Both the position numbers and the translations under genes were made by a program. Under the pieces are notes generated by a model. It saw only the letters and a list, made by a program, of their open reading frames with translations, did not search any database and was not told where the DNA came from. A stretch of DNA of 64,000 nt from Proteiniborus ethanoligenes (lineage in GTDB: Bacteria; Bacillota; Clostridia; Tissierellales; Proteiniboraceae), in assembly GCF_900107485.1 (NCBI RefSeq), contig NZ_FNQE01000024.1, positions 1-64,000 on the forward strand. Reading direction: 5' to 3'. Positions 1 to 64,000 of the stretch are shown here, in pieces (position 1 is the first letter of the stretch; each line of letters begins with the position of its first letter).

Positions 1-335
1 CAAGACCACTAGAATGTCAAAGAGAGGTTCAAAATTACTTCGTTATGCCTTAATTAACGCTGCTTGGAATGTTTCACTTAACAACAAAACATTCAATGAT
101 TACTTTATGCTTAAAAAGTCTCAAGGTAACAACCATTATGCAGCTCTTGGTCATGTTGCTCATAAGTTGGTACGTGTTATCTTCAAAATTCTTAAAGATA
201 ATGTCGCTTTTAATTTAGACTAAATCAAATTTATTTTAAAGCCTATATCTAATAGGTTTATTTAAGCGTGCCCTTTTTTGGATAATTATTTATTTACATA
301 TTTTCAAACATTTTTACTTGACATTTCATAGTTGG
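1..335 (+). mobile_element. Right end of an IS110-type insertion sequence (partial)
   Basis: The window opens inside a transposase of the IS110 type, and about 110 bases of non-coding, AT-rich DNA follow its stop before the next gene. That tail holds a small hairpin (arms around 240-260) and probably the element's right end. The exact end cannot be placed because the left end and the target site are outside the window. In IS1111-type members of this family the non-coding end next to the stop encodes a guide (bridge) RNA; whether this element belongs to that group is not shown by the sequence here. Confidence 0.55.
2..223 (+). CDS. IS110-family transposase, C-terminal fragment at window edge
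   Basis: The reading frame is open from the first bases of the window and ends at 223, giving about 73 residues. The stretch SKRGSKLLRYALINAAW and the following HKLVRVIFKIL match the C-terminal Transposase_20 region of IS110-family recombinases, which carries the catalytic serine part of the enzyme; the N-terminal DEDD RuvC-like domain would lie outside the window. Whether the full gene is intact cannot be told. The internal ATG at 14 is not a start. Family call from the motif is fairly secure; subgroup is unknown. Confidence 0.7.
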   Translation, partial: KTTRMSKRGSKLLRYALINAAWNVSLNNKTFNDYFMLKKSQGNNHYAALGHVAHKLVRVIFKILKDNVAFNLD

Positions 336-341
336 TCTCCT

Positions 342-1361
342 TTACAAGGTAGAAAAGTTTTTAATTAATAGAATATTTTCTTTATCAAAATACATTATTT
401 TTTTATTCTTATCTATCACTTTATAGTATTTACCCGTTAAATTCAATAGGTAATCTACAGTTTGGGTTGTATCCTCTAAAATGCCTACGTCTATGTTTTC
501 AGATAAAATCTTACCTTCTGCCATAATAAAGGATTCATATTGTTCATTCCAAATCAGTTTTGTATCAAAGTGTGCTTGAGTTATAAGCTTAAAATCTTGA
601 GGGAAGTCGGGAGTAGATGAATTAAGAGCTTCATATTTAAATATTGATTTTGAAATACTAATTCCTATATAATTTTTTTCTGCAATTATATTATCAACAA
701 CTGCATTTTCTGCTATTTTATACCACTTAGGCTCAGCAGTTTCAGGAGCATTCCATCTTTCAAAAAAATAAGCAGTATAATCTGTTGATTGTCGAAACAC
801 TTCAATAAACTTGTTATTGCTTTGGGAAAAAATTCTAATATAATTATCAATAAAAAATGCACCTATTATTTCATCTAGTACTTCTTCAATAATAATAAAA
901 GATTTATCGAGAGTATTTATTCTAATTGAGGATACATTTTTTATATAGGCAAGATTTTCAATCTTATTATGGAGGATATATTTATCTTCATGTAATCTAT
1001 ATACACCCACAGCTCCCTGGTCCTTAGATAAGTTTATCCATATTATTAGGTCCTCAGAATCATCATAAACTATATCTACTGGATATAGATATAGTTCAAT
1101 AAACTCAATATAATCTAACCAGTTGTCATATCCTATATCTTGTAGAACAATTTTTTTAATTGCTTCAGTAGAAGTAGCTTTTAAATGTATATCGTCTGAA
1201 AAGAAATTATCTATTAGTTTTTTGCTTAATATATTATTTATTGAAGTCATTCGATTAAAAACAAAAACATGAGATTTAGATTCTTCATGTAGCTTAAATA
1301 TAATTAATGACAAGATAAATAAAATTAACAAAACTATAAATATATGGCTTTTTATCTTCAC
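342..1361 (-). CDS. Membrane-anchored protein of unknown function
   Basis: This 339-residue protein starts at a GTG preceded by GAGGTGAT at good spacing. Residues 5-24 form one hydrophobic segment with positive charges before it, so it is an uncleaved signal anchor or signal peptide; the remaining 310 residues look extracytoplasmic, mixed alpha/beta, with no cysteine motif and no catalytic motif that I recognise. It is transcribed away from the Crp-type gene at 1640. Its 3' end lies against the IS110 right end, so the last residues could have been altered by the insertion. No function is proposed. Confidence 0.7.
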   Translation of the reverse strand: MKIKSHIFIVLLILFILSLIIFKLHEESKSHVFVFNRMTSINNILSKKLIDNFFSDDIHLKATSTEAIKKIVLQDIGYDNWLDYIEFIELYLYPVDIVYDDSEDLIIWINLSKDQGAVGVYRLHEDKYILHNKIENLAYIKNVSSIRINTLDKSFIIIEEVLDEIIGAFFIDNYIRIFSQSNNKFIEVFRQSTDYTAYFFERWNAPETAEPKWYKIAENAVVDNIIAEKNYIGISISKSIFKYEALNSSTPDFPQDFKLITQAHFDTKLIWNEQYESFIMAEGKILSENIDVGILEDTTQTVDYLLNLTGKYYKVIDKNKKIMYFDKENILLIKNFSTL

Positions 1362-1639
1362 AATTAATCACCTCAGCTCAATAAATTAAAGGTAATTGAA
1401 ATTCTAAAATTATACTTATGGCTTTATATAATTACTATTTTCACCAGCTTATATTTATTCGATAAATATAGGGAATTAGAGGGTTTTGCTTAGCATTTTT
1501 TAAAAAGAATTTTCCTAAAGTAAATTTCAACAAAACCTATCTTTAAATGTGATTATAGAAGCTTTTGTTTTATTAGTCTATTTAGTATAATAAAATTAAG
1601 TTAAACTATATAAAATAAGAAAAAACAATAGGTGATATT

Positions 1640-2326
1640 ATGACTGTGATTGAATATTTGAAAAAAGTTCCCATATTTGAGGGGATGAGATATGAAGAAC
1701 TAGAAAAGCTTGAAAGAATAACAAAAGAAAGAGCATATAAAAAGGGTAGTGTAATTATTGTAGAAGGTGAAAAAGGGGAAGATGTATTTATTATAAGAAC
1801 TGGTAAAGTTAAAATATTTAAAACTACTAATGAAGGGAGAGAAATAATACTAGACATTAAAGGGAAATCTAAAATGTTTGCAGAAGTAACATTATTTAGT
1901 GAGGGTAAAAATCCAGCTACAGTAGTAGCCATTGAAGATAGTGTAATTCTAAGTATAAATAATAATGAGCTAGAAGAAATAATAAAGCAAAATCCAGATA
2001 TGGCATTGAATATTATTAGAGTTTTAAGTAAAAGATTGAAAGAATCACAATCAAGAATTAAAAACATGGCTTCAAATGATACATATATTAGAACTGCACA
2101 AGTACTAATAAAATTAACAGAGAAATATGGTGTTGAACTAGATAATGGAACTATTGAGTTAAAATTAAATATTACTAGAGAAGAATTGGCTAGTCTAGCT
2201 GGTACATCTAGAGAAACTGTAAGCAGAGCACTAAGTCAATTTAGGAAGGAAAAAGCTATAAAAATATCTGGCCGACAAATCTTAATTTTAGACAAAAACA
2301 AACTAATCTCTTGGTATAATGGGTGA
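1640..2326 (+). CDS. Crp/Fnr-family transcriptional regulator
   Basis: A 228-residue protein, the usual size for the family. Residues about 10-125 form the cyclic-nucleotide-binding-like beta barrel (VEGEKGEDVFIIRTGKVKIF is typical), followed by the long dimer helix and a C-terminal winged helix at about 177-210, where EELASLAGTSRETVSRAL is the recognition helix-turn-helix. There is no N-terminal cysteine cluster, so it is not an iron-sulfur FNR; the effector is unknown. It is monocistronic, ends in a strong terminator shared with the convergent gene, and is divergent from the gene at 342-1361. Targets cannot be deduced; the arginine genes at 7.5 kb are a possible but unsupported candidate. 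Confidence 0.92.
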   Translation: MTVIEYLKKVPIFEGMRYEELEKLERITKERAYKKGSVIIVEGEKGEDVFIIRTGKVKIFKTTNEGREIILDIKGKSKMFAEVTLFSEGKNPATVVAIEDSVILSINNNELEEIIKQNPDMALNIIRVLSKRLKESQSRIKNMASNDTYIRTAQVLIKLTEKYGVELDNGTIELKLNITREELASLAGTSRETVSRALSQFRKEKAIKISGRQILILDKNKLISWYNG

Positions 2327-2330
2327 TATT

Positions 2331-2361
2331 AAAAAAGAAAACCAAACAGGTTTTCTTTTTT
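2331..2361. terminator. Bidirectional terminator between convergent genes
   Basis: A 13-bp perfect stem (2331-2343 with 2349-2361) and a 5-base loop, with A-runs on one side and T-runs on the other, serves the Crp-type gene on the + strand and the acidic protein on the - strand. The stop codon of the latter lies inside the stem. Confidence 0.92.
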
Positions 2362-2770
2362 AATACTCGTCATCATATAAATCATCTTCATCATACTCTT
2401 CATCATTATATAAATCATCATCGTCATCAAAATCGTTATCAAGGTCTTCATCTAAGAAATTTATGTAAGTATCCTCAATATATTCATCTAATTCTCCACT
2501 TTGTATTTTGTCTATTTTGTCCTTAACATAATCTAAAATATCATATAATCCTTCACTCTCAAAGGCCTCTGAAACTTCATCTAAAATTTCAACAATAAGG
2601 TCTACAATATTAGATAAACCCAAAACAGGCTCCTCTGAATCTTCAAATTCTTTTTCAGAAGTAATATTGGAGATAATATCCAGTGCTACATCAACACCTT
2701 CAAGATTGGCATAGTAGATTTCATCATATAGCTTACTTAGTTCATTTAGTTCAATTTTTACCTTGCTCAT
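2360..2770 (-). CDS. Highly acidic small protein of unknown function
   Basis: A 136-residue protein starting at ATG with a good AGGAGG upstream. The first 95 residues look helical (residues 50-70, NIVDLIVEILDEVSEAFE, are amphipathic) and the last 35 are almost only Asp, Glu, Tyr and Leu. I do not recognise a named family. Such acidic tails occur in nucleic-acid mimics, divalent-cation binders and basal clostridial proteins of unknown role; none of these is shown here. It ends in the shared terminator and appears to be monocistronic. Confidence 0.75.
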   Translation of the reverse strand: MSKVKIELNELSKLYDEIYYANLEGVDVALDIISNITSEKEFEDSEEPVLGLSNIVDLIVEILDEVSEAFESEGLYDILDYVKDKIDKIQSGELDEYIEDTYINFLDEDLDNDFDDDDDLYNDEEYDEDDLYDDEY

Positions 2771-3096
2771 AATAACCTCCTAAAATAATTAATAATGATA
2801 TTATAAAATATTGTTTTAAGTATTTTAAAAATAATACATGTAAATATAAAAATATTTTATTTACACAAAGCTGTGTGAAAATAATGAGACAAAGAGGTCT
2901 TTTAAAATAAATATGTAGGATACGTTAAATAAATGACAACAATAGTTTGCTTTTGTTTTTTCAAACATAATAAATTTTACTTCAAAGATGCTATAATTTC
3001 AATAATTATTATGTATTAAAATCAAAAATAATCTCATTAGATGGTACAATTATAAACATTATTTTTATGTTATAATACAAATGGAGGTAGATTAAT
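2771..3096. other. Gene-free stretch with a likely promoter
   Basis: This 326-base AT-rich stretch holds the upstream region of the acidic protein (- strand) and of the DUF4177 gene (+ strand). Two extended -10 elements of the TGnTATAAT type are visible on the + strand, at about 2989-2997 and 3068-3076; the second is well placed for the gene at 3097. No convincing -35 is seen. A short inverted repeat at 2863-2876 is the only other structure noticed. Confidence 0.5.
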
Positions 3097-3288
3097 TTGA
3101 AAAAATTTGAATATAAAGTTGAAAACATAAAAGCATTTGGTGTAACTTCACTAGTATTGACTAAAGAACATGAAAACAAATTCAATTCTTTAGGCGAGGA
3201 AGGCTGGGAACTAGTAACATTGAATTCACTTAACAATCCTAGAAACTTAATAGCAGTCTTTAAAAGAGAAATAAGTGGGGGAAAATAA
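3097..3288 (+). CDS. DUF4177-like small protein
   Basis: A 63-residue protein beginning with TTG behind GGAGG at 3081-3085. It has the DUF4177 pattern: an N-terminal MKKFEYKVE strand, a central LGEEGWELV segment and a C-terminal AVFKRE strand. The family has no established role. A 43-residue membrane peptide starts at the next base, so the two are almost certainly co-translated. Confidence 0.75.
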   Translation: MKKFEYKVENIKAFGVTSLVLTKEHENKFNSLGEEGWELVTLNSLNNPRNLIAVFKREISGGK

Positions 3289-3420
3289 ATGGGAGATCTT
3301 ATTTTTTTTATTAATTTTTCATATGATTCAAAAGCAACGGGGAATCTTTATATTTTTATAGGTATTTTACTTTTCATTTACTCTTTTAATAGAATGAATA
3401 GAAAACGAAATAAAATGTAA
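3289..3420 (+). CDS. Small single-span membrane peptide
   Basis: ATG at 3289 follows directly on the stop of the DUF4177 gene, with GGGGGAAA upstream serving as the ribosome binding site. It encodes 43 residues: a short polar start, one hydrophobic segment (about residues 19-33, LYIFIGILLFIYSF) and a basic tail (RMNRKRNKM), so an N-out/C-in single-span topology by the positive-inside rule. No family is recognised. Tight coupling with the upstream gene and a sensible membrane-peptide composition support it being real. Confidence 0.55.
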   Translation: MGDLIFFINFSYDSKATGNLYIFIGILLFIYSFNRMNRKRNKM

Positions 3421-3501
3421 CAAAAATTTAAAGGATTATAAACTAGTTGACTGATATAATATAATAAATATTCTAAAGATTTAAAAAATGGGGGAAATTG
3501 T

Positions 3502-4461
3502 ATGGAGATTAAGAAAATTAGTGAGATAGCTTCAAAGGTTAGAAGCAATATTCAAAAGGTAATAGTAGGTAAAGATACTGTTATTGATTTAATATTGACA
3601 TCAATAATAAGTTCAGGGCATGTATTACTAGAGGATGTGCCTGGACTAGGGAAAACAATGTTAGCAAGATCTTTAGCGAGGTCTGTTGATTGTGATTATA
3701 AAAGAATACAGTTTACTCCTGATTTGCTGCCTTCAGATATTTTAGGATTAAATTATTTTAACCAAAAAACAGGTGAATTTCAACTTAAAGAAGGTCCTAT
3801 TATGAGTCAGATTGTATTGGCAGATGAAATTAACAGAGCTACTCCAAGGACACAATCAAGCTTGTTAGAAGCCATGGAGGAGCATCAAGTTAGTATTGAT
3901 GGAACAACCTACAGGCTCAAGGAGCCTTTTTTTGTGATAGCTACACAAAATCCTATTGAAACATCAGGCACCTTTCCTTTACCAGAAGCACAACTCGATA
4001 GATTTTTTATGAAGCTTTCAATGGGATATCCTAAGTTTGATGATGAGTTTGAAATACTTATGAGATTCAAAGACAAGGATCCAATGAAGCAAATAGGTGC
4101 TGTAATTACTCCAGAAGAAATAATAGAAGCAAGACAATCCTACTCAAGGGTTTACGTAGATAAAGAGATAGCTGAGTATATTTTAAAAATAGTTAGAGCA
4201 ACAAGAGATAATGATGAAATAGAATTAGGAATAAGTCCAAGGGGAAGCTTAGCACTATTTAAGGCCTCACAGGCCTATGCTGCTATCAATGGCAGGGACT
4301 ATGTATTGCCAGACGATGTAAAGTTGCTTACGAAGCCAGTGTTTACTCATAGAATAATTTTAAACTCCCACGCAGAAATAAAAGGTAGAACCATAGATGA
4401 TGTATTAGATCATATTATTTTGAAAATTAATGTTCCTGTAGAAAAAAATAGTAATATATAG
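3502..4461 (+). CDS. MoxR-family AAA+ ATPase
   Basis: A 319-residue AAA+ protein of the normal MoxR length. Walker A is EDVPGLGKT at 44-52, and Walker B is IVLADEINRATPR with Asp108 and Glu109. The TQNPIETSGTFPLPEAQLDRF block is the MoxR sensor/arginine-finger signature. MoxR ATPases act as chaperones that mature or activate partner proteins, often with VWA or DUF58 proteins. The next gene is such a DUF58 protein, only a few bases downstream, so this is the usual MoxR-DUF58 pair. The client is unknown. Confidence 0.95.
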   Translation: MEIKKISEIASKVRSNIQKVIVGKDTVIDLILTSIISSGHVLLEDVPGLGKTMLARSLARSVDCDYKRIQFTPDLLPSDILGLNYFNQKTGEFQLKEGPIMSQIVLADEINRATPRTQSSLLEAMEEHQVSIDGTTYRLKEPFFVIATQNPIETSGTFPLPEAQLDRFFMKLSMGYPKFDDEFEILMRFKDKDPMKQIGAVITPEEIIEARQSYSRVYVDKEIAEYILKIVRATRDNDEIELGISPRGSLALFKASQAYAAINGRDYVLPDDVKLLTKPVFTHRIILNSHAEIKGRTIDDVLDHIILKINVPVEKNSNI

Positions 4462-4474
4462 GAGCTGAATGTTT

Positions 4475-5614
4475 ATGGGTATAACAATAACCATACTTAT
4501 TCTTCTTATAGTTTCGTCGGCAATTTTAAATAGATGGGAAAGAATATCATTAAAAAATTTTGAATATAAAAGATATCTTGATAAAGAAAGGGTTCTAATT
4601 AAAGAACCAGTTAGACTTACTACTGAGATGACAAATCATAAGCTTCTTTTTCTTCCTTGGATAGAAGTAAATGCTAATATCCCTAAGGAAATTATATTTA
4701 AAAACCAAAGAGTAGTTTCTCATGCAAATAAAAACGAAAATATTTATAGTGTAGTAACATCATTATTAAGCTATCAAAGAATAAAGAGACATTATACTAT
4801 CTATTGTTCAAAACGTGGATATTACTCTTTTAGTAACGTAAGATTATCCATTGGAGATTTATTTGGATTTGCAGTTGCCAATAAGGATATTCATTATCCT
4901 ATGAGCTTAATTGTTTATCCTGAAGTCAAGCCGCTTAGACAGTTACTAGTTCCGTTTAAAAGCATACAAGGAGAGGTATCAGTTAGACGCTGGATAAGCC
5001 CTGACAATATAGCTGTAATTGGGGCAAGAGAATATACATCAGATGATAGCTTCAATACTATAGATTGGAAGGCCACTGCTAGGACGAATACATTACATGT
5101 AAAAAAACTTGACTATACAGCTGACCCATCTATGCTCCTTTTATTGAATGTACAAACAAACGATATATATTGGCAAGATGTGGATGGTGATATTATTGAA
5201 AAAGGAGTAGATATTGCTGCTTCAATTACTCAAAAAGCAATTGATGAAAAGGTTGATGTAGGTTTTTCTTCAAACGCATTCTTTTATGGAGATAAGAGAG
5301 AGATTTTTATTAAACCGAAAAACAGTAGAAATCAAAAGATGATTATATTTGATGCATTAGCTAAGACCTCATATTTACCTATTGATAATTTTACGAATTA
5401 TTTAGAAAAAAACATAAGACTCATAGATAAAAATAGTGTAATTATAATTATAACATCTCATATATCTAAAGACTTAATAAAGAAAACAAATCACATGATA
5501 AAATGTGGGTATTGCATAAAGCTAATATTATTAAAGGATTCTTTAAATACAGAAGGGTTATCTAAAGAAGTAGATATTGCTTTCAGCTATAATTATGAAA
5601 GAAATATTAAATAA
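4475..5614 (+). CDS. DUF58 domain membrane protein
   Basis: About 379 residues: an N-terminal hydrophobic span (ITITILILLIVSSAIL), a beta-rich region, and the DUF58 motif DWKATARTNTLHVKKLD near residue 200, followed by a VWA-like region with VIIIITSHIS. ATG at 4475 lies 10 bases after GGAG; the ATG at 4469 is only 4 bases away and is less likely. DUF58 proteins are the common partners of MoxR ATPases. It sits between the ATPase and a multi-span membrane protein in a tight operon. Confidence 0.9.
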   Translation: MGITITILILLIVSSAILNRWERISLKNFEYKRYLDKERVLIKEPVRLTTEMTNHKLLFLPWIEVNANIPKEIIFKNQRVVSHANKNENIYSVVTSLLSYQRIKRHYTIYCSKRGYYSFSNVRLSIGDLFGFAVANKDIHYPMSLIVYPEVKPLRQLLVPFKSIQGEVSVRRWISPDNIAVIGAREYTSDDSFNTIDWKATARTNTLHVKKLDYTADPSMLLLLNVQTNDIYWQDVDGDIIEKGVDIAASITQKAIDEKVDVGFSSNAFFYGDKREIFIKPKNSRNQKMIIFDALAKTSYLPIDNFTNYLEKNIRLIDKNSVIIIITSHISKDLIKKTNHMIKCGYCIKLILLKDSLNTEGLSKEVDIAFSYNYERNIK

Positions 5615-5625
5615 GAAGGTGGCAT

Positions 5626-7026
5626 ATGTACACTAAGCTCAGCAATTTATTCAATTTAATAGTTAAAGGCTTGTTTGAGACTGCTGTAATATTAAATACA
5701 GGAGTTTTATTCTCTTACTTTTTTTTAAATGTAGATAGCCATTTAGCAATCAGCAAAATTATTATTTTTTCTTTAGTTAATTATTTATGTGTATATGGAT
5801 TAAATATTTATGTGTTCAAGGAAATGGGGATTTCAAACAGAAATAAACTATCTATATCAGTAGCTGCAATAGGATTATCCTTAATAAGCTCTATTATTAC
5901 AGCTGATGAAATAGTAGTTATTCATATAATTATATATTTTACAATCTATTTGTTCGTTTGGTATAGAGGCTTAATCAGTATTACAGAAAAAACAGATTTA
6001 ACTTCTGCAAAAAGTAGCTTTATATTAAACACAGTAATATTTGTAAGTATGATTATATTTTTAAATATATTTGCTGGGGATAGCATTACTACACAAAGAA
6101 TAAAAATGTATTTCATACTTTATATAGGGGCAGCTTTATCTTATTTTGCTAGAGTTAATCTTGAAAATGCATATAATAAGAGAAATATTAATTCCTTAAA
6201 TAAAATGAAAAATATAAAAATTATTAAAATAATCTCAACATCGATTATTTTAATAATCTTATTATTTACTTTAACTGGATTCTTTGGTATTTGGAATAAG
6301 ATACTAGGCAGTAATATTGTAATAAGCATGGGCAATATAATATTAAAAGCCATAGAAGTAATACTATATCCTATAGTATGGCTTATTATGAAATTAGCTG
6401 AAAGTGTATTCAAAAGAGGTGATTTTGCTGGATTCCCTATATTAAATGCACCCGAAGGAGCAGAAAAAGCAGAAGATACTGCAGCGGAAATATTGTCTCC
6501 AGGGACTCAAGCTTTTATTAATACCTTATTCAATATAGCTAAATGGGCAGTTTTAATAATAATTATGTATCTAATCATTAGAAAAATGATAAAGGCTATA
6601 AACAGAAAAGATTTCCTTGAAGATGAAGAGGAAGATGAGGAAAGAGAATTTATCCTTACACCTGATGAGGTTAGAAAAAAAGTAAAAGATACGTTAAACA
6701 AATTAGCTACAAATATATCAGGTCTATTTTCAAAGAATAAAGAAAATAACAGAGGAATACCGGTAATTAGGAGCATTTATCTAGACATAGTATTGATTCT
6801 TGAAGAAAAAGGCTATAAATTACTAAGCTACCTTACTCCTAAGGAATATTTATCTACCCTTGAAAATACTAAGTATATAAATGCAGGAATGAAGGATTTA
6901 ACCCAAGCATACAATGATTTTAGGTATGGAGGCAAGGAACCTACAGACGAAAAAGTCAAAGAACTTATAGATATAAAACGGGCTATATATGAATTAAGCA
7001 AAGAGAAACAAAATGAAAAAGACTAA
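5626..7026 (+). CDS. Multi-span membrane protein with DUF4129-like C-terminus
   Basis: A 466-residue protein with about seven to eight hydrophobic segments in residues 10-320, an acidic patch (EDEEEDEE near residue 332), then a soluble C-terminal region of about 110 residues of the type found at the end of MoxR-operon transglutaminase proteins (DUF4129-like: LILEEKGYKLLSYLTPKEYL and the FRYGGKEPTDEKV segment). In many Firmicutes the third gene of this operon carries a transglutaminase-like domain between membrane and tail; no Cys-His-Asp signature is visible here, so this looks like a version without the enzyme. Likely a membrane complex with the two preceding products. Confidence 0.75.
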   Translation: MYTKLSNLFNLIVKGLFETAVILNTGVLFSYFFLNVDSHLAISKIIIFSLVNYLCVYGLNIYVFKEMGISNRNKLSISVAAIGLSLISSIITADEIVVIHIIIYFTIYLFVWYRGLISITEKTDLTSAKSSFILNTVIFVSMIIFLNIFAGDSITTQRIKMYFILYIGAALSYFARVNLENAYNKRNINSLNKMKNIKIIKIISTSIILIILLFTLTGFFGIWNKILGSNIVISMGNIILKAIEVILYPIVWLIMKLAESVFKRGDFAGFPILNAPEGAEKAEDTAAEILSPGTQAFINTLFNIAKWAVLIIIMYLIIRKMIKAINRKDFLEDEEEDEEREFILTPDEVRKKVKDTLNKLATNISGLFSKNKENNRGIPVIRSIYLDIVLILEEKGYKLLSYLTPKEYLSTLENTKYINAGMKDLTQAYNDFRYGGKEPTDEKVKELIDIKRAIYELSKEKQNEKD

Positions 7027-7090
7027 AAAGGAGATTAATTTATAATCAAATCTAAAAAAGCAAATAGATGTTTTGAACTCTATAGATGTG

Positions 7091-7116
7091 GCCTTAGTTG
7101 TATTAAGGCTTTTTTT
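7091..7116 (+). terminator. Terminator after the MoxR operon
   Basis: A GCCTTA/TAAGGC stem with a 7-base loop is followed directly by seven T. It lies about 65 bases after the stop of the third operon gene. Confidence 0.75.
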
Positions 7117-7347
7117 GTGCGAAAAAGCATTTTTATGATGAATAGGAAGGTTCTACTTTGAATTATTTATATAAAAGAGCTTTCTTACGATTTATTAACA
7201 AATCTGAAAATTTCAATAATACAGAAAATATATTTTTTTTATTGTATATTTATTTATGATTTTAACCATAGTAAAGGAAAACCTTTTCCTCAAACCCTTA
7301 ATTCTAATATTTGGAACTTAACCAGGTAAAGAAAGCTATCAAAGTAT

Positions 7348-7380
7348 TGCATAAATATTCAGCTGTTGTATAAATATATT
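7348..7380 (+). promoter_or_regulatory. Two ARG-box-like palindromes (ArgR/AhrC sites)
   Basis: TGCATAAATATTCA at 7348-7361 differs from the ARG box core TGAATNNNNATTCA at one position. TGTATAAATATATT at 7367-7380 is a weaker second copy 19 bases on. Paired boxes just upstream of the -35 (7392) fit binding of an ArgR/AhrC hexamer, which in several Firmicutes activates arginine catabolic genes. The motif is seen; the regulator and the sign of control are inferred. Confidence 0.6.
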
Positions 7381-7391
7381 TTTGCGAGAGC

Positions 7392-7421
7392 TTGACAAGA
7401 AGTGAAATATATTAATATAAT
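7392..7421 (+). promoter_or_regulatory. Strong sigma-A promoter of arcA
   Basis: A consensus TTGACA at 7392-7397 and consensus TATAAT at 7416-7421 are separated by 18 bases. The start of transcription should be near 7428, giving a leader of about 70 bases before arcA. Confidence 0.85.
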
Positions 7422-7496
7422 CAATTTAAGCAAAGAAATTTTTTACAAATTAATGAAAATTATGCATAAACCCTGTATAAAAAAGGAGCTGATTTG

Positions 7497-8735
7497 GTGT
7501 CGGAAAGTAGAAAACTTCTAAATGTGTATTCAGAAATAGGGAGATTAAAAACAGTGCTACTGCATCGCCCAGGTAAGGAGCTAGAAAATCTTGTTCCAGA
7601 CTATTTAGAAAGATTATTATTTGACGATATTCCTTATCTAGACCTAGCTAGGAGAGAGCATGATAATTTTGCTGAATTGCTTAGAGGCAACGGTGTTGAG
7701 GTCTTGTATTTAGAAGACTTAGCTACGGAATCTATTATGGATTCTAATACGAGAGAATGTTTTATTGAGGATTTTTTAGACGAAGGTAATGTAGTTGGAA
7801 TAGGTACAAGAGAAGTATTGAAAGAGTACTTTGAAAAATTCAATAATAAGGAATTAATTGATAAGCTAATGGCTGGAGTTAGAAAAAGTGAAATCTCCAA
7901 GCTAATCAATAGGTCCTTAGTGGATTTAGTAGACACAAATTACCCTTTCGTATTGGATCCTATGCCAAATCTATATTTTACTAGAGATCCTTTTGCTACA
8001 ATAGGTAATGGAATAGCACTAAATCGTATGAAAACTCATGTTAGAAATAGAGAAACTATATTTGCTAATTATATTTTCCAAAATCATCCTAGATTTAAAA
8101 ATGCTAATGTCCCTACCTGGTTTGATAGAAAAGAAAATTCACCTCTTGAAGGAGGAGATATACTAGTATTAAATTCCAAGGTTATAGCAGTAGGTATTTC
8201 TGCTAGAACAGATGCCGCTGCTATAGAGAAATTTGCAGAAAAAATTCTATATTCAGATCAGCCCTTTGAAACTGTTCTTGCCTTTGATATTCCAAAGAAA
8301 AGAGCTTTTATGCATCTTGATACAGTATTTACAATGGTAGATTTTGGTAAATTTACTATACACCCTGAGGTTGAAGGTAGTCTTACGGTTTATGCAATAA
8401 CTAGAAGTGATAGATTCTACGGTGAACTATTTATTGAAAAGGAAGAATCAACTCTACAAAATATATTACAAAAATATCTTGAGGTTGATAAGATTACTTT
8501 AATTCGATGTGCTGGAGGAAATGCCATAGATGCAGCTAGGGAGCAGTGGAGTGATGGCTCTAATACATTAGCTATAGCCCCTGGGGAAGTTATTGTATAT
8601 GCTAGAAATTATGTTACAAATAAACTATTGGAAGAACATGGGATAACAACTCATGTAATATCTTGTTCAGAGCTATCTAGAGGACGTGGTGGTCCAAGAT
8701 GTATGAGTATGCCTTTAATTAGGGAAGATTTATAA
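7497..8735 (+). CDS. arcA: Arginine deiminase
   Basis: Hydrolyses L-arginine to citrulline and ammonia, the first step of the deiminase pathway. The protein has 412 residues, the family length. Visible signatures are [20 protein letters not shown], the [17 protein letters not shown] block and the C-terminal [14 protein letters not shown], whose cysteine (about residue 402) is the nucleophile. GTG at 7497 lies 8 bases after GGAG and is preferred over the TTG one codon earlier. It is the first gene of arcA-argF, behind a consensus promoter and ARG-box-like sites. Confidence 0.97.
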
Positions 8736-8759
8736 TAAAAAATTTAAGGAGGAGTTTTA

Positions 8760-9752
8760 ATGCCATTTAATTTAAAGGGACGACATTTTTTAACCCTTAG
8801 AGATTTTACACCTAAAGAAATAGAATATTTAATTGATTTATCTTCTGAATTGAAAAGATTAAAGTACGCGGGGATAAGACCAAAAAATTTGGAGGGAAAA
8901 AATATCGCTCTAATATTTGAAAAACCTTCTACAAGAACTAGATGTGCTTTTACTGTAGCTGCAGTAGATGAAGGGGCACATGCTGAATATCTAGGAAAAG
9001 GAGATATTCAACTAGGAAAAAAAGAATCGGTAGCAGACACTGCAAGGGTTTTAGGGAGAATGTTTGATGGAATAGAGTTTAGAGGCTTTAAACATGAAAC
9101 AGTAGAAGAATTAGCAGAGTATGCAGGAGTACCCGTGTGGAATGGCTTGACAGATAAATATCATCCAACTCAGATATTAGCAGATTTTTTAACTATAAAA
9201 GAGCATAAGGGATACCTAAAAGGCATTAAGTTTGCATATGTGGGTGATGGAAGAAACAATATGGCTAATTCTCTTATGATTGGCGGGGCTAAAATGGGAA
9301 TGGATCTAAGAATAGTATCTCCAAAGGAACTATTCCCAGAAGATGAAATCGTAAATGCTGCTAGGGAAATTGCTAAAGAAACAGGAGGATCTATAACTAT
9401 TACAGATTCTATTGATGAAGGGGTAAAAGCTGTAGATGTAATATATACAGATGTGTGGGTATCAATGGGAGAAGAAGAGTACTTTGAAGAGAGAATAAAA
9501 CTTCTAAAGTCATATCAAGTTAATATGGACATGCTAAAGAAAGCTGATGAAGATGTATTGTTTTTACATTGCTTGCCAGCATTCCATGACTTGAAAACCT
9601 CTGTTGGGCAAGAAGTTTATGAAAAATACGGACTTACTGAAATGGAAGTTACAAATGAAGTATTTGAAAGTAAGCACTCTGTAGTGTTTGATGAGGCGGA
9701 AAACAGAGTACATACTATAAAAGCTGTAATGGTAGCTACCTTAGGAAAATAA
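8760..9752 (+). CDS. argF: Ornithine carbamoyltransferase
   Basis: Interconverts ornithine plus carbamoyl phosphate and citrulline plus phosphate. The 330-residue chain has the carbamoyl-phosphate motif STRTR (57-61), HPTQ, and HCLPAFHD near the C-terminus for ornithine binding. Being 24 bases after arcA it most likely works in the catabolic direction (arcB role), splitting citrulline. Carbamate kinase (arcC), which would turn carbamoyl phosphate into ATP, is not next to it, so it must be elsewhere or the product used otherwise. A terminator follows. Confidence 0.96.
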
Positions 9753-9814
9753 TTACATTTAAAGAGAAGACTATTAAAATTCAATGCAATGATCTGTAAA
9801 CTCCCTTATTTGTT

Positions 9815-9856
9815 AAAGCCTATGTCTTAATTTACTAGATATAGGCTTTAATTTTT
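9815..9856 (+). terminator. Terminator after arcA-argF
   Basis: AAAGCCTAT at 9815-9823 pairs with ATAGGCTTT at 9841-9849 and is followed by a T-rich stretch. The loop of 17 bases is long. Confidence 0.75.
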
Positions 9857-9877
9857 GTATCTAGGGGATAAATGTTA

Positions 9878-9886
9878 TGCTATAAT
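9878..9886 (+). promoter_or_regulatory. Extended -10 promoter before comEC
   Basis: TGCTATAAT is an exact extended -10 element; no well-spaced -35 is seen. It lies about 45 bases before the comEC start. Confidence 0.5.
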
Positions 9887-9932
9887 ACAGATAAATAAGC
9901 AATATACTATAACATTGTAAATAGGAGTATTT

Positions 9933-12395
9933 ATGAAGAGATTATTTCTTGTACTACTTATTCCTTTTATTATAGGTATATATATTTCATATTGTGTAGA
10001 AGTGGATATTACATCAATATCAATTATTGTTGTTTTACTTGTTGCTGGCTTAACCATGTCTATTATTACAAATAGAGCATATTCTTTAGTCTTATTATTC
10101 TTATTTTTCTTCATTGGAATGCTAATGACTGAGAAAAGCTTAGATAAGAATCTAATAGGCTTTACTGATAAAAGCATCACATTGGAGGGAACTATAGAAA
10201 ATAGGAGCATAATTAACGAAGAAAAAAGCATATACATTGTTAAAGTAATCAATCTATATAGTGATAAGAGCGTATATGAAATAAAAGATGAAAAAGTATT
10301 GATTAATTATTACAATAAAGGAACATTAGCTATTGGAGATAAAATAAGAGCTAAGGGCGTACTTTTACTACCTAGAGAGAATACAAATCCTAGGCTGTTT
10401 AACTATAGGTTATATTTGCAAACAAAAGACATTCATGCCATTCTTAATACTGATAGCAACTCGTTAATTACTATATCAAAAGGTGAATTAAATAGAGGGG
10501 ATATATTAAGACGAAATTTTCATACTAGAATCATAGATATTTTAGATAATGTTCTTAGTGAAAAAAATAGTAGCTTGATGAAGTCGGTATTATTAGGTGA
10601 TAAAAGCTTTTTAGATGACGATACCCAAAGTAGACTTAGAGATTTAGGAATTTCACATATTTTAGCTGTTTCTGGACTTCATATAGGAATTATATATTTG
10701 TTTGTATCTGGTATACTTAGGCTTTTAGGCCTTCATAAAAAAATTTCTGTTTGCTTTGCTTTGATATTAGTATGGACATATGGATTCTTAATCTATTTTC
10801 CCACATCGGTTTTAAGGACATTAATAATGTTTAGTCTTTTATCCTTATCCACCTTAATCTATAGGAGAAGTGACTCTATCAACACACTTTCATTTGCGGC
10901 TATAGTTTTATTATTTTTTAGACCCTTATGGATATTTGACATAGGTTTTCAGTTATCTTTTATCTCTACTGCTTCTATTCTAATATTTACTCCAAGAATT
11001 AAAGACTTATTATCCATATACAATAAGAGGATAGCTAAGCTATTATCTCCGTTAATAGCAGTACAAATAGGAATATTTCCTATATTAGCACATCATTTCA
11101 ATACATATGCATTATTGTCCATTTTTTCAAATCTTATATTGATACCCATATTTTCAATATCACTTATATTATGCTTCATACTAATCCCTATACATCTTAT
11201 ATCCATAGAAATAACTGTGGCTCTGGGGAGTTTATTGAATCTAACCTTAAACCTACAGGATTTCATAATTAATATATTGGACAAGGTTCCATTTATGAAT
11301 TTGCTCTTGCCATCATCAGGAGTCATATCTATTTTATCCTATTATTTATTGTTTCTTGTTTCCTTGAGAATTATAAATATAAGATTATTTCCATCTAAAA
11401 TAAATAAGATAGTTTTCAATTATTTAATTTTCGTCCTGCTAATAAGTATGGCATTTATCATAGTTTCAAATGAAACAGTATTAGAGTTTATAGATGTAGG
11501 ACAAGGTGACAGTTGTCTAGTTAGGACTAAAAATGAGGTGTTTTTAATTGATACAGGAGGTTCAGTCTTTGGAGATTTTGATGTAGGAGAAATGATATTA
11601 GTACCCTATCTAATTAAGAAAGGTATTAACAAAATTGATGCAGTATTCATAACACATTTTCATGAGGATCATTCTAAAGGTATGATACCATTGATGAAAA
11701 ATATAAAAATAGATAATATATTTATTGGATATGAAAATCTGGGAAGTGACATATTTAATGAAATCAGTTATTTAGCTGGAATATATAATATAAGTGTATA
11801 TAAAATATTAGAAAATGATATGATTCATTTCGATGAAAACAATATTATTAAGGTTTTAAATCCTTCTTATGATATGACAATAAATAATATACAAAATGAA
11901 AATGATTTATCCTTGGTCTTACTTCTGGAATCACATAAAAAAAAGATACTATTTACAGGTGATATTGAAAAGGATATAGAATATAAAATGGTTAACAATC
12001 ATTATATTGATAATGTAGATATTATTAAGGTACCTCATCATGGCAGCAAAACATCTTCTACTTTAGAGCTGATAAGCTTAGCAAGACCATCATATGCAGT
12101 AATACAAGTAGGCAAAAATAATTTTGGACATCCGGCTGATGAAATAATCGAAAGATATGAAAGCTTTGGAACGAGTATTTTAAGAAATGACAAAAATGGT
12201 TTAATAACTTTTATATTAAGTAAAAACAATATAGAAATAAAAACATTTATTAAGGACAAATCCACATTAAATGATATAATTGTAAATTATAGAGACAGAA
12301 TATTATATCTATGCTTATATATATTTGGGTTAATAATTTCATGTATTATATATAAAAATAGCAATGATTCCAGAAATACACTATTGGAAGAGTAA
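9933..12395 (+). CDS. comEC: ComEC/Rec2-type DNA uptake channel
   Basis: An 820-residue membrane protein that forms the channel for single-stranded DNA entry during transformation. It has N-terminal spans with a DUF4131-type segment (about 1-170), the multi-span Competence domain (about 215-500, with GISHILAVSGLHIGIIY) and a C-terminal metallo-beta-lactamase domain with the HxHxDH motif at 575-580 (HFHEDH) and VPHHGS downstream, the part thought to degrade the non-transferred strand. The full gene is intact. No comEA is next to it, so competence is possible but not proven. Confidence 0.95.
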   Translation: MKRLFLVLLIPFIIGIYISYCVEVDITSISIIVVLLVAGLTMSIITNRAYSLVLLFLFFFIGMLMTEKSLDKNLIGFTDKSITLEGTIENRSIINEEKSIYIVKVINLYSDKSVYEIKDEKVLINYYNKGTLAIGDKIRAKGVLLLPRENTNPRLFNYRLYLQTKDIHAILNTDSNSLITISKGELNRGDILRRNFHTRIIDILDNVLSEKNSSLMKSVLLGDKSFLDDDTQSRLRDLGISHILAVSGLHIGIIYLFVSGILRLLGLHKKISVCFALILVWTYGFLIYFPTSVLRTLIMFSLLSLSTLIYRRSDSINTLSFAAIVLLFFRPLWIFDIGFQLSFISTASILIFTPRIKDLLSIYNKRIAKLLSPLIAVQIGIFPILAHHFNTYALLSIFSNLILIPIFSISLILCFILIPIHLISIEITVALGSLLNLTLNLQDFIINILDKVPFMNLLLPSSGVISILSYYLLFLVSLRIINIRLFPSKINKIVFNYLIFVLLISMAFIIVSNETVLEFIDVGQGDSCLVRTKNEVFLIDTGGSVFGDFDVGEMILVPYLIKKGINKIDAVFITHFHEDHSKGMIPLMKNIKIDNIFIGYENLGSDIFNEISYLAGIYNISVYKILENDMIHFDENNIIKVLNPSYDMTINNIQNENDLSLVLLLESHKKKILFTGDIEKDIEYKMVNNHYIDNVDIIKVPHHGSKTSSTLELISLARPSYAVIQVGKNNFGHPADEIIERYESFGTSILRNDKNGLITFILSKNNIEIKTFIKDKSTLNDIIVNYRDRILYLCLYIFGLIISCIIYKNSNDSRNTLLEE

Positions 12396-12413
12396 TAACA
12401 AGGAGTGAATATG

Positions 12414-13448
12414 ATGAGCTATAAAAATGTACTGAAGGATATCAAAGATGATAATTTGAAAAATTTATACTTACTATTTGGTAGTGAAATGTATCTAAAA
12501 GATTATATTTTATCTAATATCAAAAAAAAATATATAGATGAAGCATTTGAATCCTTAAATTATATACATATTGATGGAAAAGAAGCTAATGCAGCTTCAA
12601 TAATTAATGCCTGTGAAACTTTACCATTTATGGCAGATAAAAAAATAGTTGTTGTAGAAGAGCTTACTTTATTAACCTCAAAAAAAGAAGAATCACGACT
12701 AGATGAGGATGAGCTGTGTAAATATTTAGAAAACATAAATATTTCTACGTGCTTAATTTTTATATCAAGTGAATTGAAAATAGATAACAGAAAAAAAATA
12801 ATTAAGATCATAAATAAACAAGGGAATATAGTTGAATTATCTAAACTAAAAGATTTAGACCTAACTAAATGGACTCAAAGCATTTTTTCTAAGAACAAAA
12901 AAAATATTTCAATGGGGAATATACAATATTTTTTACAGCAGGTGGGATACTACGATAATAATAGTGAGAGGACATTATACGATTTAGAAAATGAGATAAA
13001 TAAAATATGTAGCTATTTAGGAAGCGAAAATACAGTAGAAAAAGAAGATATTGAAAAAGTTTTAGTTAAATCTCTCCAAAACGACATATTTGCTTTGGTA
13101 GACGCACTGGGTCAGAAAAAATCAGATATTGCTTTGTCTATATTTAATGACATGGTTTTAGATAATGAGCCTATCCCAAGAATATTTCCTATGATAATCA
13201 GACAGCTTAGACTTCTTGTTATTACAAAACTCTGTGAAGAAAAGGGCTATGGTCAGGGAGATATATCAAAAAAAGTTGGTTTACCTCTTTTTGTAACTAA
13301 GAAGCTAATACTTCAAACTAGAAATTTCACCTTAAACAATCTCCATAAAGGGATTAAAGTAGCTCTTGATGTAGATAGATCTATAAAGACAGGAAAGATG
13401 GAAGGAAAATTAGCAATAGAAATGTTTATAACAGAATTTAGTTCTTAG
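12414..13448 (+). CDS. holA: DNA polymerase III subunit delta
   Basis: The delta subunit opens the beta clamp in the clamp-loader complex. The chain of about 344 residues has the family N-terminus (LYLLFGSEMYLKDYIL), a DE-rich connector and the C-terminal helical collar domain. ATG at 12414 lies 8 bases from GGAG; ATG at 12411 is also possible, and GTG at 12405 overlaps the ribosome site and is rejected. The gene follows comEC by a few bases, the order known from other Firmicutes, and ends at a bidirectional terminator facing rpsT. Confidence 0.93.
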   Translation: MSYKNVLKDIKDDNLKNLYLLFGSEMYLKDYILSNIKKKYIDEAFESLNYIHIDGKEANAASIINACETLPFMADKKIVVVEELTLLTSKKEESRLDEDELCKYLENINISTCLIFISSELKIDNRKKIIKIINKQGNIVELSKLKDLDLTKWTQSIFSKNKKNISMGNIQYFLQQVGYYDNNSERTLYDLENEINKICSYLGSENTVEKEDIEKVLVKSLQNDIFALVDALGQKKSDIALSIFNDMVLDNEPIPRIFPMIIRQLRLLVITKLCEEKGYGQGDISKKVGLPLFVTKKLILQTRNFTLNNLHKGIKVALDVDRSIKTGKMEGKLAIEMFITEFSS

Positions 13449-13451
13449 GGT

Positions 13452-13494
13452 CAAAAACTAAAATACTTCGGGCTTAGCCCGAAGTTGTTTTTGT
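13452..13494. terminator. Bidirectional terminator between holA and rpsT
   Basis: A strong GC-rich stem (ACTTCGGGC with GCCCGAAGT, TTA loop) is flanked by CAAAAAC and GTTTTTG, so it works in both directions for the convergent genes. Confidence 0.92.
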
Positions 13495-13496
13495 CA

Positions 13497-13760
13497 TTAG
13501 ACAGCTTGATTTAATCTTTTTGCTAGACGACTTACTTTTCTAGCAGCTGCATTTTTATGAATAGTATTTTTTGCAGAAGCTCTTGAAAGCTTCTTTTCTA
13601 CTATTTTAAGTAAAGCTTTAGCTGAATCGATGTCTCCGTTTTCTAGGGCCTTGTTGAATTTAGTAATATATGTTTTAATTTCAGACTTTCTAGCCTTATT
13701 TAAAGCAGTCTTTACCTTGATAACTTCAATTCTCTTTTTAGCTGATTTAATATTTGCCAA
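13497..13760 (-). CDS. rpsT: 30S ribosomal protein S20
   Basis: S20 binds 16S rRNA early in small-subunit assembly. The 87-residue, lysine-rich helical protein begins MANIKSAKKR and ends ARKVSRLAKRLNQAV, the usual length. The start is a TTG at 13760, about 9 bases after GGGGG; the frame stays open upstream, but that extension is not part of the family. The opposite orientation relative to holA and gpr is the same as in Bacillus, so it is a conserved feature and not a rearrangement. Confidence 0.96.
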   Translation of the reverse strand: MANIKSAKKRIEVIKVKTALNKARKSEIKTYITKFNKALENGDIDSAKALLKIVEKKLSRASAKNTIHKNAAARKVSRLAKRLNQAV

Positions 13761-13964
13761 CAGGTTCACCCCCTTCAAATACTTTAACAAAAGTAATTTT
13801 ACCATGAAGAGATATAAATTGCAAGAAAAATATGCTATTTCTTTTATATCCAAGTTTTATTTAAATTATTCATATATACAAAAAGTATAAATATAACTAG
13901 CAAGTGCAATTATATTATATATACATTAAAATGCACAGAGATAATAAATTATGGAGGTGTTAAA

Positions 13965-14939
13965 GTGTTTCAATTAAGAACTGACCTAGCTATTGAAGCA
14001 AGAGAGATATTTCAAAGTAAAAATAGAGAAGAACTAAGGGGAGTAGAGGTAGGAGTAGAAAAAAATAAAAACTATGAAATTACTAGAGTTAAAATACTTA
14101 ATGAATACGGGGAAAAAAAACTTGGAAAGCCTAGAGGTACATATATTACCATTGAAGTACCTTCACTAAAAAAGGCAGACCAAGAGTTAAAGGATGAAAT
14201 AAGTAAGGTTTTGGCAAAGGAACTCAAGGCTTTGATTAAACCTAGTAAAAGCATGAAATCCTTAGTAGTAGGCTTAGGTAATTGGAATGTAACTCCAGAT
14301 GCATTAGGTCCAAAGGTTATAGACAAAGTTTATGTGACCAGGCATCTTTTTAAAGCATACAACAAGACAGAGGATGAGACCATGTCAGATGTTTCTGCGA
14401 TATCACCAGGAGTTATGGGAGTAACAGGAATAGAAACAAGTGAAACAATAAAAGGAATTGTAGAAAAGACTAAGCCTGATATTATAGTAGCAGTTGATGC
14501 ACTAGCTTCTAGAAAAATGGAAAGGGTTAGTACTACAATTCAAATTACTGATACTGGCATAAGTCCAGGCTCTGGAGTTGGGAATGAAAGAAAAGCATTA
14601 AATGAAGAAACCTTAGGTGTTCCTGTAATAGCCATAGGAATACCTACAGTCGTAGATGCAGCTACAATGGTTAATGATACTATGGAATTAATGGTAAGCT
14701 CTCTAAAAAAACAAGCAGATAAAGAAACAAGTTTTTACTCTATGCTAGAAGAAATGGAATCTGGAGATAAATATGAATTTATCAAGGAAGTATTAGCTCC
14801 ATATATGCCTAATGTTGTAGTCACTCCTAAGGAGATAGATGAGCTAATAAGCAATTTATCTTTAATAATAGCCAATGGAATAAACATATCCTTACATCAT
14901 GGAATTGATTTAAAGGATGTAAATAAATACATAAACTGA
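13965..14939 (+). CDS. gpr: Spore germination protease GPR
   Basis: GPR is an aspartic-type protease that degrades the small acid-soluble DNA-binding proteins when a spore germinates. The 324-residue chain contains the family blocks VVGLGNWNVTPDALGPK, DALASRKMERV and ISPGSGVGN, and the family length is about 325-370. The N-terminus reads MFQLRTDLAIEAREI: the TDLA(I/V)EA processing site lies only about 6 residues in, so the zymogen propeptide is very short. The gene sits between rpsT and spoIIP as in other spore formers, and its presence shows that the organism forms endospores. Expected control is by forespore sigma factors; no clear promoter was recognised. Confidence 0.96.
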   Translation: MFQLRTDLAIEAREIFQSKNREELRGVEVGVEKNKNYEITRVKILNEYGEKKLGKPRGTYITIEVPSLKKADQELKDEISKVLAKELKALIKPSKSMKSLVVGLGNWNVTPDALGPKVIDKVYVTRHLFKAYNKTEDETMSDVSAISPGVMGVTGIETSETIKGIVEKTKPDIIVAVDALASRKMERVSTTIQITDTGISPGSGVGNERKALNEETLGVPVIAIGIPTVVDAATMVNDTMELMVSSLKKQADKETSFYSMLEEMESGDKYEFIKEVLAPYMPNVVVTPKEIDELISNLSLIIANGINISLHHGIDLKDVNKYIN

Positions 14940-14966
14940 AACCCTATGATTGTCATAGGGTTTTCT
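14939..14966 (+). terminator. Terminator after gpr
   Basis: An 11-bp stem (AAACCCTATGA with TCATAGGGTTT) with a 3-base loop is followed by T-rich sequence and overlaps the gpr stop. Confidence 0.85.
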
Positions 14967-15045
14967 TGTAAATTACTATAATCATAATACCCTATTGTAT
15001 GGAATATAATTTGGTATAATATTTTTACTTTAAGGAGCGAGTATT

Positions 15046-16323
15046 ATGATAAAAAACACCAATTTAGATAAAGGAATAGCATATATTTTGATTGCTGTAT
15101 TATGTTTGACAAATTTATTTCTAGGGGTAAAGGTTATTGGCAAATTCTCTACTATCAAAAAGTTAAAAACAATGCATGAAGAAGATATTCTAGAAGACAA
15201 GGTCATTTCGGTATTTAATAATAAAGCTATGAGCCTTGATGTTGAACTGAAGGACAATGTAAATAATGGCATTAGTAAGCAAAATGGAGATAGAGCTATT
15301 AATAAGGGAGATAATGATTTCTTCTTAAGACTATTGCTAAATTCAAATGTCTACATGAAGAGAGTATATGACATGCAAAACAGAGAGGATAGCATTTTAC
15401 TAACTAAAGGGAATATTTTTGAAAGATTATCTGCATTGTTTAAACCAGATTTCTATATAAAGCCACATCTTCCAGCTATGGTAAGTGCTTTTAATAATAC
15501 ATATACTTGGGAAGAAATAAAGGAAGAGGGAGAGCATGATGAATTAGAAGGATATATTATTCTTAGCGACATAATATTTATTGAGGATCCTGAAGAAAAA
15601 AATGATTTTGAACAGGAGCTTGAACTTATAGGTAAAAAACATGAGGAAAAAGTCTATGTTGAGCCTCCAAAAACTGTAGCTTTAGACCATGAAAATCCTT
15701 ATATTCTTTTATATCATACTCATGGAACAGAAGCATATTTGCCTATTACTACAGGAAGATTTCATACTGAAAAAAGAGAGTATAATGTAATAACAATAGG
15801 AGAGATTATTGGGAGAAGTCTTGAAGAAAAGGGACATAAGTTAAAGCATATCGATATTTATCATGATATACCATCCTATAATCAATCATACATTAGGTCA
15901 CTAGCAACAATAAAAGAAGAACTAAATAAAAATGAGAGCATTAAAGTAATATTTGATATCCATAGAGATGGCATAGAAGGCGAATCTGCCAGCACAACAA
16001 AAGCACAGGAATCTGCTAGAATTTCGATTAATGACAAAAGTGTGGCTACTTTTTCTCTGGTTATAGGACCAGATAACCCAAACAAAGAGCAGCTTATTAA
16101 ATTTGCAAATTATATTAGACATATTTCTGAAGGCATGTATCCTGGACTATGTAAGGGTATAATAATGAAGCCAAGTGGTAAGTTTAATCAATATGTAAGT
16201 GACTATTATGCATTGATAGAAGTAGGCAGCAATTTAAATACAATAGAAGAAGCAAAAGAATCTGCGAAATATATAGGGGAAATTTTACACAAAGTAATTG
16301 AAAGCATAGATGAGGGAGAATAA
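15046..16323 (+). CDS. spoIIP: Stage II sporulation protein P
   Basis: SpoIIP is a membrane-anchored amidase/endopeptidase that, with SpoIID and SpoIIM, degrades septal peptidoglycan so the mother cell can engulf the forespore. The 425-residue protein has one N-terminal span (IAYILIAVLCLTNLFLGV), a variable linker, and the catalytic domain from about 215 with YHTHGTEAY and FDIHRDGIEG, which supply zinc-binding and acidic residues. It follows gpr after a terminator and has its own TATAAT-like element at 15015-15020. Confidence 0.95.
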   Translation: MIKNTNLDKGIAYILIAVLCLTNLFLGVKVIGKFSTIKKLKTMHEEDILEDKVISVFNNKAMSLDVELKDNVNNGISKQNGDRAINKGDNDFFLRLLLNSNVYMKRVYDMQNREDSILLTKGNIFERLSALFKPDFYIKPHLPAMVSAFNNTYTWEEIKEEGEHDELEGYIILSDIIFIEDPEEKNDFEQELELIGKKHEEKVYVEPPKTVALDHENPYILLYHTHGTEAYLPITTGRFHTEKREYNVITIGEIIGRSLEEKGHKLKHIDIYHDIPSYNQSYIRSLATIKEELNKNESIKVIFDIHRDGIEGESASTTKAQESARISINDKSVATFSLVIGPDNPNKEQLIKFANYIRHISEGMYPGLCKGIIMKPSGKFNQYVSDYYALIEVGSNLNTIEEAKESAKYIGEILHKVIESIDEGE

Positions 16324-16401
16324 ATTTATTACCCAAACTATTATTTTATATAAATAAATGTTATAATTATTCTTAGCAATTTTGTCTAAGGGGGTAAGGA
16401 C

Positions 16402-16953
16402 GTGGAGGAAAAACAAAAGAATAATATTAGGAAAGAAATATTTGAATGGACAAAGAGCATTGCTTTTGCATTAGTAATAGCCATCTTAATCAAAACTTTT
16501 TTATTTAATACTACTTATGTTCTAGGATATTCAATGTACCCAACACTACATGAAAGGGACAGGCTATTTACAAATAAAATAGTATATAAAATTAGTGAGC
16601 CTAAGCATGGAGATATTGTAGTGCTTAAAGCACCTGATGATCCAAGCAAGGATTATATAAAAAGGGTTATAGGTGCTGCTGGTGATAAAATTGAAATAAG
16701 AGATGGAAGAATTTATGTAAATGGAAAGCTTTATGTAGAAGACTATATCTCTGAAGATGCATATACTTACTGTTATGATAATAATTCATGGGAGGTACCA
16801 GAAGGATATGTATTCGTACTAGGAGATAATAGGAACAAAGGAGCTAGTAAAGATAGTAGATACTTGGGACCAATTCCAATTAGCTCAATAAAGGGAAAGG
16901 CCTCATATAGATATTTTCCATTTGATAGTAGATTTGGCTCATTATATAAATAG
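16402..16953 (+). CDS. lepB: Signal peptidase I
   Basis: Removes signal peptides from exported proteins at the outer face of the membrane. The 183-residue protein starts with GTG, has one membrane span (about 18-36), the catalytic Ser44 in GYSMYPTL, the general base Lys87 in DYIKRVIG, and the box E motif GDNRNKGASKDSR. This is the short Gram-positive SipS type. It lies 78 bases after spoIIP and may be co-transcribed with it or use its own promoter. Confidence 0.96.
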   Translation: MEEKQKNNIRKEIFEWTKSIAFALVIAILIKTFLFNTTYVLGYSMYPTLHERDRLFTNKIVYKISEPKHGDIVVLKAPDDPSKDYIKRVIGAAGDKIEIRDGRIYVNGKLYVEDYISEDAYTYCYDNNSWEVPEGYVFVLGDNRNKGASKDSRYLGPIPISSIKGKASYRYFPFDSRFGSLYK

Positions 16954-16992
16954 GAATAAAAAACCAGATAATTGCCAATAATATTTTTGGTG

Positions 16993-17337
16993 ATGGTTTT
17001 GGAAAGTAGACTAGAGAAATATAAAAATATTAAGCTGGAAAAAAGGCAAAGAAGAATTAAGAAAGTTATTATTATCCTTTCTATTATAATCCTTATTTAT
17101 GGGATGAATATAGTAGACAGAGCTGTTAGAGATATGATGTGTATCTATGACAGACAGCTTTATTTCTTTAATCATGATAATGACTTTTACAGACTTCATT
17201 TGTTTGGGCAAGATTATTTAGTTGAAAAAAAACAAATAAATGATAAAATATATAAAACAAAAGGTATCATAGAAGATTTTACTAAGCTAGTCAATGATTA
17301 TTCGGACAAGGTATTAAAAATAATAAGGACCAGGTAA
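16993..17337 (+). CDS. Small bitopic membrane protein of unknown function
   Basis: About 114 residues: a very basic N-terminal stretch (KNIKLEKRQRRIKKV), one hydrophobic span (VIIILSIIILIYGMNIV) and an external C-terminal region of about 70 residues with a helical, possibly coiled, end. The start is uncertain: ATG at 16993 and TTG at 16999 are both possible, with weak ribosome sites. The topology resembles small bitopic division or sporulation proteins, but I recognise no family. It lies between lepB and lepA and overlaps the terminator that precedes lepA. Confidence 0.6.
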   Translation: MVLESRLEKYKNIKLEKRQRRIKKVIIILSIIILIYGMNIVDRAVRDMMCIYDRQLYFFNHDNDFYRLHLFGQDYLVEKKQINDKIYKTKGIIEDFTKLVNDYSDKVLKIIRTR

Positions 17338-17355
17338 TATTTCTGGTCTTTTATC
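17328..17355 (+). terminator. Terminator before lepA
   Basis: GACCAG at 17328-17333 pairs with CTGGTC at 17343-17348, followed by TTTTAT. The left arm overlaps the end of the small membrane protein gene. Confidence 0.7.
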
Positions 17356-17377
17356 ATTTTACAACTTATGCTATAAT
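17349..17377 (+). promoter_or_regulatory. lepA promoter, extended -10 type
   Basis: TGCTATAAT at 17369-17377 is an exact extended -10; the -35 region (TTTTAT, 17349-17354) is poor. Confidence 0.55.
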
Positions 17378-17418
17378 TGAAAAGGGTATTTTTCCTGTAA
17401 ATGAGGAGGATAGATATA

Positions 17419-19227
17419 ATGGAAGATAGGCAAAAGAGGATTAGAAATTTTTCAATAATTGCCCATATAGATCATGGCAAATCCACACTAGCAGATAGAC
17501 TAATAGAAAAAACGGGTTTACTTACTTTAAGAGAGATGCAGGATCAACTTCTTGATAATATGGATCTGGAGAGGGAAAGAGGAATCACAATTAAGCTACA
17601 AACAATAAGACTTGTATATAAGGCAAAAGATGGAGAGGAATATATTTTAAATCTAATAGATACTCCTGGACATGTGGATTTTAACTACGAAGTGTCAAGG
17701 AGCTTAGCTGCATGTGAAGGTGCAATACTTATAGTAGATGCAGCGCAAGGTATTGAAGCACAGACATTAGCTAATGTGTATTTAGCTTTAGATCAAAATC
17801 TAGAAATAGTTCCAGTCATAAATAAAATAGACCTACCTGGTGCAAGACCTGATGAAATTAAAAAGGAAATAGAGGATGTAATAGGGCTTGACTGTGAAGA
17901 TGCACCACTTATATCCGCAAAGGAAGGAATAAATATCGAAGATGTTTTAGAAAGTGTAGTGAACAAAGTTCCAGCACCAGAAGGAGATAAAGATGCTCCA
18001 TTAAAGGCTCTTATTTTTGACTCCTATTATGATAGCTATAAGGGAGTTATAGCTATGACAAGGGTAAAGGACGGAGTTATAAAGCCAGGCATGGAAATAA
18101 AAATGATGGCAACAAATAAAAAATTTGAAGTAACTGAAGTAGGAATATTTGCGCCAAAACAAACTGTTGTAAAAGAACTAGTGGCTGGCGATGTTGGCTA
18201 TGTAGCAGCTAGTATAAAAAATGTTAAGGATGCAAGGGTAGGAGATACTATTACAGAGGCTTCAAGGCCTACAGATAAGCCTCTACCTGGTTATAAAAAA
18301 GTTACTTCTATGGTTTATTGTGGTGTGTATCCAGCAGAGGGTGAAGACTATAACAGCGTTAGAGATGCCTTAGAAAAGCTTCAAGTTAATGACGCCGCAT
18401 TAGTATTTGAGCCTGAAACATCTGTTGCATTAGGCTTTGGCTTTAGATGTGGCTTTTTGGGACTGCTTCATATGGAAATAATGCAGGAAAGACTAGAGAG
18501 AGAATTTGATTTAAATATAGTAACAACAGCACCTAGTGTTATATATAAGGTTAAGAAAAAAAGCGGAGAAATGCTTGAGCTACAAAATCCTACAAATCTT
18601 CCAGAGGAAACAGAGATAGAATATATGGAAGAACCTATTGTAGATGTTACAATTATGACTCCAACTGATTATGTAGGCTCAATTATGGAACTATGTCAGA
18701 ATAGAAGAGGAATCTTTAAAAACATGGAATATTTAGAGCAAACAAGGGTAGTAATGCACTATGAATTACCTCTTAATGAAGTTATATATGACTTTTTTGA
18801 TGCTTTAAAATCAAAAACAAGAGGATATGCTTCTCTTGATTATGAGCTTAAAGGTTATAAAAAGTCAGAATTAGTAAAACTGGATATCTTAATTAATGGA
18901 GAGCTAGTAGATGCTTTTTCTATTATTGCTCATAAAGATAAAGCATATGAAAGAGGAAGAATGATTTCTGAAAAGCTTAAAGATGTTATACCTAGACACC
19001 AGTTTGCAGTGCCTATTCAGGCTGCTATAGGCTCTAAAATTATAGCCAGAGAAACTGTAAGAGCACTGAGAAAAGATGTACTAGCAAAATGCTATGGTGG
19101 CGATATATCTAGAAAGAAAAAGCTTTTAGAGAAACAAAAAGAGGGAAAGAAACGAATGAGGCAAATTGGTAGTGTAGAGGTACCACAAGAAGCGTTTCTA
19201 GCAGTTTTAAAATATGATGAAAAATAA
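17419..19227 (+). CDS. lepA: Elongation factor 4 (LepA)
   Basis: A ribosome-binding translational GTPase that acts in initiation and back-translocation-like steps. The 602-residue protein has the G1 motif in [36 protein letters not shown]-like domains and the LepA-specific C-terminus with [23 protein letters not shown] at 17419 is 8 bases after GAGGAGG and gives the canonical N-terminus; the ATG at 17401 precedes that site and is rejected. Its place between spoIIP/lepB and hemW is conserved. Confidence 0.97.
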
Positions 19228-19302
19228 TATATAAACAGTAGGGATACTTGCTCATGGCAAATGCCAGGGCGGATTCTATTGTTTTACTTTTGTGCTTAGA
19301 TT

Positions 19303-19330
19303 AAGCTAAGGAAGTTTTTCCTTGGCTTTA
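19303..19330 (+). terminator. Possible terminator between lepA and hemW
   Basis: An imperfect stem (AAGCTAAGGA with TTCCTTGGCTT) lies in the lepA-hemW gap, followed by an A/T-rich stretch without a clean T-run. It may be an attenuator, a weak terminator or only an mRNA hairpin. Confidence 0.35.
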
Positions 19331-19354
19331 AATATTTTATAAGGAGTGTTTTCT

Positions 19355-20491
19355 ATGGGTGATATTGGAATTTATGTTCATATTCCATTTTGTCAAAGCA
19401 AATGTTATTACTGCGACTTTTGTTCATATCCTAGTATTCTGGATAACTCTGAAAAATATATTAGTTACTTAAAAAGAGAGATAGACATATATGAAGAAAG
19501 ATTAAAGGATTATAGCATAAGCACAATATTCCTTGGCGGAGGTACACCTACAGCAATAAATGGAGAGTATATTTATGAAATAATGGGATATATTCACAAA
19601 AAATTAAACACTAATAGAATAAAAGAGGTTTCAATCGAGTCAAATCCTAAGACTTTAGATGACGAAAAGTTAAATATATATAAAAATGCAGGTATAAATA
19701 GAATAAGTCTTGGTGTTCAATCTATGAATGATACTATGTTAAATAAGATTGGCAGAATTCACACAGCAGAAGATTTTATTAATACGTATAGACTTATTAG
19801 AAAACACGGCTTTGACAATGTAAACTTTGATATTATGTTCAACTTGCCAGGACAAACAATACATGATTCTATTAAAACCTTAGGTATAATTACAGAGTTA
19901 GAACCAGAGCATATATCATACTATAGTCTAAAAATTGAAGAAGATACTCCATTTTATCATATGTATATGAATAAGCAAATTGTATTGCCGGATGAAGATA
20001 CCGAGAGGGAAATGTACCATAAGGGAATAGAGCTTTTAGAAAAGAAGGACTACATCCATTATGAAATATCTAATTTTGCCAAAAAAGGATATGAAAGCAG
20101 ACATAATTTAATTTATTGGAGAGCTGAACCATATATAGGCTTAGGCTTATCTGCACATTCGTATTTTGAAAAATTTAGATATGGAAACACAGAAGACCTA
20201 AATATTTATTTTGAACAATTATCTAATGGTCAATTACCCATAGAAGAAAAAGAATTTATTGACGATAATATGGAAGTGGCAGAATACATTATTTTAGGAC
20301 TTAGATTAATGCAGGGAGTCAATATTGAAGATTTTAGAAAAAGATTCTGTATAGATATTTTAGATAAATATGGAGAAATTATTGATAAATTTATCAAGAA
20401 AGGCTTACTAGAGAAAAAGGATAATAATATAAAATTGACGAAAAAGGGTCTAGATTTATGCAACTTAGTATTCATGGAAATACTTCCATAG
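19355..20491 (+). CDS. hemW: Radical SAM protein HemW
   Basis: HemW binds heme and is thought to act as a heme chaperone; it is often mis-annotated as coproporphyrinogen oxidase. The 378-residue protein has the radical-SAM cluster CQSKCYYC at 13-20 (CX3CX2C), GGGTPTAI and the HemN_C-like C-terminus. ATG at 19355 is 8 bases from AAGGAG; the GTG at 19346 lies within the ribosome site. No other heme gene is near, so its position reflects the conserved lepA-hemW-hrcA order. Confidence 0.93.
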   Translation: MGDIGIYVHIPFCQSKCYYCDFCSYPSILDNSEKYISYLKREIDIYEERLKDYSISTIFLGGGTPTAINGEYIYEIMGYIHKKLNTNRIKEVSIESNPKTLDDEKLNIYKNAGINRISLGVQSMNDTMLNKIGRIHTAEDFINTYRLIRKHGFDNVNFDIMFNLPGQTIHDSIKTLGIITELEPEHISYYSLKIEEDTPFYHMYMNKQIVLPDEDTEREMYHKGIELLEKKDYIHYEISNFAKKGYESRHNLIYWRAEPYIGLGLSAHSYFEKFRYGNTEDLNIYFEQLSNGQLPIEEKEFIDDNMEVAEYIILGLRLMQGVNIEDFRKRFCIDILDKYGEIIDKFIKKGLLEKKDNNIKLTKKGLDLCNLVFMEILP

Positions 20492-20521
20492 AATAGAGAC
20501 ATAAAAAATTAGCAAAAGGTA

Positions 20522-20550
20522 TTGACAAATTAATGTAATAATGATATTTT
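20522..20550 (+). promoter_or_regulatory. Sigma-A promoter of the hrcA operon
   Basis: Consensus TTGACA at 20522-20527, a 17-base spacer and TATTTT at 20545-20550. The CIRCE operator begins 14 bases further on, over the expected transcription start. Confidence 0.8.
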
Positions 20551-20563
20551 AAAAACATAGTTA

Positions 20564-20590
20564 TTAGCACTCAACGACATAGAGTGCTAA
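20564..20590. promoter_or_regulatory. CIRCE operator (HrcA binding site)
   Basis: TTAGCACTC, nine bases, GAGTGCTAA: an exact match to the 9-9-9 CIRCE consensus bound by HrcA. It lies between the promoter and hrcA, so the operon is autorepressed and released on heat shock. It is the only copy seen in the window. Confidence 0.97.
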
Positions 20591-20644
20591 TAACTTGACA
20601 GGTATTTGTTATACCTATTAAATAAATTAGGATGTGATTAGTGT

Positions 20645-21679
20645 ATGATGCTTGATGAAAGAAAAATTAAAATTTTGCAGGCAATTATACAAAGCTATAT
20701 AACTAATGCTGAGCCAATTGGCTCTAGAACCATATCAAAAAAATTTGACCTAGGTGTTAGTTCTGCTACTATTAGAAATGAAATGTCCGACTTAGAGGAG
20801 CTTGGATATTTAGTTCAGCCGCATACTTCAGCAGGCAGGATACCTTCTGACAAAGGATATAGACTATATGTAAATCGATTGCTAGAGTCAAATGATTTGG
20901 GCTTCATATTGAGACATGATCTAAAGAATAGATTAATAAATGAAATTGGTGAGATTGATCAGCTCATATATAATGCTGCAAGGATATTATCAAAGGTAAC
21001 AAACTATACTTCTCTAGCTATAGCACCACAAATAAAAAAGAGTCAGCTTAAACATATTCAATTAATACCAATAGACGATTCTAAGATATTAGTAGTAATT
21101 GTAACTGATTCTGGAATAGTAAAAAACACTGTACTTAGAACCGAGCATAGTATTTCATCTGATCATTTGAATATTATTAATAACTTCTTAAATATTAAAT
21201 TAAAAGGCTTAAATATTGGAGAAATTGGGGCAGAGGTTTTAGACCAGCTAATTAAGGAAATTTATGATTATAAAAATTCCATATTAGACATTCTACCTAC
21301 TATAGTCTATGCCTTAGATGATATAGAGGGAATAGAGGTTTTTGCAGATGGTGTAAATAAAATATTTAATTTTCCAGAATATAATGATGTAGAAAAAGCT
21401 AGAGATTTTATATCGTTTATTGAAAACAAACCATTTATTATAGATATGATGTTAAGCGGGGAACATAATGATATTGAAATAAGCATAGGAAATGAGAATG
21501 CTTATGATGAAATAAAAAATTGTAGTGTTATTACTGCAACTTATAGTGTTAATGGAAAGACCATAGGTAAGATTGGAGTAATCGGGCCTACCCGTATGGA
21601 TTATTCCAACGTAATAAGCGTTGTTAGATCCTTATCATTAGATTTAAATGAAATAATTAAGAATTATTTTATAAAATAA
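20645..21679 (+). CDS. hrcA: Heat-inducible transcription repressor HrcA
   Basis: HrcA represses class I heat-shock genes by binding CIRCE and depends on GroEL for folding. The 344-residue protein has an N-terminal winged helix (TISKKFDLGVSSATIRNEM and the LVQPHTSAGRIPSDKGYR wing), a GAF-like core, and the C-terminal GVIGPTRMDYSNVI block. The start is ATG 20645 or 20648. It is the first gene of hrcA-grpE-dnaK, with a perfect operator upstream. Confidence 0.97.
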   Translation: MMLDERKIKILQAIIQSYITNAEPIGSRTISKKFDLGVSSATIRNEMSDLEELGYLVQPHTSAGRIPSDKGYRLYVNRLLESNDLGFILRHDLKNRLINEIGEIDQLIYNAARILSKVTNYTSLAIAPQIKKSQLKHIQLIPIDDSKILVVIVTDSGIVKNTVLRTEHSISSDHLNIINNFLNIKLKGLNIGEIGAEVLDQLIKEIYDYKNSILDILPTIVYALDDIEGIEVFADGVNKIFNFPEYNDVEKARDFISFIENKPFIIDMMLSGEHNDIEISIGNENAYDEIKNCSVITATYSVNGKTIGKIGVIGPTRMDYSNVISVVRSLSLDLNEIIKNYFIK

Positions 21680-21704
21680 GGTGTAAGACTTTTAGTCTTG
21701 CACC
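21680..21704 (+). other. Hairpin between hrcA and grpE
   Basis: GGTGTAAGACT pairs with AGTCTTGCACC (11 bp, 3-base loop, one G-T pair). There is no following T-run, so it is more likely an mRNA processing or stability element within the operon than a terminator. Confidence 0.5.
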
Positions 21705-21763
21705 AAATATAATAAATGGAGTAAATAAAATGGGACCAATATTATCGAATGGAGGACTTATGA

Positions 21764-22336
21764 ATGGTTAAGAAATCAAATGAAGATATTAAGGAGCAAA
21801 ATTTAGAAAATGAAAGCGTAGACAGTAATCTAGAGGCCAATGCTGAAGAAATGAATGAAGATAAAGAAATAAGTTTAGATGAGCTAATGGACAAATACAA
21901 TAAAAAAACAAATGAATGGGAAGAACTTTCAAATAGGTACATTAGACTTCAAGCAGATTTTAATAATTTCAAAAAGAGAACTGAAAAAGAAAGAGAAAGT
22001 ACATATCAATTTGCTACACAAGATATTATGACTTCCTTACTTCCTGTTCTGGATAATTTTGATAGGGCTCTTGGAGTAGATATAGAAGAAACTAATGTGA
22101 AGAACCTGTATAAAGGTGTAGAAATGGTTCATAATCAGCTTTTAGAAGTACTTCAATCTAAAGGCTTAGAAGAAATAAGCTCATTAAATGAACAATTTGA
22201 TCCAAACTTTCATCATGCAGTAGTCCAAGAGGAAAGCGAAAATCATGATGAAAATACTATAATAGAAGTTTTTCAAAAAGGCTACAAAGTAAAAGATAAG
22301 GTTATTAGACCTAGTATGGTTAAGGTTTCAAAATAA
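21764..22336 (+). CDS. grpE: Nucleotide exchange factor GrpE
   Basis: GrpE releases ADP from DnaK. The 190-residue protein has an acidic disordered N-terminus (about 1-45), the long coiled helix (NRYIRLQADFNNFKKRTEKE) and the C-terminal beta domain ending VIRPSMVKVSK. GGAGG at 21751-21755 lies 8 bases before ATG. A 13-codon open frame at 21730 overlaps the start and may couple translation. Confidence 0.96.
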   Translation: MVKKSNEDIKEQNLENESVDSNLEANAEEMNEDKEISLDELMDKYNKKTNEWEELSNRYIRLQADFNNFKKRTEKERESTYQFATQDIMTSLLPVLDNFDRALGVDIEETNVKNLYKGVEMVHNQLLEVLQSKGLEEISSLNEQFDPNFHHAVVQEESENHDENTIIEVFQKGYKVKDKVIRPSMVKVSK

Positions 22337-22362
22337 ATTAGTCTATATAAGGAGGAATAAAC

Positions 22363-24192
22363 ATGTCAAAAATAATTGGAATTGACTTAGGAACAACAAA
22401 CTCTTGCGTTGCTGTAATGGAAGGCGGCGAGCCAGTTGTAATACCTAATGCAGAGGGCAATAGAACTACACCTTCTGTAGTTGCATTTACAAAAGATGGA
22501 GAAAGACTTGTTGGGGAAACAGCAAAAAGACAGGCTGTTACAAATCCTGATAGAACAATTGCTTCAATAAAAAGATATATGGGTAAGGATCATAATACAT
22601 TGATTGATGGGGTACAGCATACTCCACAAGATATATCGGCTATGGTACTTCAAAAACTTAAAACTGATGCAGAAAATTATTTAGGAGAAACAGTTACAGA
22701 TGCTGTAATAACAGTTCCAGCATACTTTACAGATAGTCAAAGACAAGCAACAAAAGATGCAGGAAGAATAGCAGGATTAAATGTTAGGCGAATAATCAAT
22801 GAGCCTACTGCTGCATCTTTAGCATATGGGTTAGACAAAGATGAAGAACACCATAAAATAATGGTATTTGATTTAGGTGGGGGTACTTTTGACGTATCTA
22901 TACTTGAGCTTGGAGATGGAGTATTTGAGGTTATCGCAACTAATGGAGATAATCATCTTGGTGGAGATGACTTTGACCAAGTAATTATTGATTATATGGC
23001 AGAGCAATTTAAAAAAGAAAATGGTGTAGATTTAAGAAATGACAAAATGTCTCTTCAAAGACTAAAAGAAGCTGCAGAAAAAGCAAAAAAAGAGCTTTCA
23101 ACTGTTATGACTACAAGTATTAATCTACCATTTATCACTGCCACTCAAGCAGGACCATTACATTTAACTATGGATTTAACAAGAGCTAAGTTCGATGAGC
23201 TTACTGCACATCTTGTAGAAAGATCTATGGAACCAGTAAGAAAGGCCATTCGTGACTCTGGTTTATCTCCTGCAGAAATAGATAGAGTTATTCTTGTTGG
23301 TGGTTCTACAAGAATTCCTGCAGTACAGCAAGCAGTAAAAAATCTTACAGGAAAAGAACCTCATAAAGGAGTTAATCCAGACGAGGTAGTTGCATTAGGA
23401 GCAGCTATTCAAGCGGGTGTTCTTAGTGGTGAAGTTAAAGATTTATTACTACTTGACGTAACACCATTATCACTTGGTATTGAAACATTAGGTGGAGTAT
23501 TTACAAAATTAATAGAGAGAAATACAACTATACCAACAAAGAAAAGTCAAATATTCTCTACAGCTGCTGATAGTCAAACTGCAGTTGATATACATGTGCT
23601 TCAAGGAGAAAGAGAAATGGCTAGTGGCAACATTACACTAGGTAGATTCCAATTAACAGGAATTCCACCAGCACCAAGAGGAATACCTCAAATTGAAGTT
23701 ACATTTGATATAGATGCTAATGGTATAGTAAATGTGTCTGCTAAAGATTTAGGCACTGGAAAAGAGCAAAAAATCACTATTACAGCTTCAACAAACTTAT
23801 CAGAAGAAGAAATTCAAAAAAAAGTTAAAGAAGCTGAACAATTTGCAGAAGAGGATAGAAAAAACAAAGAAAATATAGAAGCAAGAAATCATGCAGATTC
23901 ATTAGTATATCAAACTGAGAAAACTCTTAAAGAGCTAGAAGGAAAAATAGATGATTCTGAAAAGACCAAAGTACAAAGTAAACTTGATGAACTGAAAAAG
24001 GCTCTTGAAGGAACAGATACAGAAAACATTAAGAAAAAAACAGAAGAGTTAACTGCGGAGTTCCATCAAATATCGCAAAAACTATATGAGCAAGCTGCAC
24101 AGCAGGGAGCACAAGAAGCGCCTAATCAAGAAGCTAATCAAGATGACAATGTTGTAGATGCTGATTATGAAGTAGTAGATGACGACAAATAA
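22363..24192 (+). CDS. dnaK: Chaperone DnaK (Hsp70)
   Basis: The ATP-driven Hsp70 chaperone. The 609-residue protein begins with the phosphate loop [14 protein letters not shown], contains [14 protein letters not shown] and the substrate-binding domain with [15 protein letters not shown], and has a helical lid ending in an acidic EVVDDDK tail. Length and all signatures are normal for Gram-positive DnaK. It follows grpE by 27 bases and is closed by a terminator, so the CIRCE-controlled unit appears to be hrcA-grpE-dnaK. Confidence 0.98.
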
Positions 24193-24196
24193 TATA

Positions 24197-24226
24197 AAAA
24201 GCTAAGTCCTTTGGGATTTAGCTTTT
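24197..24226 (+). terminator. Terminator after dnaK
   Basis: AAAAGCTAAGTCC pairs with GGGATTTAGCTTTT around a TTT loop and is followed by T-rich sequence. Confidence 0.85.
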
Positions 24227-24323
24227 ATATTGACTATTGACATATTAAAATAAATAACATAAACTAGTAAGCGTTTAATGGAACATAATAAGTAAAACTA
24301 CGTCATTAGAAGGTGATGAAAGA

Positions 24324-25454
24324 TTGAGTAAAAGAGATTATTATGAGGTATTAGGCATTGATAGAAATGCTTCTGAGACGGAAATAAAAAGAGCCTTTAG
24401 ACAGCTAGCAAAAAAATATCATCCAGATCTGAATCCTGACAATAAGGAAGCAGAGCAAAAATTTAAAGAGATTAATGAGGCATATGAAGTCCTAAGTGAT
24501 TCAGATAAAAAAGCTAGATACGACAGGTTTGGTCATGCAGGTGTAGACCAAAATGGAGGCTTCGGTCAAGGCTTTGGAGGCTTTACAGGAGGCTTTGGAG
24601 ATATTTTTGAAGATATTTTTGATATGTTTGGGGGCGGATTTTCAAGTACCAGAAAGAATGCGCCTAGAAAAGGTTCAGATATTAAATATAGACTTGATAT
24701 AGATTTTGAAGAAGCTGCCTTTGGAGCAGAAAAGGAAATTGAGTTCAGCAGAACAGAGAACTGTTCAAAATGTAATGGTACGGGGGCAGAACCAGGAACT
24801 AATAAAACTAAGTGCTCAAAATGTAGCGGTACTGGAGAAATAAAGTATGCACAAAATACTCCCTTTGGTAAGATTGTAAGAGTAGGCACCTGTGATATAT
24901 GTCATGGCTCTGGTGAAATAATAGATAAGCCCTGTACTACATGCTCTGGCTCAGGGAAAGAAAGAAAGACTAGAAAAATTAATATTAAAATTCCAGCAGG
25001 AGTAGATACTGGCTCAGTCATACCCTTAAGAGGTGAAGGAGAGTCAGGAGAAAAAGGAGGTCCTTCAGGGGATTTATATATATATATTAATGTAAAACCC
25101 CATGAAATATTTACTAGGGAAGGAAATGATATTTTCTGTGAAGTCCCTATATCGTTTGTTCAGGCTTCACTTGGAGCAGAAATAGATATACCTTCACTTG
25201 AAGATGAAATAAAGCATGTTATTCCAGAAGGAACTCAAACTGGAACTGTGTTTAAATTTAAAAATAAAGGTATCCCTAATGTAAGAGGATATGGAAGAGG
25301 AGATCAATACGTTAAGGTAGTAGTTAAAGTACCTACAAAGTTAACTGAAAACCAGAGAGAACTATTAAAGCAATTTGCAATAGAAAGCGGAGAAAGGGTT
25401 AGTGAGCATAAAAAAGGCTTTTTTGATAAAGTAAAGGATGCTTTTACTGGGTAA
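24324..25454 (+). CDS. dnaJ: Co-chaperone DnaJ (Hsp40)
   Basis: DnaJ delivers substrates to DnaK and stimulates its ATPase. The 376-residue type I protein has the J domain with HPD (about 33-35), a Gly/Phe-rich linker, four CxxCxGxG zinc motifs ([32 protein letters not shown]) and the C-terminal peptide-binding domains. Translation starts at TTG after AAGGTGAT. A strong terminator separates it from dnaK, so dnaJ depends on read-through or its own promoter. Confidence 0.97.
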
Positions 25455-25614
25455 TAACTATTTCGTTTTTATTCAAGCTGGAATAGAAACGGATTTCTAA
25501 TATTTTTTGATGACCAGTTTGATTATGAATGTGTTTTTTAACATATATAGGGTATTATAATATTTGATAAAAGCTAATTATCTAGAACAAATTAAAGAGA
25601 GGTGTGTGAATGAT

Positions 25615-26571
25615 ATGAAATGGATTGAGATACAAATTAAAACTACATCAGAGGCGGTTGAAGCTGTAACAAGCATATTATATGAGGTAGGGGCAGGAGG
25701 ACTAGCCATTGAAGATCCTAATGATATCATTTCATATGCCAATAGTGATGAAAACTGGGATTTTATCGAAGCAAGCTTGTTAGAGCAGCAATATGATGGA
25801 GTAATTGTGAAGGCATACTTCCCAGAAAGTGAAGATTTAATAGACAAGATTGAACTTATTAAGCAAAATGTTGAAAAAATTCCGCAATTTAATTTGGATA
25901 AAGGCTTAGGTGAAGTAACTACTACTGAGGTCTACGAGAAGGATTGGGCTGATTCATGGAAAAAATATTATAAACCTAAAAAAATTGGAGATAGAATCGT
26001 CATAAAACCTTCTTGGGAAGAATATGAGGTTGAAGATAACGACATAATAATAGAATTGGATCCAGGTATGGCTTTTGGAACTGGAACCCATGAAACTACA
26101 ATAATGTGTATTAAACAGCTTGAAAAATACGTTAATGAAGGAAATGTTGTATTTGATATAGGCTGTGGAAGTGGCATATTATCAATAGCTGCTGCAAAGC
26201 TTGGAGCTAAAAAAGTCATAGGTGTAGATTTAGATGAGCTATCTGTAAAAGTATCCAATGAAAATGCTAAGATGAACAAAGTAGAAAATATTGTGGATAT
26301 TAAACATGGTAATTTATTAGATGTAATTAAAGAAAAAGCAGACTTAGTTGTTTCTAACATTGTTGCTGAAATTATAACTGTTTTATCTAAGGATGTTACT
26401 AAATTTTTAAACAAGGAAGGCATATTTATTACATCAGGAATAATACATGAAAAAACTCAAACGGTTAAAGAAGCTATGATAGAAGAAGGCTTAGAAATAC
26501 TAGATACAGTAACTATGGGAGAATGGGTATGCATAGTTGCAAAATTAGGAGAAGATAAAAAATATGCATAG
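25615..26571 (+). CDS. prmA: Ribosomal protein L11 methyltransferase
   Basis: Methylates lysines and the N-terminus of L11 with S-adenosylmethionine. The 318-residue protein begins MKWIEIQIKT and has DPGMAFGTGTHETT and the SAM motif VFDIGCGSGILSIAAAKLG. ATG at 25615 follows GAGAGGTG; the longer frame from TTG at 25564 adds residues not found in the family. It overlaps rsmE by 8 bases, so the two are translationally coupled. Confidence 0.95.
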   Translation: MKWIEIQIKTTSEAVEAVTSILYEVGAGGLAIEDPNDIISYANSDENWDFIEASLLEQQYDGVIVKAYFPESEDLIDKIELIKQNVEKIPQFNLDKGLGEVTTTEVYEKDWADSWKKYYKPKKIGDRIVIKPSWEEYEVEDNDIIIELDPGMAFGTGTHETTIMCIKQLEKYVNEGNVVFDIGCGSGILSIAAAKLGAKKVIGVDLDELSVKVSNENAKMNKVENIVDIKHGNLLDVIKEKADLVVSNIVAEIITVLSKDVTKFLNKEGIFITSGIIHEKTQTVKEAMIEEGLEILDTVTMGEWVCIVAKLGEDKKYA

Positions 26572-27313
26572 ATTTTTTACTGATATAAAAAACATCCATG
26601 AGGATAAGATAACAATAATAGGTGAAGATGTTAAGCATATTAAAAATGTTTTAAGATTAAACGTAGAAGATATAATAACCATATGTGATAAAAACAAAAC
26701 AGAATACACATCAAAAATATTATCAATAAATAAAGAAAGTATAGTTTGTCATATATTAGATTCTACTACATCTATTTCAGAACCTCCTGTAGATGTAGTA
26801 TTGTATCAAGGGATACCAAAGTCTACCAAAATGGATTTGATCATTCAAAAAAATACAGAGCTTGGAGTAATCAAAATAATACCAATAATAACAGATAGAA
26901 CTATTACAAGGATACAAGATATAAAAAAAGAGGAAAAAAAACTTGAAAGATGGAATCGGATAGCAGAGGAAGCAGCAAAACAGAGCAAAAGAGGTATTGT
27001 TCCAGAGGTAGGAGGGATTCTACCTTTTAAAGAGATGCTTAAAGTACTTAAAAATGAGAAATTAATTATAGTTCCTTATGAAAATGAAGAGAAATTAGGA
27101 ATAAAAGAAGCACTTAAAGGATTTGATGGTGAAAAGATTAATATAATAATAGGGCCTGAAGGTGGATTTGAAGAATGGGAAATTAATTCGCTCAAGAGTA
27201 TAGGCTCTAAGATAGTTTCCCTTGGTCCTAGAATACTTAGAACAGAGACGGCTGGCTTTACTGCTTCTACAATAGTTTTATATGAACTAGGAGATTTAGG
27301 GGTGATCCAATGA
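26564..27313 (+). CDS. rsmE: 16S rRNA m3U1498 methyltransferase
   Basis: A SPOUT-class enzyme that methylates N3 of U1498 in 16S rRNA. The 249-residue protein has an N-terminal PUA-like part and the knotted C-terminal domain with IIIGPEGGFEEWE and SLGPRILRTETA, the SAM-binding knot. It overlaps prmA at its start and mtaB at its end, forming a three-gene RNA and ribosome modification operon. Confidence 0.96.
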   Translation: MHRFFTDIKNIHEDKITIIGEDVKHIKNVLRLNVEDIITICDKNKTEYTSKILSINKESIVCHILDSTTSISEPPVDVVLYQGIPKSTKMDLIIQKNTELGVIKIIPIITDRTITRIQDIKKEEKKLERWNRIAEEAAKQSKRGIVPEVGGILPFKEMLKVLKNEKLIIVPYENEEKLGIKEALKGFDGEKINIIIGPEGGFEEWEINSLKSIGSKIVSLGPRILRTETAGFTASTIVLYELGDLGVIQ

Positions 27314-28614
27314 AAAAAGTTGCTTTCCATACTCTTGGCTGCAAGGTAAATCAATACGAAACAGAAGCAATGGCTGAGCTTTTTAAGAAAAATGACTATA
27401 TCATAGTAGATGAAAATAATATTGCTGATGTTTATGTTATAAATACTTGTACTATTACTAATTTAGGTGATAGAAAATCAAGACAATTTATCAGACGGGC
27501 GAAAAATAAAAATACAGATGCGGTTATTGCTGTAGTAGGATGCTATGCACAAACATCTCCTGACGAGGTAATGAATATTGAAGAGGTTGATATCGTAATA
27601 GGAACTAAGGATAGAAATCGGATAGTAGAATTAACACAGCAAGTAGAAGAAGATAGAAAAAGGGTTAATATTGTAACTGATATTATGGATCAAAAAGAAT
27701 TTGAAGAGATGAATATTGAGGATATAGAAGGAAAAACTAGGGCTTTCCTTAAAATTCAAGAGGGCTGCAACCAATACTGTTCATATTGTATTATCCCATA
27801 TGCACGAGGTCCAATTAGAAGTAGAAAATTGGATAATATATTATTTGAAGTGAAAAAACTAGCTGATAAAGGATTTAAAGAAGTTGTATTAACAGGTATT
27901 CATGTTGCTTCATATGGTAAGGATACAGGACAAATGGAACTTATAGATGTTATTGAAAGAGTTCATGAAGTATCAGGAATTGAAAGAATTAGGTTAAGCT
28001 CAATAGAACCTACGATAATGACCAAAGCATTTATGGATAGACTAATTAAATTGCCTAAGGTCTGTGATCATTTTCACCTTTCACTACAAAGTGGTAGCGA
28101 TACTGTTCTGAAAAGAATGAACAGAAAATATACAACAGAGGAATATAAAAAAATCGTAGATTTAATAAAATCATATATGCCGAATGTGGGTATAACTACA
28201 GATATAATAGTGGGATTCCCAGGAGAAACTGAAGAAGAGTTCAACGCAACATGCAGATTTGTTGACGAAATAGGTTTTTCAAGAATACATGTATTTCCCT
28301 ACTCTCCAAGAAAAGGTACTCCAGCTTCAAAGTATAAAAACCAAGTAAACAGCGATGTAAAGCACTATAGAAGTAAAAAACTAATAGAGATAGGAGAAAA
28401 AAACACTAATGAATTTATTAGAAAATTCATAGGTAATACATTAGATGTGTTATTTGAAGAAGGGTCTAGGCTTAAACCAAAATTTATAGAAGGCTATACA
28501 ACAAATTATATTAGAGTTCTAGCTAAAGGACATAGTTCATTAGAAGGTAAAATATTAAAAGTAAGCTTAGAGGAAATAGAGGACGAAATTTTGATTGGTA
28601 ATATATTATATTAG
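27310..28614 (+). CDS. mtaB: tRNA t6A37 methylthiotransferase MtaB
   Basis: A radical-SAM enzyme that turns t6A at position 37 of ANN-decoding tRNAs into ms2t6A. The 434-residue protein has the N-terminal UPF0004 domain with three cysteines (LGCKVNQYE, NTCTITN, GCYAQ), the radical-SAM motif CNQYCSYC, and a C-terminal TRAM domain. The GCKVNQYETE start distinguishes MtaB from MiaB. It overlaps the rsmE stop. Confidence 0.95.
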   Translation: MKKVAFHTLGCKVNQYETEAMAELFKKNDYIIVDENNIADVYVINTCTITNLGDRKSRQFIRRAKNKNTDAVIAVVGCYAQTSPDEVMNIEEVDIVIGTKDRNRIVELTQQVEEDRKRVNIVTDIMDQKEFEEMNIEDIEGKTRAFLKIQEGCNQYCSYCIIPYARGPIRSRKLDNILFEVKKLADKGFKEVVLTGIHVASYGKDTGQMELIDVIERVHEVSGIERIRLSSIEPTIMTKAFMDRLIKLPKVCDHFHLSLQSGSDTVLKRMNRKYTTEEYKKIVDLIKSYMPNVGITTDIIVGFPGETEEEFNATCRFVDEIGFSRIHVFPYSPRKGTPASKYKNQVNSDVKHYRSKKLIEIGEKNTNEFIRKFIGNTLDVLFEEGSRLKPKFIEGYTTNYIRVLAKGHSSLEGKILKVSLEEIEDEILIGNILY

Positions 28615-28698
28615 TGAAGGATTTTTGTATATGTTTGTTGAATATTTATGTTAGTATATTATTAGTTTTGTTTAAACCGGATCAAGGAGGTGAATCGG

Positions 28699-29043
28699 GT
28701 GAGTGATTGTATATTTTGTAAAATCATAAATGGAGATATACCTGTAAACAAGGTTTATGAAGATGACAAAGTAATAGCATTTAACGATATAAACCCGCAA
28801 ACTCCTATTCACATATTAATAATACCTAAAGAGCATATACCTTCTACAAACCATATAGGTGAAAATAACGCATATATTCTAAGTCATATATTTATCGCAA
28901 TAAATAAAATTGCTAAAGAGAAGGATTTAGATAAACAAGGATATAGAATAGTAAATAACTGTGGAAAAGATGGTGGTCAAACAGTAGAGCATTTGCATTT
29001 TCACTTATTAGGAGGGAGACAATTACAATGGCCTCCAGGTTAA
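28699..29043 (+). CDS. HIT-family nucleotide phosphoramidase (HinT-like)
   Basis: HinT enzymes hydrolyse nucleoside phosphoramidates and adenylates. The 114-residue protein starts MSDCIFCKIINGDIP and ends with the histidine triad HLHFHLLGG and the RQLQWPPG tail, both typical. GTG at 28699 is 9 bases after AGGAGG; the GTG at 28690 abuts the ribosome site and is rejected. It precedes rpsU and yqeY, a common clostridial order. Confidence 0.95.
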   Translation: MSDCIFCKIINGDIPVNKVYEDDKVIAFNDINPQTPIHILIIPKEHIPSTNHIGENNAYILSHIFIAINKIAKEKDLDKQGYRIVNNCGKDGGQTVEHLHFHLLGGRQLQWPPG

Positions 29044-29051
29044 AATTAGAG

Positions 29052-29080
29052 TTGCATAATTTTGATATTTAATGTATAAT
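29052..29080 (+). promoter_or_regulatory. Promoter of rpsU-yqeY
   Basis: TTGCAT at 29052-29057, 17 bases, TATAAT at 29075-29080. It leaves a leader of about 70 bases before rpsU. Confidence 0.65.
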
Positions 29081-29156
29081 AATCTAGTGCCGAATTCCAC
29101 TTACTGCATATAGTATAGTAAAGACCTGTTGTAGTGGTTGAGGGGAGGGAGAACGA

Positions 29157-29339
29157 ATGTCAGAAATCAAGATTGGGGAAAACGAATCATTAGATAATGC
29201 TTTAAAAAGATTCAAAAGACAATGCGCTAGATCTGGCGTATTGGCAGAAGTTAGAAAAAGAGAGCATTATGAAAAACCAAGTGTAAGACGTAAGAAGAAA
29301 TCTGAGGCTGCAAGAAGAAAGAATACAAGATATAAATAA
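29157..29339 (+). CDS. rpsU: 30S ribosomal protein S21
   Basis: A small basic protein of the 30S platform, near the anti-Shine-Dalgarno end of 16S rRNA. It has 60 residues with the family core [23 protein letters not shown] cut short here to its key elements: the RFKRQ helix and the [14 protein letters not shown] basic stretch. Length is normal. A GGGAGGGAG site precedes the ATG, and yqeY follows after 13 bases. Confidence 0.96.
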
Positions 29340-29352
29340 GAGGTGAAACATA

Positions 29353-29796
29353 ATGTCCCTAAAAATTAGATTAATGGATGATATGAAAAATTCCATGAAG
29401 AACAGGGATAAACTTAGAAAAGATGTTCTCACAATGGTAAGAGCAGCTATTAAACAAATAGAAGTTGATGAAAGAGTAGAGCTTGATGATGAGTCTATCA
29501 TTGATGTTATCTCAAAACAGGTTAAGCAGAAAAAAGATGCTATTGAAGACTTTAAAAGAGGCCAAAGGCAGGATTTAGTGGAATTGACAGAAAAAGAAAT
29601 CGATATATTATTAGAATACTTACCCAAACAATTGACTGAGTCAGAATTAGATGAAATAGTTAAAGCAGCCATTGACGAAACAGGAGCTAACTCCCTTAGA
29701 GATATGGGTAAAATAATGTCAAATGTAATGCCTAAAATAAAAGGTAGAGCAGATGGCAGTATGGTAAATAACATAGTAAAACAATATTTTAAATAG
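29353..29796 (+). CDS. yqeY: GatB/YqeY domain protein
   Basis: A 147-residue helical protein with the tRNA-binding-like YqeY fold that also forms the tail of GatB. The N-terminal helix (MSLKIRLMDDMKNSMKNRDK), the YLPKQLTESEL loop and the MGKIMSNVMPKIKGRADG end are family hallmarks. Its role is not settled; a link to tRNA or amidotransferase function is assumed from the fold. It is co-transcribed with rpsU and followed by a strong terminator. Confidence 0.93.
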   Translation: MSLKIRLMDDMKNSMKNRDKLRKDVLTMVRAAIKQIEVDERVELDDESIIDVISKQVKQKKDAIEDFKRGQRQDLVELTEKEIDILLEYLPKQLTESELDEIVKAAIDETGANSLRDMGKIMSNVMPKIKGRADGSMVNNIVKQYFK

Positions 29797-29799
29797 ATG

Positions 29800-29836
29800 A
29801 AAACCTGAACACAAAAGTGTTCAGGTTTTCTTTTTA
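29800..29836 (+). terminator. Terminator after rpsU-yqeY
   Basis: A 13-bp perfect stem (AAAACCTGAACAC with GTGTTCAGGTTTT) is followed by CTTTTTATT. Confidence 0.93.
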
Positions 29837-29931
29837 TTAGATTCTTAGGATTTACCATATTCTTAAGGTTGTTAAGCGTATAAAGAAATGTTATAATTTT
29901 TTAAATAATTCGAAAAATAGGGGGACAGGCT

Positions 29932-31020
29932 ATGATGAGGAAGGTATTTTTAAATTTAATATTGCTTATTATATTGTTTAATCTTCCCCCTATTTACCGT
30001 GATACTTATTCTCAACCTAAAACTATACTAAGAGTAATAAAAAAAAATGATGATTTTTTTATTAGAGTATTAACCCCCTTAAATATAAAGGAAATTAAGG
30101 TTGAAATCCTATCTGTTCAGGGTGCTAATAAAGCTATTATTTATAGAGAATACTTTGCTATAAGAGAATATTTTGGAAAAAAATACAATGAATTTGTTAT
30201 TTCAAGTAAAAAAAACAACATAGCTGATTCAGATGTTATAAAGGTTACAGCTAATATGAAGGTTGTAGATGAAAAGCAAATTTCAGAAATTCCTTATGAT
30301 ATAATTAAAATTAAGGATGATAAGGAAACTAGTCAAATAAGAGTAATGACTTATAACATACATCGAGGAAGAAATAAAATAGGCAACAGCAACATTAAAG
30401 ATATAGAGGATTTTGTACGGCACTATAATCCTGACATTGTAGGATTTCAGGAAGTTGACAAAAATGTTCTAAGAACTAATTTTGAAGATCAACTCAAATT
30501 GATTGCTGATAATCTTTCTATGTACTATTATTTTGGCTCTAACAAAAGCTTTTTAAAGGGAGAGTATGGGAATGGAATATTGAGCAAATATCCCATAGAA
30601 AACCCTGAGAATATTATTATGCAAGGTGGAGAGCCTAGGGGATTGCTGAAAACAACAATTTCAATAAATAAAGATAAGAAAATGACTGTTATGGTAACTC
30701 ATTTAGGATTAGATAATGAGGATAGACAAAAACAATTTAATACTATATTAGATTATATAAGTATTTATGAAGACAATTTAATACTTATTGGAGATTTTAA
30801 CGTAACTGACTTAGATAGAAATATTATTAGGATCCAGCATCAGTTTAATGATCTAGGAAGTAAAATAATGTATAGACACATGAATACATTAAATACCTTT
30901 AAGAATAAGAGCAGGGTAGATTATGTGTTCACAAATAAATCCATGAGAGTAAAGGAGTATAAAGTGGAAAAGGTTGAGTATTCTGATCATTTCCCAGTTA
31001 TTGTAGATATTGAATATTAA
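29932..31020 (+). CDS. Exported endonuclease/exonuclease/phosphatase-family protein
   Basis: The 362-residue protein has an N-terminal signal sequence (about 1-25), a beta-rich region of about 100 residues, and a C-terminal EEP-fold hydrolase domain. EEP motifs are RVMTYNIHRG, VGFQEVDKN, VMVTHLGLD, LIGDFNVTD and YSDHFPVI, which supply the metal site and the Asp-His pair. Members cleave nucleic acids, phosphoinositides or sphingomyelin; export suggests a nuclease or phospholipase outside the membrane, but the substrate cannot be told. It is flanked by terminators and stands alone. Confidence 0.88.
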   Translation: MMRKVFLNLILLIILFNLPPIYRDTYSQPKTILRVIKKNDDFFIRVLTPLNIKEIKVEILSVQGANKAIIYREYFAIREYFGKKYNEFVISSKKNNIADSDVIKVTANMKVVDEKQISEIPYDIIKIKDDKETSQIRVMTYNIHRGRNKIGNSNIKDIEDFVRHYNPDIVGFQEVDKNVLRTNFEDQLKLIADNLSMYYYFGSNKSFLKGEYGNGILSKYPIENPENIIMQGGEPRGLLKTTISINKDKKMTVMVTHLGLDNEDRQKQFNTILDYISIYEDNLILIGDFNVTDLDRNIIRIQHQFNDLGSKIMYRHMNTLNTFKNKSRVDYVFTNKSMRVKEYKVEKVEYSDHFPVIVDIEY

Positions 31021-31029
31021 ACAGATAGT

Positions 31030-31056
31030 AAAGTATGCTTACATGCATACTTTTTT
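31030..31056 (+). terminator. Terminator after the EEP-family gene
   Basis: AGTATGC and GCATACT form a stem with a short loop, followed by TTTTTT. Confidence 0.85.
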
Positions 31057-31082
31057 GTGTTAAAGGTTTTACACTAGGTTAA

Positions 31083-31111
31083 GAATACAAATATTAATAA
31101 ATGCATAGATT
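31083..31111 (+). promoter_or_regulatory. Possible sigma-E-type promoter of yqfCD
   Basis: CATAGATT at 31104-31111 matches six of eight positions of the mother-cell sigma-E -10 (CATACAMT), 13 bases after GAATACAA. The -35 part is weak. yqfC and yqfD are sigma-E genes in Bacillus, which makes the reading plausible. Confidence 0.4.
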
Positions 31112-31126
31112 TATATATGGAGGAGG

Positions 31127-31411
31127 ATGATGTTGAAAAGAAAAATAAACGAGCTAAAATCCAATGTTTCCGAAATACTTGAACTACCTAAGGATATAAC
31201 TCTAGACTTGCCTAAAATAACAATGATAGGAAATATACAGCTATATATTGAAAATCATAAAGGAATTATTGAATATGGAAGCACTAGAATTAGAATAAAT
31301 ACTAATGGCGGAATTATTAGAATAATTGGGAAAAAAATGATAATAAAGACTATAATTACTGAAGAAATTATTATTTATGGAGAAATAGAAGCCGTAGAAT
31401 TTGCACAATAG
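31127..31411 (+). CDS. yqfC: Sporulation protein YqfC
   Basis: A 94-residue protein of the YabP/YqfC family, with the ELPKDITLDLPKITMIGN strand region and a C-terminal YGEIEAVEFA end. In Bacillus it is made in the mother cell and is needed for efficient sporulation; its molecular role is unknown. The AGGAGG site lies directly before ATG 31127 and ATG 31130, and TTG 31133 is also possible. yqfD follows after 11 bases. Confidence 0.92.
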   Translation: MMLKRKINELKSNVSEILELPKDITLDLPKITMIGNIQLYIENHKGIIEYGSTRIRINTNGGIIRIIGKKMIIKTIITEEIIIYGEIEAVEFAQ

Positions 31412-31422
31412 GAGGGGATTCA

Positions 31423-32628
31423 TTGTTAATTATTCGCATATGGAATTATTTCCGTGGATATGTTATTATAAAAATTGAGGGACTTACTCTTGAAAAGTTC
31501 ATTAATCTTGCAATAGCTAAGAATATTCTATTGTGGGACATAACAAGAATAGATTATACTACTTTAAAAGCGAAAGTAAGTATACCAGGCTTTAAAGCTT
31601 TAAAAGATGTAGTGCAAAAAGTGGGCTGTAGGGTAAGTATTATCGAAAAAAAAGGCTATCCTTTTTTTATTAGTAAATTTAAATATAGAAAAATGCTTGG
31701 TATAGGCTTAGTATTATCAATTATAGTAGTTATTTTTTTTACTTCTTTTATATGGTCAATTGAAATCGTTGGAAATGAGAGAATAAAAGACGATGAAATA
31801 ACAAAGATTTTATTATCAATGAAAATAAAAGAAGGTGCAAGAAAGAGTGTAGTAGCCAAGTCAGAAATCAGTAATATGCTGCTGTTAAAAATACAAGACC
31901 TATCATATGCAAGCGTTGAAATACATGGTACTAGAATGATGGTAGAGGTTAGAGAAAGAAATCTAGGACCGGAGGAAATAAAGGAAGATATACCCTGCAA
32001 TATTATTGCTTCTAAAAAAGCAGTTATAGAAAAAATAATAGTAAAAAGGGGAAAAGCCATAGTTAGAGAAGGAGAGGTTGTAAAAGAAGGTGATGTTTTA
32101 ATATCAGGGACTATAAATGATGAGAGGATGGAATCACCTCTTTTAGTCCATTCAGAGGGTAGTGTTATAGCCAAAACTTGGTATAAAGAAATAATAGAAG
32201 AGCCAATAATAAAATCAATAAACGAGGAAACAGGCAAAACATTTATTACAAGAGAGATAAAAATTGGAGACAAAATAATAGGATTAATGAGTGGAGAAAT
32301 ACCTTTTAAAAATTACATAGAAGAGAAAAAAGTTAAAGAAATTGGGGATTTAGGTATAATAAAGCTTCCTTTATCTGTTACACAGCATGTTTTTAAGGAA
32401 GTTAAAGTTATAAATATAAAGCAAGATATAGATGCTTTAAAAAAGACAATAGCTGTGAGAGGAACACAACAATTAATGAAAAAGTTGTCTAAAGAATCAA
32501 GTGTGATCTCAAAGGACGTAAGGTATAGTATAGAAGATAATATATTAATTACAGAAGTCATTATTGAAGTTAATGAGGATATTGGAATTAAAGAAAGAAT
32601 AACTACTTTAGAAAATCAGGAGGACTAA
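31423..32628 (+). CDS. yqfD: Sporulation protein YqfD
   Basis: A 401-residue membrane protein with the YqfD N-terminus (LLIIRIWNYFRGYVIIKIEG-type), one central span (about 94-113, GIGLVLSIIVVIFFTSFIWS) and a large external domain resembling SpoIVB- or FtsQ-like POTRA and lipoyl-like segments. It starts with TTG after GGAGGGG. It pairs with yqfC in spore formers and is expected in the mother-cell envelope at the forespore interface. It ends 3 bases before the phoH start. Confidence 0.92.
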   Translation: MLIIRIWNYFRGYVIIKIEGLTLEKFINLAIAKNILLWDITRIDYTTLKAKVSIPGFKALKDVVQKVGCRVSIIEKKGYPFFISKFKYRKMLGIGLVLSIIVVIFFTSFIWSIEIVGNERIKDDEITKILLSMKIKEGARKSVVAKSEISNMLLLKIQDLSYASVEIHGTRMMVEVRERNLGPEEIKEDIPCNIIASKKAVIEKIIVKRGKAIVREGEVVKEGDVLISGTINDERMESPLLVHSEGSVIAKTWYKEIIEEPIIKSINEETGKTFITREIKIGDKIIGLMSGEIPFKNYIEEKKVKEIGDLGIIKLPLSVTQHVFKEVKVINIKQDIDALKKTIAVRGTQQLMKKLSKESSVISKDVRYSIEDNILITEVIIEVNEDIGIKERITTLENQED

Positions 32629-32630
32629 TA

Positions 32631-33611
32631 TTGGAAAGAGAGATACAGGAGAGAAGAGTAGATATATCTAATAGTAATTATATTTCAGAGCTCTTCGGGA
32701 AATTTGACGAAAATATAAAATTAATTGAGAAGGAATTCAACGTAGATATTGTTTCAAGAGAGGGAGAAATTAAAATTATAGGTGAAGAGCCTTATATTTC
32801 TCTTACAGAAAAGCTAATAAATAGTCTTACTGAAATAATTATGAAACAAGGAAGGCTAACTAAACAAGAAATAATATATACAATAGGGCTTCTTTTAGAA
32901 GGCCAGGAAGATACTTTAAAAGAGCTATTGAATCAAACACTTTGTATTACTGCTTCTGGGAAATCTATTAAACCTAAAACCATTGGCCAAAAATTGTATG
33001 TAAACTCTATTAAGACAAACGATATAGTATTTGGTATAGGCCCTGCTGGTACAGGAAAAACCTATTTAGCAATGGCAATGGCAATAACAGCATTTAAAAA
33101 TAAGGAAGTAAATAGAATAATTCTAACTAGACCTGCTGTAGAAGCCGGTGAAAGTCTTGGATTTCTACCTGGAGACTTGCAAGAAAAGGTAGATCCATAT
33201 CTAAGACCACTTTACGATGCTTTGTATGATATATTAGGGCCAGAAACCTATTCTAAATACATGGAAAGAGGGCTTATAGAAGTTGCACCTTTAGCTTATA
33301 TGAGAGGTAGAACATTAGATTCTTCATTTGTTATATTAGATGAAGCACAAAACACTACCAATGAGCAAATGAAAATGTTTCTTACAAGATTGGGTTTTGG
33401 CTCAAAAGCCATAATAACAGGAGATATAACTCAAATTGACTTGCCCAAAGGTCGAAGCTCTGGTCTAAAGCAGGTAGCAGATATACTAAAAGATATAAAA
33501 GGAATAGAATTTGTATACCTAACTAAGAAGGACGTTGTAAGGCATCAGCTTGTGCAAAGGATAATTGAAGCTTATGATATATTTGAGAATAAAGCTGATA
33601 CCCAAAATTAA
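32631..33611 (+). CDS. phoH: PhoH-family ATPase
   Basis: A 326-residue protein with an N-terminal KH-like region and a C-terminal P-loop domain: Walker A GPAGTGKTYLA and Walker B FVILDEAQNTT, then SKAIITGDITQIDLP. PhoH (YbeZ type) works with YbeY and Era in 16S rRNA maturation, which fits the neighbours ybeY and era. It starts with TTG 8 bases after GGAGG, immediately after yqfD, so it is read with the sporulation genes or has an internal promoter. Confidence 0.95.
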   Translation: MEREIQERRVDISNSNYISELFGKFDENIKLIEKEFNVDIVSREGEIKIIGEEPYISLTEKLINSLTEIIMKQGRLTKQEIIYTIGLLLEGQEDTLKELLNQTLCITASGKSIKPKTIGQKLYVNSIKTNDIVFGIGPAGTGKTYLAMAMAITAFKNKEVNRIILTRPAVEAGESLGFLPGDLQEKVDPYLRPLYDALYDILGPETYSKYMERGLIEVAPLAYMRGRTLDSSFVILDEAQNTTNEQMKMFLTRLGFGSKAIITGDITQIDLPKGRSSGLKQVADILKDIKGIEFVYLTKKDVVRHQLVQRIIEAYDIFENKADTQN

Positions 33612-33633
33612 TTAGATTTAGGGAGGGAAACCT

Positions 33634-35730
33634 ATGGTTTCTTCTAAAAAAAATACGGACAAGCCATCACAAAATAAAATATTAGCATTTTTTAAAAAAA
33701 ATCTAATAAAGCAAATATTTATTATGATTTTAACTACTATAGTCTTATACTTTATTATTGGAGATAGCATGGCCCCTGAAAGAATTTCAATCAAAATAGG
33801 AGACTTTGCTCCAGATGATATAAGGGCCACAAAAGAAATAGTAGATGAAAAAACTACTGAAAAGCTTAGACAAGAAGCTATGAAGAGAGTTGAACCAAGA
33901 CATAGGATTGATACATTTGTACAAGTAATGATAAAAAATGATATAAATAAATTTTTTAGTCATTTAAAGGAAATAAAAAATGTAGAAGAGGGGACTTATG
34001 CTGATAAAATAGAAATACTTTCACAAGTATCGAATTTAAGCCTAAGCTCTGAAGACTATAGAATAGCTCTTACTATGGGGGATGAAGACATCTCCACCTT
34101 GGAAAACAACATATACGATATAATAAGTCAAGTTATGAATATAGGAATAAAAGAAGAGGAACTGGAGTATGAAAAACAGAATATAACAAGAAATTTTGAA
34201 GAGCTAGAGCATCTACCTGCTAATGCAAAAATTTTAGGCATAAGTATTATTAATAAGGTGCTTAAACCTAACAGATTTTTAGATGTGGAGACTACTTTAG
34301 AAAAAAGGAAAGAAGCAGCTGACCAAATTGAGCCTGTAATAATAAAAGAAGGACAGATTATTGTTGAAAAGAAACAATTAGTAGATGATAGGATTTATTC
34401 ACTAGTTAAAAAGACAGGGCTATTAAAAGAAATAGAGGGACCTGATTATAAGCTTATTGCGGGAACCATTATAATAATTCTACTGTTAGAAGGCATAATA
34501 ATAACCTATTTATTCTTATTTGATAAAAAGGTTTTTTATGATACAAAACTATTACTAGTATTGGCAATTATTATTTTATCAACAATTGCCATATCTAAAG
34601 GGATTCATAGAATATCTGGCTATTTAATGCCGATTTCATTTGCAACTATGCTCATATCTATTTTAATCAATCCTAAGCTAGCAATATTGGTAAATGTAGT
34701 TATTTCTGTTCTAATTAGTGCAGTAACAGGAAATGATATAAACATAATGAGCATCCTTATTATAGGAGGTACAGTAGGAGCTTTCGCAATAACTAATACT
34801 TATCAGAGATATAATATACTTTTAACTGGATTATTAGTGAGTTTGGTTAATATATTTATAATAACATCCTTTGGATTACTAAACGGTACGGAATTTAGAG
34901 ATATTTTGTTTACATGTGTTTATGGTGCAATAAACGGTCTATTTAGTTCAGTGCTTACTATAGGCTCTTTACCTTTATGGGAAAGTTTATTTGGTATACT
35001 AACCCCATTAAAGCTACTAGAATTATCTAATCCTAATCAACCATTACTTAAGAGATTATTATTAGAAACACCCGGCACTTACCACCACAGCATAATGGTT
35101 GGGAACCTAAGCGAGGCTGCTGCTGAAGCAGTTGAAGGTAACCCATTAATAGCTAGAGTTGGGGCTTACTATCATGATGTAGGCAAGTTAAAAAGACCTT
35201 TCTTTTTTAAAGAAAATCAGTTTAATGGAGAAAATCCCCATGATAAAATTAATCCTAGCTTAAGCACACTAATTATTACAAATCATACAAAGGATGGAGA
35301 AGAACTGGCTCAAAAGCACAAACTCCCTACTACTATAAAAGATATTATTAAGCAGCATCATGGTGAAACATTAGTGGCTTATTTTTATCACAAAGCATTA
35401 AGTGGTGAAAATGGAAACAACATAAAAGCAGAAAACTTTAGATATAATGGACCAAAACCCCAAACTAAAGAGGCTGCCATTGTTATGCTAGCTGATTCGG
35501 TAGAAGCAGCATCTAGGGCTATGCCTGATCCTACGAAAGGTAAAATTGAAGGATTAGTGAGACAAATATTAAAAGATAAGCTAAATGATGGACAGCTTGA
35601 TGAGTGTGGTTTAACATTAAAGGATTTAAATACTATAGCCAACTCCTTTGTAAAGGTTTTGTTAGGAATTTTTCATGAAAGAATTGAATACCCAAGATTA
35701 GATTTAGCTGAGCTGAAGGGAGATAAATAA
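33634..35730 (+). CDS. pgpH: 7TM-HD cyclic-di-AMP phosphodiesterase (PgpH-like)
   Basis: The 698-residue membrane enzyme has one N-terminal span, a 7TMR-HDED extracellular region (about 50-270), seven membrane spans (about 275-460) and a cytoplasmic HD domain with YHHSIMVGNL, YYHDVGKL and a later HH pair (KQHHG). The HD domain hydrolyses c-di-AMP to pApA in Listeria and Bacillus relatives. It sits between phoH and ybeY, its standard place. Confidence 0.94.
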   Translation: MVSSKKNTDKPSQNKILAFFKKNLIKQIFIMILTTIVLYFIIGDSMAPERISIKIGDFAPDDIRATKEIVDEKTTEKLRQEAMKRVEPRHRIDTFVQVMIKNDINKFFSHLKEIKNVEEGTYADKIEILSQVSNLSLSSEDYRIALTMGDEDISTLENNIYDIISQVMNIGIKEEELEYEKQNITRNFEELEHLPANAKILGISIINKVLKPNRFLDVETTLEKRKEAADQIEPVIIKEGQIIVEKKQLVDDRIYSLVKKTGLLKEIEGPDYKLIAGTIIIILLLEGIIITYLFLFDKKVFYDTKLLLVLAIIILSTIAISKGIHRISGYLMPISFATMLISILINPKLAILVNVVISVLISAVTGNDINIMSILIIGGTVGAFAITNTYQRYNILLTGLLVSLVNIFIITSFGLLNGTEFRDILFTCVYGAINGLFSSVLTIGSLPLWESLFGILTPLKLLELSNPNQPLLKRLLLETPGTYHHSIMVGNLSEAAAEAVEGNPLIARVGAYYHDVGKLKRPFFFKENQFNGENPHDKINPSLSTLIITNHTKDGEELAQKHKLPTTIKDIIKQHHGETLVAYFYHKALSGENGNNIKAENFRYNGPKPQTKEAAIVMLADSVEAASRAMPDPTKGKIEGLVRQILKDKLNDGQLDECGLTLKDLNTIANSFVKVLLGIFHERIEYPRLDLAELKGDK

Positions 35731-36189
35731 ATGGAGATAATAATTGATAATGTGCAGGATAAGTATCAAATAGATGAATCTATTAATGACCTGATTGAAA
35801 AAGTTATATTGGAATGTTTAATACTAGAGAATAAAGGGACAGATTATGAAATAAGCGTATCCTTTGTGGATGATGAAAATATTAGAGAGCTTAATCGAGA
35901 TTATAGAGGTGTAGATAGAGCTACAGATGTCCTATCCTTTCCTCTTGATGAAGACGAATTTCAAATTCCAGAGGATAATATTCTTCTTGGTGATATAGTA
36001 ATTTCAGTAGAGACAGCGAAAAGACAATCTGAAGAATATGGTCATTCTTTAGAAAGAGAGATTGCATATCTTACAGCACACAGTATGTTCCATTTGTTTG
36101 GATATGACCATATGGACGAGAAAGATAAGAAAATCATGAGAGACAAGGAAAAAAATGTTATGAAGTCACTTGGTATTTTCAAAAAATAA
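35731..36189 (+). CDS. ybeY: Endoribonuclease YbeY (16S rRNA maturation)
   Basis: A zinc-dependent endonuclease for 3' maturation of 16S rRNA and ribosome quality control. The 152-residue protein has RGVDRATDVLSFPL and the metal site HSMFHLFGYDH, close to the usual HGxLHLxGYDH with Gly changed to Ser. It starts one base after the pgpH stop. It lies in the phoH-pgpH-ybeY-dgkA-cdd-era order. Confidence 0.96.
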   Translation: MEIIIDNVQDKYQIDESINDLIEKVILECLILENKGTDYEISVSFVDDENIRELNRDYRGVDRATDVLSFPLDEDEFQIPEDNILLGDIVISVETAKRQSEEYGHSLEREIAYLTAHSMFHLFGYDHMDEKDKKIMRDKEKNVMKSLGIFKK

Positions 36190-36209
36190 TTTTAATATTA
36201 GGTGCTACT

Positions 36210-36575
36210 ATGAAAGTAAGAAAATTAATCCATAGCTTCAAATATGCAATATCTGGGATAATATATACATTAAAAACTCAAAGGAATATGAGAATACATT
36301 GTATTGTTGCTGTGTTAATATTAATTATAAGTTTACTGCTCAAATTTAATAGATTTGAATTATTAATATTATGTTTTTCTATTTCTTTAGTAATTGTTAC
36401 TGAAATGATTAATACAGCAATAGAAAAGTCAATAGATATATACACAAAGGAATATCATCCTTTGGCCGAAACAGCTAAAAATGTAGCTGCAGGTGCTGTG
36501 CTAATTTCTGCAATCAATGCTGTAATTGTAGCATATTTGCTTTTTTTTGATAGGATAACACAATATATCTTTTAG
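36210..36575 (+). CDS. dgkA: Undecaprenol kinase (DgkA family)
   Basis: A small integral membrane lipid kinase. The 121-residue protein has three spans and the family motif EMINTAIEKSIDIYT with NVAAGAVLI downstream. In Gram-positive bacteria this type phosphorylates undecaprenol for cell-wall carrier recycling rather than diacylglycerol. The gene follows ybeY by 20 bases. Confidence 0.94.
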   Translation: MKVRKLIHSFKYAISGIIYTLKTQRNMRIHCIVAVLILIISLLLKFNRFELLILCFSISLVIVTEMINTAIEKSIDIYTKEYHPLAETAKNVAAGAVLISAINAVIVAYLLFFDRITQYIF

Positions 36576-36637
36576 CTTTAAGCATTGAGTATGATATTTA
36601 ACATCATAAATATAAACATACAATAGGGGGCATCCAT

Positions 36638-37729
36638 ATGCATAAAAAAACGCACATAAAAATAGTTTTAATTTTATTATTAATTTCAATGTTTATAACA
36701 GCCTGTAGCAAAAAAGATAATGATGCAAGCAACATAGATGTAAGTATAGGAGAAGAAAATAGCATAGATAAAGAAACGAACAATACAAATGAAGAGGAGA
36801 ACGAGGAGGAAGAAAAAATAGAAGTAATATCGTCCGATGGAGTACCTTCACCTTTAAGCGGATTATATGTGGAAAAAGAACGATTAGAAAGAAGACCAGT
36901 AGCTGTAATGTTTGATAATGACCCTAAAGCTAGATGGCAGGCGGGACTTAGTCAAGCAGAAATAGTCTATGAATTTTTAGTTGAAGCACCTTATACTAGA
37001 TACATGGGTATATTTTTAATAAATGAACCTGAGATTATTGGGCCTGTAAGAAGTGCCAGACCTTATTTTATAGCTACATTATTAGAATATGATCCCTTAT
37101 ATGTAAGGGTCGGGGGTAGCGAAGAAGCAAAAGCGGATGTAAAGAAATATAAGGTAGCAGATATAGACGGACTCTATAGTGGAGCATTTTGGAGAGATAC
37201 AAAAAAAGGGAAAAAAGCACCAAACAATTTGTATACAAGCATGGAAGGCATTAGAAAAGAGCAGGACAGGCTTAAGTATGAAGAAATTGGAGATTATAAA
37301 AGCTTTTCTTTCTATGATAAAGACACAGATATAGAAGGTATAACAGCAAAAGACGTACTTATTAAATATTATTCTAAAAACATTACAAAATATGAATATG
37401 ATAGTGAAAGTAAAGTATACAAAAGATATAAGGACGGAAAGCTACATGTAGATGAAATTGATGAAAGTCCTATTATTGCAAAAAACATAATAATACAAGA
37501 AGCAAACACCAAAGTTATTGACGAACTGGGAAGATTAGAAATAAAAGTAATAGGAGAAGGTAAGGGTAAATATATTACTAATGGGAAATGTATAAATATA
37601 ACGTGGAAGAAAAAATCTTTAGAAGATAAAACAACTTATTATAACGAAGATGGTGATGAAATTAAATTTAATCCAGGAATTACATGGATACAGTTGACTA
37701 AGCCAAACCCTGATATAGAAATCAATTAA
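36638..37729 (+). CDS. DUF3048 lipoprotein (YerB-like)
   Basis: A 363-residue lipoprotein: a basic start, a hydrophobic core and the lipobox ITAC with Cys23, then an acidic disordered linker (residues 35-65, rich in Glu and Asn), and a DUF3048 domain in which PVAVMFDNDPKARWQAGLSQAEIVYE-type sequence and GPVRSARPYF are visible. The function of DUF3048 is unknown. Its insertion between dgkA and cdd is a variation on the usual order. Confidence 0.9.
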   Translation: MHKKTHIKIVLILLLISMFITACSKKDNDASNIDVSIGEENSIDKETNNTNEEENEEEEKIEVISSDGVPSPLSGLYVEKERLERRPVAVMFDNDPKARWQAGLSQAEIVYEFLVEAPYTRYMGIFLINEPEIIGPVRSARPYFIATLLEYDPLYVRVGGSEEAKADVKKYKVADIDGLYSGAFWRDTKKGKKAPNNLYTSMEGIRKEQDRLKYEEIGDYKSFSFYDKDTDIEGITAKDVLIKYYSKNITKYEYDSESKVYKRYKDGKLHVDEIDESPIIAKNIIIQEANTKVIDELGRLEIKVIGEGKGKYITNGKCINITWKKKSLEDKTTYYNEDGDEIKFNPGITWIQLTKPNPDIEIN

Positions 37730-37741
37730 TGAGGTGATCAT

Positions 37742-38146
37742 ATGGATATTAAAAGTTTAATTGAAAAAGCAATCGAGGCTAGAGAGAGAGCTTATGTGCC
37801 TTACTCAAACTTTAAAGTAGGAGCAGCATTGCTTTCAAAGAATGGCAATGTTTATACAGGATGTAATATTGAATCTGCTTCTTATACCCCTACAATCTGT
37901 GCAGAGAGAACTGCAATATCTAAAGCAGTTTCAGAAGGTGATAGAGAGATAGAAGCCATAGCAGTCATTGGTGAAATTGATAACTATACATATCCCTGTG
38001 GAGTTTGCAGACAAGTAATTAGAGAATTTGGTAAAGACGCAACATTAATAATAGCAAAAAACAAAGATGAATATAAAACATATAAACTGAAAGATTTGCT
38101 GCCACATAGCTTTGGACCAGAAGATCTTCAAAAAAATGAGGAGTGA
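37742..38146 (+). CDS. cdd: Cytidine deaminase
   Basis: Converts cytidine and deoxycytidine to uridine forms in pyrimidine salvage. The 134-residue homotetramer-type protein has YVPYSNFKVGAAL, CNIESASYTP, the catalytic CAERTA (zinc Cys and Glu) and PCGVCRQ with the other two zinc cysteines. The stop overlaps the ribosome site of era, so the two are coupled. Confidence 0.97.
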   Translation: MDIKSLIEKAIEARERAYVPYSNFKVGAALLSKNGNVYTGCNIESASYTPTICAERTAISKAVSEGDREIEAIAVIGEIDNYTYPCGVCRQVIREFGKDATLIIAKNKDEYKTYKLKDLLPHSFGPEDLQKNEE

Positions 38147-38151
38147 AATAC

Positions 38152-39039
38152 ATGAAATATAGATCAGGCTTTGTAACAATTATAGGGAGACCAAATGTAG
38201 GAAAGTCTACATTACTAAATCATATTTTAGGTGAAAAAATGGCAATTGTTTCTGACAAGCCACAAACTACTAGAAATAAAATACAATGCATATATACAGA
38301 AAATGATTTTCAAATAATTTTTATTGATACTCCAGGTATTCACAAGCCTAAGAATAAGCTAGGTGAATACATGGTAAATGTTTCAAAGGATACTCTTAAT
38401 GAAGTTGATGTAATATTATGGCTAGTAGATGAGAGTCTTGAAATGGGACCTGGAGATAAATTTATACTTGAAGAATTAAAAAATATTAAAACAGATAAAA
38501 TATTAGTAATCAACAAAACTGATAAACTGAAATCCGATGATATTGAAATAATTAAGAATAATTATAGGGAGTTAGATATATTTAAAGATATTATACCTAT
38601 ATCAGCTATAACAGGAAAAGGTATAGATTCTTTGATTAAAGCAATATTAAACCTACTTCCTGAAGGGCCGCAGTACTTTCCAGCTGATATGATTACTGAC
38701 CAGCCTGAAAGACAAATAGTGTCTGAAATCATTAGAGAAAAAGCACTTAACTATCTTGATGAGGAAATTCCACATGGAATTGCTGTAGGAATAGAATCTC
38801 TAAGAAAGAGGGAAAATCAAGACATAATAGATGTTCAAGCCACTATATATTGTGAACGAGAATCACATAAAGGAATAATAATTGGGAAAAATGGCAGAAA
38901 GCTTAAAGGTATAGGGAAAAGTGCTAGGCAAGATATAGAAGCCCTATTAGGAAGTCAAATATATCTTGAACTTTGGGTAAAGGTAGAAAAAAATTGGAGA
39001 GAAAAGGAGAAACTCCTAAAACAATTTGGATATAGATAA
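38152..39039 (+). CDS. era: GTPase Era
   Basis: Era binds the 3' end of 16S rRNA and couples 30S assembly to growth. The 295-residue protein has G1 GRPNVGKST, G2/G3 DTPGIHKPK, NKTD, and a C-terminal KH domain with IIIGKNGRKLKGIG. ATG at 38152 is 8 bases after GAGGAG; the in-frame GTG at 38143 lies inside the ribosome site. yqzL and recO follow, as in Bacillus. Confidence 0.97.
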   Translation: MKYRSGFVTIIGRPNVGKSTLLNHILGEKMAIVSDKPQTTRNKIQCIYTENDFQIIFIDTPGIHKPKNKLGEYMVNVSKDTLNEVDVILWLVDESLEMGPGDKFILEELKNIKTDKILVINKTDKLKSDDIEIIKNNYRELDIFKDIIPISAITGKGIDSLIKAILNLLPEGPQYFPADMITDQPERQIVSEIIREKALNYLDEEIPHGIAVGIESLRKRENQDIIDVQATIYCERESHKGIIIGKNGRKLKGIGKSARQDIEALLGSQIYLELWVKVEKNWREKEKLLKQFGYR

Positions 39040-39148
39040 ACAAAACACATTTTGTTCATTTTAACTTTAATAACACAATTTGTATAGAATTAAAATACTA
39101 CATAGCAGTAAACTAATATATACATTAACTAATTAAGGAGGTTAAAGT

Positions 39149-39289
39149 ATGTTAATGAATGAAATGTGGCAAATATTTGAAACAACAGGCAATATAAATG
39201 CATATTTGTGTTACAGAGATTACAGTATTTTATTTAATAAAAATAGTGAAGAAATATGCTCTGTTACTAAGGATGAGAAAAGAGCGTGA
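39149..39289 (+). CDS. yqzL: YqzL-like small protein
   Basis: A 46-residue protein, too short for ordinary gene calls, after a perfect AAGGAGG. Its start, MWQIFETTGNINAYLCYRD, follows the YqzL pattern (W-x-x-F-x-x-T/S-G-N-I-x-x-Y-L), and it lies exactly between era and recO, where yqzL lies in Bacillus. The function of the family is unknown; the C-terminal third is not conserved with the version I recall. Confidence 0.8.
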   Translation: MLMNEMWQIFETTGNINAYLCYRDYSILFNKNSEEICSVTKDEKRA

Positions 39290-39315
39290 TAAGAGTTAAA
39301 ACCTGAGGTGACTAA

Positions 39316-40059
39316 ATGTTATTTAAGACAGAGGGATTAGTGCTAAGGCAGACAAAATATGATGAATGGGATAAAATACTAACTATATTCACTAGAAACA
39401 ACGGAAAGGTTCAGGCTATTGCAAAGGGTGCAAGGAGACCGAAAGGAAGCTTAGTAGCGTCAACACAAGTTTTTAGCCATAGTGATTTTTTACTATATCA
39501 AGGAAGAAGCCTATATCATGTAAACCAAGCTGATATCATTAACTCCTTTTTCTCACTTAGAGATGATTTATATAAACTAGCCTATGGAACATATATTATT
39601 GAATTGGTAGATGCTGCATCTATAGAGGGCGTAGAAAACACAAAGCTTTTTGATCTCTCCATTAAGACTCTTAAGGTTCTTTCAGGATTAGATAAGGATT
39701 ATAAAAAGCTACTTGCTGCATTTGAACTAAAATATATTACCTTCATTGGCTATAGACCACAAATTAGCCGTTGTGTATTGTGTAATGGAGAGTTGGGTAA
39801 TATAATAAAATTCAGCTCTCAGCAGGGAGGAGCAATATGTCAAAGCTGTTTTCAGGATGGTATTGGAGGAGCTACAGTAAGCAAGGATATACTGATTAAA
39901 ATGAAAGAATTGCTTTTTGTTCACTTAGATAAAATCAATGATTTAAAAATGTCTATAAAGGATATAGATATTATTGAAAAATTAATTTCAAATTATATTA
40001 TGAATCATATAGAAAAAAATAATTTTAAGTCTTTAGAATTTTTAAAAACTCTTGAATAA
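39316..40059 (+). CDS. recO: DNA repair protein RecO
   Basis: RecO helps RecR load RecA on SSB-coated single strands in the RecFOR pathway. The 247-residue protein has an N-terminal OB fold (TEGLVLRQTKYDEWDKILTI), a helical middle, and a zinc site CVLC and CQSC (about residues 155-177). Length and order after era/yqzL are normal. Confidence 0.96.
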   Translation: MLFKTEGLVLRQTKYDEWDKILTIFTRNNGKVQAIAKGARRPKGSLVASTQVFSHSDFLLYQGRSLYHVNQADIINSFFSLRDDLYKLAYGTYIIELVDAASIEGVENTKLFDLSIKTLKVLSGLDKDYKKLLAAFELKYITFIGYRPQISRCVLCNGELGNIIKFSSQQGGAICQSCFQDGIGGATVSKDILIKMKELLFVHLDKINDLKMSIKDIDIIEKLISNYIMNHIEKNNFKSLEFLKTLE

Positions 40060-40076
40060 AGAAGGGAGGATTCAAA

Positions 40077-40571
40077 ATGGATATTACATTAGAAAAAATT
40101 GACAAAATCAGAGAAAGAACTGGTGTTAGCTATAAAGAAGCTAAGGAAGCTCTTGAAAGAAATAATGGGGATGTACTAGAGGCACTAATAGATCTAGAAG
40201 AAAATAAAAACTCTTGGAGCGATAATTTATCTAATAAGGGAGAAGCTGTAATAGAGAACCTAAAGGAAGTTTTGAGAAAGGGCAATGTTACAAAAATAGT
40301 GGTTAAAAAAGACGAAGATACTATCTTAAACCTACCAGTTACTGCAGGTGCCATAGGAGCTTTAATAGCGTTACCTGCAACCGCAATAGGTCTTGCGGCA
40401 GCAATAGTTTCTAAATGCACTATTGAGATTACCAAAGAAGATGGCGAAATAATTAATATTAGCGAGAAAGCTGAAAAAACAGTAGATAAAGTTAGAAAAG
40501 GTTTCAAAAAAGAAGATAAGTTTAGTTCGTATAGAAAAGATAGTTCAGATGAAGAAGAATCAGAAGAGTAG
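40077..40571 (+). CDS. UBA-like / DUF4342 domain protein
   Basis: A 164-residue protein with an N-terminal UBA/TS-N-like helix bundle (about 1-40, RTGVSYKEAKEALERNNGDVLEALIDLE), a DUF4342 region with a strongly hydrophobic GAIGALIALPATAIGLAAAIV segment, and a charged Ser/Glu tail. The family's role is unknown. It follows recO closely and precedes the T-box of glyS. Confidence 0.8.
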   Translation: MDITLEKIDKIRERTGVSYKEAKEALERNNGDVLEALIDLEENKNSWSDNLSNKGEAVIENLKEVLRKGNVTKIVVKKDEDTILNLPVTAGAIGALIALPATAIGLAAAIVSKCTIEITKEDGEIINISEKAEKTVDKVRKGFKKEDKFSSYRKDSSDEEESEE

Positions 40572-40626
40572 TATTGACAATATTCAATATGTTTGCTAAA
40601 TTATGAGTTGTAAATAGAAATAAATG

Positions 40627-40816
40627 TTGCAATGACAAAGGGGTTAGTTGAGAACAATTATTAAAGAGAGTTGGATATGGTGGGAGCCAATATAATTGCT
40701 TAACTGATGGAGCTTTCGAGCAATATCTAATAAGTGGATATCTATACATAGATATCAAGTAGGGTGGAACCGCGGAAGTAACCTTTCGTCCCTATAGGGA
40801 TAAGGTTACTTTTTTA
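40627..40816 (+). promoter_or_regulatory. Glycine T-box riboswitch
   Basis: A T-box leader for glyS. Stem I is formed by TTGC (40627-40630) with GCAA (40720-40723), AAAG with CTTT, and AGTTGAG with CTTAACT; the internal loop on the 3' side presents GGA at 40709-40711, a glycine codon, as specifier. The T-box core AGGGTGGAACCGCGG is at 40761-40775, with the tRNA-end-pairing UGGA at 40765-40768, which matches the U discriminator of tRNA-Gly. AGGG can pair with CCCT at 40790-40793 as antiterminator. The terminator is AAGTAACCTT with AAGGTTACTT and a T-run. Uncharged tRNA-Gly should allow read-through into glyS. Confidence 0.95.
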
Positions 40817-40843
40817 TTTTAATATATCAAGGAGGAAGCCGTT

Positions 40844-42235
40844 ATGGAAACAAAAAAAACTATGGATAAAATAGTATCCCTTGCTAAATCTAGAGGATTT
40901 ATATTCCCGGGCTCTGAAATATATGGTGGTCTTGCAAACACATGGGACTATGGTCCTTTAGGAGTAGAGCTAAAGAACAATGTAAAGAAGGCTTGGTGGA
41001 AAAAATTTATTCAAGAATCGACTTATAATGTAGGTCTTGATTCTGCAATTCTTATGAATCCTCAAGTGTGGGTTGCTTCAGGACATGTTGGAGGATTTAA
41101 TGATCCGCTAATGGATTGTAAAAAATGTAAAGCTAGATTCAGAGCAGATAAGCTAATAGAAGAATTTATTATTAAATCTGGCAAAGAACAGATTAATGTA
41201 GATGGCTGGTCTAATGATATGATGGAGAACTACATAAAAGATAATGAAATAAAATGTCCAGAATGTGGTGCTTTTGACTATACATCTATAAGACAATTTA
41301 ACCTTATGTTTAAGACTTTTCAAGGTGTAACTGAGGATTCACAGTCTGAAATATTCTTAAGACCAGAGACAGCACAAGGTATATTTGTTAACTTTAAGAA
41401 CGTTGCTAGAACCTCGAGAAAAAAAATACCTTTTGGTATAGGGCAAATAGGTAAATCTTTTAGAAACGAAATAACACCAGGAAACTTCATATTTAGAACA
41501 AGAGAGTTTGAACAAATGGAGCTTGAGTTCTTTTGCAAGCCTGGAGAAGATTTAAAGTGGTTTAATTACTGGAGAGAGTTTTGTAAAAATTGGTTAACTA
41601 GCTTAAATATGAGTGATGAAAATATTCGACTTAGAGATCATGAAAAGGAAGAGCTCTCTCACTATAGTAATGCTACAACAGATATAGAATATTTATTTCC
41701 ATTTGGCTGGGGAGAATTATGGGGTATTGCCGATAGAACAGATTTTGACTTAAAGCAGCATATCAGTGTTTCAGGTCAAGATTTAAGCTATCAAGATCCT
41801 GTAACAAATGAAAAATATATCCCATATTGTATAGAACCTTCTGTAGGAGTTGATAGGGTTACTTTAGCATTTTTGGTTGATGCATATAATGAGGAAAAGC
41901 TAGAAGATGGAAGCGATAGGATAGTCTTAAATCTACATCCAGCATTATCTCCATTTAAAGCTGCAATACTTCCTTTAACTAAAAAATTAAGTGAGCCTAC
42001 GCTTCAAATCTATAATAAGCTTTTAAAGAAATACATGGTTGATTATGATGAAGCCGGCAGTATAGGTAAGAGATATAGAAGACATGATGAAATAGGCACA
42101 CCAATCTGTATTACTTTTGATTATGATTCAATTGAAGATGGCTGTGTTACTATAAGAGATAGAGATACAATGGAACAACAAAGAGTGAAAATAGATGATT
42201 TAGAAAGAATAATAGGTGAAAAATTAGAATTTTAA
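40844..42235 (+). CDS. glyS: Glycine-tRNA ligase, single-chain type
   Basis: A class II aminoacyl-tRNA synthetase of the alpha2 (eukaryote- and archaeon-like) type. The 463-residue protein has the start [19 protein letters not shown], the zinc-like CKKCKARF and CPECGAFD pairs, motif 2 [19 protein letters not shown] and motif 3 [12 protein letters not shown], with an anticodon-binding C-terminus. It lies behind a T-box with a GGA specifier, which supports the glycine assignment independently. Confidence 0.98.
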
Positions 42236-42258
42236 TAACAATATAGTTATAATAATAA

Positions 42259-42288
42259 GGAAGTCAAAATAAAAAAGACTTCCTTTTA
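42259..42288 (+). terminator. Terminator after glyS
   Basis: GGAAGTC pairs with GACTTCC across an A-rich loop, followed by TTTTATT. Confidence 0.8.
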
Positions 42289-42381
42289 TTATAGCTTGTG
42301 TAACAGTTTATTTGTAACTATAGATTTATTTTACAAGTTTTGATAAAATAACTTTAGAATATTACCTAAAAGGTTAAAGAG

Positions 42382-43023
42382 GTGATCGATATACAGCTTT
42401 CAGAACGACAAGAAAAGATAATAGATATAGTAAAAGCTAATCAGCCAATAACTAGTGAAGAAATAGCAAAAAGATTAAGCTTTACAAGAGCAACCATAAG
42501 GCCAGATTTAGCTATATTGACTATGTCAGGAATACTAGATGCAAGACCTAAGGTAGGATATTTTTATAGTGGAAGGGAAGCCATGAGTTTTTTTACTAAC
42601 CAGATAAACTCAATGAAGGTTTCAGATATTAAGTCTCTTCCAATAGTAGTTGATGAACAAACAACCTTATATGATGCGATAGTTACATTGTTTCTAGAAG
42701 ATGTAGGTTCAATTTACGTTACATCAGAGGGATTTTTAACAGGAGTAGTTTCTAGAAAGGATTTTTTAAAAAATTCAATTGGTGGTGTAGATTTAAACAA
42801 AATACCCGTAGGGGTTATTATGACTCGTATGCCTAATATAGTGACTATTACTCCGGAAGATAGTATCATAGATGCAGCTGTAAAAATTATGGAACACCAA
42901 GTTGATAGTTTGCCAGTAATTGAAGAAACTGTAATAAATAACAAACATGGATATAAGGTAATAGGAAAAATTTCAAAAACTAATATAGTTAGAGTTTTTG
43001 TAGATCTATGTAAAAATAATTAG
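42382..43023 (+). CDS. HTH-CBS transcriptional regulator (CcpN/YqzB-like)
   Basis: A repressor of the CcpN type: an N-terminal winged helix (QEKIIDIVKANQPITSEEIA) and two CBS domains (about 75-210) that sense adenine nucleotides. In Bacillus, CcpN represses gluconeogenic genes; here the next gene is the PPDK regulatory protein, a frequent pairing. The start is unclear: GTG at 42382 lies inside GAGGTGATC, which is itself spaced like a ribosome site for a downstream ATA at 42391, while AAAGG at 42369-42373 could serve the GTG. Confidence 0.88.
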   Translation: MIDIQLSERQEKIIDIVKANQPITSEEIAKRLSFTRATIRPDLAILTMSGILDARPKVGYFYSGREAMSFFTNQINSMKVSDIKSLPIVVDEQTTLYDAIVTLFLEDVGSIYVTSEGFLTGVVSRKDFLKNSIGGVDLNKIPVGVIMTRMPNIVTITPEDSIIDAAVKIMEHQVDSLPVIEETVINNKHGYKVIGKISKTNIVRVFVDLCKNN

Positions 43024-43034
43024 GGGGGGTTAAT

Positions 43035-43850
43035 ATGCACAATAATACGATAATATATATATTATCGGATTCTATAGGAGAAACAGGTGAACAAGTTGCA
43101 AAAGCAGCAATAAGTCAATTTAATTCAGGAAAATATGAAACAAGAAGATTTCCATTCATAACTGATGAGGAACAGATAAAAGAAATACTCACAGAAGCAA
43201 GAAATGAAAAATGCATTATAGTATTTACTATGGTAATAGACAGGCTTAAAGATTATATATTAGAAAAAGCTAAAGAGTATAATATACAGGCTGTTGATCT
43301 TATGACTCCAGTATTAGATGCTATTAAAAATCTCGTTGGCTTAGAGCCAAAGAGAGAAGCAGGTACAATAAGAAAGCTAGATGAACAGTATTTTAGAAGA
43401 GTAGAAGCCATAGAGTTTGCAGTAAAATATGATGATGGAAAAGACACAAGAGGAATAAAAAAAGCGGATATTGTGCTAGTGGGTATTTCAAGAACTTCAA
43501 AAACACCTCTTAGCATGTACTTAGCACATAAAAATTTAAAAGTTGCTAATGTCCCTCTAGTTCCGGAAGTACCACCACCAGATGAACTGTTTGAATTAGA
43601 TTCAAGAAAAATAATTGGATTAACAGCAAATCCAACTAAGTTAAATGAAATAAGACAGGAAAGACTGAAAGCATTAGGGCTAAGTAATAGTGCAAATTAT
43701 GCAAGTTTGGATAGGATAATAAGTGAATTAGAGTATTCAGATAAGATTATGAAAAAACTAGGTTGTCCTGTAATAGATGTATCTACTAAGGCAGTTGAAG
43801 AAACAGCAGGAATAATACTAGAAATGAAAAAACTATCGAATGATATATAA
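43035..43850 (+). CDS. Pyruvate, phosphate dikinase regulatory protein
   Basis: A DUF299-family enzyme that phosphorylates (using ADP) and dephosphorylates its target dikinase. The 271-residue protein has IYILSDSIGETGEQVAKAA at the start and the ISRTSKTPLSMYLA P-loop-like motif in the middle. The HTH-CBS regulator precedes it by 12 bases. The target, pyruvate phosphate dikinase, is not next to it, since dgt follows after a terminator. A pyruvate-water dikinase (PpsR-type) specificity is equally possible. Confidence 0.92.
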   Translation: MHNNTIIYILSDSIGETGEQVAKAAISQFNSGKYETRRFPFITDEEQIKEILTEARNEKCIIVFTMVIDRLKDYILEKAKEYNIQAVDLMTPVLDAIKNLVGLEPKREAGTIRKLDEQYFRRVEAIEFAVKYDDGKDTRGIKKADIVLVGISRTSKTPLSMYLAHKNLKVANVPLVPEVPPPDELFELDSRKIIGLTANPTKLNEIRQERLKALGLSNSANYASLDRIISELEYSDKIMKKLGCPVIDVSTKAVEETAGIILEMKKLSNDI

Positions 43851-43858
43851 ATCAAGTT

Positions 43859-43892
43859 GAGTATTGTATTTTAATGCAGTACTCTTTTTAAT
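43859..43892 (+). terminator. Terminator after the dikinase regulator
   Basis: GAGTATTG pairs with CAGTACTC (one G-T pair) around a 10-base loop, followed by TTTTTAATT. Confidence 0.7.
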
Positions 43893-44044
43893 TGGATAAG
43901 TGGAGAACATAAAAGCTAAATAAATATTAATATAAAAATATAGTTACAATAAAGGATTATATATAATTTTGTGGTATATATATAATAAAAATAATTATAT
44001 TGGAAAGAATCAAAATAATTTCTATTTTGAGAAGGTGCATATTT

Positions 44045-45061
44045 ATGAATATCAGATTAAAAACTGAAGAAATGGAGAGTATTACCCTATCCAAGTATGC
44101 AACTTTAAGCAAAAACTCTAAGGGAAGAGTGAGAGAAGAGCAAAAATGTGATATTAGAACTGATTTTCAAAGAGATAGAGATAGAATAATTCATTCAAAA
44201 GCTTTTAGAAGACTTAAGCATAAGACACAAGTTTTTCTTGCCCCTGAAGGAGACCATTATAGAACTAGATTGACACATACACTTGAAGTAGCACAAATAT
44301 CAAGAACTATAGCTAGAGCACTGGGCTTAAATGAAGATCTAACCGAAGCTATAGCTCTAGGACATGATCTAGGCCACACGCCATTTGGACATACTGGAGA
44401 AAAGGTATTAGATGAAATACACAAAAAAGGGTTTAAACATAATGAACAAAGCTTAAAAGTTGTAGATTTACTCCAAAGCTCTGGAGGGACAAAAGGATTA
44501 AACCTTACCCATGAAGTTAGAGACGGAATATTAAATCATACAGGGGACACAATTCCCATTACATTAGAAGGACAAATAATTAGATATGCTGATAGAATCG
44601 CATATATTAACCATGATATAGATGATTCTATTAGGGGAAACATTATTACAGAGAGTATGCTACCAAAGGAGTGTGTAAGAGTATTAGGGCTTAAATCAAG
44701 GGAGAGAATAAACACTATGATAAATGATATAGTCATAAATAGTTATGAAAAAAATCATATTATAATGAGCGAAGAAATAAAATATTATACAGACAAGCTG
44801 AGAAAATTTATGTTTAAAAATGTTTATTTAAATGCAAAAGCAAAAAGTGAAGAAGAAAAGGCACAAAGAATAGTTAAGCAACTATACGAATACTATATGG
44901 AAAATTTTAACCAACTACCTAAAGAGCATAAAGACTTTTACACAGATCTTATATATGACGAAGAAGATATTATTTGTGATTATATTGCTGGAATGACTGA
45001 TAGGTATGTTATAAACATATATAAAGAAATATTTATACCTAAATCTTGGGATAAATATTAA
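44045..45061 (+). CDS. dgt: dGTPase-like HD phosphohydrolase
   Basis: Hydrolyses dNTPs to deoxynucleosides and triphosphate. The 338-residue protein starts MNIRLKTEEME and has FQRDRDRIIHSKAFRRLKHK and the HD motif in THTLEVAQISR, LGHDLGHTPFGHTGE. ATG at 44045 is 8 bases from GAAGGTG; an open frame from 44000 lacks a site. The dgt-dnaG-sigA order is common in Clostridia. A phage-defence role of dGTPases is known elsewhere, but this housekeeping context does not suggest it. Confidence 0.94.
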   Translation: MNIRLKTEEMESITLSKYATLSKNSKGRVREEQKCDIRTDFQRDRDRIIHSKAFRRLKHKTQVFLAPEGDHYRTRLTHTLEVAQISRTIARALGLNEDLTEAIALGHDLGHTPFGHTGEKVLDEIHKKGFKHNEQSLKVVDLLQSSGGTKGLNLTHEVRDGILNHTGDTIPITLEGQIIRYADRIAYINHDIDDSIRGNIITESMLPKECVRVLGLKSRERINTMINDIVINSYEKNHIIMSEEIKYYTDKLRKFMFKNVYLNAKAKSEEEKAQRIVKQLYEYYMENFNQLPKEHKDFYTDLIYDEEDIICDYIAGMTDRYVINIYKEIFIPKSWDKY

Positions 45062-45199
45062 AAAGAAGGATATAAAAAAAATATGTCGAATATAGTTCAA
45101 GATATTTTTGATTAAAATTAGATTACAAAATAAATACACTTAAATATTTAAGAAGGAAAATGAAAATTTATGACGAATAGTAAAACAAAGGTGATATAA

Positions 45200-47032
45200 A
45201 TGCCTTATATTTTTAATGAAGATAATATAAGAGAAATCAGAGAAAGTAATGACATAGTAGATATCATATCACAGCACATAGCTTTAAAGCGTACAGGCTC
45301 AAACTTTGTTGGTTTATGTCCATTTCATAATGAAAAAACACCATCTTTTTCTGTATCGCCTTCAAAACAAATGTACCATTGCTTTGGGTGTGGTGCGGGT
45401 GGAGATGTAATAGCTTTTATTATGGAATATTCGAAACTGGACTTTGTTGAAGCATTGAAGCTATTAGCAGAGAGAGCAAATATAGTATTAGATGAAAAGG
45501 GGACAAATGTAAACACAAAAAAAGAAAAAGAAAAAAACATGTTATATAGTTTAAACAAAGAAGCTGCAAGATACTACTTCAATAACTTAACAAAGGATAA
45601 AACAGCTTTAAAATATTTATATGATAGAGGTATACAAGATAAAACAATAAGAACATATGGATTAGGTTATTCAAATAATAGCTGGGATGATATATATACC
45701 TTTTTAAAGAGCAAAGGCTATAGTGAGATTGACATTGAAAAAGCAGGTCTAATAATAAAGCATAGGGATGGGAATAGATACTACGATAGATTCAGAGGAA
45801 GAGTAATGTTTCCAATCATTGATGTTAGAGGGAGAATAATTGGATTTGGGGGGAGAGTAGTACGAGACGGGCAACCAAAATATTTAAATTCTCCAGATAC
45901 AACTGTTTTTTCAAAAGGATATAATCTTTATGGGCTTAACATTGCAAAAAAATATAGCAGGGATAAAATACTATTAGTAGAAGGATATATGGATGTTATT
46001 TCTCTTTATCAATATGGAATAAATTATTGCGTCGCATCTTTAGGAACTGCTTTAACCTTAAATCAGTCTAAGCTTCTTAAAAGATATAGTAATGATATAT
46101 ATATATGCTATGATTCTGACAATGCAGGACTAAGTGCAGCAGACAGAGCTTTGGATGTTTTAAGAGAAGAAAACATAAATGCTAAAGTTATTCTCCTTCC
46201 AACTGGAAAAGATCCAGATGACTTTATTAAAGAAAATGGAAGAGAAAGATTTGAAAATTTATTTAAAGATTCCTATAATTACTTGGACTTCAAAATTAAT
46301 TTTTACAGAAAAAAATATGATCTTAATACTGTAGAAGGAAAGGTTAGTTTTACTACAGATATATCCAGTATGCTTAAGAATATTAAAAGCCCCATTGAAT
46401 TAGATGCATATGTAAAAAAAGTGTCGCAAGAAACTAATATTTCTGTAGATGCAATTAAAGAAGAAATAAATCATAATAGGGATTCATATGTCAATTCCGT
46501 TATAAAGGACAAGTATATTAATGTTAATTATAGGAATAATAATAAATACAATATTTTGCCTGTAAAATACAATTTAGAATCAGGGCATTTAATGGCAGAA
46601 AAAAAACTACTTTATTTTATTATAAATGATAAAAATATATATAATCATATAAAAGATAGATTTAGACCAGAAGATTTTTTAAATCATGTATACAGAAGAG
46701 CCGCAGATATTACCTATGAATTATATAACAGTGGAGAAAAAATAAATTCTGAAAAGATAGCTATTCATTTTGAAGGAGAGGAACTAGAAAAGTTAAAAGA
46801 AGTGTTTAATCTAAAGCTAGACTTTGACGAAGAGGAAAAGTTCAAGGCAGTAGAAGATTATATAAAAAAAATATACTATTATGAGCTGAAAATTAAAAAA
46901 AATGACATAAAGGAACAAATAGCCGAAATCCAGAATAATAAAGCAAGGATTAAAGGAGATGTTGAGAAATTAATAAAACAGTTATGTATGGAAATAATCG
47001 AGATAGACAAAGAACTGAAGCTACAGCAGTAG
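45200..47032 (+). CDS. dnaG: DNA primase
   Basis: Makes RNA primers at the replication fork. The 610-residue protein has the N-terminal zinc-binding domain (CPFHNEKTPSFSVSP, CFGCGAGG), the TOPRIM domain with LLVEGYMDVISLY and CYDSDNAGLSAADRA, and a C-terminal helicase-binding region. Length is normal. It starts after AAAGGTGAT and is 25 bases upstream of sigA, forming the classical macromolecular-synthesis pair. Confidence 0.97.
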   Translation: MPYIFNEDNIREIRESNDIVDIISQHIALKRTGSNFVGLCPFHNEKTPSFSVSPSKQMYHCFGCGAGGDVIAFIMEYSKLDFVEALKLLAERANIVLDEKGTNVNTKKEKEKNMLYSLNKEAARYYFNNLTKDKTALKYLYDRGIQDKTIRTYGLGYSNNSWDDIYTFLKSKGYSEIDIEKAGLIIKHRDGNRYYDRFRGRVMFPIIDVRGRIIGFGGRVVRDGQPKYLNSPDTTVFSKGYNLYGLNIAKKYSRDKILLVEGYMDVISLYQYGINYCVASLGTALTLNQSKLLKRYSNDIYICYDSDNAGLSAADRALDVLREENINAKVILLPTGKDPDDFIKENGRERFENLFKDSYNYLDFKINFYRKKYDLNTVEGKVSFTTDISSMLKNIKSPIELDAYVKKVSQETNISVDAIKEEINHNRDSYVNSVIKDKYINVNYRNNNKYNILPVKYNLESGHLMAEKKLLYFIINDKNIYNHIKDRFRPEDFLNHVYRRAADITYELYNSGEKINSEKIAIHFEGEELEKLKEVFNLKLDFDEEEKFKAVEDYIKKIYYYELKIKKNDIKEQIAEIQNNKARIKGDVEKLIKQLCMEIIEIDKELKLQQ

Positions 47033-47057
47033 TCTTTGCTGAAAGGAGGGGACTGAA

Positions 47058-48170
47058 ATGAGTAATTTTGATAAGGCAAAAGAACCAAATGTAAATATTG
47101 TAAAAGGCTTAATAGAAAAGGGAAAAAAGCAAGGTATGCTCTCGTATAAAGAAATCATGGATACCCTTGAAGAATTAGACCTTGATACTGATCAAATAGA
47201 TGAGGTATATCAAAACCTTGAAGACATGGGAATAGATATAGTAGGTGACAAGGAAGAAGATATTTTACTTGATAAAAGTATAGAAGAAGAAGATGAAGAA
47301 ATAGATGCGGAAAAAGAAGATCTATCACCTCCAAAAGGGATAAGTGTAGATGATCCAGTTAGAATGTATTTAAAGGAGATAGGGAAAGTTCCTCTGTTAG
47401 ATGCAGAAGAAGAAACAGAGTTAGCAAAACGAATGGAGTTAGGCGATGAGGAAGCTAAGAGAAGACTTGCAGAAGCTAACCTGCGTTTAGTAGTAAGTAT
47501 AGCAAAGAGATATGTAGGTAGAGGAATGCAGTTTCTAGATCTTATTCAAGAAGGAAATCTAGGATTGATTAAGGCTGTAGAGAAATTTGACTACAGAAAA
47601 GGATTTAAATTCAGTACCTATGCAACATGGTGGATTAGGCAAGCTATAACTAGAGCAATAGCAGATCAAGCTAGAACTATTAGAATACCAGTACACATGG
47701 TAGAGACTATAAACAAGCTTATAAGAGTATCAAGACAGCTATTACAGGATTTAGGAAGGGAACCAACCCCTGAAGAAATAGCTAAAGAAATGAGTTTAGA
47801 TGAAGAAAAAGTAAGAGAAATATTAAAAATTGCTCAGGAACCTGTTTCTCTCGAAACTCCTATTGGAGAAGAAGAAGATAGTCATTTAGGAGATTTTATA
47901 CCAGATGATGATGCTCAATCACCTGCTGAGGCTGCTACATTTACGCTATTAAAGGAGCAATTAATGGAAGTACTAGACACTCTTACACCTAGAGAACAGA
48001 AGGTCTTAAGATTAAGGTTTGGACTTGATGATGGTAGAGCCAGAACTCTTGAAGAAGTAGGAAAAGAATTTGATGTAACAAGAGAAAGAATTAGACAAAT
48101 AGAAGCAAAGGCTCTAAGAAAACTAAGACATCCTAGCAGAAGCAAAAAGCTTAAAGATTTCTTAGAATAA
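47058..48170 (+). CDS. sigA: RNA polymerase primary sigma factor
   Basis: The housekeeping sigma-70 factor. The 370-residue protein has region 1.1 (about 1-75), an acidic linker, region 1.2 ([17 protein letters not shown]), region 2 with the -10 recognition and melting helices ([17 protein letters not shown]), region 3, and region 4.2 ([18 protein letters not shown]) for the -35. It is followed by a terminator. Its expected consensus, TTGACA/TATAAT, is what is seen before arcA and rnpB. Confidence 0.98.
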
Positions 48171-48191
48171 GCATTAACATAAATCATATAA

Positions 48192-48217
48192 TAAAGATTC
48201 GCTAAAGCGAATCTTTA
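48192..48217 (+). terminator. Terminator after sigA
   Basis: A perfect 11-bp stem (TAAAGATTCGC with GCGAATCTTTA) with a TAAA loop. Confidence 0.85.
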
Positions 48218-48256
48218 ATTATGACATAAGAATTGAGCTAGAGAGGTGTTGAAATA

Positions 48257-48967
48257 ATGGATACCATTTTATTTGATTTAGATGGAACCCTTCTTCCTCT
48301 TGATATGGATGAATTCATATTAAAATATTTTAAAAAGCTGTGCAATAAATTTGCAGATATTTTTGAACCAGACATGTTACAGGAAGCAATATGGTCATCT
48401 ACAAGCTACATGATTAGTAATATAGAAAAAGAAAAAACAAATATGGATTGCTTTTTTGAAGATTTTCAAAAAAAGGTAGACAGAAGTTTAGATGAATTAT
48501 TCCCAATTTTTGATGAATTTTATCAAAAGGATTTTGTTGATTTAGAGCATATTGTAAATCCAAATCCTATAGTAAAGGAAATTATTCAAATGCTAAAAGA
48601 TAAAGGTTATAATTTAGTCATTGCTACAAATCCACTATTCCCAAAGGAAGCTATATACCACAGAATCCAATGGGCAGGTCTTGAAGCTAGTGATTTTGGA
48701 CTAATAACAACCTATGAAAATATGCATTTCTGCAAACCTAATATACAATACTACGAAGAAATATTAGAAAAGACAAATAGAACCTCAGACAAAGTAATGA
48801 TGGTTGGCAATGATGTGCAAGAAGATATGGTATCTTCACTAATTGGAATTAAAACATTTTTAGTCGAGGACTGTTTAATTGATAGAGAAGCACCATCATA
48901 TAAAGTTGATTATAAAGGAAGCATGCAGGATTTTTATGATTTTGTTAAAAAGCTTCCTAGATTATAA
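48257..48967 (+). CDS. HAD-family hydrolase
   Basis: A 236-residue HAD-superfamily enzyme: motif I FDLDGTLLPLDMDEF with the nucleophile Asp8, a helical cap (about 20-90), motif II-like LVIATNP, and motif III/IV VMMVGNDVQEDMV. The substrate, probably a phosphorylated metabolite, cannot be told. It lies between sigA and trmK and may be co-transcribed with trmK. Confidence 0.88.
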   Translation: MDTILFDLDGTLLPLDMDEFILKYFKKLCNKFADIFEPDMLQEAIWSSTSYMISNIEKEKTNMDCFFEDFQKKVDRSLDELFPIFDEFYQKDFVDLEHIVNPNPIVKEIIQMLKDKGYNLVIATNPLFPKEAIYHRIQWAGLEASDFGLITTYENMHFCKPNIQYYEEILEKTNRTSDKVMMVGNDVQEDMVSSLIGIKTFLVEDCLIDREAPSYKVDYKGSMQDFYDFVKKLPRL

Positions 48968-48991
48968 TATTTTCATAAGAGGAGCAAAGAT

Positions 48992-49684
48992 ATGAAATTG
49001 TCACCAAGACTACAAGCTATTGCAGACTATGTTCAGAAGGGGGCTACAGTAGCAGATATAGGAACTGATCATGGATATATTCCTGTTTATCTTGTAGATA
49101 ACAATGTATCTAATAAAATCATTGCAACAGATATCAATATTGGACCATTAGAAAATGCTAAATCTTACATTGAAAAAAAAAGCTACGAAGAGATTATAGA
49201 GACTAGATTAGGCAATGGATTAGAACCCTTATCACCTAATGAAGTTGATACAGTAATAATTGCTGGAATGGGAGGTCTTTTGATTACTGAGATTTTGGAG
49301 AGCTCTCAAGTTGTGACACAAAAAATAAATAGATTTATTTTACAGCCCATGGTTGGCTCAGAAGAACTAAGAAGATACTTATATAGAAGCAAATACAAGA
49401 TAATAGATGAGAAGCTGGCTAAGGAAGGACACAAGATATATGAAATAATAGTAGCAGCTCATGGCGAAGATAACATAGATAATGAAATATACTATGAAAT
49501 AGGGAAAAAACTAGTTGAAAACAAGGATAAACATCTTAAAGAATTATTAGAAGTAAAGATAAGAAAGACAGAAAAAATTTTAATTGCATTAAAGGATAAA
49601 GAAACAGTAAACGGAAAGCTTAAGTATAAACAAATAGAAAGAAAATATAATGAATATAAGGAGGTGTTAGATACCATATGTTAG
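48992..49684 (+). CDS. trmK: tRNA m1A22 methyltransferase TrmK
   Basis: Methylates N1 of A22 in the D-arm of tRNAs. The 230-residue protein has KLSPRLQAIADYV, the SAM motif VADIGTDHGYIPVYL, VIIAGMGGLLI and the FILQPMVGSEELRRYL block, followed by a coiled C-terminal tail. It overlaps the start of the Nif3-type gene by 7 bases; trmK-nif3 after sigA is the standard Firmicute order. Confidence 0.95.
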   Translation: MKLSPRLQAIADYVQKGATVADIGTDHGYIPVYLVDNNVSNKIIATDINIGPLENAKSYIEKKSYEEIIETRLGNGLEPLSPNEVDTVIIAGMGGLLITEILESSQVVTQKINRFILQPMVGSEELRRYLYRSKYKIIDEKLAKEGHKIYEIIVAAHGEDNIDNEIYYEIGKKLVENKDKHLKELLEVKIRKTEKILIALKDKETVNGKLKYKQIERKYNEYKEVLDTIC

Positions 49685-50784
49685 CTAAAGACATTATCAA
49701 GTTAATAAATAACATAGCACCTTCTAAACTAATAGATAAAAAATGGGACAACTCTGGTCTTCAGATTGGAAGTTTAGAAAAAAAAGTTAAGAAAATTTTA
49801 TTAGCTCTTGATATTAGCCCTATCACAGTAAAATATGCCCTAGATAATCAAATAGACATGATACTGTCTCACCATCCATTTTTCTTCACACCAATTAAAT
49901 CCATATCATCTGATGAGATTAAAGGAAAAATGATAGTAGATTTAGTTAATAATGACATAGTAGTATATAGTGCACATACAAACTTAGATTCTGCGGAAAA
50001 TGGAGTGAGTGAAATACTTGCAAAAAAACTTAAACTAAGGGATATTAGTGTACTGTCTAATAGCTTTACAGAGAAACTTTATAAAGTAGTTGTTTATGTT
50101 CCTATTTCTCATAAAGATTCAGTAAGAGATGCTATGACTAATCAAGGGGCTGGGTTCATAGGAAACTATAGTCATTGTACATTCAATATTACAGGTACAG
50201 GTACTTTTATGCCTAGAGAAGGTACTAACCCCTACATAGGGGAAGCTAATAGACTAGAATTTGTACAAGAAGAGAGAATAGAAGCTATAGTATCAGATGA
50301 AGGTCTAACAAAAGTATTAGACTCTATGCTAAAAGCTCATCCATATGAAGAAGTTGCATATGATATTTACGAACTTTACAACAAAGGAAAAGATTATGGT
50401 TATGGTAGAGTTGGAGTATTGGAAAAAGAAAGTACCTTATTAGATTTTGCAAAACAGGTGAAAGAAACCTTAAATTGTGATAGTATAAAAGTATATGGAG
50501 ATACAAGTAGAATTACAAAAAGAATAGCAATTTGTGGTGGGAGTGGGATTGATTTTTTAAATGATGTACACTTTAGTGGTGCGGACACGTATGTTACAGG
50601 AGATATTAAATATCATGATGCTCAAATTGCTTTAGAGAAAAACATAGCCTTAATCGATGCAGGTCATTTTTACACTGAAAATTTAGCAATGTCTTATATA
50701 AAAAATTATTTAGATGAAATGACTAAAGGAAAAGTAAGTACAATCAGCTTTGAAGAAAAAAGTATTCCTTTTATTACTGTTTAA
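49678..50784 (+). CDS. Nif3-like dinuclear metal-centre protein
   Basis: A 368-residue NIF3/YqfO-type protein with metal ligands in LSHHPFFFTPIK, HTNLDSAENGVSE and, near the end, GDIKYHDAQIALE and DAGHFYTEN. The roughly 100-residue PII-like insert (about 135-235) of the Firmicute YqfO form is present. GTP cyclohydrolase activity has been assigned to the superfamily, but the role of this form is unclear. The start overlaps trmK. Confidence 0.92.
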   Translation: MLAKDIIKLINNIAPSKLIDKKWDNSGLQIGSLEKKVKKILLALDISPITVKYALDNQIDMILSHHPFFFTPIKSISSDEIKGKMIVDLVNNDIVVYSAHTNLDSAENGVSEILAKKLKLRDISVLSNSFTEKLYKVVVYVPISHKDSVRDAMTNQGAGFIGNYSHCTFNITGTGTFMPREGTNPYIGEANRLEFVQEERIEAIVSDEGLTKVLDSMLKAHPYEEVAYDIYELYNKGKDYGYGRVGVLEKESTLLDFAKQVKETLNCDSIKVYGDTSRITKRIAICGGSGIDFLNDVHFSGADTYVTGDIKYHDAQIALEKNIALIDAGHFYTENLAMSYIKNYLDEMTKGKVSTISFEEKSIPFITV

Positions 50785-50823
50785 CTATAAACCTACATTT
50801 ATTAGCCTTAAGGAGGTCAAAGG

Positions 50824-51567
50824 ATGAGCCAGTTGGAACTTTTATGGAGGTTGCAACAACATGATAATAGATTGGCACAACTATTACTAAAGCTTAAGGA
50901 AATTGAAAACGAAAAGAGAATGGATGATTTAAAGGTTAGACTCAAGCAAGTAGAATATGACATAACACATCGAAAAACTCAAAAGGAAGTAGATGAAGTA
51001 AAGATACAAAGAGCTAGCAGTAAACTAGAACAGATGACTTGTAAATTAAGCGATGTGGAGAAAAAGCTTTATGACGGCAGCGTGTCAGATCTAAAGCAGC
51101 TAACCTTCATGAGCAAGGAAGCACAAGAGATAAAAAAAGAATCCATAAAGCTAGAGAAAGATATTTTAAATCTTATGGAAGAAACTGAAAAATTAGAGCA
51201 AGAATTAAACAAGTCAACTAGCCTATATAATGCGCTTAAGGCAGAAATGGAGAAAAACATAGAGGAATACAAAGCTGTAGCTGAAAGGTTAAAATTAAAA
51301 ATAAAAAAAGAAAAAGCTGCTCTAGAAATAATATTATCTAAGTTAGATGAAGAGCAAAAGATAAAATATAGTACATTAAAAGAAAAAAAAGGGAAGGTTG
51401 TTGCAGAGGTGATTGATGGTAAATGCAGAGGATGTCATATTACTATCCCTTTATTTATTATGTGTAAGCTAAAAAACAAGGATGAAATAACTTATTGCGA
51501 TAACTGTGGTAGAATTTTATACTATAGAGAACAGGGCTATATTAATACAGTAAAAACTAATGCCTAA
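50824..51567 (+). CDS. Coiled-coil protein with C4-type zinc ribbon
   Basis: A 247-residue protein: a long helical hairpin/coiled coil (about 1-190) and a C-terminal zinc ribbon made of CRGC and CDNC (about 200-230). It belongs to the CT398/YbgI-type C4 zinc-ribbon family that often follows Nif3 in Firmicutes and Actinobacteria. A role in nucleic-acid binding or protein trafficking has been proposed for relatives but is not shown here. Confidence 0.88.
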   Translation: MSQLELLWRLQQHDNRLAQLLLKLKEIENEKRMDDLKVRLKQVEYDITHRKTQKEVDEVKIQRASSKLEQMTCKLSDVEKKLYDGSVSDLKQLTFMSKEAQEIKKESIKLEKDILNLMEETEKLEQELNKSTSLYNALKAEMEKNIEEYKAVAERLKLKIKKEKAALEIILSKLDEEQKIKYSTLKEKKGKVVAEVIDGKCRGCHITIPLFIMCKLKNKDEITYCDNCGRILYYREQGYINTVKTNA

Positions 51568-51620
51568 AGAACTATAACAAAATAACTATAAAATGATGGA
51601 ATTAGAAGGATTATTTTCAT

Positions 51621-51650
51621 TTGACATAAGGCTTAGCATTATGCTATATT
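51621..51650 (+). promoter_or_regulatory. rnpB promoter
   Basis: Consensus TTGACA at 51621-51626 and TATATT at 51645-51650 with an extended TG two bases before it; spacer 18 bases. Transcription should start near 51657. Confidence 0.8.
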
Positions 51651-51671
51651 TAATGGAGTAAAAAGAATATT

Positions 51672-52058
51672 TAAGTAAGCCAGATGATCGCATGCGTTTG
51701 CATGAGGAAAGTCCGAGCTCCAAAGGGCAGGGTGCTGGGTAATACCCAGTGGGGGCAACCCCAAGGATAGTGCAACAGAGATATACCGCCAGAACTCTTT
51801 TTCGGTGTAACAACTGAGCATGTAGTGAAATAGTCCATAGAAGGGGCTATCTGGTAAGGGTGGAAAGGCGAGGTAAGAGCTCACCAGCAGCTAGGCGACT
51901 AGCTGGCTATGTAAACCCCATCTGGAGCAAGACCAAGTAGGGACTAGAAAAGGCGGCTGCCCGTCGCCATCCCAAAGGTAGGTCGCTGGAACCTATTGGC
52001 AACATTAGGTCTAGATAGATGATCGTCTAATACAGAACTCGGCTTATAGACTTACTTA
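51672..52058 (+). ncRNA. rnpB: RNase P RNA (bacterial)
   Basis: The catalytic RNA that trims the 5' leader of pre-tRNAs. Conserved blocks are GAGGAAAGTCCGAGCTCC near the 5' end, ATAGTGCAACAGAGA with CCGCC after it, AAGGGTGGAAAGGCG, and the ACAGAA-type 3' block at 52031. P1 pairs AAGTAAG at 51673-51679 with CTTACTT at 52051-52057. Conserved regions and length of about 387 nt point to class A, but the class was not modelled. Promoter and terminator are in place. Confidence 0.96.
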
Positions 52059-52070
52059 ATACAATTTATG

Positions 52071-52108
52071 AAAACTCAATGCTTAAAAGGCACTGAGTTT
52101 TCTTTTTG
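52071..52108 (+). terminator. rnpB terminator
   Basis: AAAACTCAATGC pairs with GCACTGAGTTTT (one mismatch) around a 7-base loop, followed by CTTTTTG. Confidence 0.9.
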
Positions 52109-52143
52109 TTACATAGATTCCTATCTAAGGGTATCATCTAATA

Positions 52144-52167
52144 CCACTATATCACTGTGAAAAGTGG
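52144..52167. repeat. Inverted repeat before the STAND/HEPN operon
   Basis: CCACT at 52144-52148 and AGTGG at 52163-52167 flank a 14-base gap, 82 bases before the start of the large ATPase gene. It could be an operator; it is short and may be chance. No good promoter was recognised between the rnpB terminator and the gene. Confidence 0.3.
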
Positions 52168-52248
52168 AAAAATTAAAGGAAAATTGTAGAATCATATAGA
52201 ATATAGAGGGATAAGGAAAGCAGCAGAATTAAAAAGGAGAGTGAATTT

Positions 52249-55200
52249 ATGTTCAATAAGGATGAAAAAAATAATTTTCCTGAAATTATTAGTAATTTTC
52301 AAAAAATAATTTTAGATGGAAAATTTAATGAAAGTATAAGCTACATTCAAAATCAAAAATACATAAAGAGAATATCTCTAGAATATTTTCCTTCATTCAC
52401 AAGAAATAGTGTTGGAAAGGAATTAGATAATAATCACTATGTAAAAATGGACAGTTCTGATAGATTGTTTTTTTATTTAATAATGCTTTTTTTTAGCCCT
52501 AGATATGCTAAGACCTGGAAGCATATTTTTAACCATTATAATTATGAAAAAATAAACGGATTAGATTTATTAGAACAAAAAAAATGTGGATATATGGTAT
52601 ATATATATTTCCTAGAATTAATTAAAAATCCAAAGGACTACGATTATAAAATATTAAAAGACTTTTGTAAAGTCAATAATTTCTGGATCGAAGCTCAAAG
52701 TGCTAATTTCAAAGAAATGAAGATAACAAAGGATAATGATAAAAAGAAAGAATTAATATATTTTTTTGCTGACAATATTGAAAAATTAAATAATGAACCC
52801 ATATATGGTGAGTTTGATAAAAAGACATTCATTAAATCTGTAACAGACTACATAGATGTAATTAAAAATAGTATATTAGATGAAGGTCTAATGCATAAGG
52901 TATCTGCAATTAAATATGGAAATGAAGGGGATTTAGATAATGCCTTTGAAAATATGAAAAGAGCATATGAAGCCGGAGTGTCCTCTAGGACCATTTTTGA
53001 ATGGGCCTCTGAAAATTCTTATCTCCCACAACTAAAGGAATATCTTAATACAAGATATAAAATTGACCCTAGCCTAAAGGATGTATACCAAATGATTAAT
53101 TTATGCGATCTTATGCTTAGCATTCAAGGAATAGAGATAGCTGAATTAAAAAAATATGTAATAAGATTTGTAAAAAGATATCCGAATCCGCCTGGAGATA
53201 AGGAGTTAGGAGAGTTTAACATTTGCCTTTCTAAATATAATAAACAAATATGGGGCTTAGAAATATATACAATATTGCATAAAACCTTTCCTGGAGATCG
53301 TTATATTAAAAAGACAAATGCTGATTTGTTGATAGAGATGGAGAATCAACTTGATGAAGCTGTTTTTCTTTATTATGATGCTTTTATTCAGTTTAAAAAT
53401 GAGAAAAAATTTAATTTAAAGCCTTTTAGAAAGGTGGCTATTACGTGCATATTAAAGGATAGAAATGATCTTACCCAAATGTTATTGACTTTATTAGATG
53501 GAGAAAACAATAAACTATGGATTCGTACAAAGAAAAACTTCAATACTTTAATTGTTCTAGGCAGAAAAATTAACGAAAAAAATAATAAATCTAAGGTTAA
53601 CCTGTTTAATGAGTTTTGCATTGCTGTAGACAAGGGATCATTAACAGGTATAATATATTCTATTTGTAGGTATGATAATGAATTTTTATTGAATTATGAT
53701 GAAGTTAAAGAAATACTTAGCAATTATAATCAGTATGAGCTGAAAAAAAGCCTGCTCAAATTTTTTGTAGAATATGATTTACACAGTGAGCTTAACATAG
53801 AATCTATATTAAGTTTAATAAAAACAACAAGTTTTAAAATGTATGAAATCCTAAAAGATATAAATGATAAATATCGCTCTGAAGTTTACTTATTAGAGCC
53901 CTATGTAGAGAAAATACTTACTAACAGGTTAACAGCTTGCTATGGCGAATTATTTCCTTTATTAGAAGCAGAAGAAAGGGCAAGGATTAAAGAAATAGTT
54001 ACCTTATTGATGGTTGAATTATTTGGCTTTAACCAATTATATAAATATAAATATCCAGAATTTATAGGTGTATTAAATATACCTGAAGAAAAGAAAAAAG
54101 AGAAGATACTTGAACTTACTAATACCTGTTTAAAATATTATAATGATAATCCTGATTATTTTATTGGATACGGCCAAATGTTAATGAAAATAAAGCAATG
54201 GCGTGAGGCATTATTGAATTTTAAAGAAGCTAATAACCCTAAATTTGTAGAAGTATTTGATAGATCAGATTCTGCACTTGTATCTGAAAATATTTGCAAA
54301 CTCTACATAATGGCAGAAGAAGGCAGAATTGATTATAATATAAAGGAATTAAGCTATGTATTAAAAGCTATTTCTATTGTCGTAAAAATGGATTCTAATC
54401 ATGTTACTCTTAATAAACTAGAAGAGCTATTTAGGGATAAAAATGACCCTCTAATACATGTTATATCTTCATTTAATTATGCTTTAGAAAATAAGAGTAT
54501 AGAAGCAGTTAGAGAAATTAACAAAGTGAAATTTTTTCTAGGAGAACTATATAACTCGTGCTTCAATATGATCAATAGCTTGTTAATAGGAGTAGAAAAT
54601 GAAATAACTGAGGATATAAACTCTCCTCAAGAAGAAATAGCATCTACTGAAGAATATTTGATTGATGATTATTTAACAACTTACAATGATGACTATGATT
54701 TAGATAAGTTTTTTGCTCTAACTCATGACTCAAGCATGTTTCTAAGTACAAAAGATTTTTTGAATTTTGTGCCATATTTAGCTCTAGAGATAGAAAACTT
54801 CAAATTATCAGTAGATATGTATGAGATTTTGAAGCTGGAAATAAAGGATAGGTATAATGTTAATATCTTAGATGAACTTGAGCTAAAGTCATTATCTAAT
54901 AAAAGCTTGCAAGTAATAAAAGCTGCAGTTGAAAAAGATAATATTAAGGATTTCTGTGAATTTGTACTAAAATATATTGAAATCAACAGTATAATCTTAG
55001 AAAAAAATAAATTGTATATACCGCTTTTGCATCTCTCTTTTGAGGCTTTATTAGTTACATATTATTCTTCAAAAATAGGGGTTGATTGGAAAATCTCCTT
55101 TGATACTGCAATAGATAATATACTTGTGGCCTATAAAAGCATTAATGATTCAAAAGAGTTATTCGAAAATCTTAAATTTACTAAATATATATGCACTTTT

Positions 55201-57057
55201 TTTAAGTTACAAGAAAATGGATACCTAAATAAAATAGCACCTTATAATTTAGATGCTTTTAAAAAGTTTGTACATATTTGGAGGTTAAAACTCTCCTATA
55301 ATAACATAATTAATACAGTAGATAAAAGAAGAGTAATAGAGGAAATAAAAAATGAAATTTTAACAATAAGAGAGTCCTTTACAGAAATAAAGAATAATAA
55401 ATATAGAAAAAAATATATTAGTATCTGTGATAATCTTGATTTAGCCTGTATAAAAGAAAGAGAAAGGCTTAGAAAAAGAGTAAACCTACAGTGCAAGCTT
55501 TTGAATAATATGGATAGCTTAGGGTTAGAGACAGTGCTCCATTTTCATGTAAAAAATACTGGTGAGGCTATAGCTAATGAGCTCAGTGCAAGCATAGAAC
55601 TGCGTAAAGGTATAGAACTTATAGAATCTAAGTATTTAAATCTTGGAGGTTTAAGAAAAAATAAGGGTACTAGCTTTAAATTTGATTATTGTTTCAGCGA
55701 GGCGGGAGACTATGTATCAATAATCACCTTAAAATATATTGAAGATGGAGAAGGGGACTATTATACCTGTGAAATTCCCATCAGGATAGAGGATAGGATT
55801 AACAAATTTCAAAGAACTCCTACTTATTTGTACCTAACTGCTCCAGCAGGTGCTGAAAGCACATATTTTTACGGTAGAGAAGAAGAAATAAATGATATAC
55901 ATGATAATTTTTTAGACTTAAAAAGAGGAGATCATTCCTTTTTTATTCATGGTCTACGTCGTGTAGGGAAATCTTCCCTGCTAAATTATGTTAAGACAAG
56001 CTTAAATGAAAGGTGTTATTCAGTATTATGTAACGCAGATAGTGGCATATTGCCTAAAACTACAGATGAGCTTATTTATAAGCTTTTTGTAAGTAAAATT
56101 ATTGATTCATTTAAATATGATTATGGCATTGATTTAGGAGAGGTATCCCTTGAGGAATTTTCTATGGGTAGTGGAGATTCAATGGAGAAGTTTGATGCTT
56201 TTTTAAGAAAAATCGAAGAAAACATTGGAGAAAAATCCTTGATAATCTTAATTGATGAATTTGAAGGGCTCCTAAGATCCTTTAACAATAGTGTTGAAAA
56301 TATTCTACCAGATCTTAGAAGGATTGCTCTTGATCGTTTAAGAAAAACATGTTTTATATTTGCCGGAGGAGAAGACATTGTAAACAGGACAGAAGTAACA
56401 GTAGCACGTATTGCCGACTCTAGCAGGAGAATAAGGTTAGGATTTTTAGATAAAGCTGCTGCTATAAACTTGATTAAAGAACCAGTAAATGAGTACCTAG
56501 TCTATACAGATGAAAGTATAGAGTCCATAATGCAATATACAAAAGGGCATCCATATTATATTGTACAAATTTGCTTAAAAATACTTGACAAACTAAATAA
56601 AGAGAAGAAAGAAAACACTGTATATCCATTAGATGTTGAATTTGCAGTTCAAGAAATTTTAAAAGGCTCAGATTTGTTTATTAATATAGAAGAGATAATA
56701 GTAGATCCTTGTGAAAGAGCTATTATAATCTTGTTAGGAAGATTTCTTAAACATGATAATGACAGTTTAGACATAAAAAAGCTTATAGAAATATTTAAAG
56801 TTATCGATACCGAATACAACTTAGAGGGTAGATTTTTTAAAGACTACATTAAGGGTTCCGCAGATAAATTAGTGGAAAAAAACATACTAGAAAAAGCAAC
56901 TGAAAAGGATGTAGCTTCCTATAAATTTACTCTTGAACTATGGCGACTATGGTATAAAAATGTAAGCGGAGCAAAATGGAAAGAGTGGTTAGAAGCAAAT
57001 GATATGCAAATACTTTGCGGCATTGACGAGATAGAAGAAATAAATAGAATAATATAA
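52249..57057 (+). CDS. Giant STAND-like P-loop ATPase with helical N-terminal region
   Basis: A 1602-residue protein with a good GGAG site 9 bases before ATG. Residues 1 to about 1075 are helical and TPR-like in places (for example around 215-265 and 625-680) without a recognised family. Residues about 1080-1185 look like a beta-sandwich (CARDB/Ig-like, with VKNTGEA). Then YGREEE (1208-1213), Walker A GLRRVGKS (1235-1242), Walker B LIILIDE (1331-1337), a GHPYYIVQICLKIL lid and a C-terminal winged-helix-like end. The order GRE-Walker A-Walker B-GHPY is that of STAND/archaeal-type predicted ATPases. It is 14 bases upstream of a second P-loop protein with a HEPN-like end. No known defence gene is matched; a role as sensor is inferred. 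Confidence 0.8.
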   Translation: MFNKDEKNNFPEIISNFQKIILDGKFNESISYIQNQKYIKRISLEYFPSFTRNSVGKELDNNHYVKMDSSDRLFFYLIMLFFSPRYAKTWKHIFNHYNYEKINGLDLLEQKKCGYMVYIYFLELIKNPKDYDYKILKDFCKVNNFWIEAQSANFKEMKITKDNDKKKELIYFFADNIEKLNNEPIYGEFDKKTFIKSVTDYIDVIKNSILDEGLMHKVSAIKYGNEGDLDNAFENMKRAYEAGVSSRTIFEWASENSYLPQLKEYLNTRYKIDPSLKDVYQMINLCDLMLSIQGIEIAELKKYVIRFVKRYPNPPGDKELGEFNICLSKYNKQIWGLEIYTILHKTFPGDRYIKKTNADLLIEMENQLDEAVFLYYDAFIQFKNEKKFNLKPFRKVAITCILKDRNDLTQMLLTLLDGENNKLWIRTKKNFNTLIVLGRKINEKNNKSKVNLFNEFCIAVDKGSLTGIIYSICRYDNEFLLNYDEVKEILSNYNQYELKKSLLKFFVEYDLHSELNIESILSLIKTTSFKMYEILKDINDKYRSEVYLLEPYVEKILTNRLTACYGELFPLLEAEERARIKEIVTLLMVELFGFNQLYKYKYPEFIGVLNIPEEKKKEKILELTNTCLKYYNDNPDYFIGYGQMLMKIKQWREALLNFKEANNPKFVEVFDRSDSALVSENICKLYIMAEEGRIDYNIKELSYVLKAISIVVKMDSNHVTLNKLEELFRDKNDPLIHVISSFNYALENKSIEAVREINKVKFFLGELYNSCFNMINSLLIGVENEITEDINSPQEEIASTEEYLIDDYLTTYNDDYDLDKFFALTHDSSMFLSTKDFLNFVPYLALEIENFKLSVDMYEILKLEIKDRYNVNILDELELKSLSNKSLQVIKAAVEKDNIKDFCEFVLKYIEINSIILEKNKLYIPLLHLSFEALLVTYYSSKIGVDWKISFDTAIDNILVAYKSINDSKELFENLKFTKYICTFFKLQENGYLNKIAPYNLDAFKKFVHIWRLKLSYNNIINTVDKRRVIEEIKNEILTIRESFTEIKNNKYRKKYISICDNLDLACIKERERLRKRVNLQCKLLNNMDSLGLETVLHFHVKNTGEAIANELSASIELRKGIELIESKYLNLGGLRKNKGTSFKFDYCFSEAGDYVSIITLKYIEDGEGDYYTCEIPIRIEDRINKFQRTPTYLYLTAPAGAESTYFYGREEEINDIHDNFLDLKRGDHSFFIHGLRRVGKSSLLNYVKTSLNERCYSVLCNADSGILPKTTDELIYKLFVSKIIDSFKYDYGIDLGEVSLEEFSMGSGDSMEKFDAFLRKIEENIGEKSLIILIDEFEGLLRSFNNSVENILPDLRRIALDRLRKTCFIFAGGEDIVNRTEVTVARIADSSRRIRLGFLDKAAAINLIKEPVNEYLVYTDESIESIMQYTKGHPYYIVQICLKILDKLNKEKKENTVYPLDVEFAVQEILKGSDLFINIEEIIVDPCERAIIILLGRFLKHDNDSLDIKKLIEIFKVIDTEYNLEGRFFKDYIKGSADKLVEKNILEKATEKDVASYKFTLELWRLWYKNVSGAKWKEWLEANDMQILCGIDEIEEINRII

Positions 57058-57070
57058 AGGGGGATTTTAT

Positions 57071-59008
57071 ATGCTGAATAGCATATTAGCCAATAAATGT
57101 CCAGTTATTAATAGTGAAGACTATATTGGTGATGAGAATTTAGTTTTGGACATTTATGATATTATCAATGCAAAAAGAAATAACTTTGCAATAATAAATG
57201 ATGACGGTGTGGGGAAGTCCTCACTGCTAAATTATATTAATTTTCCAGACACTAAAGAAAAGTATCTAGCTGAATTTAACAAAAAGACAACATTAATAGT
57301 CAAAACAGATAAAACAGATCCCAAAAGTGCTTTAGAATTTCTTGAAACACTGAGGAGATGTTTAAAATATGAAATTAAATATAACCAATATATCATAAAG
57401 GATATTAAAAGGGAATGTGATGAAATATTTCGTGAATACAAGGACTATTCAGAAGAGAACAAAATAAGAGACTGCTTATATGATATTTTTAGGTTTTTAT
57501 ATATAAAAAAAATAGGCACAATCTTTTTAATAGATGATTTTGACAAGATGATTAAAAACATTAAAGAGTATCAAAAAATGGAGATGGCACAAGAAAATTA
57601 TTCTTTTCTTAGGGATGTGGCCAATGATACATCTTCATTTAATGTTCACTTTATAGTTACAAGTAGAGTAGAGATTCAAAAAATTTCTTATACAGTAGAT
57701 GTTTCAGGACTACCTGGTATATTTACTCCTAAACAGATAGAGTTGTTTGGAGATAGGGAGATAAATATATATATTGATAAAGCTTTCGAGAAAAGTGGGA
57801 TTGTGGTATTAGAAGATGAAAGAGAAATGTTGAAAAAAGTAAGTGGAGGTTTTCCTGGTCTCCTTAGAATTGCTTGTGAGGCTTTATACCAAGCAAAAAA
57901 AGAAGGCAAAACAATAAGTGAAGAACAGATGATTAATGATGTAATAGATGAATCGGATTTGTTAGAAACTCATTGGGGCTGCTCTACTTTAGAAGAAAAA
58001 AAGCTATATAAAAACATAGGGTTATCAGAAGACATATATGTCCTTTCTAAGCATGAGGAAGCTGAAGCCTTAAGAGCTTCAATAAAGAGAAAAATATTAA
58101 AAGAAGATAAAATATTTGTATCCAAAGCTTTTCAATTTTATGTTAACAAAAAATCTATAATAGAAGATGAAGTTAATGTTACTAATGATACCAATACTGA
58201 TACTGATTATAAAGAATTATTAGAGAAACACAAGAAGGTAACAGATGCAGCAATAAGAGTAATAGAAAGACAAGAAGAGTTAAACTTAATGATGTTCAAA
58301 AAGCTAGAATCACATATTAATTCAGATTCAACCATACATTCATATCAAGACAGGGCATTATCAAAAGAAGAAAAAGAAGAATATAACGAGTATGTTGTAA
58401 AAATGGCAGGAGATTATTTCCAAGATATATCTCTAAATATTGATCATATAGATACACTAAAGAACATGTCAATAAAAAACATATGGAATAAGCTGGATAA
58501 TTTTAATTTGACGAAAATAGTTCAAGGAGAAAAATTAAATAGTATTTATTCAAAGACAAAGTTTGATCAATCTCCTGTAGGGATTTCATACACTGATGTC
58601 TTCGAGAATATTATAAAAACCAAGGCATTTCCCTCTATGAAAAAATACATAAGCAACAAATATCCAGAGTTAAAAATAAGGCCAAATGAAAGAGCAAATG
58701 AATTGTTATTAAAATTTCATCCAGACCCTATGGTTGGAAACTTTAAACATATTTTAATGAACTATGAAAAAATAATTAAGGAATATTATAGTACTGAAGT
58801 GGCTGGAGATAAAATATTAAGGATTTACAATGAAGACTTTAAAACAAAGCTTCACAACATACATATTCTACGAAATAGAATATCACATGAAAAAAGAACG
58901 GAAGCAGATAAGGTAACTGTTAATGATATAAGGAGATTGAGAGAAAACATGTTTGGTGGAGAAGTTAGCTGTATAGAATATTTGATAAGACTTTCAGAAA
59001 TAAAGTAG
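57071..59008 (+). CDS. P-loop ATPase with C-terminal HEPN-like domain
   Basis: A 645-residue protein. The P-loop is NDDGVGKSS (residues 43-51; the usual first Gly is Asn43), with Walker B FLIDDFDKM (about 152-160) and a SGLPGIFTPKQ/GGFPGLLRIA lid. A winged-helix-like segment (about 310-360), a coiled coil (about 377-415) and a C-terminal helical domain of about 200 residues follow. Its end contains RNRISH (Arg601, His606), the RxxxxH motif of HEPN RNases, in the setting LRNRISHEKR typical of Swt1/DUF4145-type HEPN domains. It is co-transcribed with the giant ATPase. An RNase effector is inferred from the motif, not shown. Confidence 0.8.
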   Translation: MLNSILANKCPVINSEDYIGDENLVLDIYDIINAKRNNFAIINDDGVGKSSLLNYINFPDTKEKYLAEFNKKTTLIVKTDKTDPKSALEFLETLRRCLKYEIKYNQYIIKDIKRECDEIFREYKDYSEENKIRDCLYDIFRFLYIKKIGTIFLIDDFDKMIKNIKEYQKMEMAQENYSFLRDVANDTSSFNVHFIVTSRVEIQKISYTVDVSGLPGIFTPKQIELFGDREINIYIDKAFEKSGIVVLEDEREMLKKVSGGFPGLLRIACEALYQAKKEGKTISEEQMINDVIDESDLLETHWGCSTLEEKKLYKNIGLSEDIYVLSKHEEAEALRASIKRKILKEDKIFVSKAFQFYVNKKSIIEDEVNVTNDTNTDTDYKELLEKHKKVTDAAIRVIERQEELNLMMFKKLESHINSDSTIHSYQDRALSKEEKEEYNEYVVKMAGDYFQDISLNIDHIDTLKNMSIKNIWNKLDNFNLTKIVQGEKLNSIYSKTKFDQSPVGISYTDVFENIIKTKAFPSMKKYISNKYPELKIRPNERANELLLKFHPDPMVGNFKHILMNYEKIIKEYYSTEVAGDKILRIYNEDFKTKLHNIHILRNRISHEKRTEADKVTVNDIRRLRENMFGGEVSCIEYLIRLSEIK

Positions 59009-59030
59009 GGGATAATCTCTCCTGCTTTTT
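59003..59030 (+). terminator. Terminator after the ATPase/HEPN operon
   Basis: A stem of AGTAGGGGA with TCTCCTGCT (G-T pairs and one mismatch) is followed by TTTTTAA and overlaps the stop codon. Confidence 0.65.
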
Positions 59031-59118
59031 AAATGATATGAAATACTTCTATGTATACAAGACATTTTTTGATATAATGTACTAATGAAATAATTTAAGG
59101 CATTTTGGAGGATATCAA

Positions 59119-60471
59119 ATGAGAATTATAGAAAGAGATAAAGCATTTTATAAATCAATGTTTGCAATAGCATTACCAATAACTCTACAGAACCTAATTA
59201 CATCTTCATTGAACATGATAGATACATTGATGATTACTAGTCTAGGAGAAGGTAGTATCGCAGCTGTTGGATTAGCTAATCAGTTTTTTTTCTTTTATGC
59301 ATTAATAGCATTTGGAATTAATAGTGGTTCTTCAATTTTCATAGCACAATTTTGGGGAAAAAAAGATACAGATAATATAAAAAAAGTATTAGGATTGGCA
59401 ATAATCCTGTGCGGTGGAGTGGGGGTAATATTTACTGCAGTAGCATTATTTAAACCAGAATATATCATGATGTTTTTTACAAAAGAAGCAGATGTAGTAA
59501 GATTAGGGAGCGACTATTTAAGGATAGTATCTTTAAGCTATATTATTACAGGTATAAGCTTTGCTTTTAGTGTTGCTCTTAGAAGCATTGAACAAGCCAA
59601 AACACCTATGGTAGTTAGTGGTATATCCTTTGTAACTAATACAGTGTTCAATTATCTGCTTATTTTTGGAAAATTTGGTTTTCCAGAGCTTGGGATTAAA
59701 GGTGCGGCTTATGGAACTCTCATTGCAAGGATAGTTGAGATTATTTTTATTTTATACGCAATATATTCTGACAAAGGTCCTTTAGCAGGAAGCCTTAAAG
59801 AATTAACCAATTGGAATAAAGAATTTGTTTTTAAATATTTTAAAACTACTTATCCTGTAATAGTAAATGAAACTTTCTGGTCCTTAGGAAATGTTATGTA
59901 TTCAGTAGCTTATGCTAAAATAGGAAAAGAAGCTACAGCAGCTGTTCAAATAGCTAATACTATACAAAATATTTTTTTAGTTATTTCTAGAGGCTTAGCA
60001 AATGCATGCACAGTTATGGTAGGAAATAAAATAGGAGCAAATGAAGAGAAAGAAGCTTACTCATACGCCGTTAAGTATCTCTTTATTGCTACAACCTCTG
60101 GATTATTTTTAGGAGTTATTCTATATTTAACCTCGGGATTCACACTAAAAGCCTTTAATGGTTTAACAGATGAACTGTTCCATACTTCAAAAAAGATGCT
60201 TGCTGTTATGGCTATTTACCTAATTGCGAAGATGTTTAATGGAACTTTGATTGTGGGAGTACTTAGGGGTGGTGGAGATACAACCTTTTCTATGCTGCTA
60301 GAAATGGGTTCTGTATGGCTGGTAGGAGTTCCACTAGCATTTTTAGGAGCATTAGTATTTAAATTACCAGTATATTATGTTATGGCTATTGTTTCCTTGG
60401 AAGAGGTAGTAAAGGCCACTATAGGATTGCCCAGAGTGATATCTAAAAAATGGATTAGAAATGTAACATGA
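59119..60471 (+). CDS. MATE-family efflux transporter
   Basis: A 450-residue membrane protein with about twelve spans and the two-fold MATE pattern (ITLQNLITSSLNMIDTLMI at the start; GVLRGGGDTTFSML in the second half). Family members export cationic drugs or metabolites using a sodium or proton gradient; the substrate is unknown. It has its own ribosome site (GGAGG) and terminator and stands alone after the ATPase/HEPN operon. Confidence 0.93.
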   Translation: MRIIERDKAFYKSMFAIALPITLQNLITSSLNMIDTLMITSLGEGSIAAVGLANQFFFFYALIAFGINSGSSIFIAQFWGKKDTDNIKKVLGLAIILCGGVGVIFTAVALFKPEYIMMFFTKEADVVRLGSDYLRIVSLSYIITGISFAFSVALRSIEQAKTPMVVSGISFVTNTVFNYLLIFGKFGFPELGIKGAAYGTLIARIVEIIFILYAIYSDKGPLAGSLKELTNWNKEFVFKYFKTTYPVIVNETFWSLGNVMYSVAYAKIGKEATAAVQIANTIQNIFLVISRGLANACTVMVGNKIGANEEKEAYSYAVKYLFIATTSGLFLGVILYLTSGFTLKAFNGLTDELFHTSKKMLAVMAIYLIAKMFNGTLIVGVLRGGGDTTFSMLLEMGSVWLVGVPLAFLGALVFKLPVYYVMAIVSLEEVVKATIGLPRVISKKWIRNVT

Positions 60472-60480
60472 TAATAATAC

Positions 60481-60515
60481 AAGCTCTTGTTTATTAAAAG
60501 CAAGAGCTTATTCCT
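60481..60515 (+). terminator. Terminator after the MATE gene
   Basis: AAGCTCTTG and CAAGAGCTT form a perfect 9-bp stem; the following T-run is short (ATTCCTT). Confidence 0.7.
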
Positions 60516-60621
60516 TATAAAGCAATATATTTGTAACATTATATTGCTAATGGAATAGCTTTATAATATAATGATGTTAATTGAGTGTAGCTTTGATTTT
60601 TTTGGAGGGATGTGGGGAGTA

Positions 60622-61674
60622 GTGAAAAAATGTTTTGCTGCTTTAGTTGGATTTGCTTTGATGCTTTTAACAAATACAGCGTTTGCTGATGTAGGCGTAT
60701 TTTTAAAGGATATTACATTATTAGCTCAGGAAGGCACAAACGCTACAACTTTTTCCCAAGGAGCTAGAGTATATATTTCTGGAGAAAATGAAAATCAATA
60801 TATTATCAGTGAACAAAACGATACGTATTATGCGGACAAGCAAGATTTAATAACCATAACAAAAAAAATTAAGATATACAAGCTTAAAGATATACCAGCA
60901 GCAATGTATTCAGAAGCAGACTTTAACTCTAGTATTGTTAAAGAGCTAGGGGCTGGAGAACTACTTAGTCTAATAGATAATCATGGAGAGTTTGGTTTAT
61001 TTAACACACAGGATGAAAAGAAGGGCTATGTTTACCTTTCGATACTGGATGAAATCTTTATTGAAAAGGAAAATATTTCTCTTGGTACAGCAACAGCAGC
61101 TATGACAGTTAAGAATAAGGACAATAAATATTTACATATTCGTAAAGCAGATATTCTATATATAAAAGATTTTAGAGATAGTCAGTTTATATTATTAGAT
61201 GAAGAAGGAAACGAATTTGCAGTAAACCCACTTTTAGTTTCTCTTAATAAGGAAAATGTTCAGTTATCTAGAGCTAGCTTCAATAGAAATAGTGTTACTA
61301 ACGTAAGCAAGGTAATCGAATATGCACACAATGCTATTGGCAAACCTTATGCTTATGCTCAGGCAGGGAACAAAGGCTATGACTGTTCAGGTTTAACCTA
61401 TGCTGCATACCAGCAAATAAGTATAAAATTGCCACGCTCATCTAGTGAACAGGCTGGAGTAGGTACTACCGTAAAAAAGGAAGATTTAATAGCTGGGGAT
61501 TTAATATTTTTCGATACAACAGGGAAAAAAAGAATATCACATGTGGGCATATATATAGGAGACGGCAAAATGATACATGCTTCTACTGGTCAAAAAAAAG
61601 TAGTAATAGAAGAAGTGAATTCTAGCTACTATAAGAATAGATTTGTTACTGCAAGGAGAATAATCGAAAATTAA
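60622..61674 (+). CDS. Secreted NlpC/P60 cell-wall hydrolase
   Basis: About 350 residues: a signal peptide (KKCFAALVGFALMLL, cleavage near TAFA-DV), an SH3-like region (about 80-150) and a C-terminal NlpC/P60 domain with the catalytic Cys in YDCSGLTYAAY, His in ISHVGIYIGDG and the HAST polar residue. Such enzymes cut D-Glu-diamino-acid bonds of peptidoglycan. The start is uncertain: GTG at 60622 (12 bases after GGAGGG) is chosen because it begins the signal peptide; upstream ATGs at 60571 and 60610 are in frame. Confidence 0.9.
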   Translation: MKKCFAALVGFALMLLTNTAFADVGVFLKDITLLAQEGTNATTFSQGARVYISGENENQYIISEQNDTYYADKQDLITITKKIKIYKLKDIPAAMYSEADFNSSIVKELGAGELLSLIDNHGEFGLFNTQDEKKGYVYLSILDEIFIEKENISLGTATAAMTVKNKDNKYLHIRKADILYIKDFRDSQFILLDEEGNEFAVNPLLVSLNKENVQLSRASFNRNSVTNVSKVIEYAHNAIGKPYAYAQAGNKGYDCSGLTYAAYQQISIKLPRSSSEQAGVGTTVKKEDLIAGDLIFFDTTGKKRISHVGIYIGDGKMIHASTGQKKVVIEEVNSSYYKNRFVTARRIIEN

Positions 61675-61699
61675 AACATTTTAATAAATATAATCATAG

Positions 61700-61750
61700 G
61701 CCTTATTAAATCCTGAATAACAAGCAGAGTTTGATAAGGCTTAATTTTTT
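61700..61750 (+). terminator. Terminator after the NlpC/P60 gene
   Basis: GCCTTAT at 61700-61706 pairs with ATAAGGC at 61734-61740 across a long loop that can pair further (TAAA/TTTG), followed by TTAATTTTTT. Confidence 0.6.
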
Positions 61751-61908
61751 GTGAGGAATATAACAATGATTGAATAAAAAGTTTAAAATATGCTAATATA
61801 TTAGAGAATGACATAATTTTCAAGGGCATTGGTACAGTCTTGTTTTATAACGAATATAAAAGTTCTATATTTTTATTTTAAATATATAAATTGAAAGGAT
61901 GATTACAT

Positions 61909-62763
61909 ATGGCTGAAATTTTAAAGGGTGCTCCTGTAGCAAAAGCTATAAAGGAAAAAATCATAGCTGAGGCAGAGACTCTAAAGCAGAGAAATATTAT
62001 TCCCACATTAGGTATAATAAGAATGGGTAATAGGGCAGATGATATTTCTTATGAGAAGGGTGTTATTAAAAACTGCGAGTCTGTAGGTATACAGGCACGT
62101 GTATTTGAAGTAAGTGCAGATACTCCTATGGATGAATTCGTGCAGCTTATTAAAAAAGCAAACGAAGATCATACGGTGCATGGGATATTAATGTTTAGAC
62201 CCTTACCAGATCATATTGATTATGAGATAATAAAGGAGTTAATAGATCCTAAAAAAGATGTTGATTGTATGCATCCACTTAATCTAGAAAAGGTGTTTGA
62301 AGGCGATATAGACGGATTTGTACCATGTACTCCAAAGGCAGTAATAGAGGTATTAAAGCATTATAATGTTCCTTTAGTAGGAGCAAATGTAGCAATAATA
62401 AATAGAAGTATGGTAGTCGGGAGACCTCTTAGTATGATGTTTTTAGGTGAAAGCTCTACAGTTACAATATGCCACTCTAAAACTAAAGATTTACCTAAAT
62501 TGACAGCTAAAAATGATATAGTAGTAGCTGCTGTTGGAAAAGCAAGAATGCTTGGTAAAGATTATTTTAGTGAAAACAGTATAGTCATTGATGTAGGGAT
62601 TAATGATGCTGGGGAAGGAAAGATATGTGGTGATGTAGATTATGATAATGTAGTTGAAAATGTAAAAGCCATTACTCCTGTTCCAGGAGGAGTAGGTAGT
62701 GTTACATCAGCTATTTTACTAAGACACGTAATTATGGCGTGCAAAAATATTACAGATAAATAA
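61909..62763 (+). CDS. folD: FolD-like methylene-THF dehydrogenase/cyclohydrolase, variant
   Basis: A 284-residue FolD-family protein with the usual architecture: FRPLPDHID, KDVDCMHPLN, GFVPCTPKA, the NAD(P) motif NRSMVVGRPLSMMFL, ATVTICHSKT-like sequence and ITPVPGGVGSVTSAIL. In the standard YxxxK catalytic motif the Lys is replaced: Tyr48 is present, but position 52 is Val, with Lys at 50 and 54 instead. It belongs to a clostridial FolD subgroup with DDISYEKG in this place. Cyclohydrolase activity is therefore uncertain. Monocistronic, with a terminator. Confidence 0.88.
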   Translation: MAEILKGAPVAKAIKEKIIAEAETLKQRNIIPTLGIIRMGNRADDISYEKGVIKNCESVGIQARVFEVSADTPMDEFVQLIKKANEDHTVHGILMFRPLPDHIDYEIIKELIDPKKDVDCMHPLNLEKVFEGDIDGFVPCTPKAVIEVLKHYNVPLVGANVAIINRSMVVGRPLSMMFLGESSTVTICHSKTKDLPKLTAKNDIVVAAVGKARMLGKDYFSENSIVIDVGINDAGEGKICGDVDYDNVVENVKAITPVPGGVGSVTSAILLRHVIMACKNITDK

Positions 62764-62769
62764 TAGTTG

Positions 62770-62796
62770 AAAAAAAGGCCAATATGGCCTTTTTTG
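62770..62796 (+). terminator. Terminator after folD
   Basis: AAAAAAAGGCC pairs with GGCCTTTTTT around a short AATAT-type loop; strong in both directions. Confidence 0.92.
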
Positions 62797-62934
62797 CTGT
62801 CTAAAATTGTAATTAAATAGAAAATAATTAATTTATTACAAAAGAAGGAATATTATGATAAGCATTGAATAATGAATAATAAAAGAAAAATGAAAGGAGG
62901 GCAGTACAATTAAAAAAAGGAGGGATAATTATTG

Positions 62935-63843
62935 ATGTCTAAGAAAAGATTGCTTATCATAATTACAATCATTTTAACTCTATGTATTGTTTCCTTCACA
63001 GCCTATGCTCAATCACCAGAAGATGGAGGTGTTAATTTTGGTGTGATTTCATTATTACCACCTTTACTAGCTATAGTTCTTGCATTTATTACAAAGCAGG
63101 TCCTATTGTCATTATTTCTTGGAGTATTTGTAGGCGCTTTATTATTATATGGAGGAAATCCTTTTTATGCATTTTTAAGAACCTTAGATGAATACTTACT
63201 AGGTTCTGCATCAGATTCGTGGAATGCGGCAATACTAATATTTACTTTAAGCATTGGTGGAATGATTGGTGTAGTTTCAAAAATGGGAGGAACAAAAGCT
63301 ATAGCTGAGGCATTAGCTAAAAAAACCAAAACTGCTAGAGGAGCTCAAATAGTCACTTGGATATTAGGGGTTCTTGTTTTTTTTGATGATTATGCTAATA
63401 CTCTTATAGTTGGTCCTACTATGAGACCTTTGTCTGATAAGATGAAAGTATCTAGAGAAAAGCTTTCGTACATTATAGACTCAACAGCAGCTCCTATTGC
63501 AGGTATGGCCTTGGTATCTACATGGGTAGGATATGAAATAGGAGTTATGAGAAATGCTTATGAAGCTATTGGGGTTTCAGAAAATATTTACTTTGTGTTT
63601 TTAAAATCTATTCCTTATACTTTCTATAACATAATTGCAATATTACTGGTGTTAGTATTGGCTATTACTCAAAAAGAAATAGGGCCAATGTATCATGCTG
63701 AAAGAAGAGCAAGGCTTACTGGGAAGCTAAATTCTGACACTGCAAAGCCTATGGCTAGTGATGAAGTTTCTAAAATGGAAATCCAGGAAGGTATTAAATT
63801 AAAAGCCTCAAATGCTATCATACCTATATTGACCTTAGTGTAA
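62935..63843 (+). pseudogene. NhaC-type Na+/H+ antiporter, cut by an insertion sequence
   Basis: About 302 residues remain: a signal-like N-terminal span and the first half of an NhaC-family antiporter (PPLLAIVLAFITKQVLLSL, VVSKMGGTKAIAEALAKK, VFFDDYANTLIVGPTMRPL, STAAPIAGMALVSTW). The family is about 450-550 residues with 10-12 spans; the frame stops abruptly in a hydrophobic segment (AIIPILTLV) at 63840, where DNA with transposon features begins. ATG 62935 follows AAAGGAGGG by 10 bases. The product is most likely inactive; the other half should lie beyond the insertion. Confidence 0.85.
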
Positions 63844-63867
63844 AATAATTGTAGGAAAAAATATAAA

Positions 63868-63936
63868 AAGAATAGCCCCATATGTTATGATGGAAGTGTC
63901 AAAGCAACACACCAAAACACAGAGGAGGCTATTCTT
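63868..63936 (+). repeat. Inverted repeat covering the transposase start site
   Basis: AAGAATAGCC at 63868-63877 is the exact reverse complement of GGCTATTCTT at 63927-63936, which ends one base before the ATG at 63937 and overlaps the end of the ribosome site. A transcript entering from nhaC could fold so that the start is hidden, while one begun inside the element, near the TATGAT at 63886-63891, would lack the left arm. Confidence 0.7.
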
Positions 63937-64000
63937 ATGAATACAATTATACACGAAATAGTAGAAAAAATCACCCTGGATATGAAAAATAATTTAGAGG
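63937..64000 (+). CDS. Putative transposase, N-terminal fragment at window edge
   Basis: The first 21 codons (MNTIIHEIVEKITLDMKNNL...) follow GAGGAGG with 8-base spacing and run off the window. The start resembles ISLre2/UPF0236-type transposases of clostridia, which begin with such a short amphipathic helix, but 21 residues are too few to be sure. Position inside a broken nhaC supports its being the transposase. Confidence 0.5.
   Translation, partial: MNTIIHEIVEKITLDMKNNLE

Follow-up and report, generated by a model that had tools for sequence, protein, structure and literature searches.

A conserved two-gene, two-ATPase unit with a predicted N-terminal solenoid ahead of a probable STAND-type ATPase

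Two adjacent genes, P0001 and P0002, form a real and conserved two-gene unit of about 6.8 kb for which we found no existing name. P0001 encodes a giant protein in which a predicted TPR-like solenoid precedes a probable STAND-type ATPase, and P0002 encodes a second, likely STAND ATPase followed by a helical domain with an invariant Rx4H motif. The two almost certainly work as a functional pair. STAND-type signalling with a reversed domain order and a split effector is the new element of this design. The most likely reading of the pair, which we hold tentatively, is a two-gene, two-ATPase intracellular immune switch resembling abortive infection. Among the literature matches listed, nothing describes the pair by title or by the start of the abstract. 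The features are collected in Table 1.

Table 1. Window coordinates of the pair, its domains and the insertion that carries it
Feature	Position	Strand	Basis or remark
Insertion between rnpB and the NlpC/P60-folD block	~52110..60540	.	ends judged by eye from alignment; carries P0001, P0002 and the MATE gene
Giant protein P0001, whole ORF	52249..57057	+	1,602 aa; homologues found
TPR-like alpha-solenoid, P0001 1-1075	52249..55473	+	predicted model m4497c9ef690b, fold searches, helix count
CARDB/Ig-like beta-sandwich, P0001 1080-1182, between solenoid and ATPase	55486..55794	+	predicted model, VIA
STAND-type ATPase (ATPase_2/AAA_16/nSTAND1), P0001 1207-1440	55867..56568	+	Pfam, alignment
C-terminal region, putative winged helix, P0001 1471-1602	56659..57054	+	inferred; Cdc6_C
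Partner P0002, 645 aa, 13 bp 3' of P0001	57071..59008	+	ORF, homologues
STAND-like ATPase, P0002 1-360	57071..58150	+	Walker A D45-S51, Walker B D155-D156, GxP around P262
Helical domain, P0002 436-645	58376..59005	+	alignment, predicted model

Results

Genomic setting

The window, that is, the whole 64,000-nucleotide stretch of DNA that was analysed, is low in GC and carries ordinary bacterial genes, including, by reading, those for a sigma factor, a methyltransferase and a Nif3-like protein, as well as one for a zinc-ribbon protein. A Pfam scan of five window genes flanking the pair found nothing unusual. The P0001 ORF is intact, with an ATG start and AAAAAGGAGAG 5' of the start; the RNase P RNA class A gene rnpB (51672-52062) lies immediately 5' of it. 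Promoter-like sites were not clearly above shuffled sequence (62 against 50.4, s.d. 7.5).

The pair lies on an insertion of about 8.4 kb that is missing in both congeners (G001 and G002). There, an NlpC/P60 gene and folD, identified by Pfam on the G001 copies, stand directly 3' of rnpB; in the window the NlpC/P60 gene is reached only at 60571 and folD only at 61909, and the insertion in between therefore contains P0001, P0002 and a MATE gene. By eye, the rnpB terminator is retained at the left edge and the NlpC leader resumes at the right, with the insertion point just past the terminator. No direct repeat of at least 16 nt brackets the insertion, and none of its three long ORFs encodes an integrase. 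The MATE transporter gene (59119-60471) is absent from the scanned neighbours of the pair in relatives.

The N-terminal region of P0001

The sequence-only reading set apart the interval 52249-55485, residues 1-1079 of P0001, as a long helix-rich region with a few TPR-like stretches and no known domain. Structure prediction bears out its helicity: 75% of these residues are helical, in 56 helices of at least six residues spanning 4-1075. The AlphaFold2 model of residues 1-1196 was built from seven sequences (mean pLDDT 77, pTM 0.41). Its final helix stops at residue 1075 and strands start at 1080, so that the boundary drawn from sequence falls almost exactly on a domain boundary. Residues 1-779 are TPR-like, the linker 780-817 is mostly of low confidence, and 818-1075 form a second helical segment; the two-helix spacing has a median of 35 across residues 1-780, TPR repeats being helix pairs of 34 residues that also bear a sequence signature. 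Very probably, residues 1-1075 form a solenoid.

Curated sequence families do not recognise this region. The Pfam scan of whole P0001 gave no match within 1-1079 at E<=1, and that of the 1-1196 fragment at E<=0.5 gave a sole match at 1131-1155, outside the region. NCBIfam and PADLOC have no match to P0001, and PHROG yields one weak match (residues 609-644, E 0.12). By sequence, no solved structure matches residues 1-1079, and the best hit of a profile of seven relatives against solved structures is SegB (E 0.012). P0001 itself has no TPR match by sequence, and single relatives give weak signals (ANAPC3, E 0.0021; TPR_2, E 0.016). Comparing the profile with itself brings out no internal repeat of significance (best E 0.2).

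The best PDB matches of the solenoid by Foldseek are chains of Integrator, SKI, IFT-A, PAF/CTR9, NatA, APC/C and OGT (best E 2.5e-6). Because their TMq is 0.08-0.17 and their rmsd large, what they share with the solenoid is local repeat packing and not overall shape. VIA aligns the OGT TPR domain over 315 residues (Z 11.5, rmsd 15.2); this match of helical repeats may reflect only a common arrangement. No enzyme fold for residues 1-1075 appears among the VIA matches listed, a list filled by sandwich matches, and the viral structure library has no match at E<=0.001. An enzyme within the N-terminus, which would have told against the earlier description, was rejected, with no support seen, and the structural likeness is to TPR by fold and not to any sequence family. 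The absence of a known domain holds for sequence families only: the fold is recognisable, as a TPR-like solenoid and a CARDB/Ig-like sandwich, and the family is not. The TPR-like stretches, weak by sequence, are TPR-like in the predicted fold.

By blastp, the first 1,080 residues on their own match two relatives at 2e-35 and 7e-40, and their conservation is therefore beyond chance. Identity within the Lutispora group is 47-60% for the first solenoid segment and 68-78% for the ATPase, and in 10/10 pairs the ATPase is better conserved than the solenoid. This favours the earlier suggestion that the N-terminus is a sensor, but residues 1471-1602 diverge about as much (19-23% against 18-23% for the solenoid, in pairs with P0001); on the whole a sensory solenoid is somewhat favoured. 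The variable ligand surface that was to be looked for among homologues does not emerge. Variation is diffuse, with the lowest identity (0.31) at the linker and without a hypervariable patch, and a hypervariable surface on the solenoid would be an over-reading.

Sandwich, ATPase and C-terminal region

The sandwich between solenoid and ATPase matches known structures by VIA at Z 9.6-12.2 over 90-109 aligned residues (rmsd 2.3-3.9), the CARDB structure 3idu among them (Z 10.2). The C-terminal position of the ATPase, noted from sequence, is confirmed by an ATPase_2 match to P0001 at 1207-1440 (E 2.2e-14), behind the solenoid; nSTAND1 matches at E 0.0016. The ATPase_2 match comes from the 1197-1602 region, the scan of whole P0001 having given AAA_16 instead. 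In all seven homologues this region matches both ATPase_2 and nSTAND1 at E<=0.1 (Pfam). Walker A (G1240-K1241-S1242), Walker B (D1336-E1337), H1434 and Y1436 (GHPYY in P0001) are invariant in 7/7 aligned sequences, and the G before H1434 is R in two. Motifs and profiles make a STAND-type ATPase highly likely. The ATPase alone is too generic to define the system, as a control, a generic Clostridia AAA protein (G316 locus), also matches the giant's ATPase profile at E 1.8e-14. A Cdc6_C winged-helix match in 2/7 members (best E 0.0072) suggests that residues 1471-1602 may form a winged helix.

The partner protein

The conserved partner gene, of which the sequence-only reading made no use, is the more informative half of the unit. 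Homologues of P0002 are 31-34% identical. Their ATPase matches AAA_22 and nSTAND1 in 5/5 at E<=0.5 (best 6.6e-10 and 3.5e-8), and P0002 itself is weaker (0.0048 and 0.13). The P0002 model, with pLDDT below 50 in residues 1-37 and 43-69, matches by VIA the archaeal ATPase 2qen best (Z 17.3, rmsd 6.8, 313 residues aligned) and then 2fna (Z 15.1). Membership in STAND is likely but falls short of proof, because ORC/Cdc6 and TnsC score close behind: they rank alongside NLRs and CED-4 at Z 12-14.4, and ORC2 tops the Foldseek list.

The helical domain at the C-terminus of P0002 contains invariant T496, D499-Q500-S501-P502, E512 and R601-x4-H606 (58871-58888). R601 and H606 are invariant in the 5/5 sequences covering both; the residue after R is N in 3/5 and R or K in 2/5. 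The predicted model places R601 close to where helix 588-605 ends and H606 in the following loop. HEPN domains, according to the available text of PMC3710099, carry an Rx4-6H motif where a helix ends and the next loop begins, and the R is usually followed by N, D or H. P0002 agrees with that source's description both in motif pattern and in helix-end placement. With two R and a single H invariant across about 210 residues, we put the chance of such spacing at about 3%, a figure reasoned and not computed. The invariance of these residues suggests catalysis.

Pfam and PDB profile searches give no HEPN match for the C-terminal domain, and the best 50 fold matches for m470e7fa0911c include no HEPN entry and are filled by ATPase matches. 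Residues 569-624 (58775-58942), the Rx4H region, match DUF6548 weakly and below the cut-off (E 0.0023), which might link DUF6548 to HEPN. Since no database search names the domain HEPN, we go no further than to call a HEPN RNase probable, on motif and helix geometry. PADLOC finds mad8 in 4/5 members of the partner family (best 8.1e-5) and five other weak families in one member each. A MADS system is expected to hold several MADS proteins in one locus.

Relatives and distribution

A tblastn search with the alignment of relatives recovered six loci among 84,980 species, a scan that needs short exact motifs and is thus not exhaustive; with the window, the pair is seen in seven species. The six loci belong to Lutispora thermophila DSM 19022, one Lutispora MAG and four Clostridiales/Clostridiaceae MAGs. 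Four of them align from query residue 1 to about 1570 (best E 3e-88), and the other two are short contigs; in L035, one of these, the giant appears as two ORFs with an ambiguous base between them. The partner ORF stands directly 3' of the giant in 7/7 loci: it is intact in four (the window, L030, L032 and L034), cut by the contig end in two (L033 and L035) and interrupted in one (L031). In the intact relatives L030, L032 and L034, the partner ORF begins before the giant ORF ends, with overlaps of 4, 4 and 11 nt. In L. thermophila a Mu-like phage segment with protease and gpT head genes splits the partner ORF (L031:12856-19704).

In the Lutispora family, 5/22 genomes carry the pair, all in 1/7 genera, and 5/6 genomes of that genus (Lutispora) have it; being nearly genus-wide, the pair is not obviously mobile there. 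In the genus of the window it occurs in 1/3 genomes. Searches with P0001 returned only its own genome among 120 genomes of relatives, its own and one weak match (residues 401-545, E 2.3e-4) among 249 genomes of the order, and its own and five weak matches among 398 genomes of the phylum, four of them to the ATPase and one to residues 51-122, the last in an 89-aa frame with stops. With P0002, 248 genomes of the order gave its own and two weak matches (E ~0.005). Among 291 genomes of the class, the query 1083-1602 retrieved its own protein, five true relatives (E 2e-51 to 1e-62) and four weak matches (G316, G685, G738, G861); the N-terminal profile gave six true matches including its own and two weak short ones (G855, 2.7e-5; G907, 5.8e-5). 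The HEPN-like profile found its own genome only among 299 of the phylum. For P0001, little came from viral contigs, plasmids, phages or a single-sequence search of genome contigs. Scans of viral contigs and phages contained no relative of the pair; plasmids contained only ATPase-level relatives, and none matching P0002.

Ten neighbouring proteins around the relatives include no evident defence gene by Pfam, the Mu-like phage genes aside. At L030:7744-10042, two adjacent genes for WCX-domain (WYL-type) regulators, one above and one below the Pfam cut-off, converge on the pair, and L032 has ORFs of similar size at the same place.

Inverted order and sister designs

In most STAND proteins an arm and then a repeat sensor come after the NOD, as stated in the available text of PMC6468293, in agreement with the sequence-only remark that STAND sensors are usually C-terminal. 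The order in P0001 is inverted relative to these, because its solenoid precedes the ATPase. The inversion that had been proposed is thus real and unusual, but it is not unique.

A Clostridia giant from G685 (L052:1-3711, minus strand), first found through a weak match to query residues 1156-1252, reads for 1,237 aa before the end of the contig cuts it inside the ATPase. By reading, TPR-like helices come first, then a sandwich-like stretch and then Walker A, as in P0001; it differs in an N-terminus without a match to the solenoid profile and in a partner gene that falls off the contig. Against the solenoid profile only the sandwich region aligns, and not significantly (hhalign E 0.0036, probability 9). 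On a Cupriavidus plasmid (L050:2315-11970), a 2,285-aa protein puts about 1,560 residues ahead of a related ATPase and extends past it; an overlapping 933-aa ORF follows. Three genomes of the phylum (L003, L004, L006) have open frames of 1,897-2,067 aa, parts of which were read, with a related ATPase inside and long N-terminal regions.

An A. ursingii plasmid (L049:2041-9803) carries an hsdR-like gene, a gene for a 1,323-aa N6-methylase/specificity protein and, overlapping the latter, a gene that encodes a second STAND-like ATPase. At its C-terminus the methylase protein has a related ATPase (residues 907-1319; hhalign E 3.6e-21 to the giant's ATPase profile, against 1.8e-14 for the generic AAA control). 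The operon is like the pair in its C-terminal related ATPase and overlapping second ATPase gene; it differs in that a methylase and specificity domain replace the solenoid and in having the hsdR-like gene. The second ATPase matches the giant's profile at 1.2e-7 and the partner's at 2.1e-6; being no closer to P0002 in particular, it was rejected as an orthologue of P0002, and its C-terminus does not align to the HEPN-like domain. The operon looks like restriction-modification-type defence with two ATPases; its design parallels that of the pair without proving common descent.

Discussion

In usual STAND proteins, contacts of the sensor help to keep the ATPase closed, and binding of an inducer leads to opening and assembly (available text of PMC6468293 and PMC7159879). 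For the pair, we infer the following course from its anatomy and pairing. The TPR-like solenoid of P0001 would be an arm that binds a ligand or the partner, joined through the sandwich as a hinge to the STAND-type ATPase, closed at rest; by analogy with usual STAND proteins, the solenoid would gate the ATPase across the sandwich. A cue, perhaps a phage protein, would bind the solenoid, whereupon the ATPase would exchange nucleotide and assemble. Activated P0001 might then recruit P0002 through the partner's own STAND-like ATPase, so that the HEPN-like domains cluster, RNA is cut and growth stops.

This immune switch is suggested by the patchy presence of the pair, the Rx4H geometry, the precedent of HEPN-STAND-TPR fusions and the parallel of the A. 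ursingii operon. The ordinary neighbours in the window, the missing PADLOC match to P0001, the nearly genus-wide presence in Lutispora and the empty viral and phage searches point the other way, and the balance tips slightly towards a role in defence. The Lutispora distribution (5/6), the ten scanned neighbours without an evident defence gene by Pfam, Mu-like phage genes aside, and the MATE transporter sharing the insertion would all suit a STAND-like regulator in the style of MalT, serving stress, development or surface sensing with a HEPN-like domain that binds and does not cut. We think such a regulator unlikely: the pair is rare outside Lutispora and absent from both congeners, and an Rx4H invariant in 5/5 suggests catalysis.

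In another reading, P0002 would be an ATPase-HEPN RNase toxic by itself and P0001 its chaperone-like brake, with the solenoid wrapped around the partner and the toxin released on loss or capture of P0001. Tight pairing, ORF overlap and a solenoid fold suited to binding a protein speak for this arrangement, and the interruption of the partner but not of the giant in L. thermophila is what one would expect if the partner were the costly half. The Walker A and B residues kept in 7/7 relatives of P0001 exceed the needs of a passive brake, however, and the arrangement seems improbable. The solenoid might instead be an assembly scaffold or effector platform, with the cue sensed by P0002 or a third factor. 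Its divergence, diffuse and greatest at the linker, with no hypervariable patch, and the similar divergence of residues 1471-1602 fit this idea, but lower conservation than the ATPase in 10/10 pairs is what sensors often display, and we judge a pure scaffold quite improbable.

Within the reading as an immune switch, the pair may conceivably be an NLR-like receptor split into two STAND ATPases, a giant with an N-terminal sensor solenoid and a partner with a C-terminal HEPN RNase, which fires when the ATPases meet; we regard this form as rather doubtful. If it were true, the methylase-ATPase operon and giants of the L052 type would count as sister designs that carry a different front module, and the design would suggest a class of constant C-terminal ATPase modules with exchangeable front modules. 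STAND immune receptors could then be reversed and split over two ATPases, with sensor and effector evolving as separate proteins. The pair is compact and testable, with clear nucleotide-switch residues and candidate catalytic residues.

Avs (AVAST) proteins hold effector, ATPase and TPR within one protein. They resemble the pair as large intracellular STAND ATPases, and in Foldseek the fold of the partner weakly matches EfAvs5 (E 9.5e-4, TMq 0.23). The pair is split over two proteins, unlike the single-protein Avs, and neither P0001 nor the partner family has an Avs match in PADLOC. MalT and PH0952, as described in the available text of PMC6468293, couple, like P0001, a STAND-type ATPase to a TPR-like solenoid; their solenoid follows the ATPase, whereas that of P0001 precedes it over about 1,075 residues, and the putative effector of P0001, unlike theirs, is a separate ATPase protein, P0002. 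The LypABC CARD-NLR system (available text of PMC13236601) is an immune unit that is multi-gene like the pair, with a C-terminal ATPase domain in LypA and an Orc1-like ATPase with TPR-like repeats in LypB. It differs in that LypA is a peptidase without Walker residues and that the LypB repeats follow the ATPase; HEPN is not mentioned in the searched text of that source, whereas the pair has a HEPN-like domain. HEPN-STAND-TPR fusions are on record in the available text of PMC3710099, and they unite the same HEPN, STAND ATPase and TPR functions that are proposed for the pair. The fusions are single polypeptides, often with HEPN at the N-terminus, whereas the pair would distribute these functions over two proteins with two ATPases.
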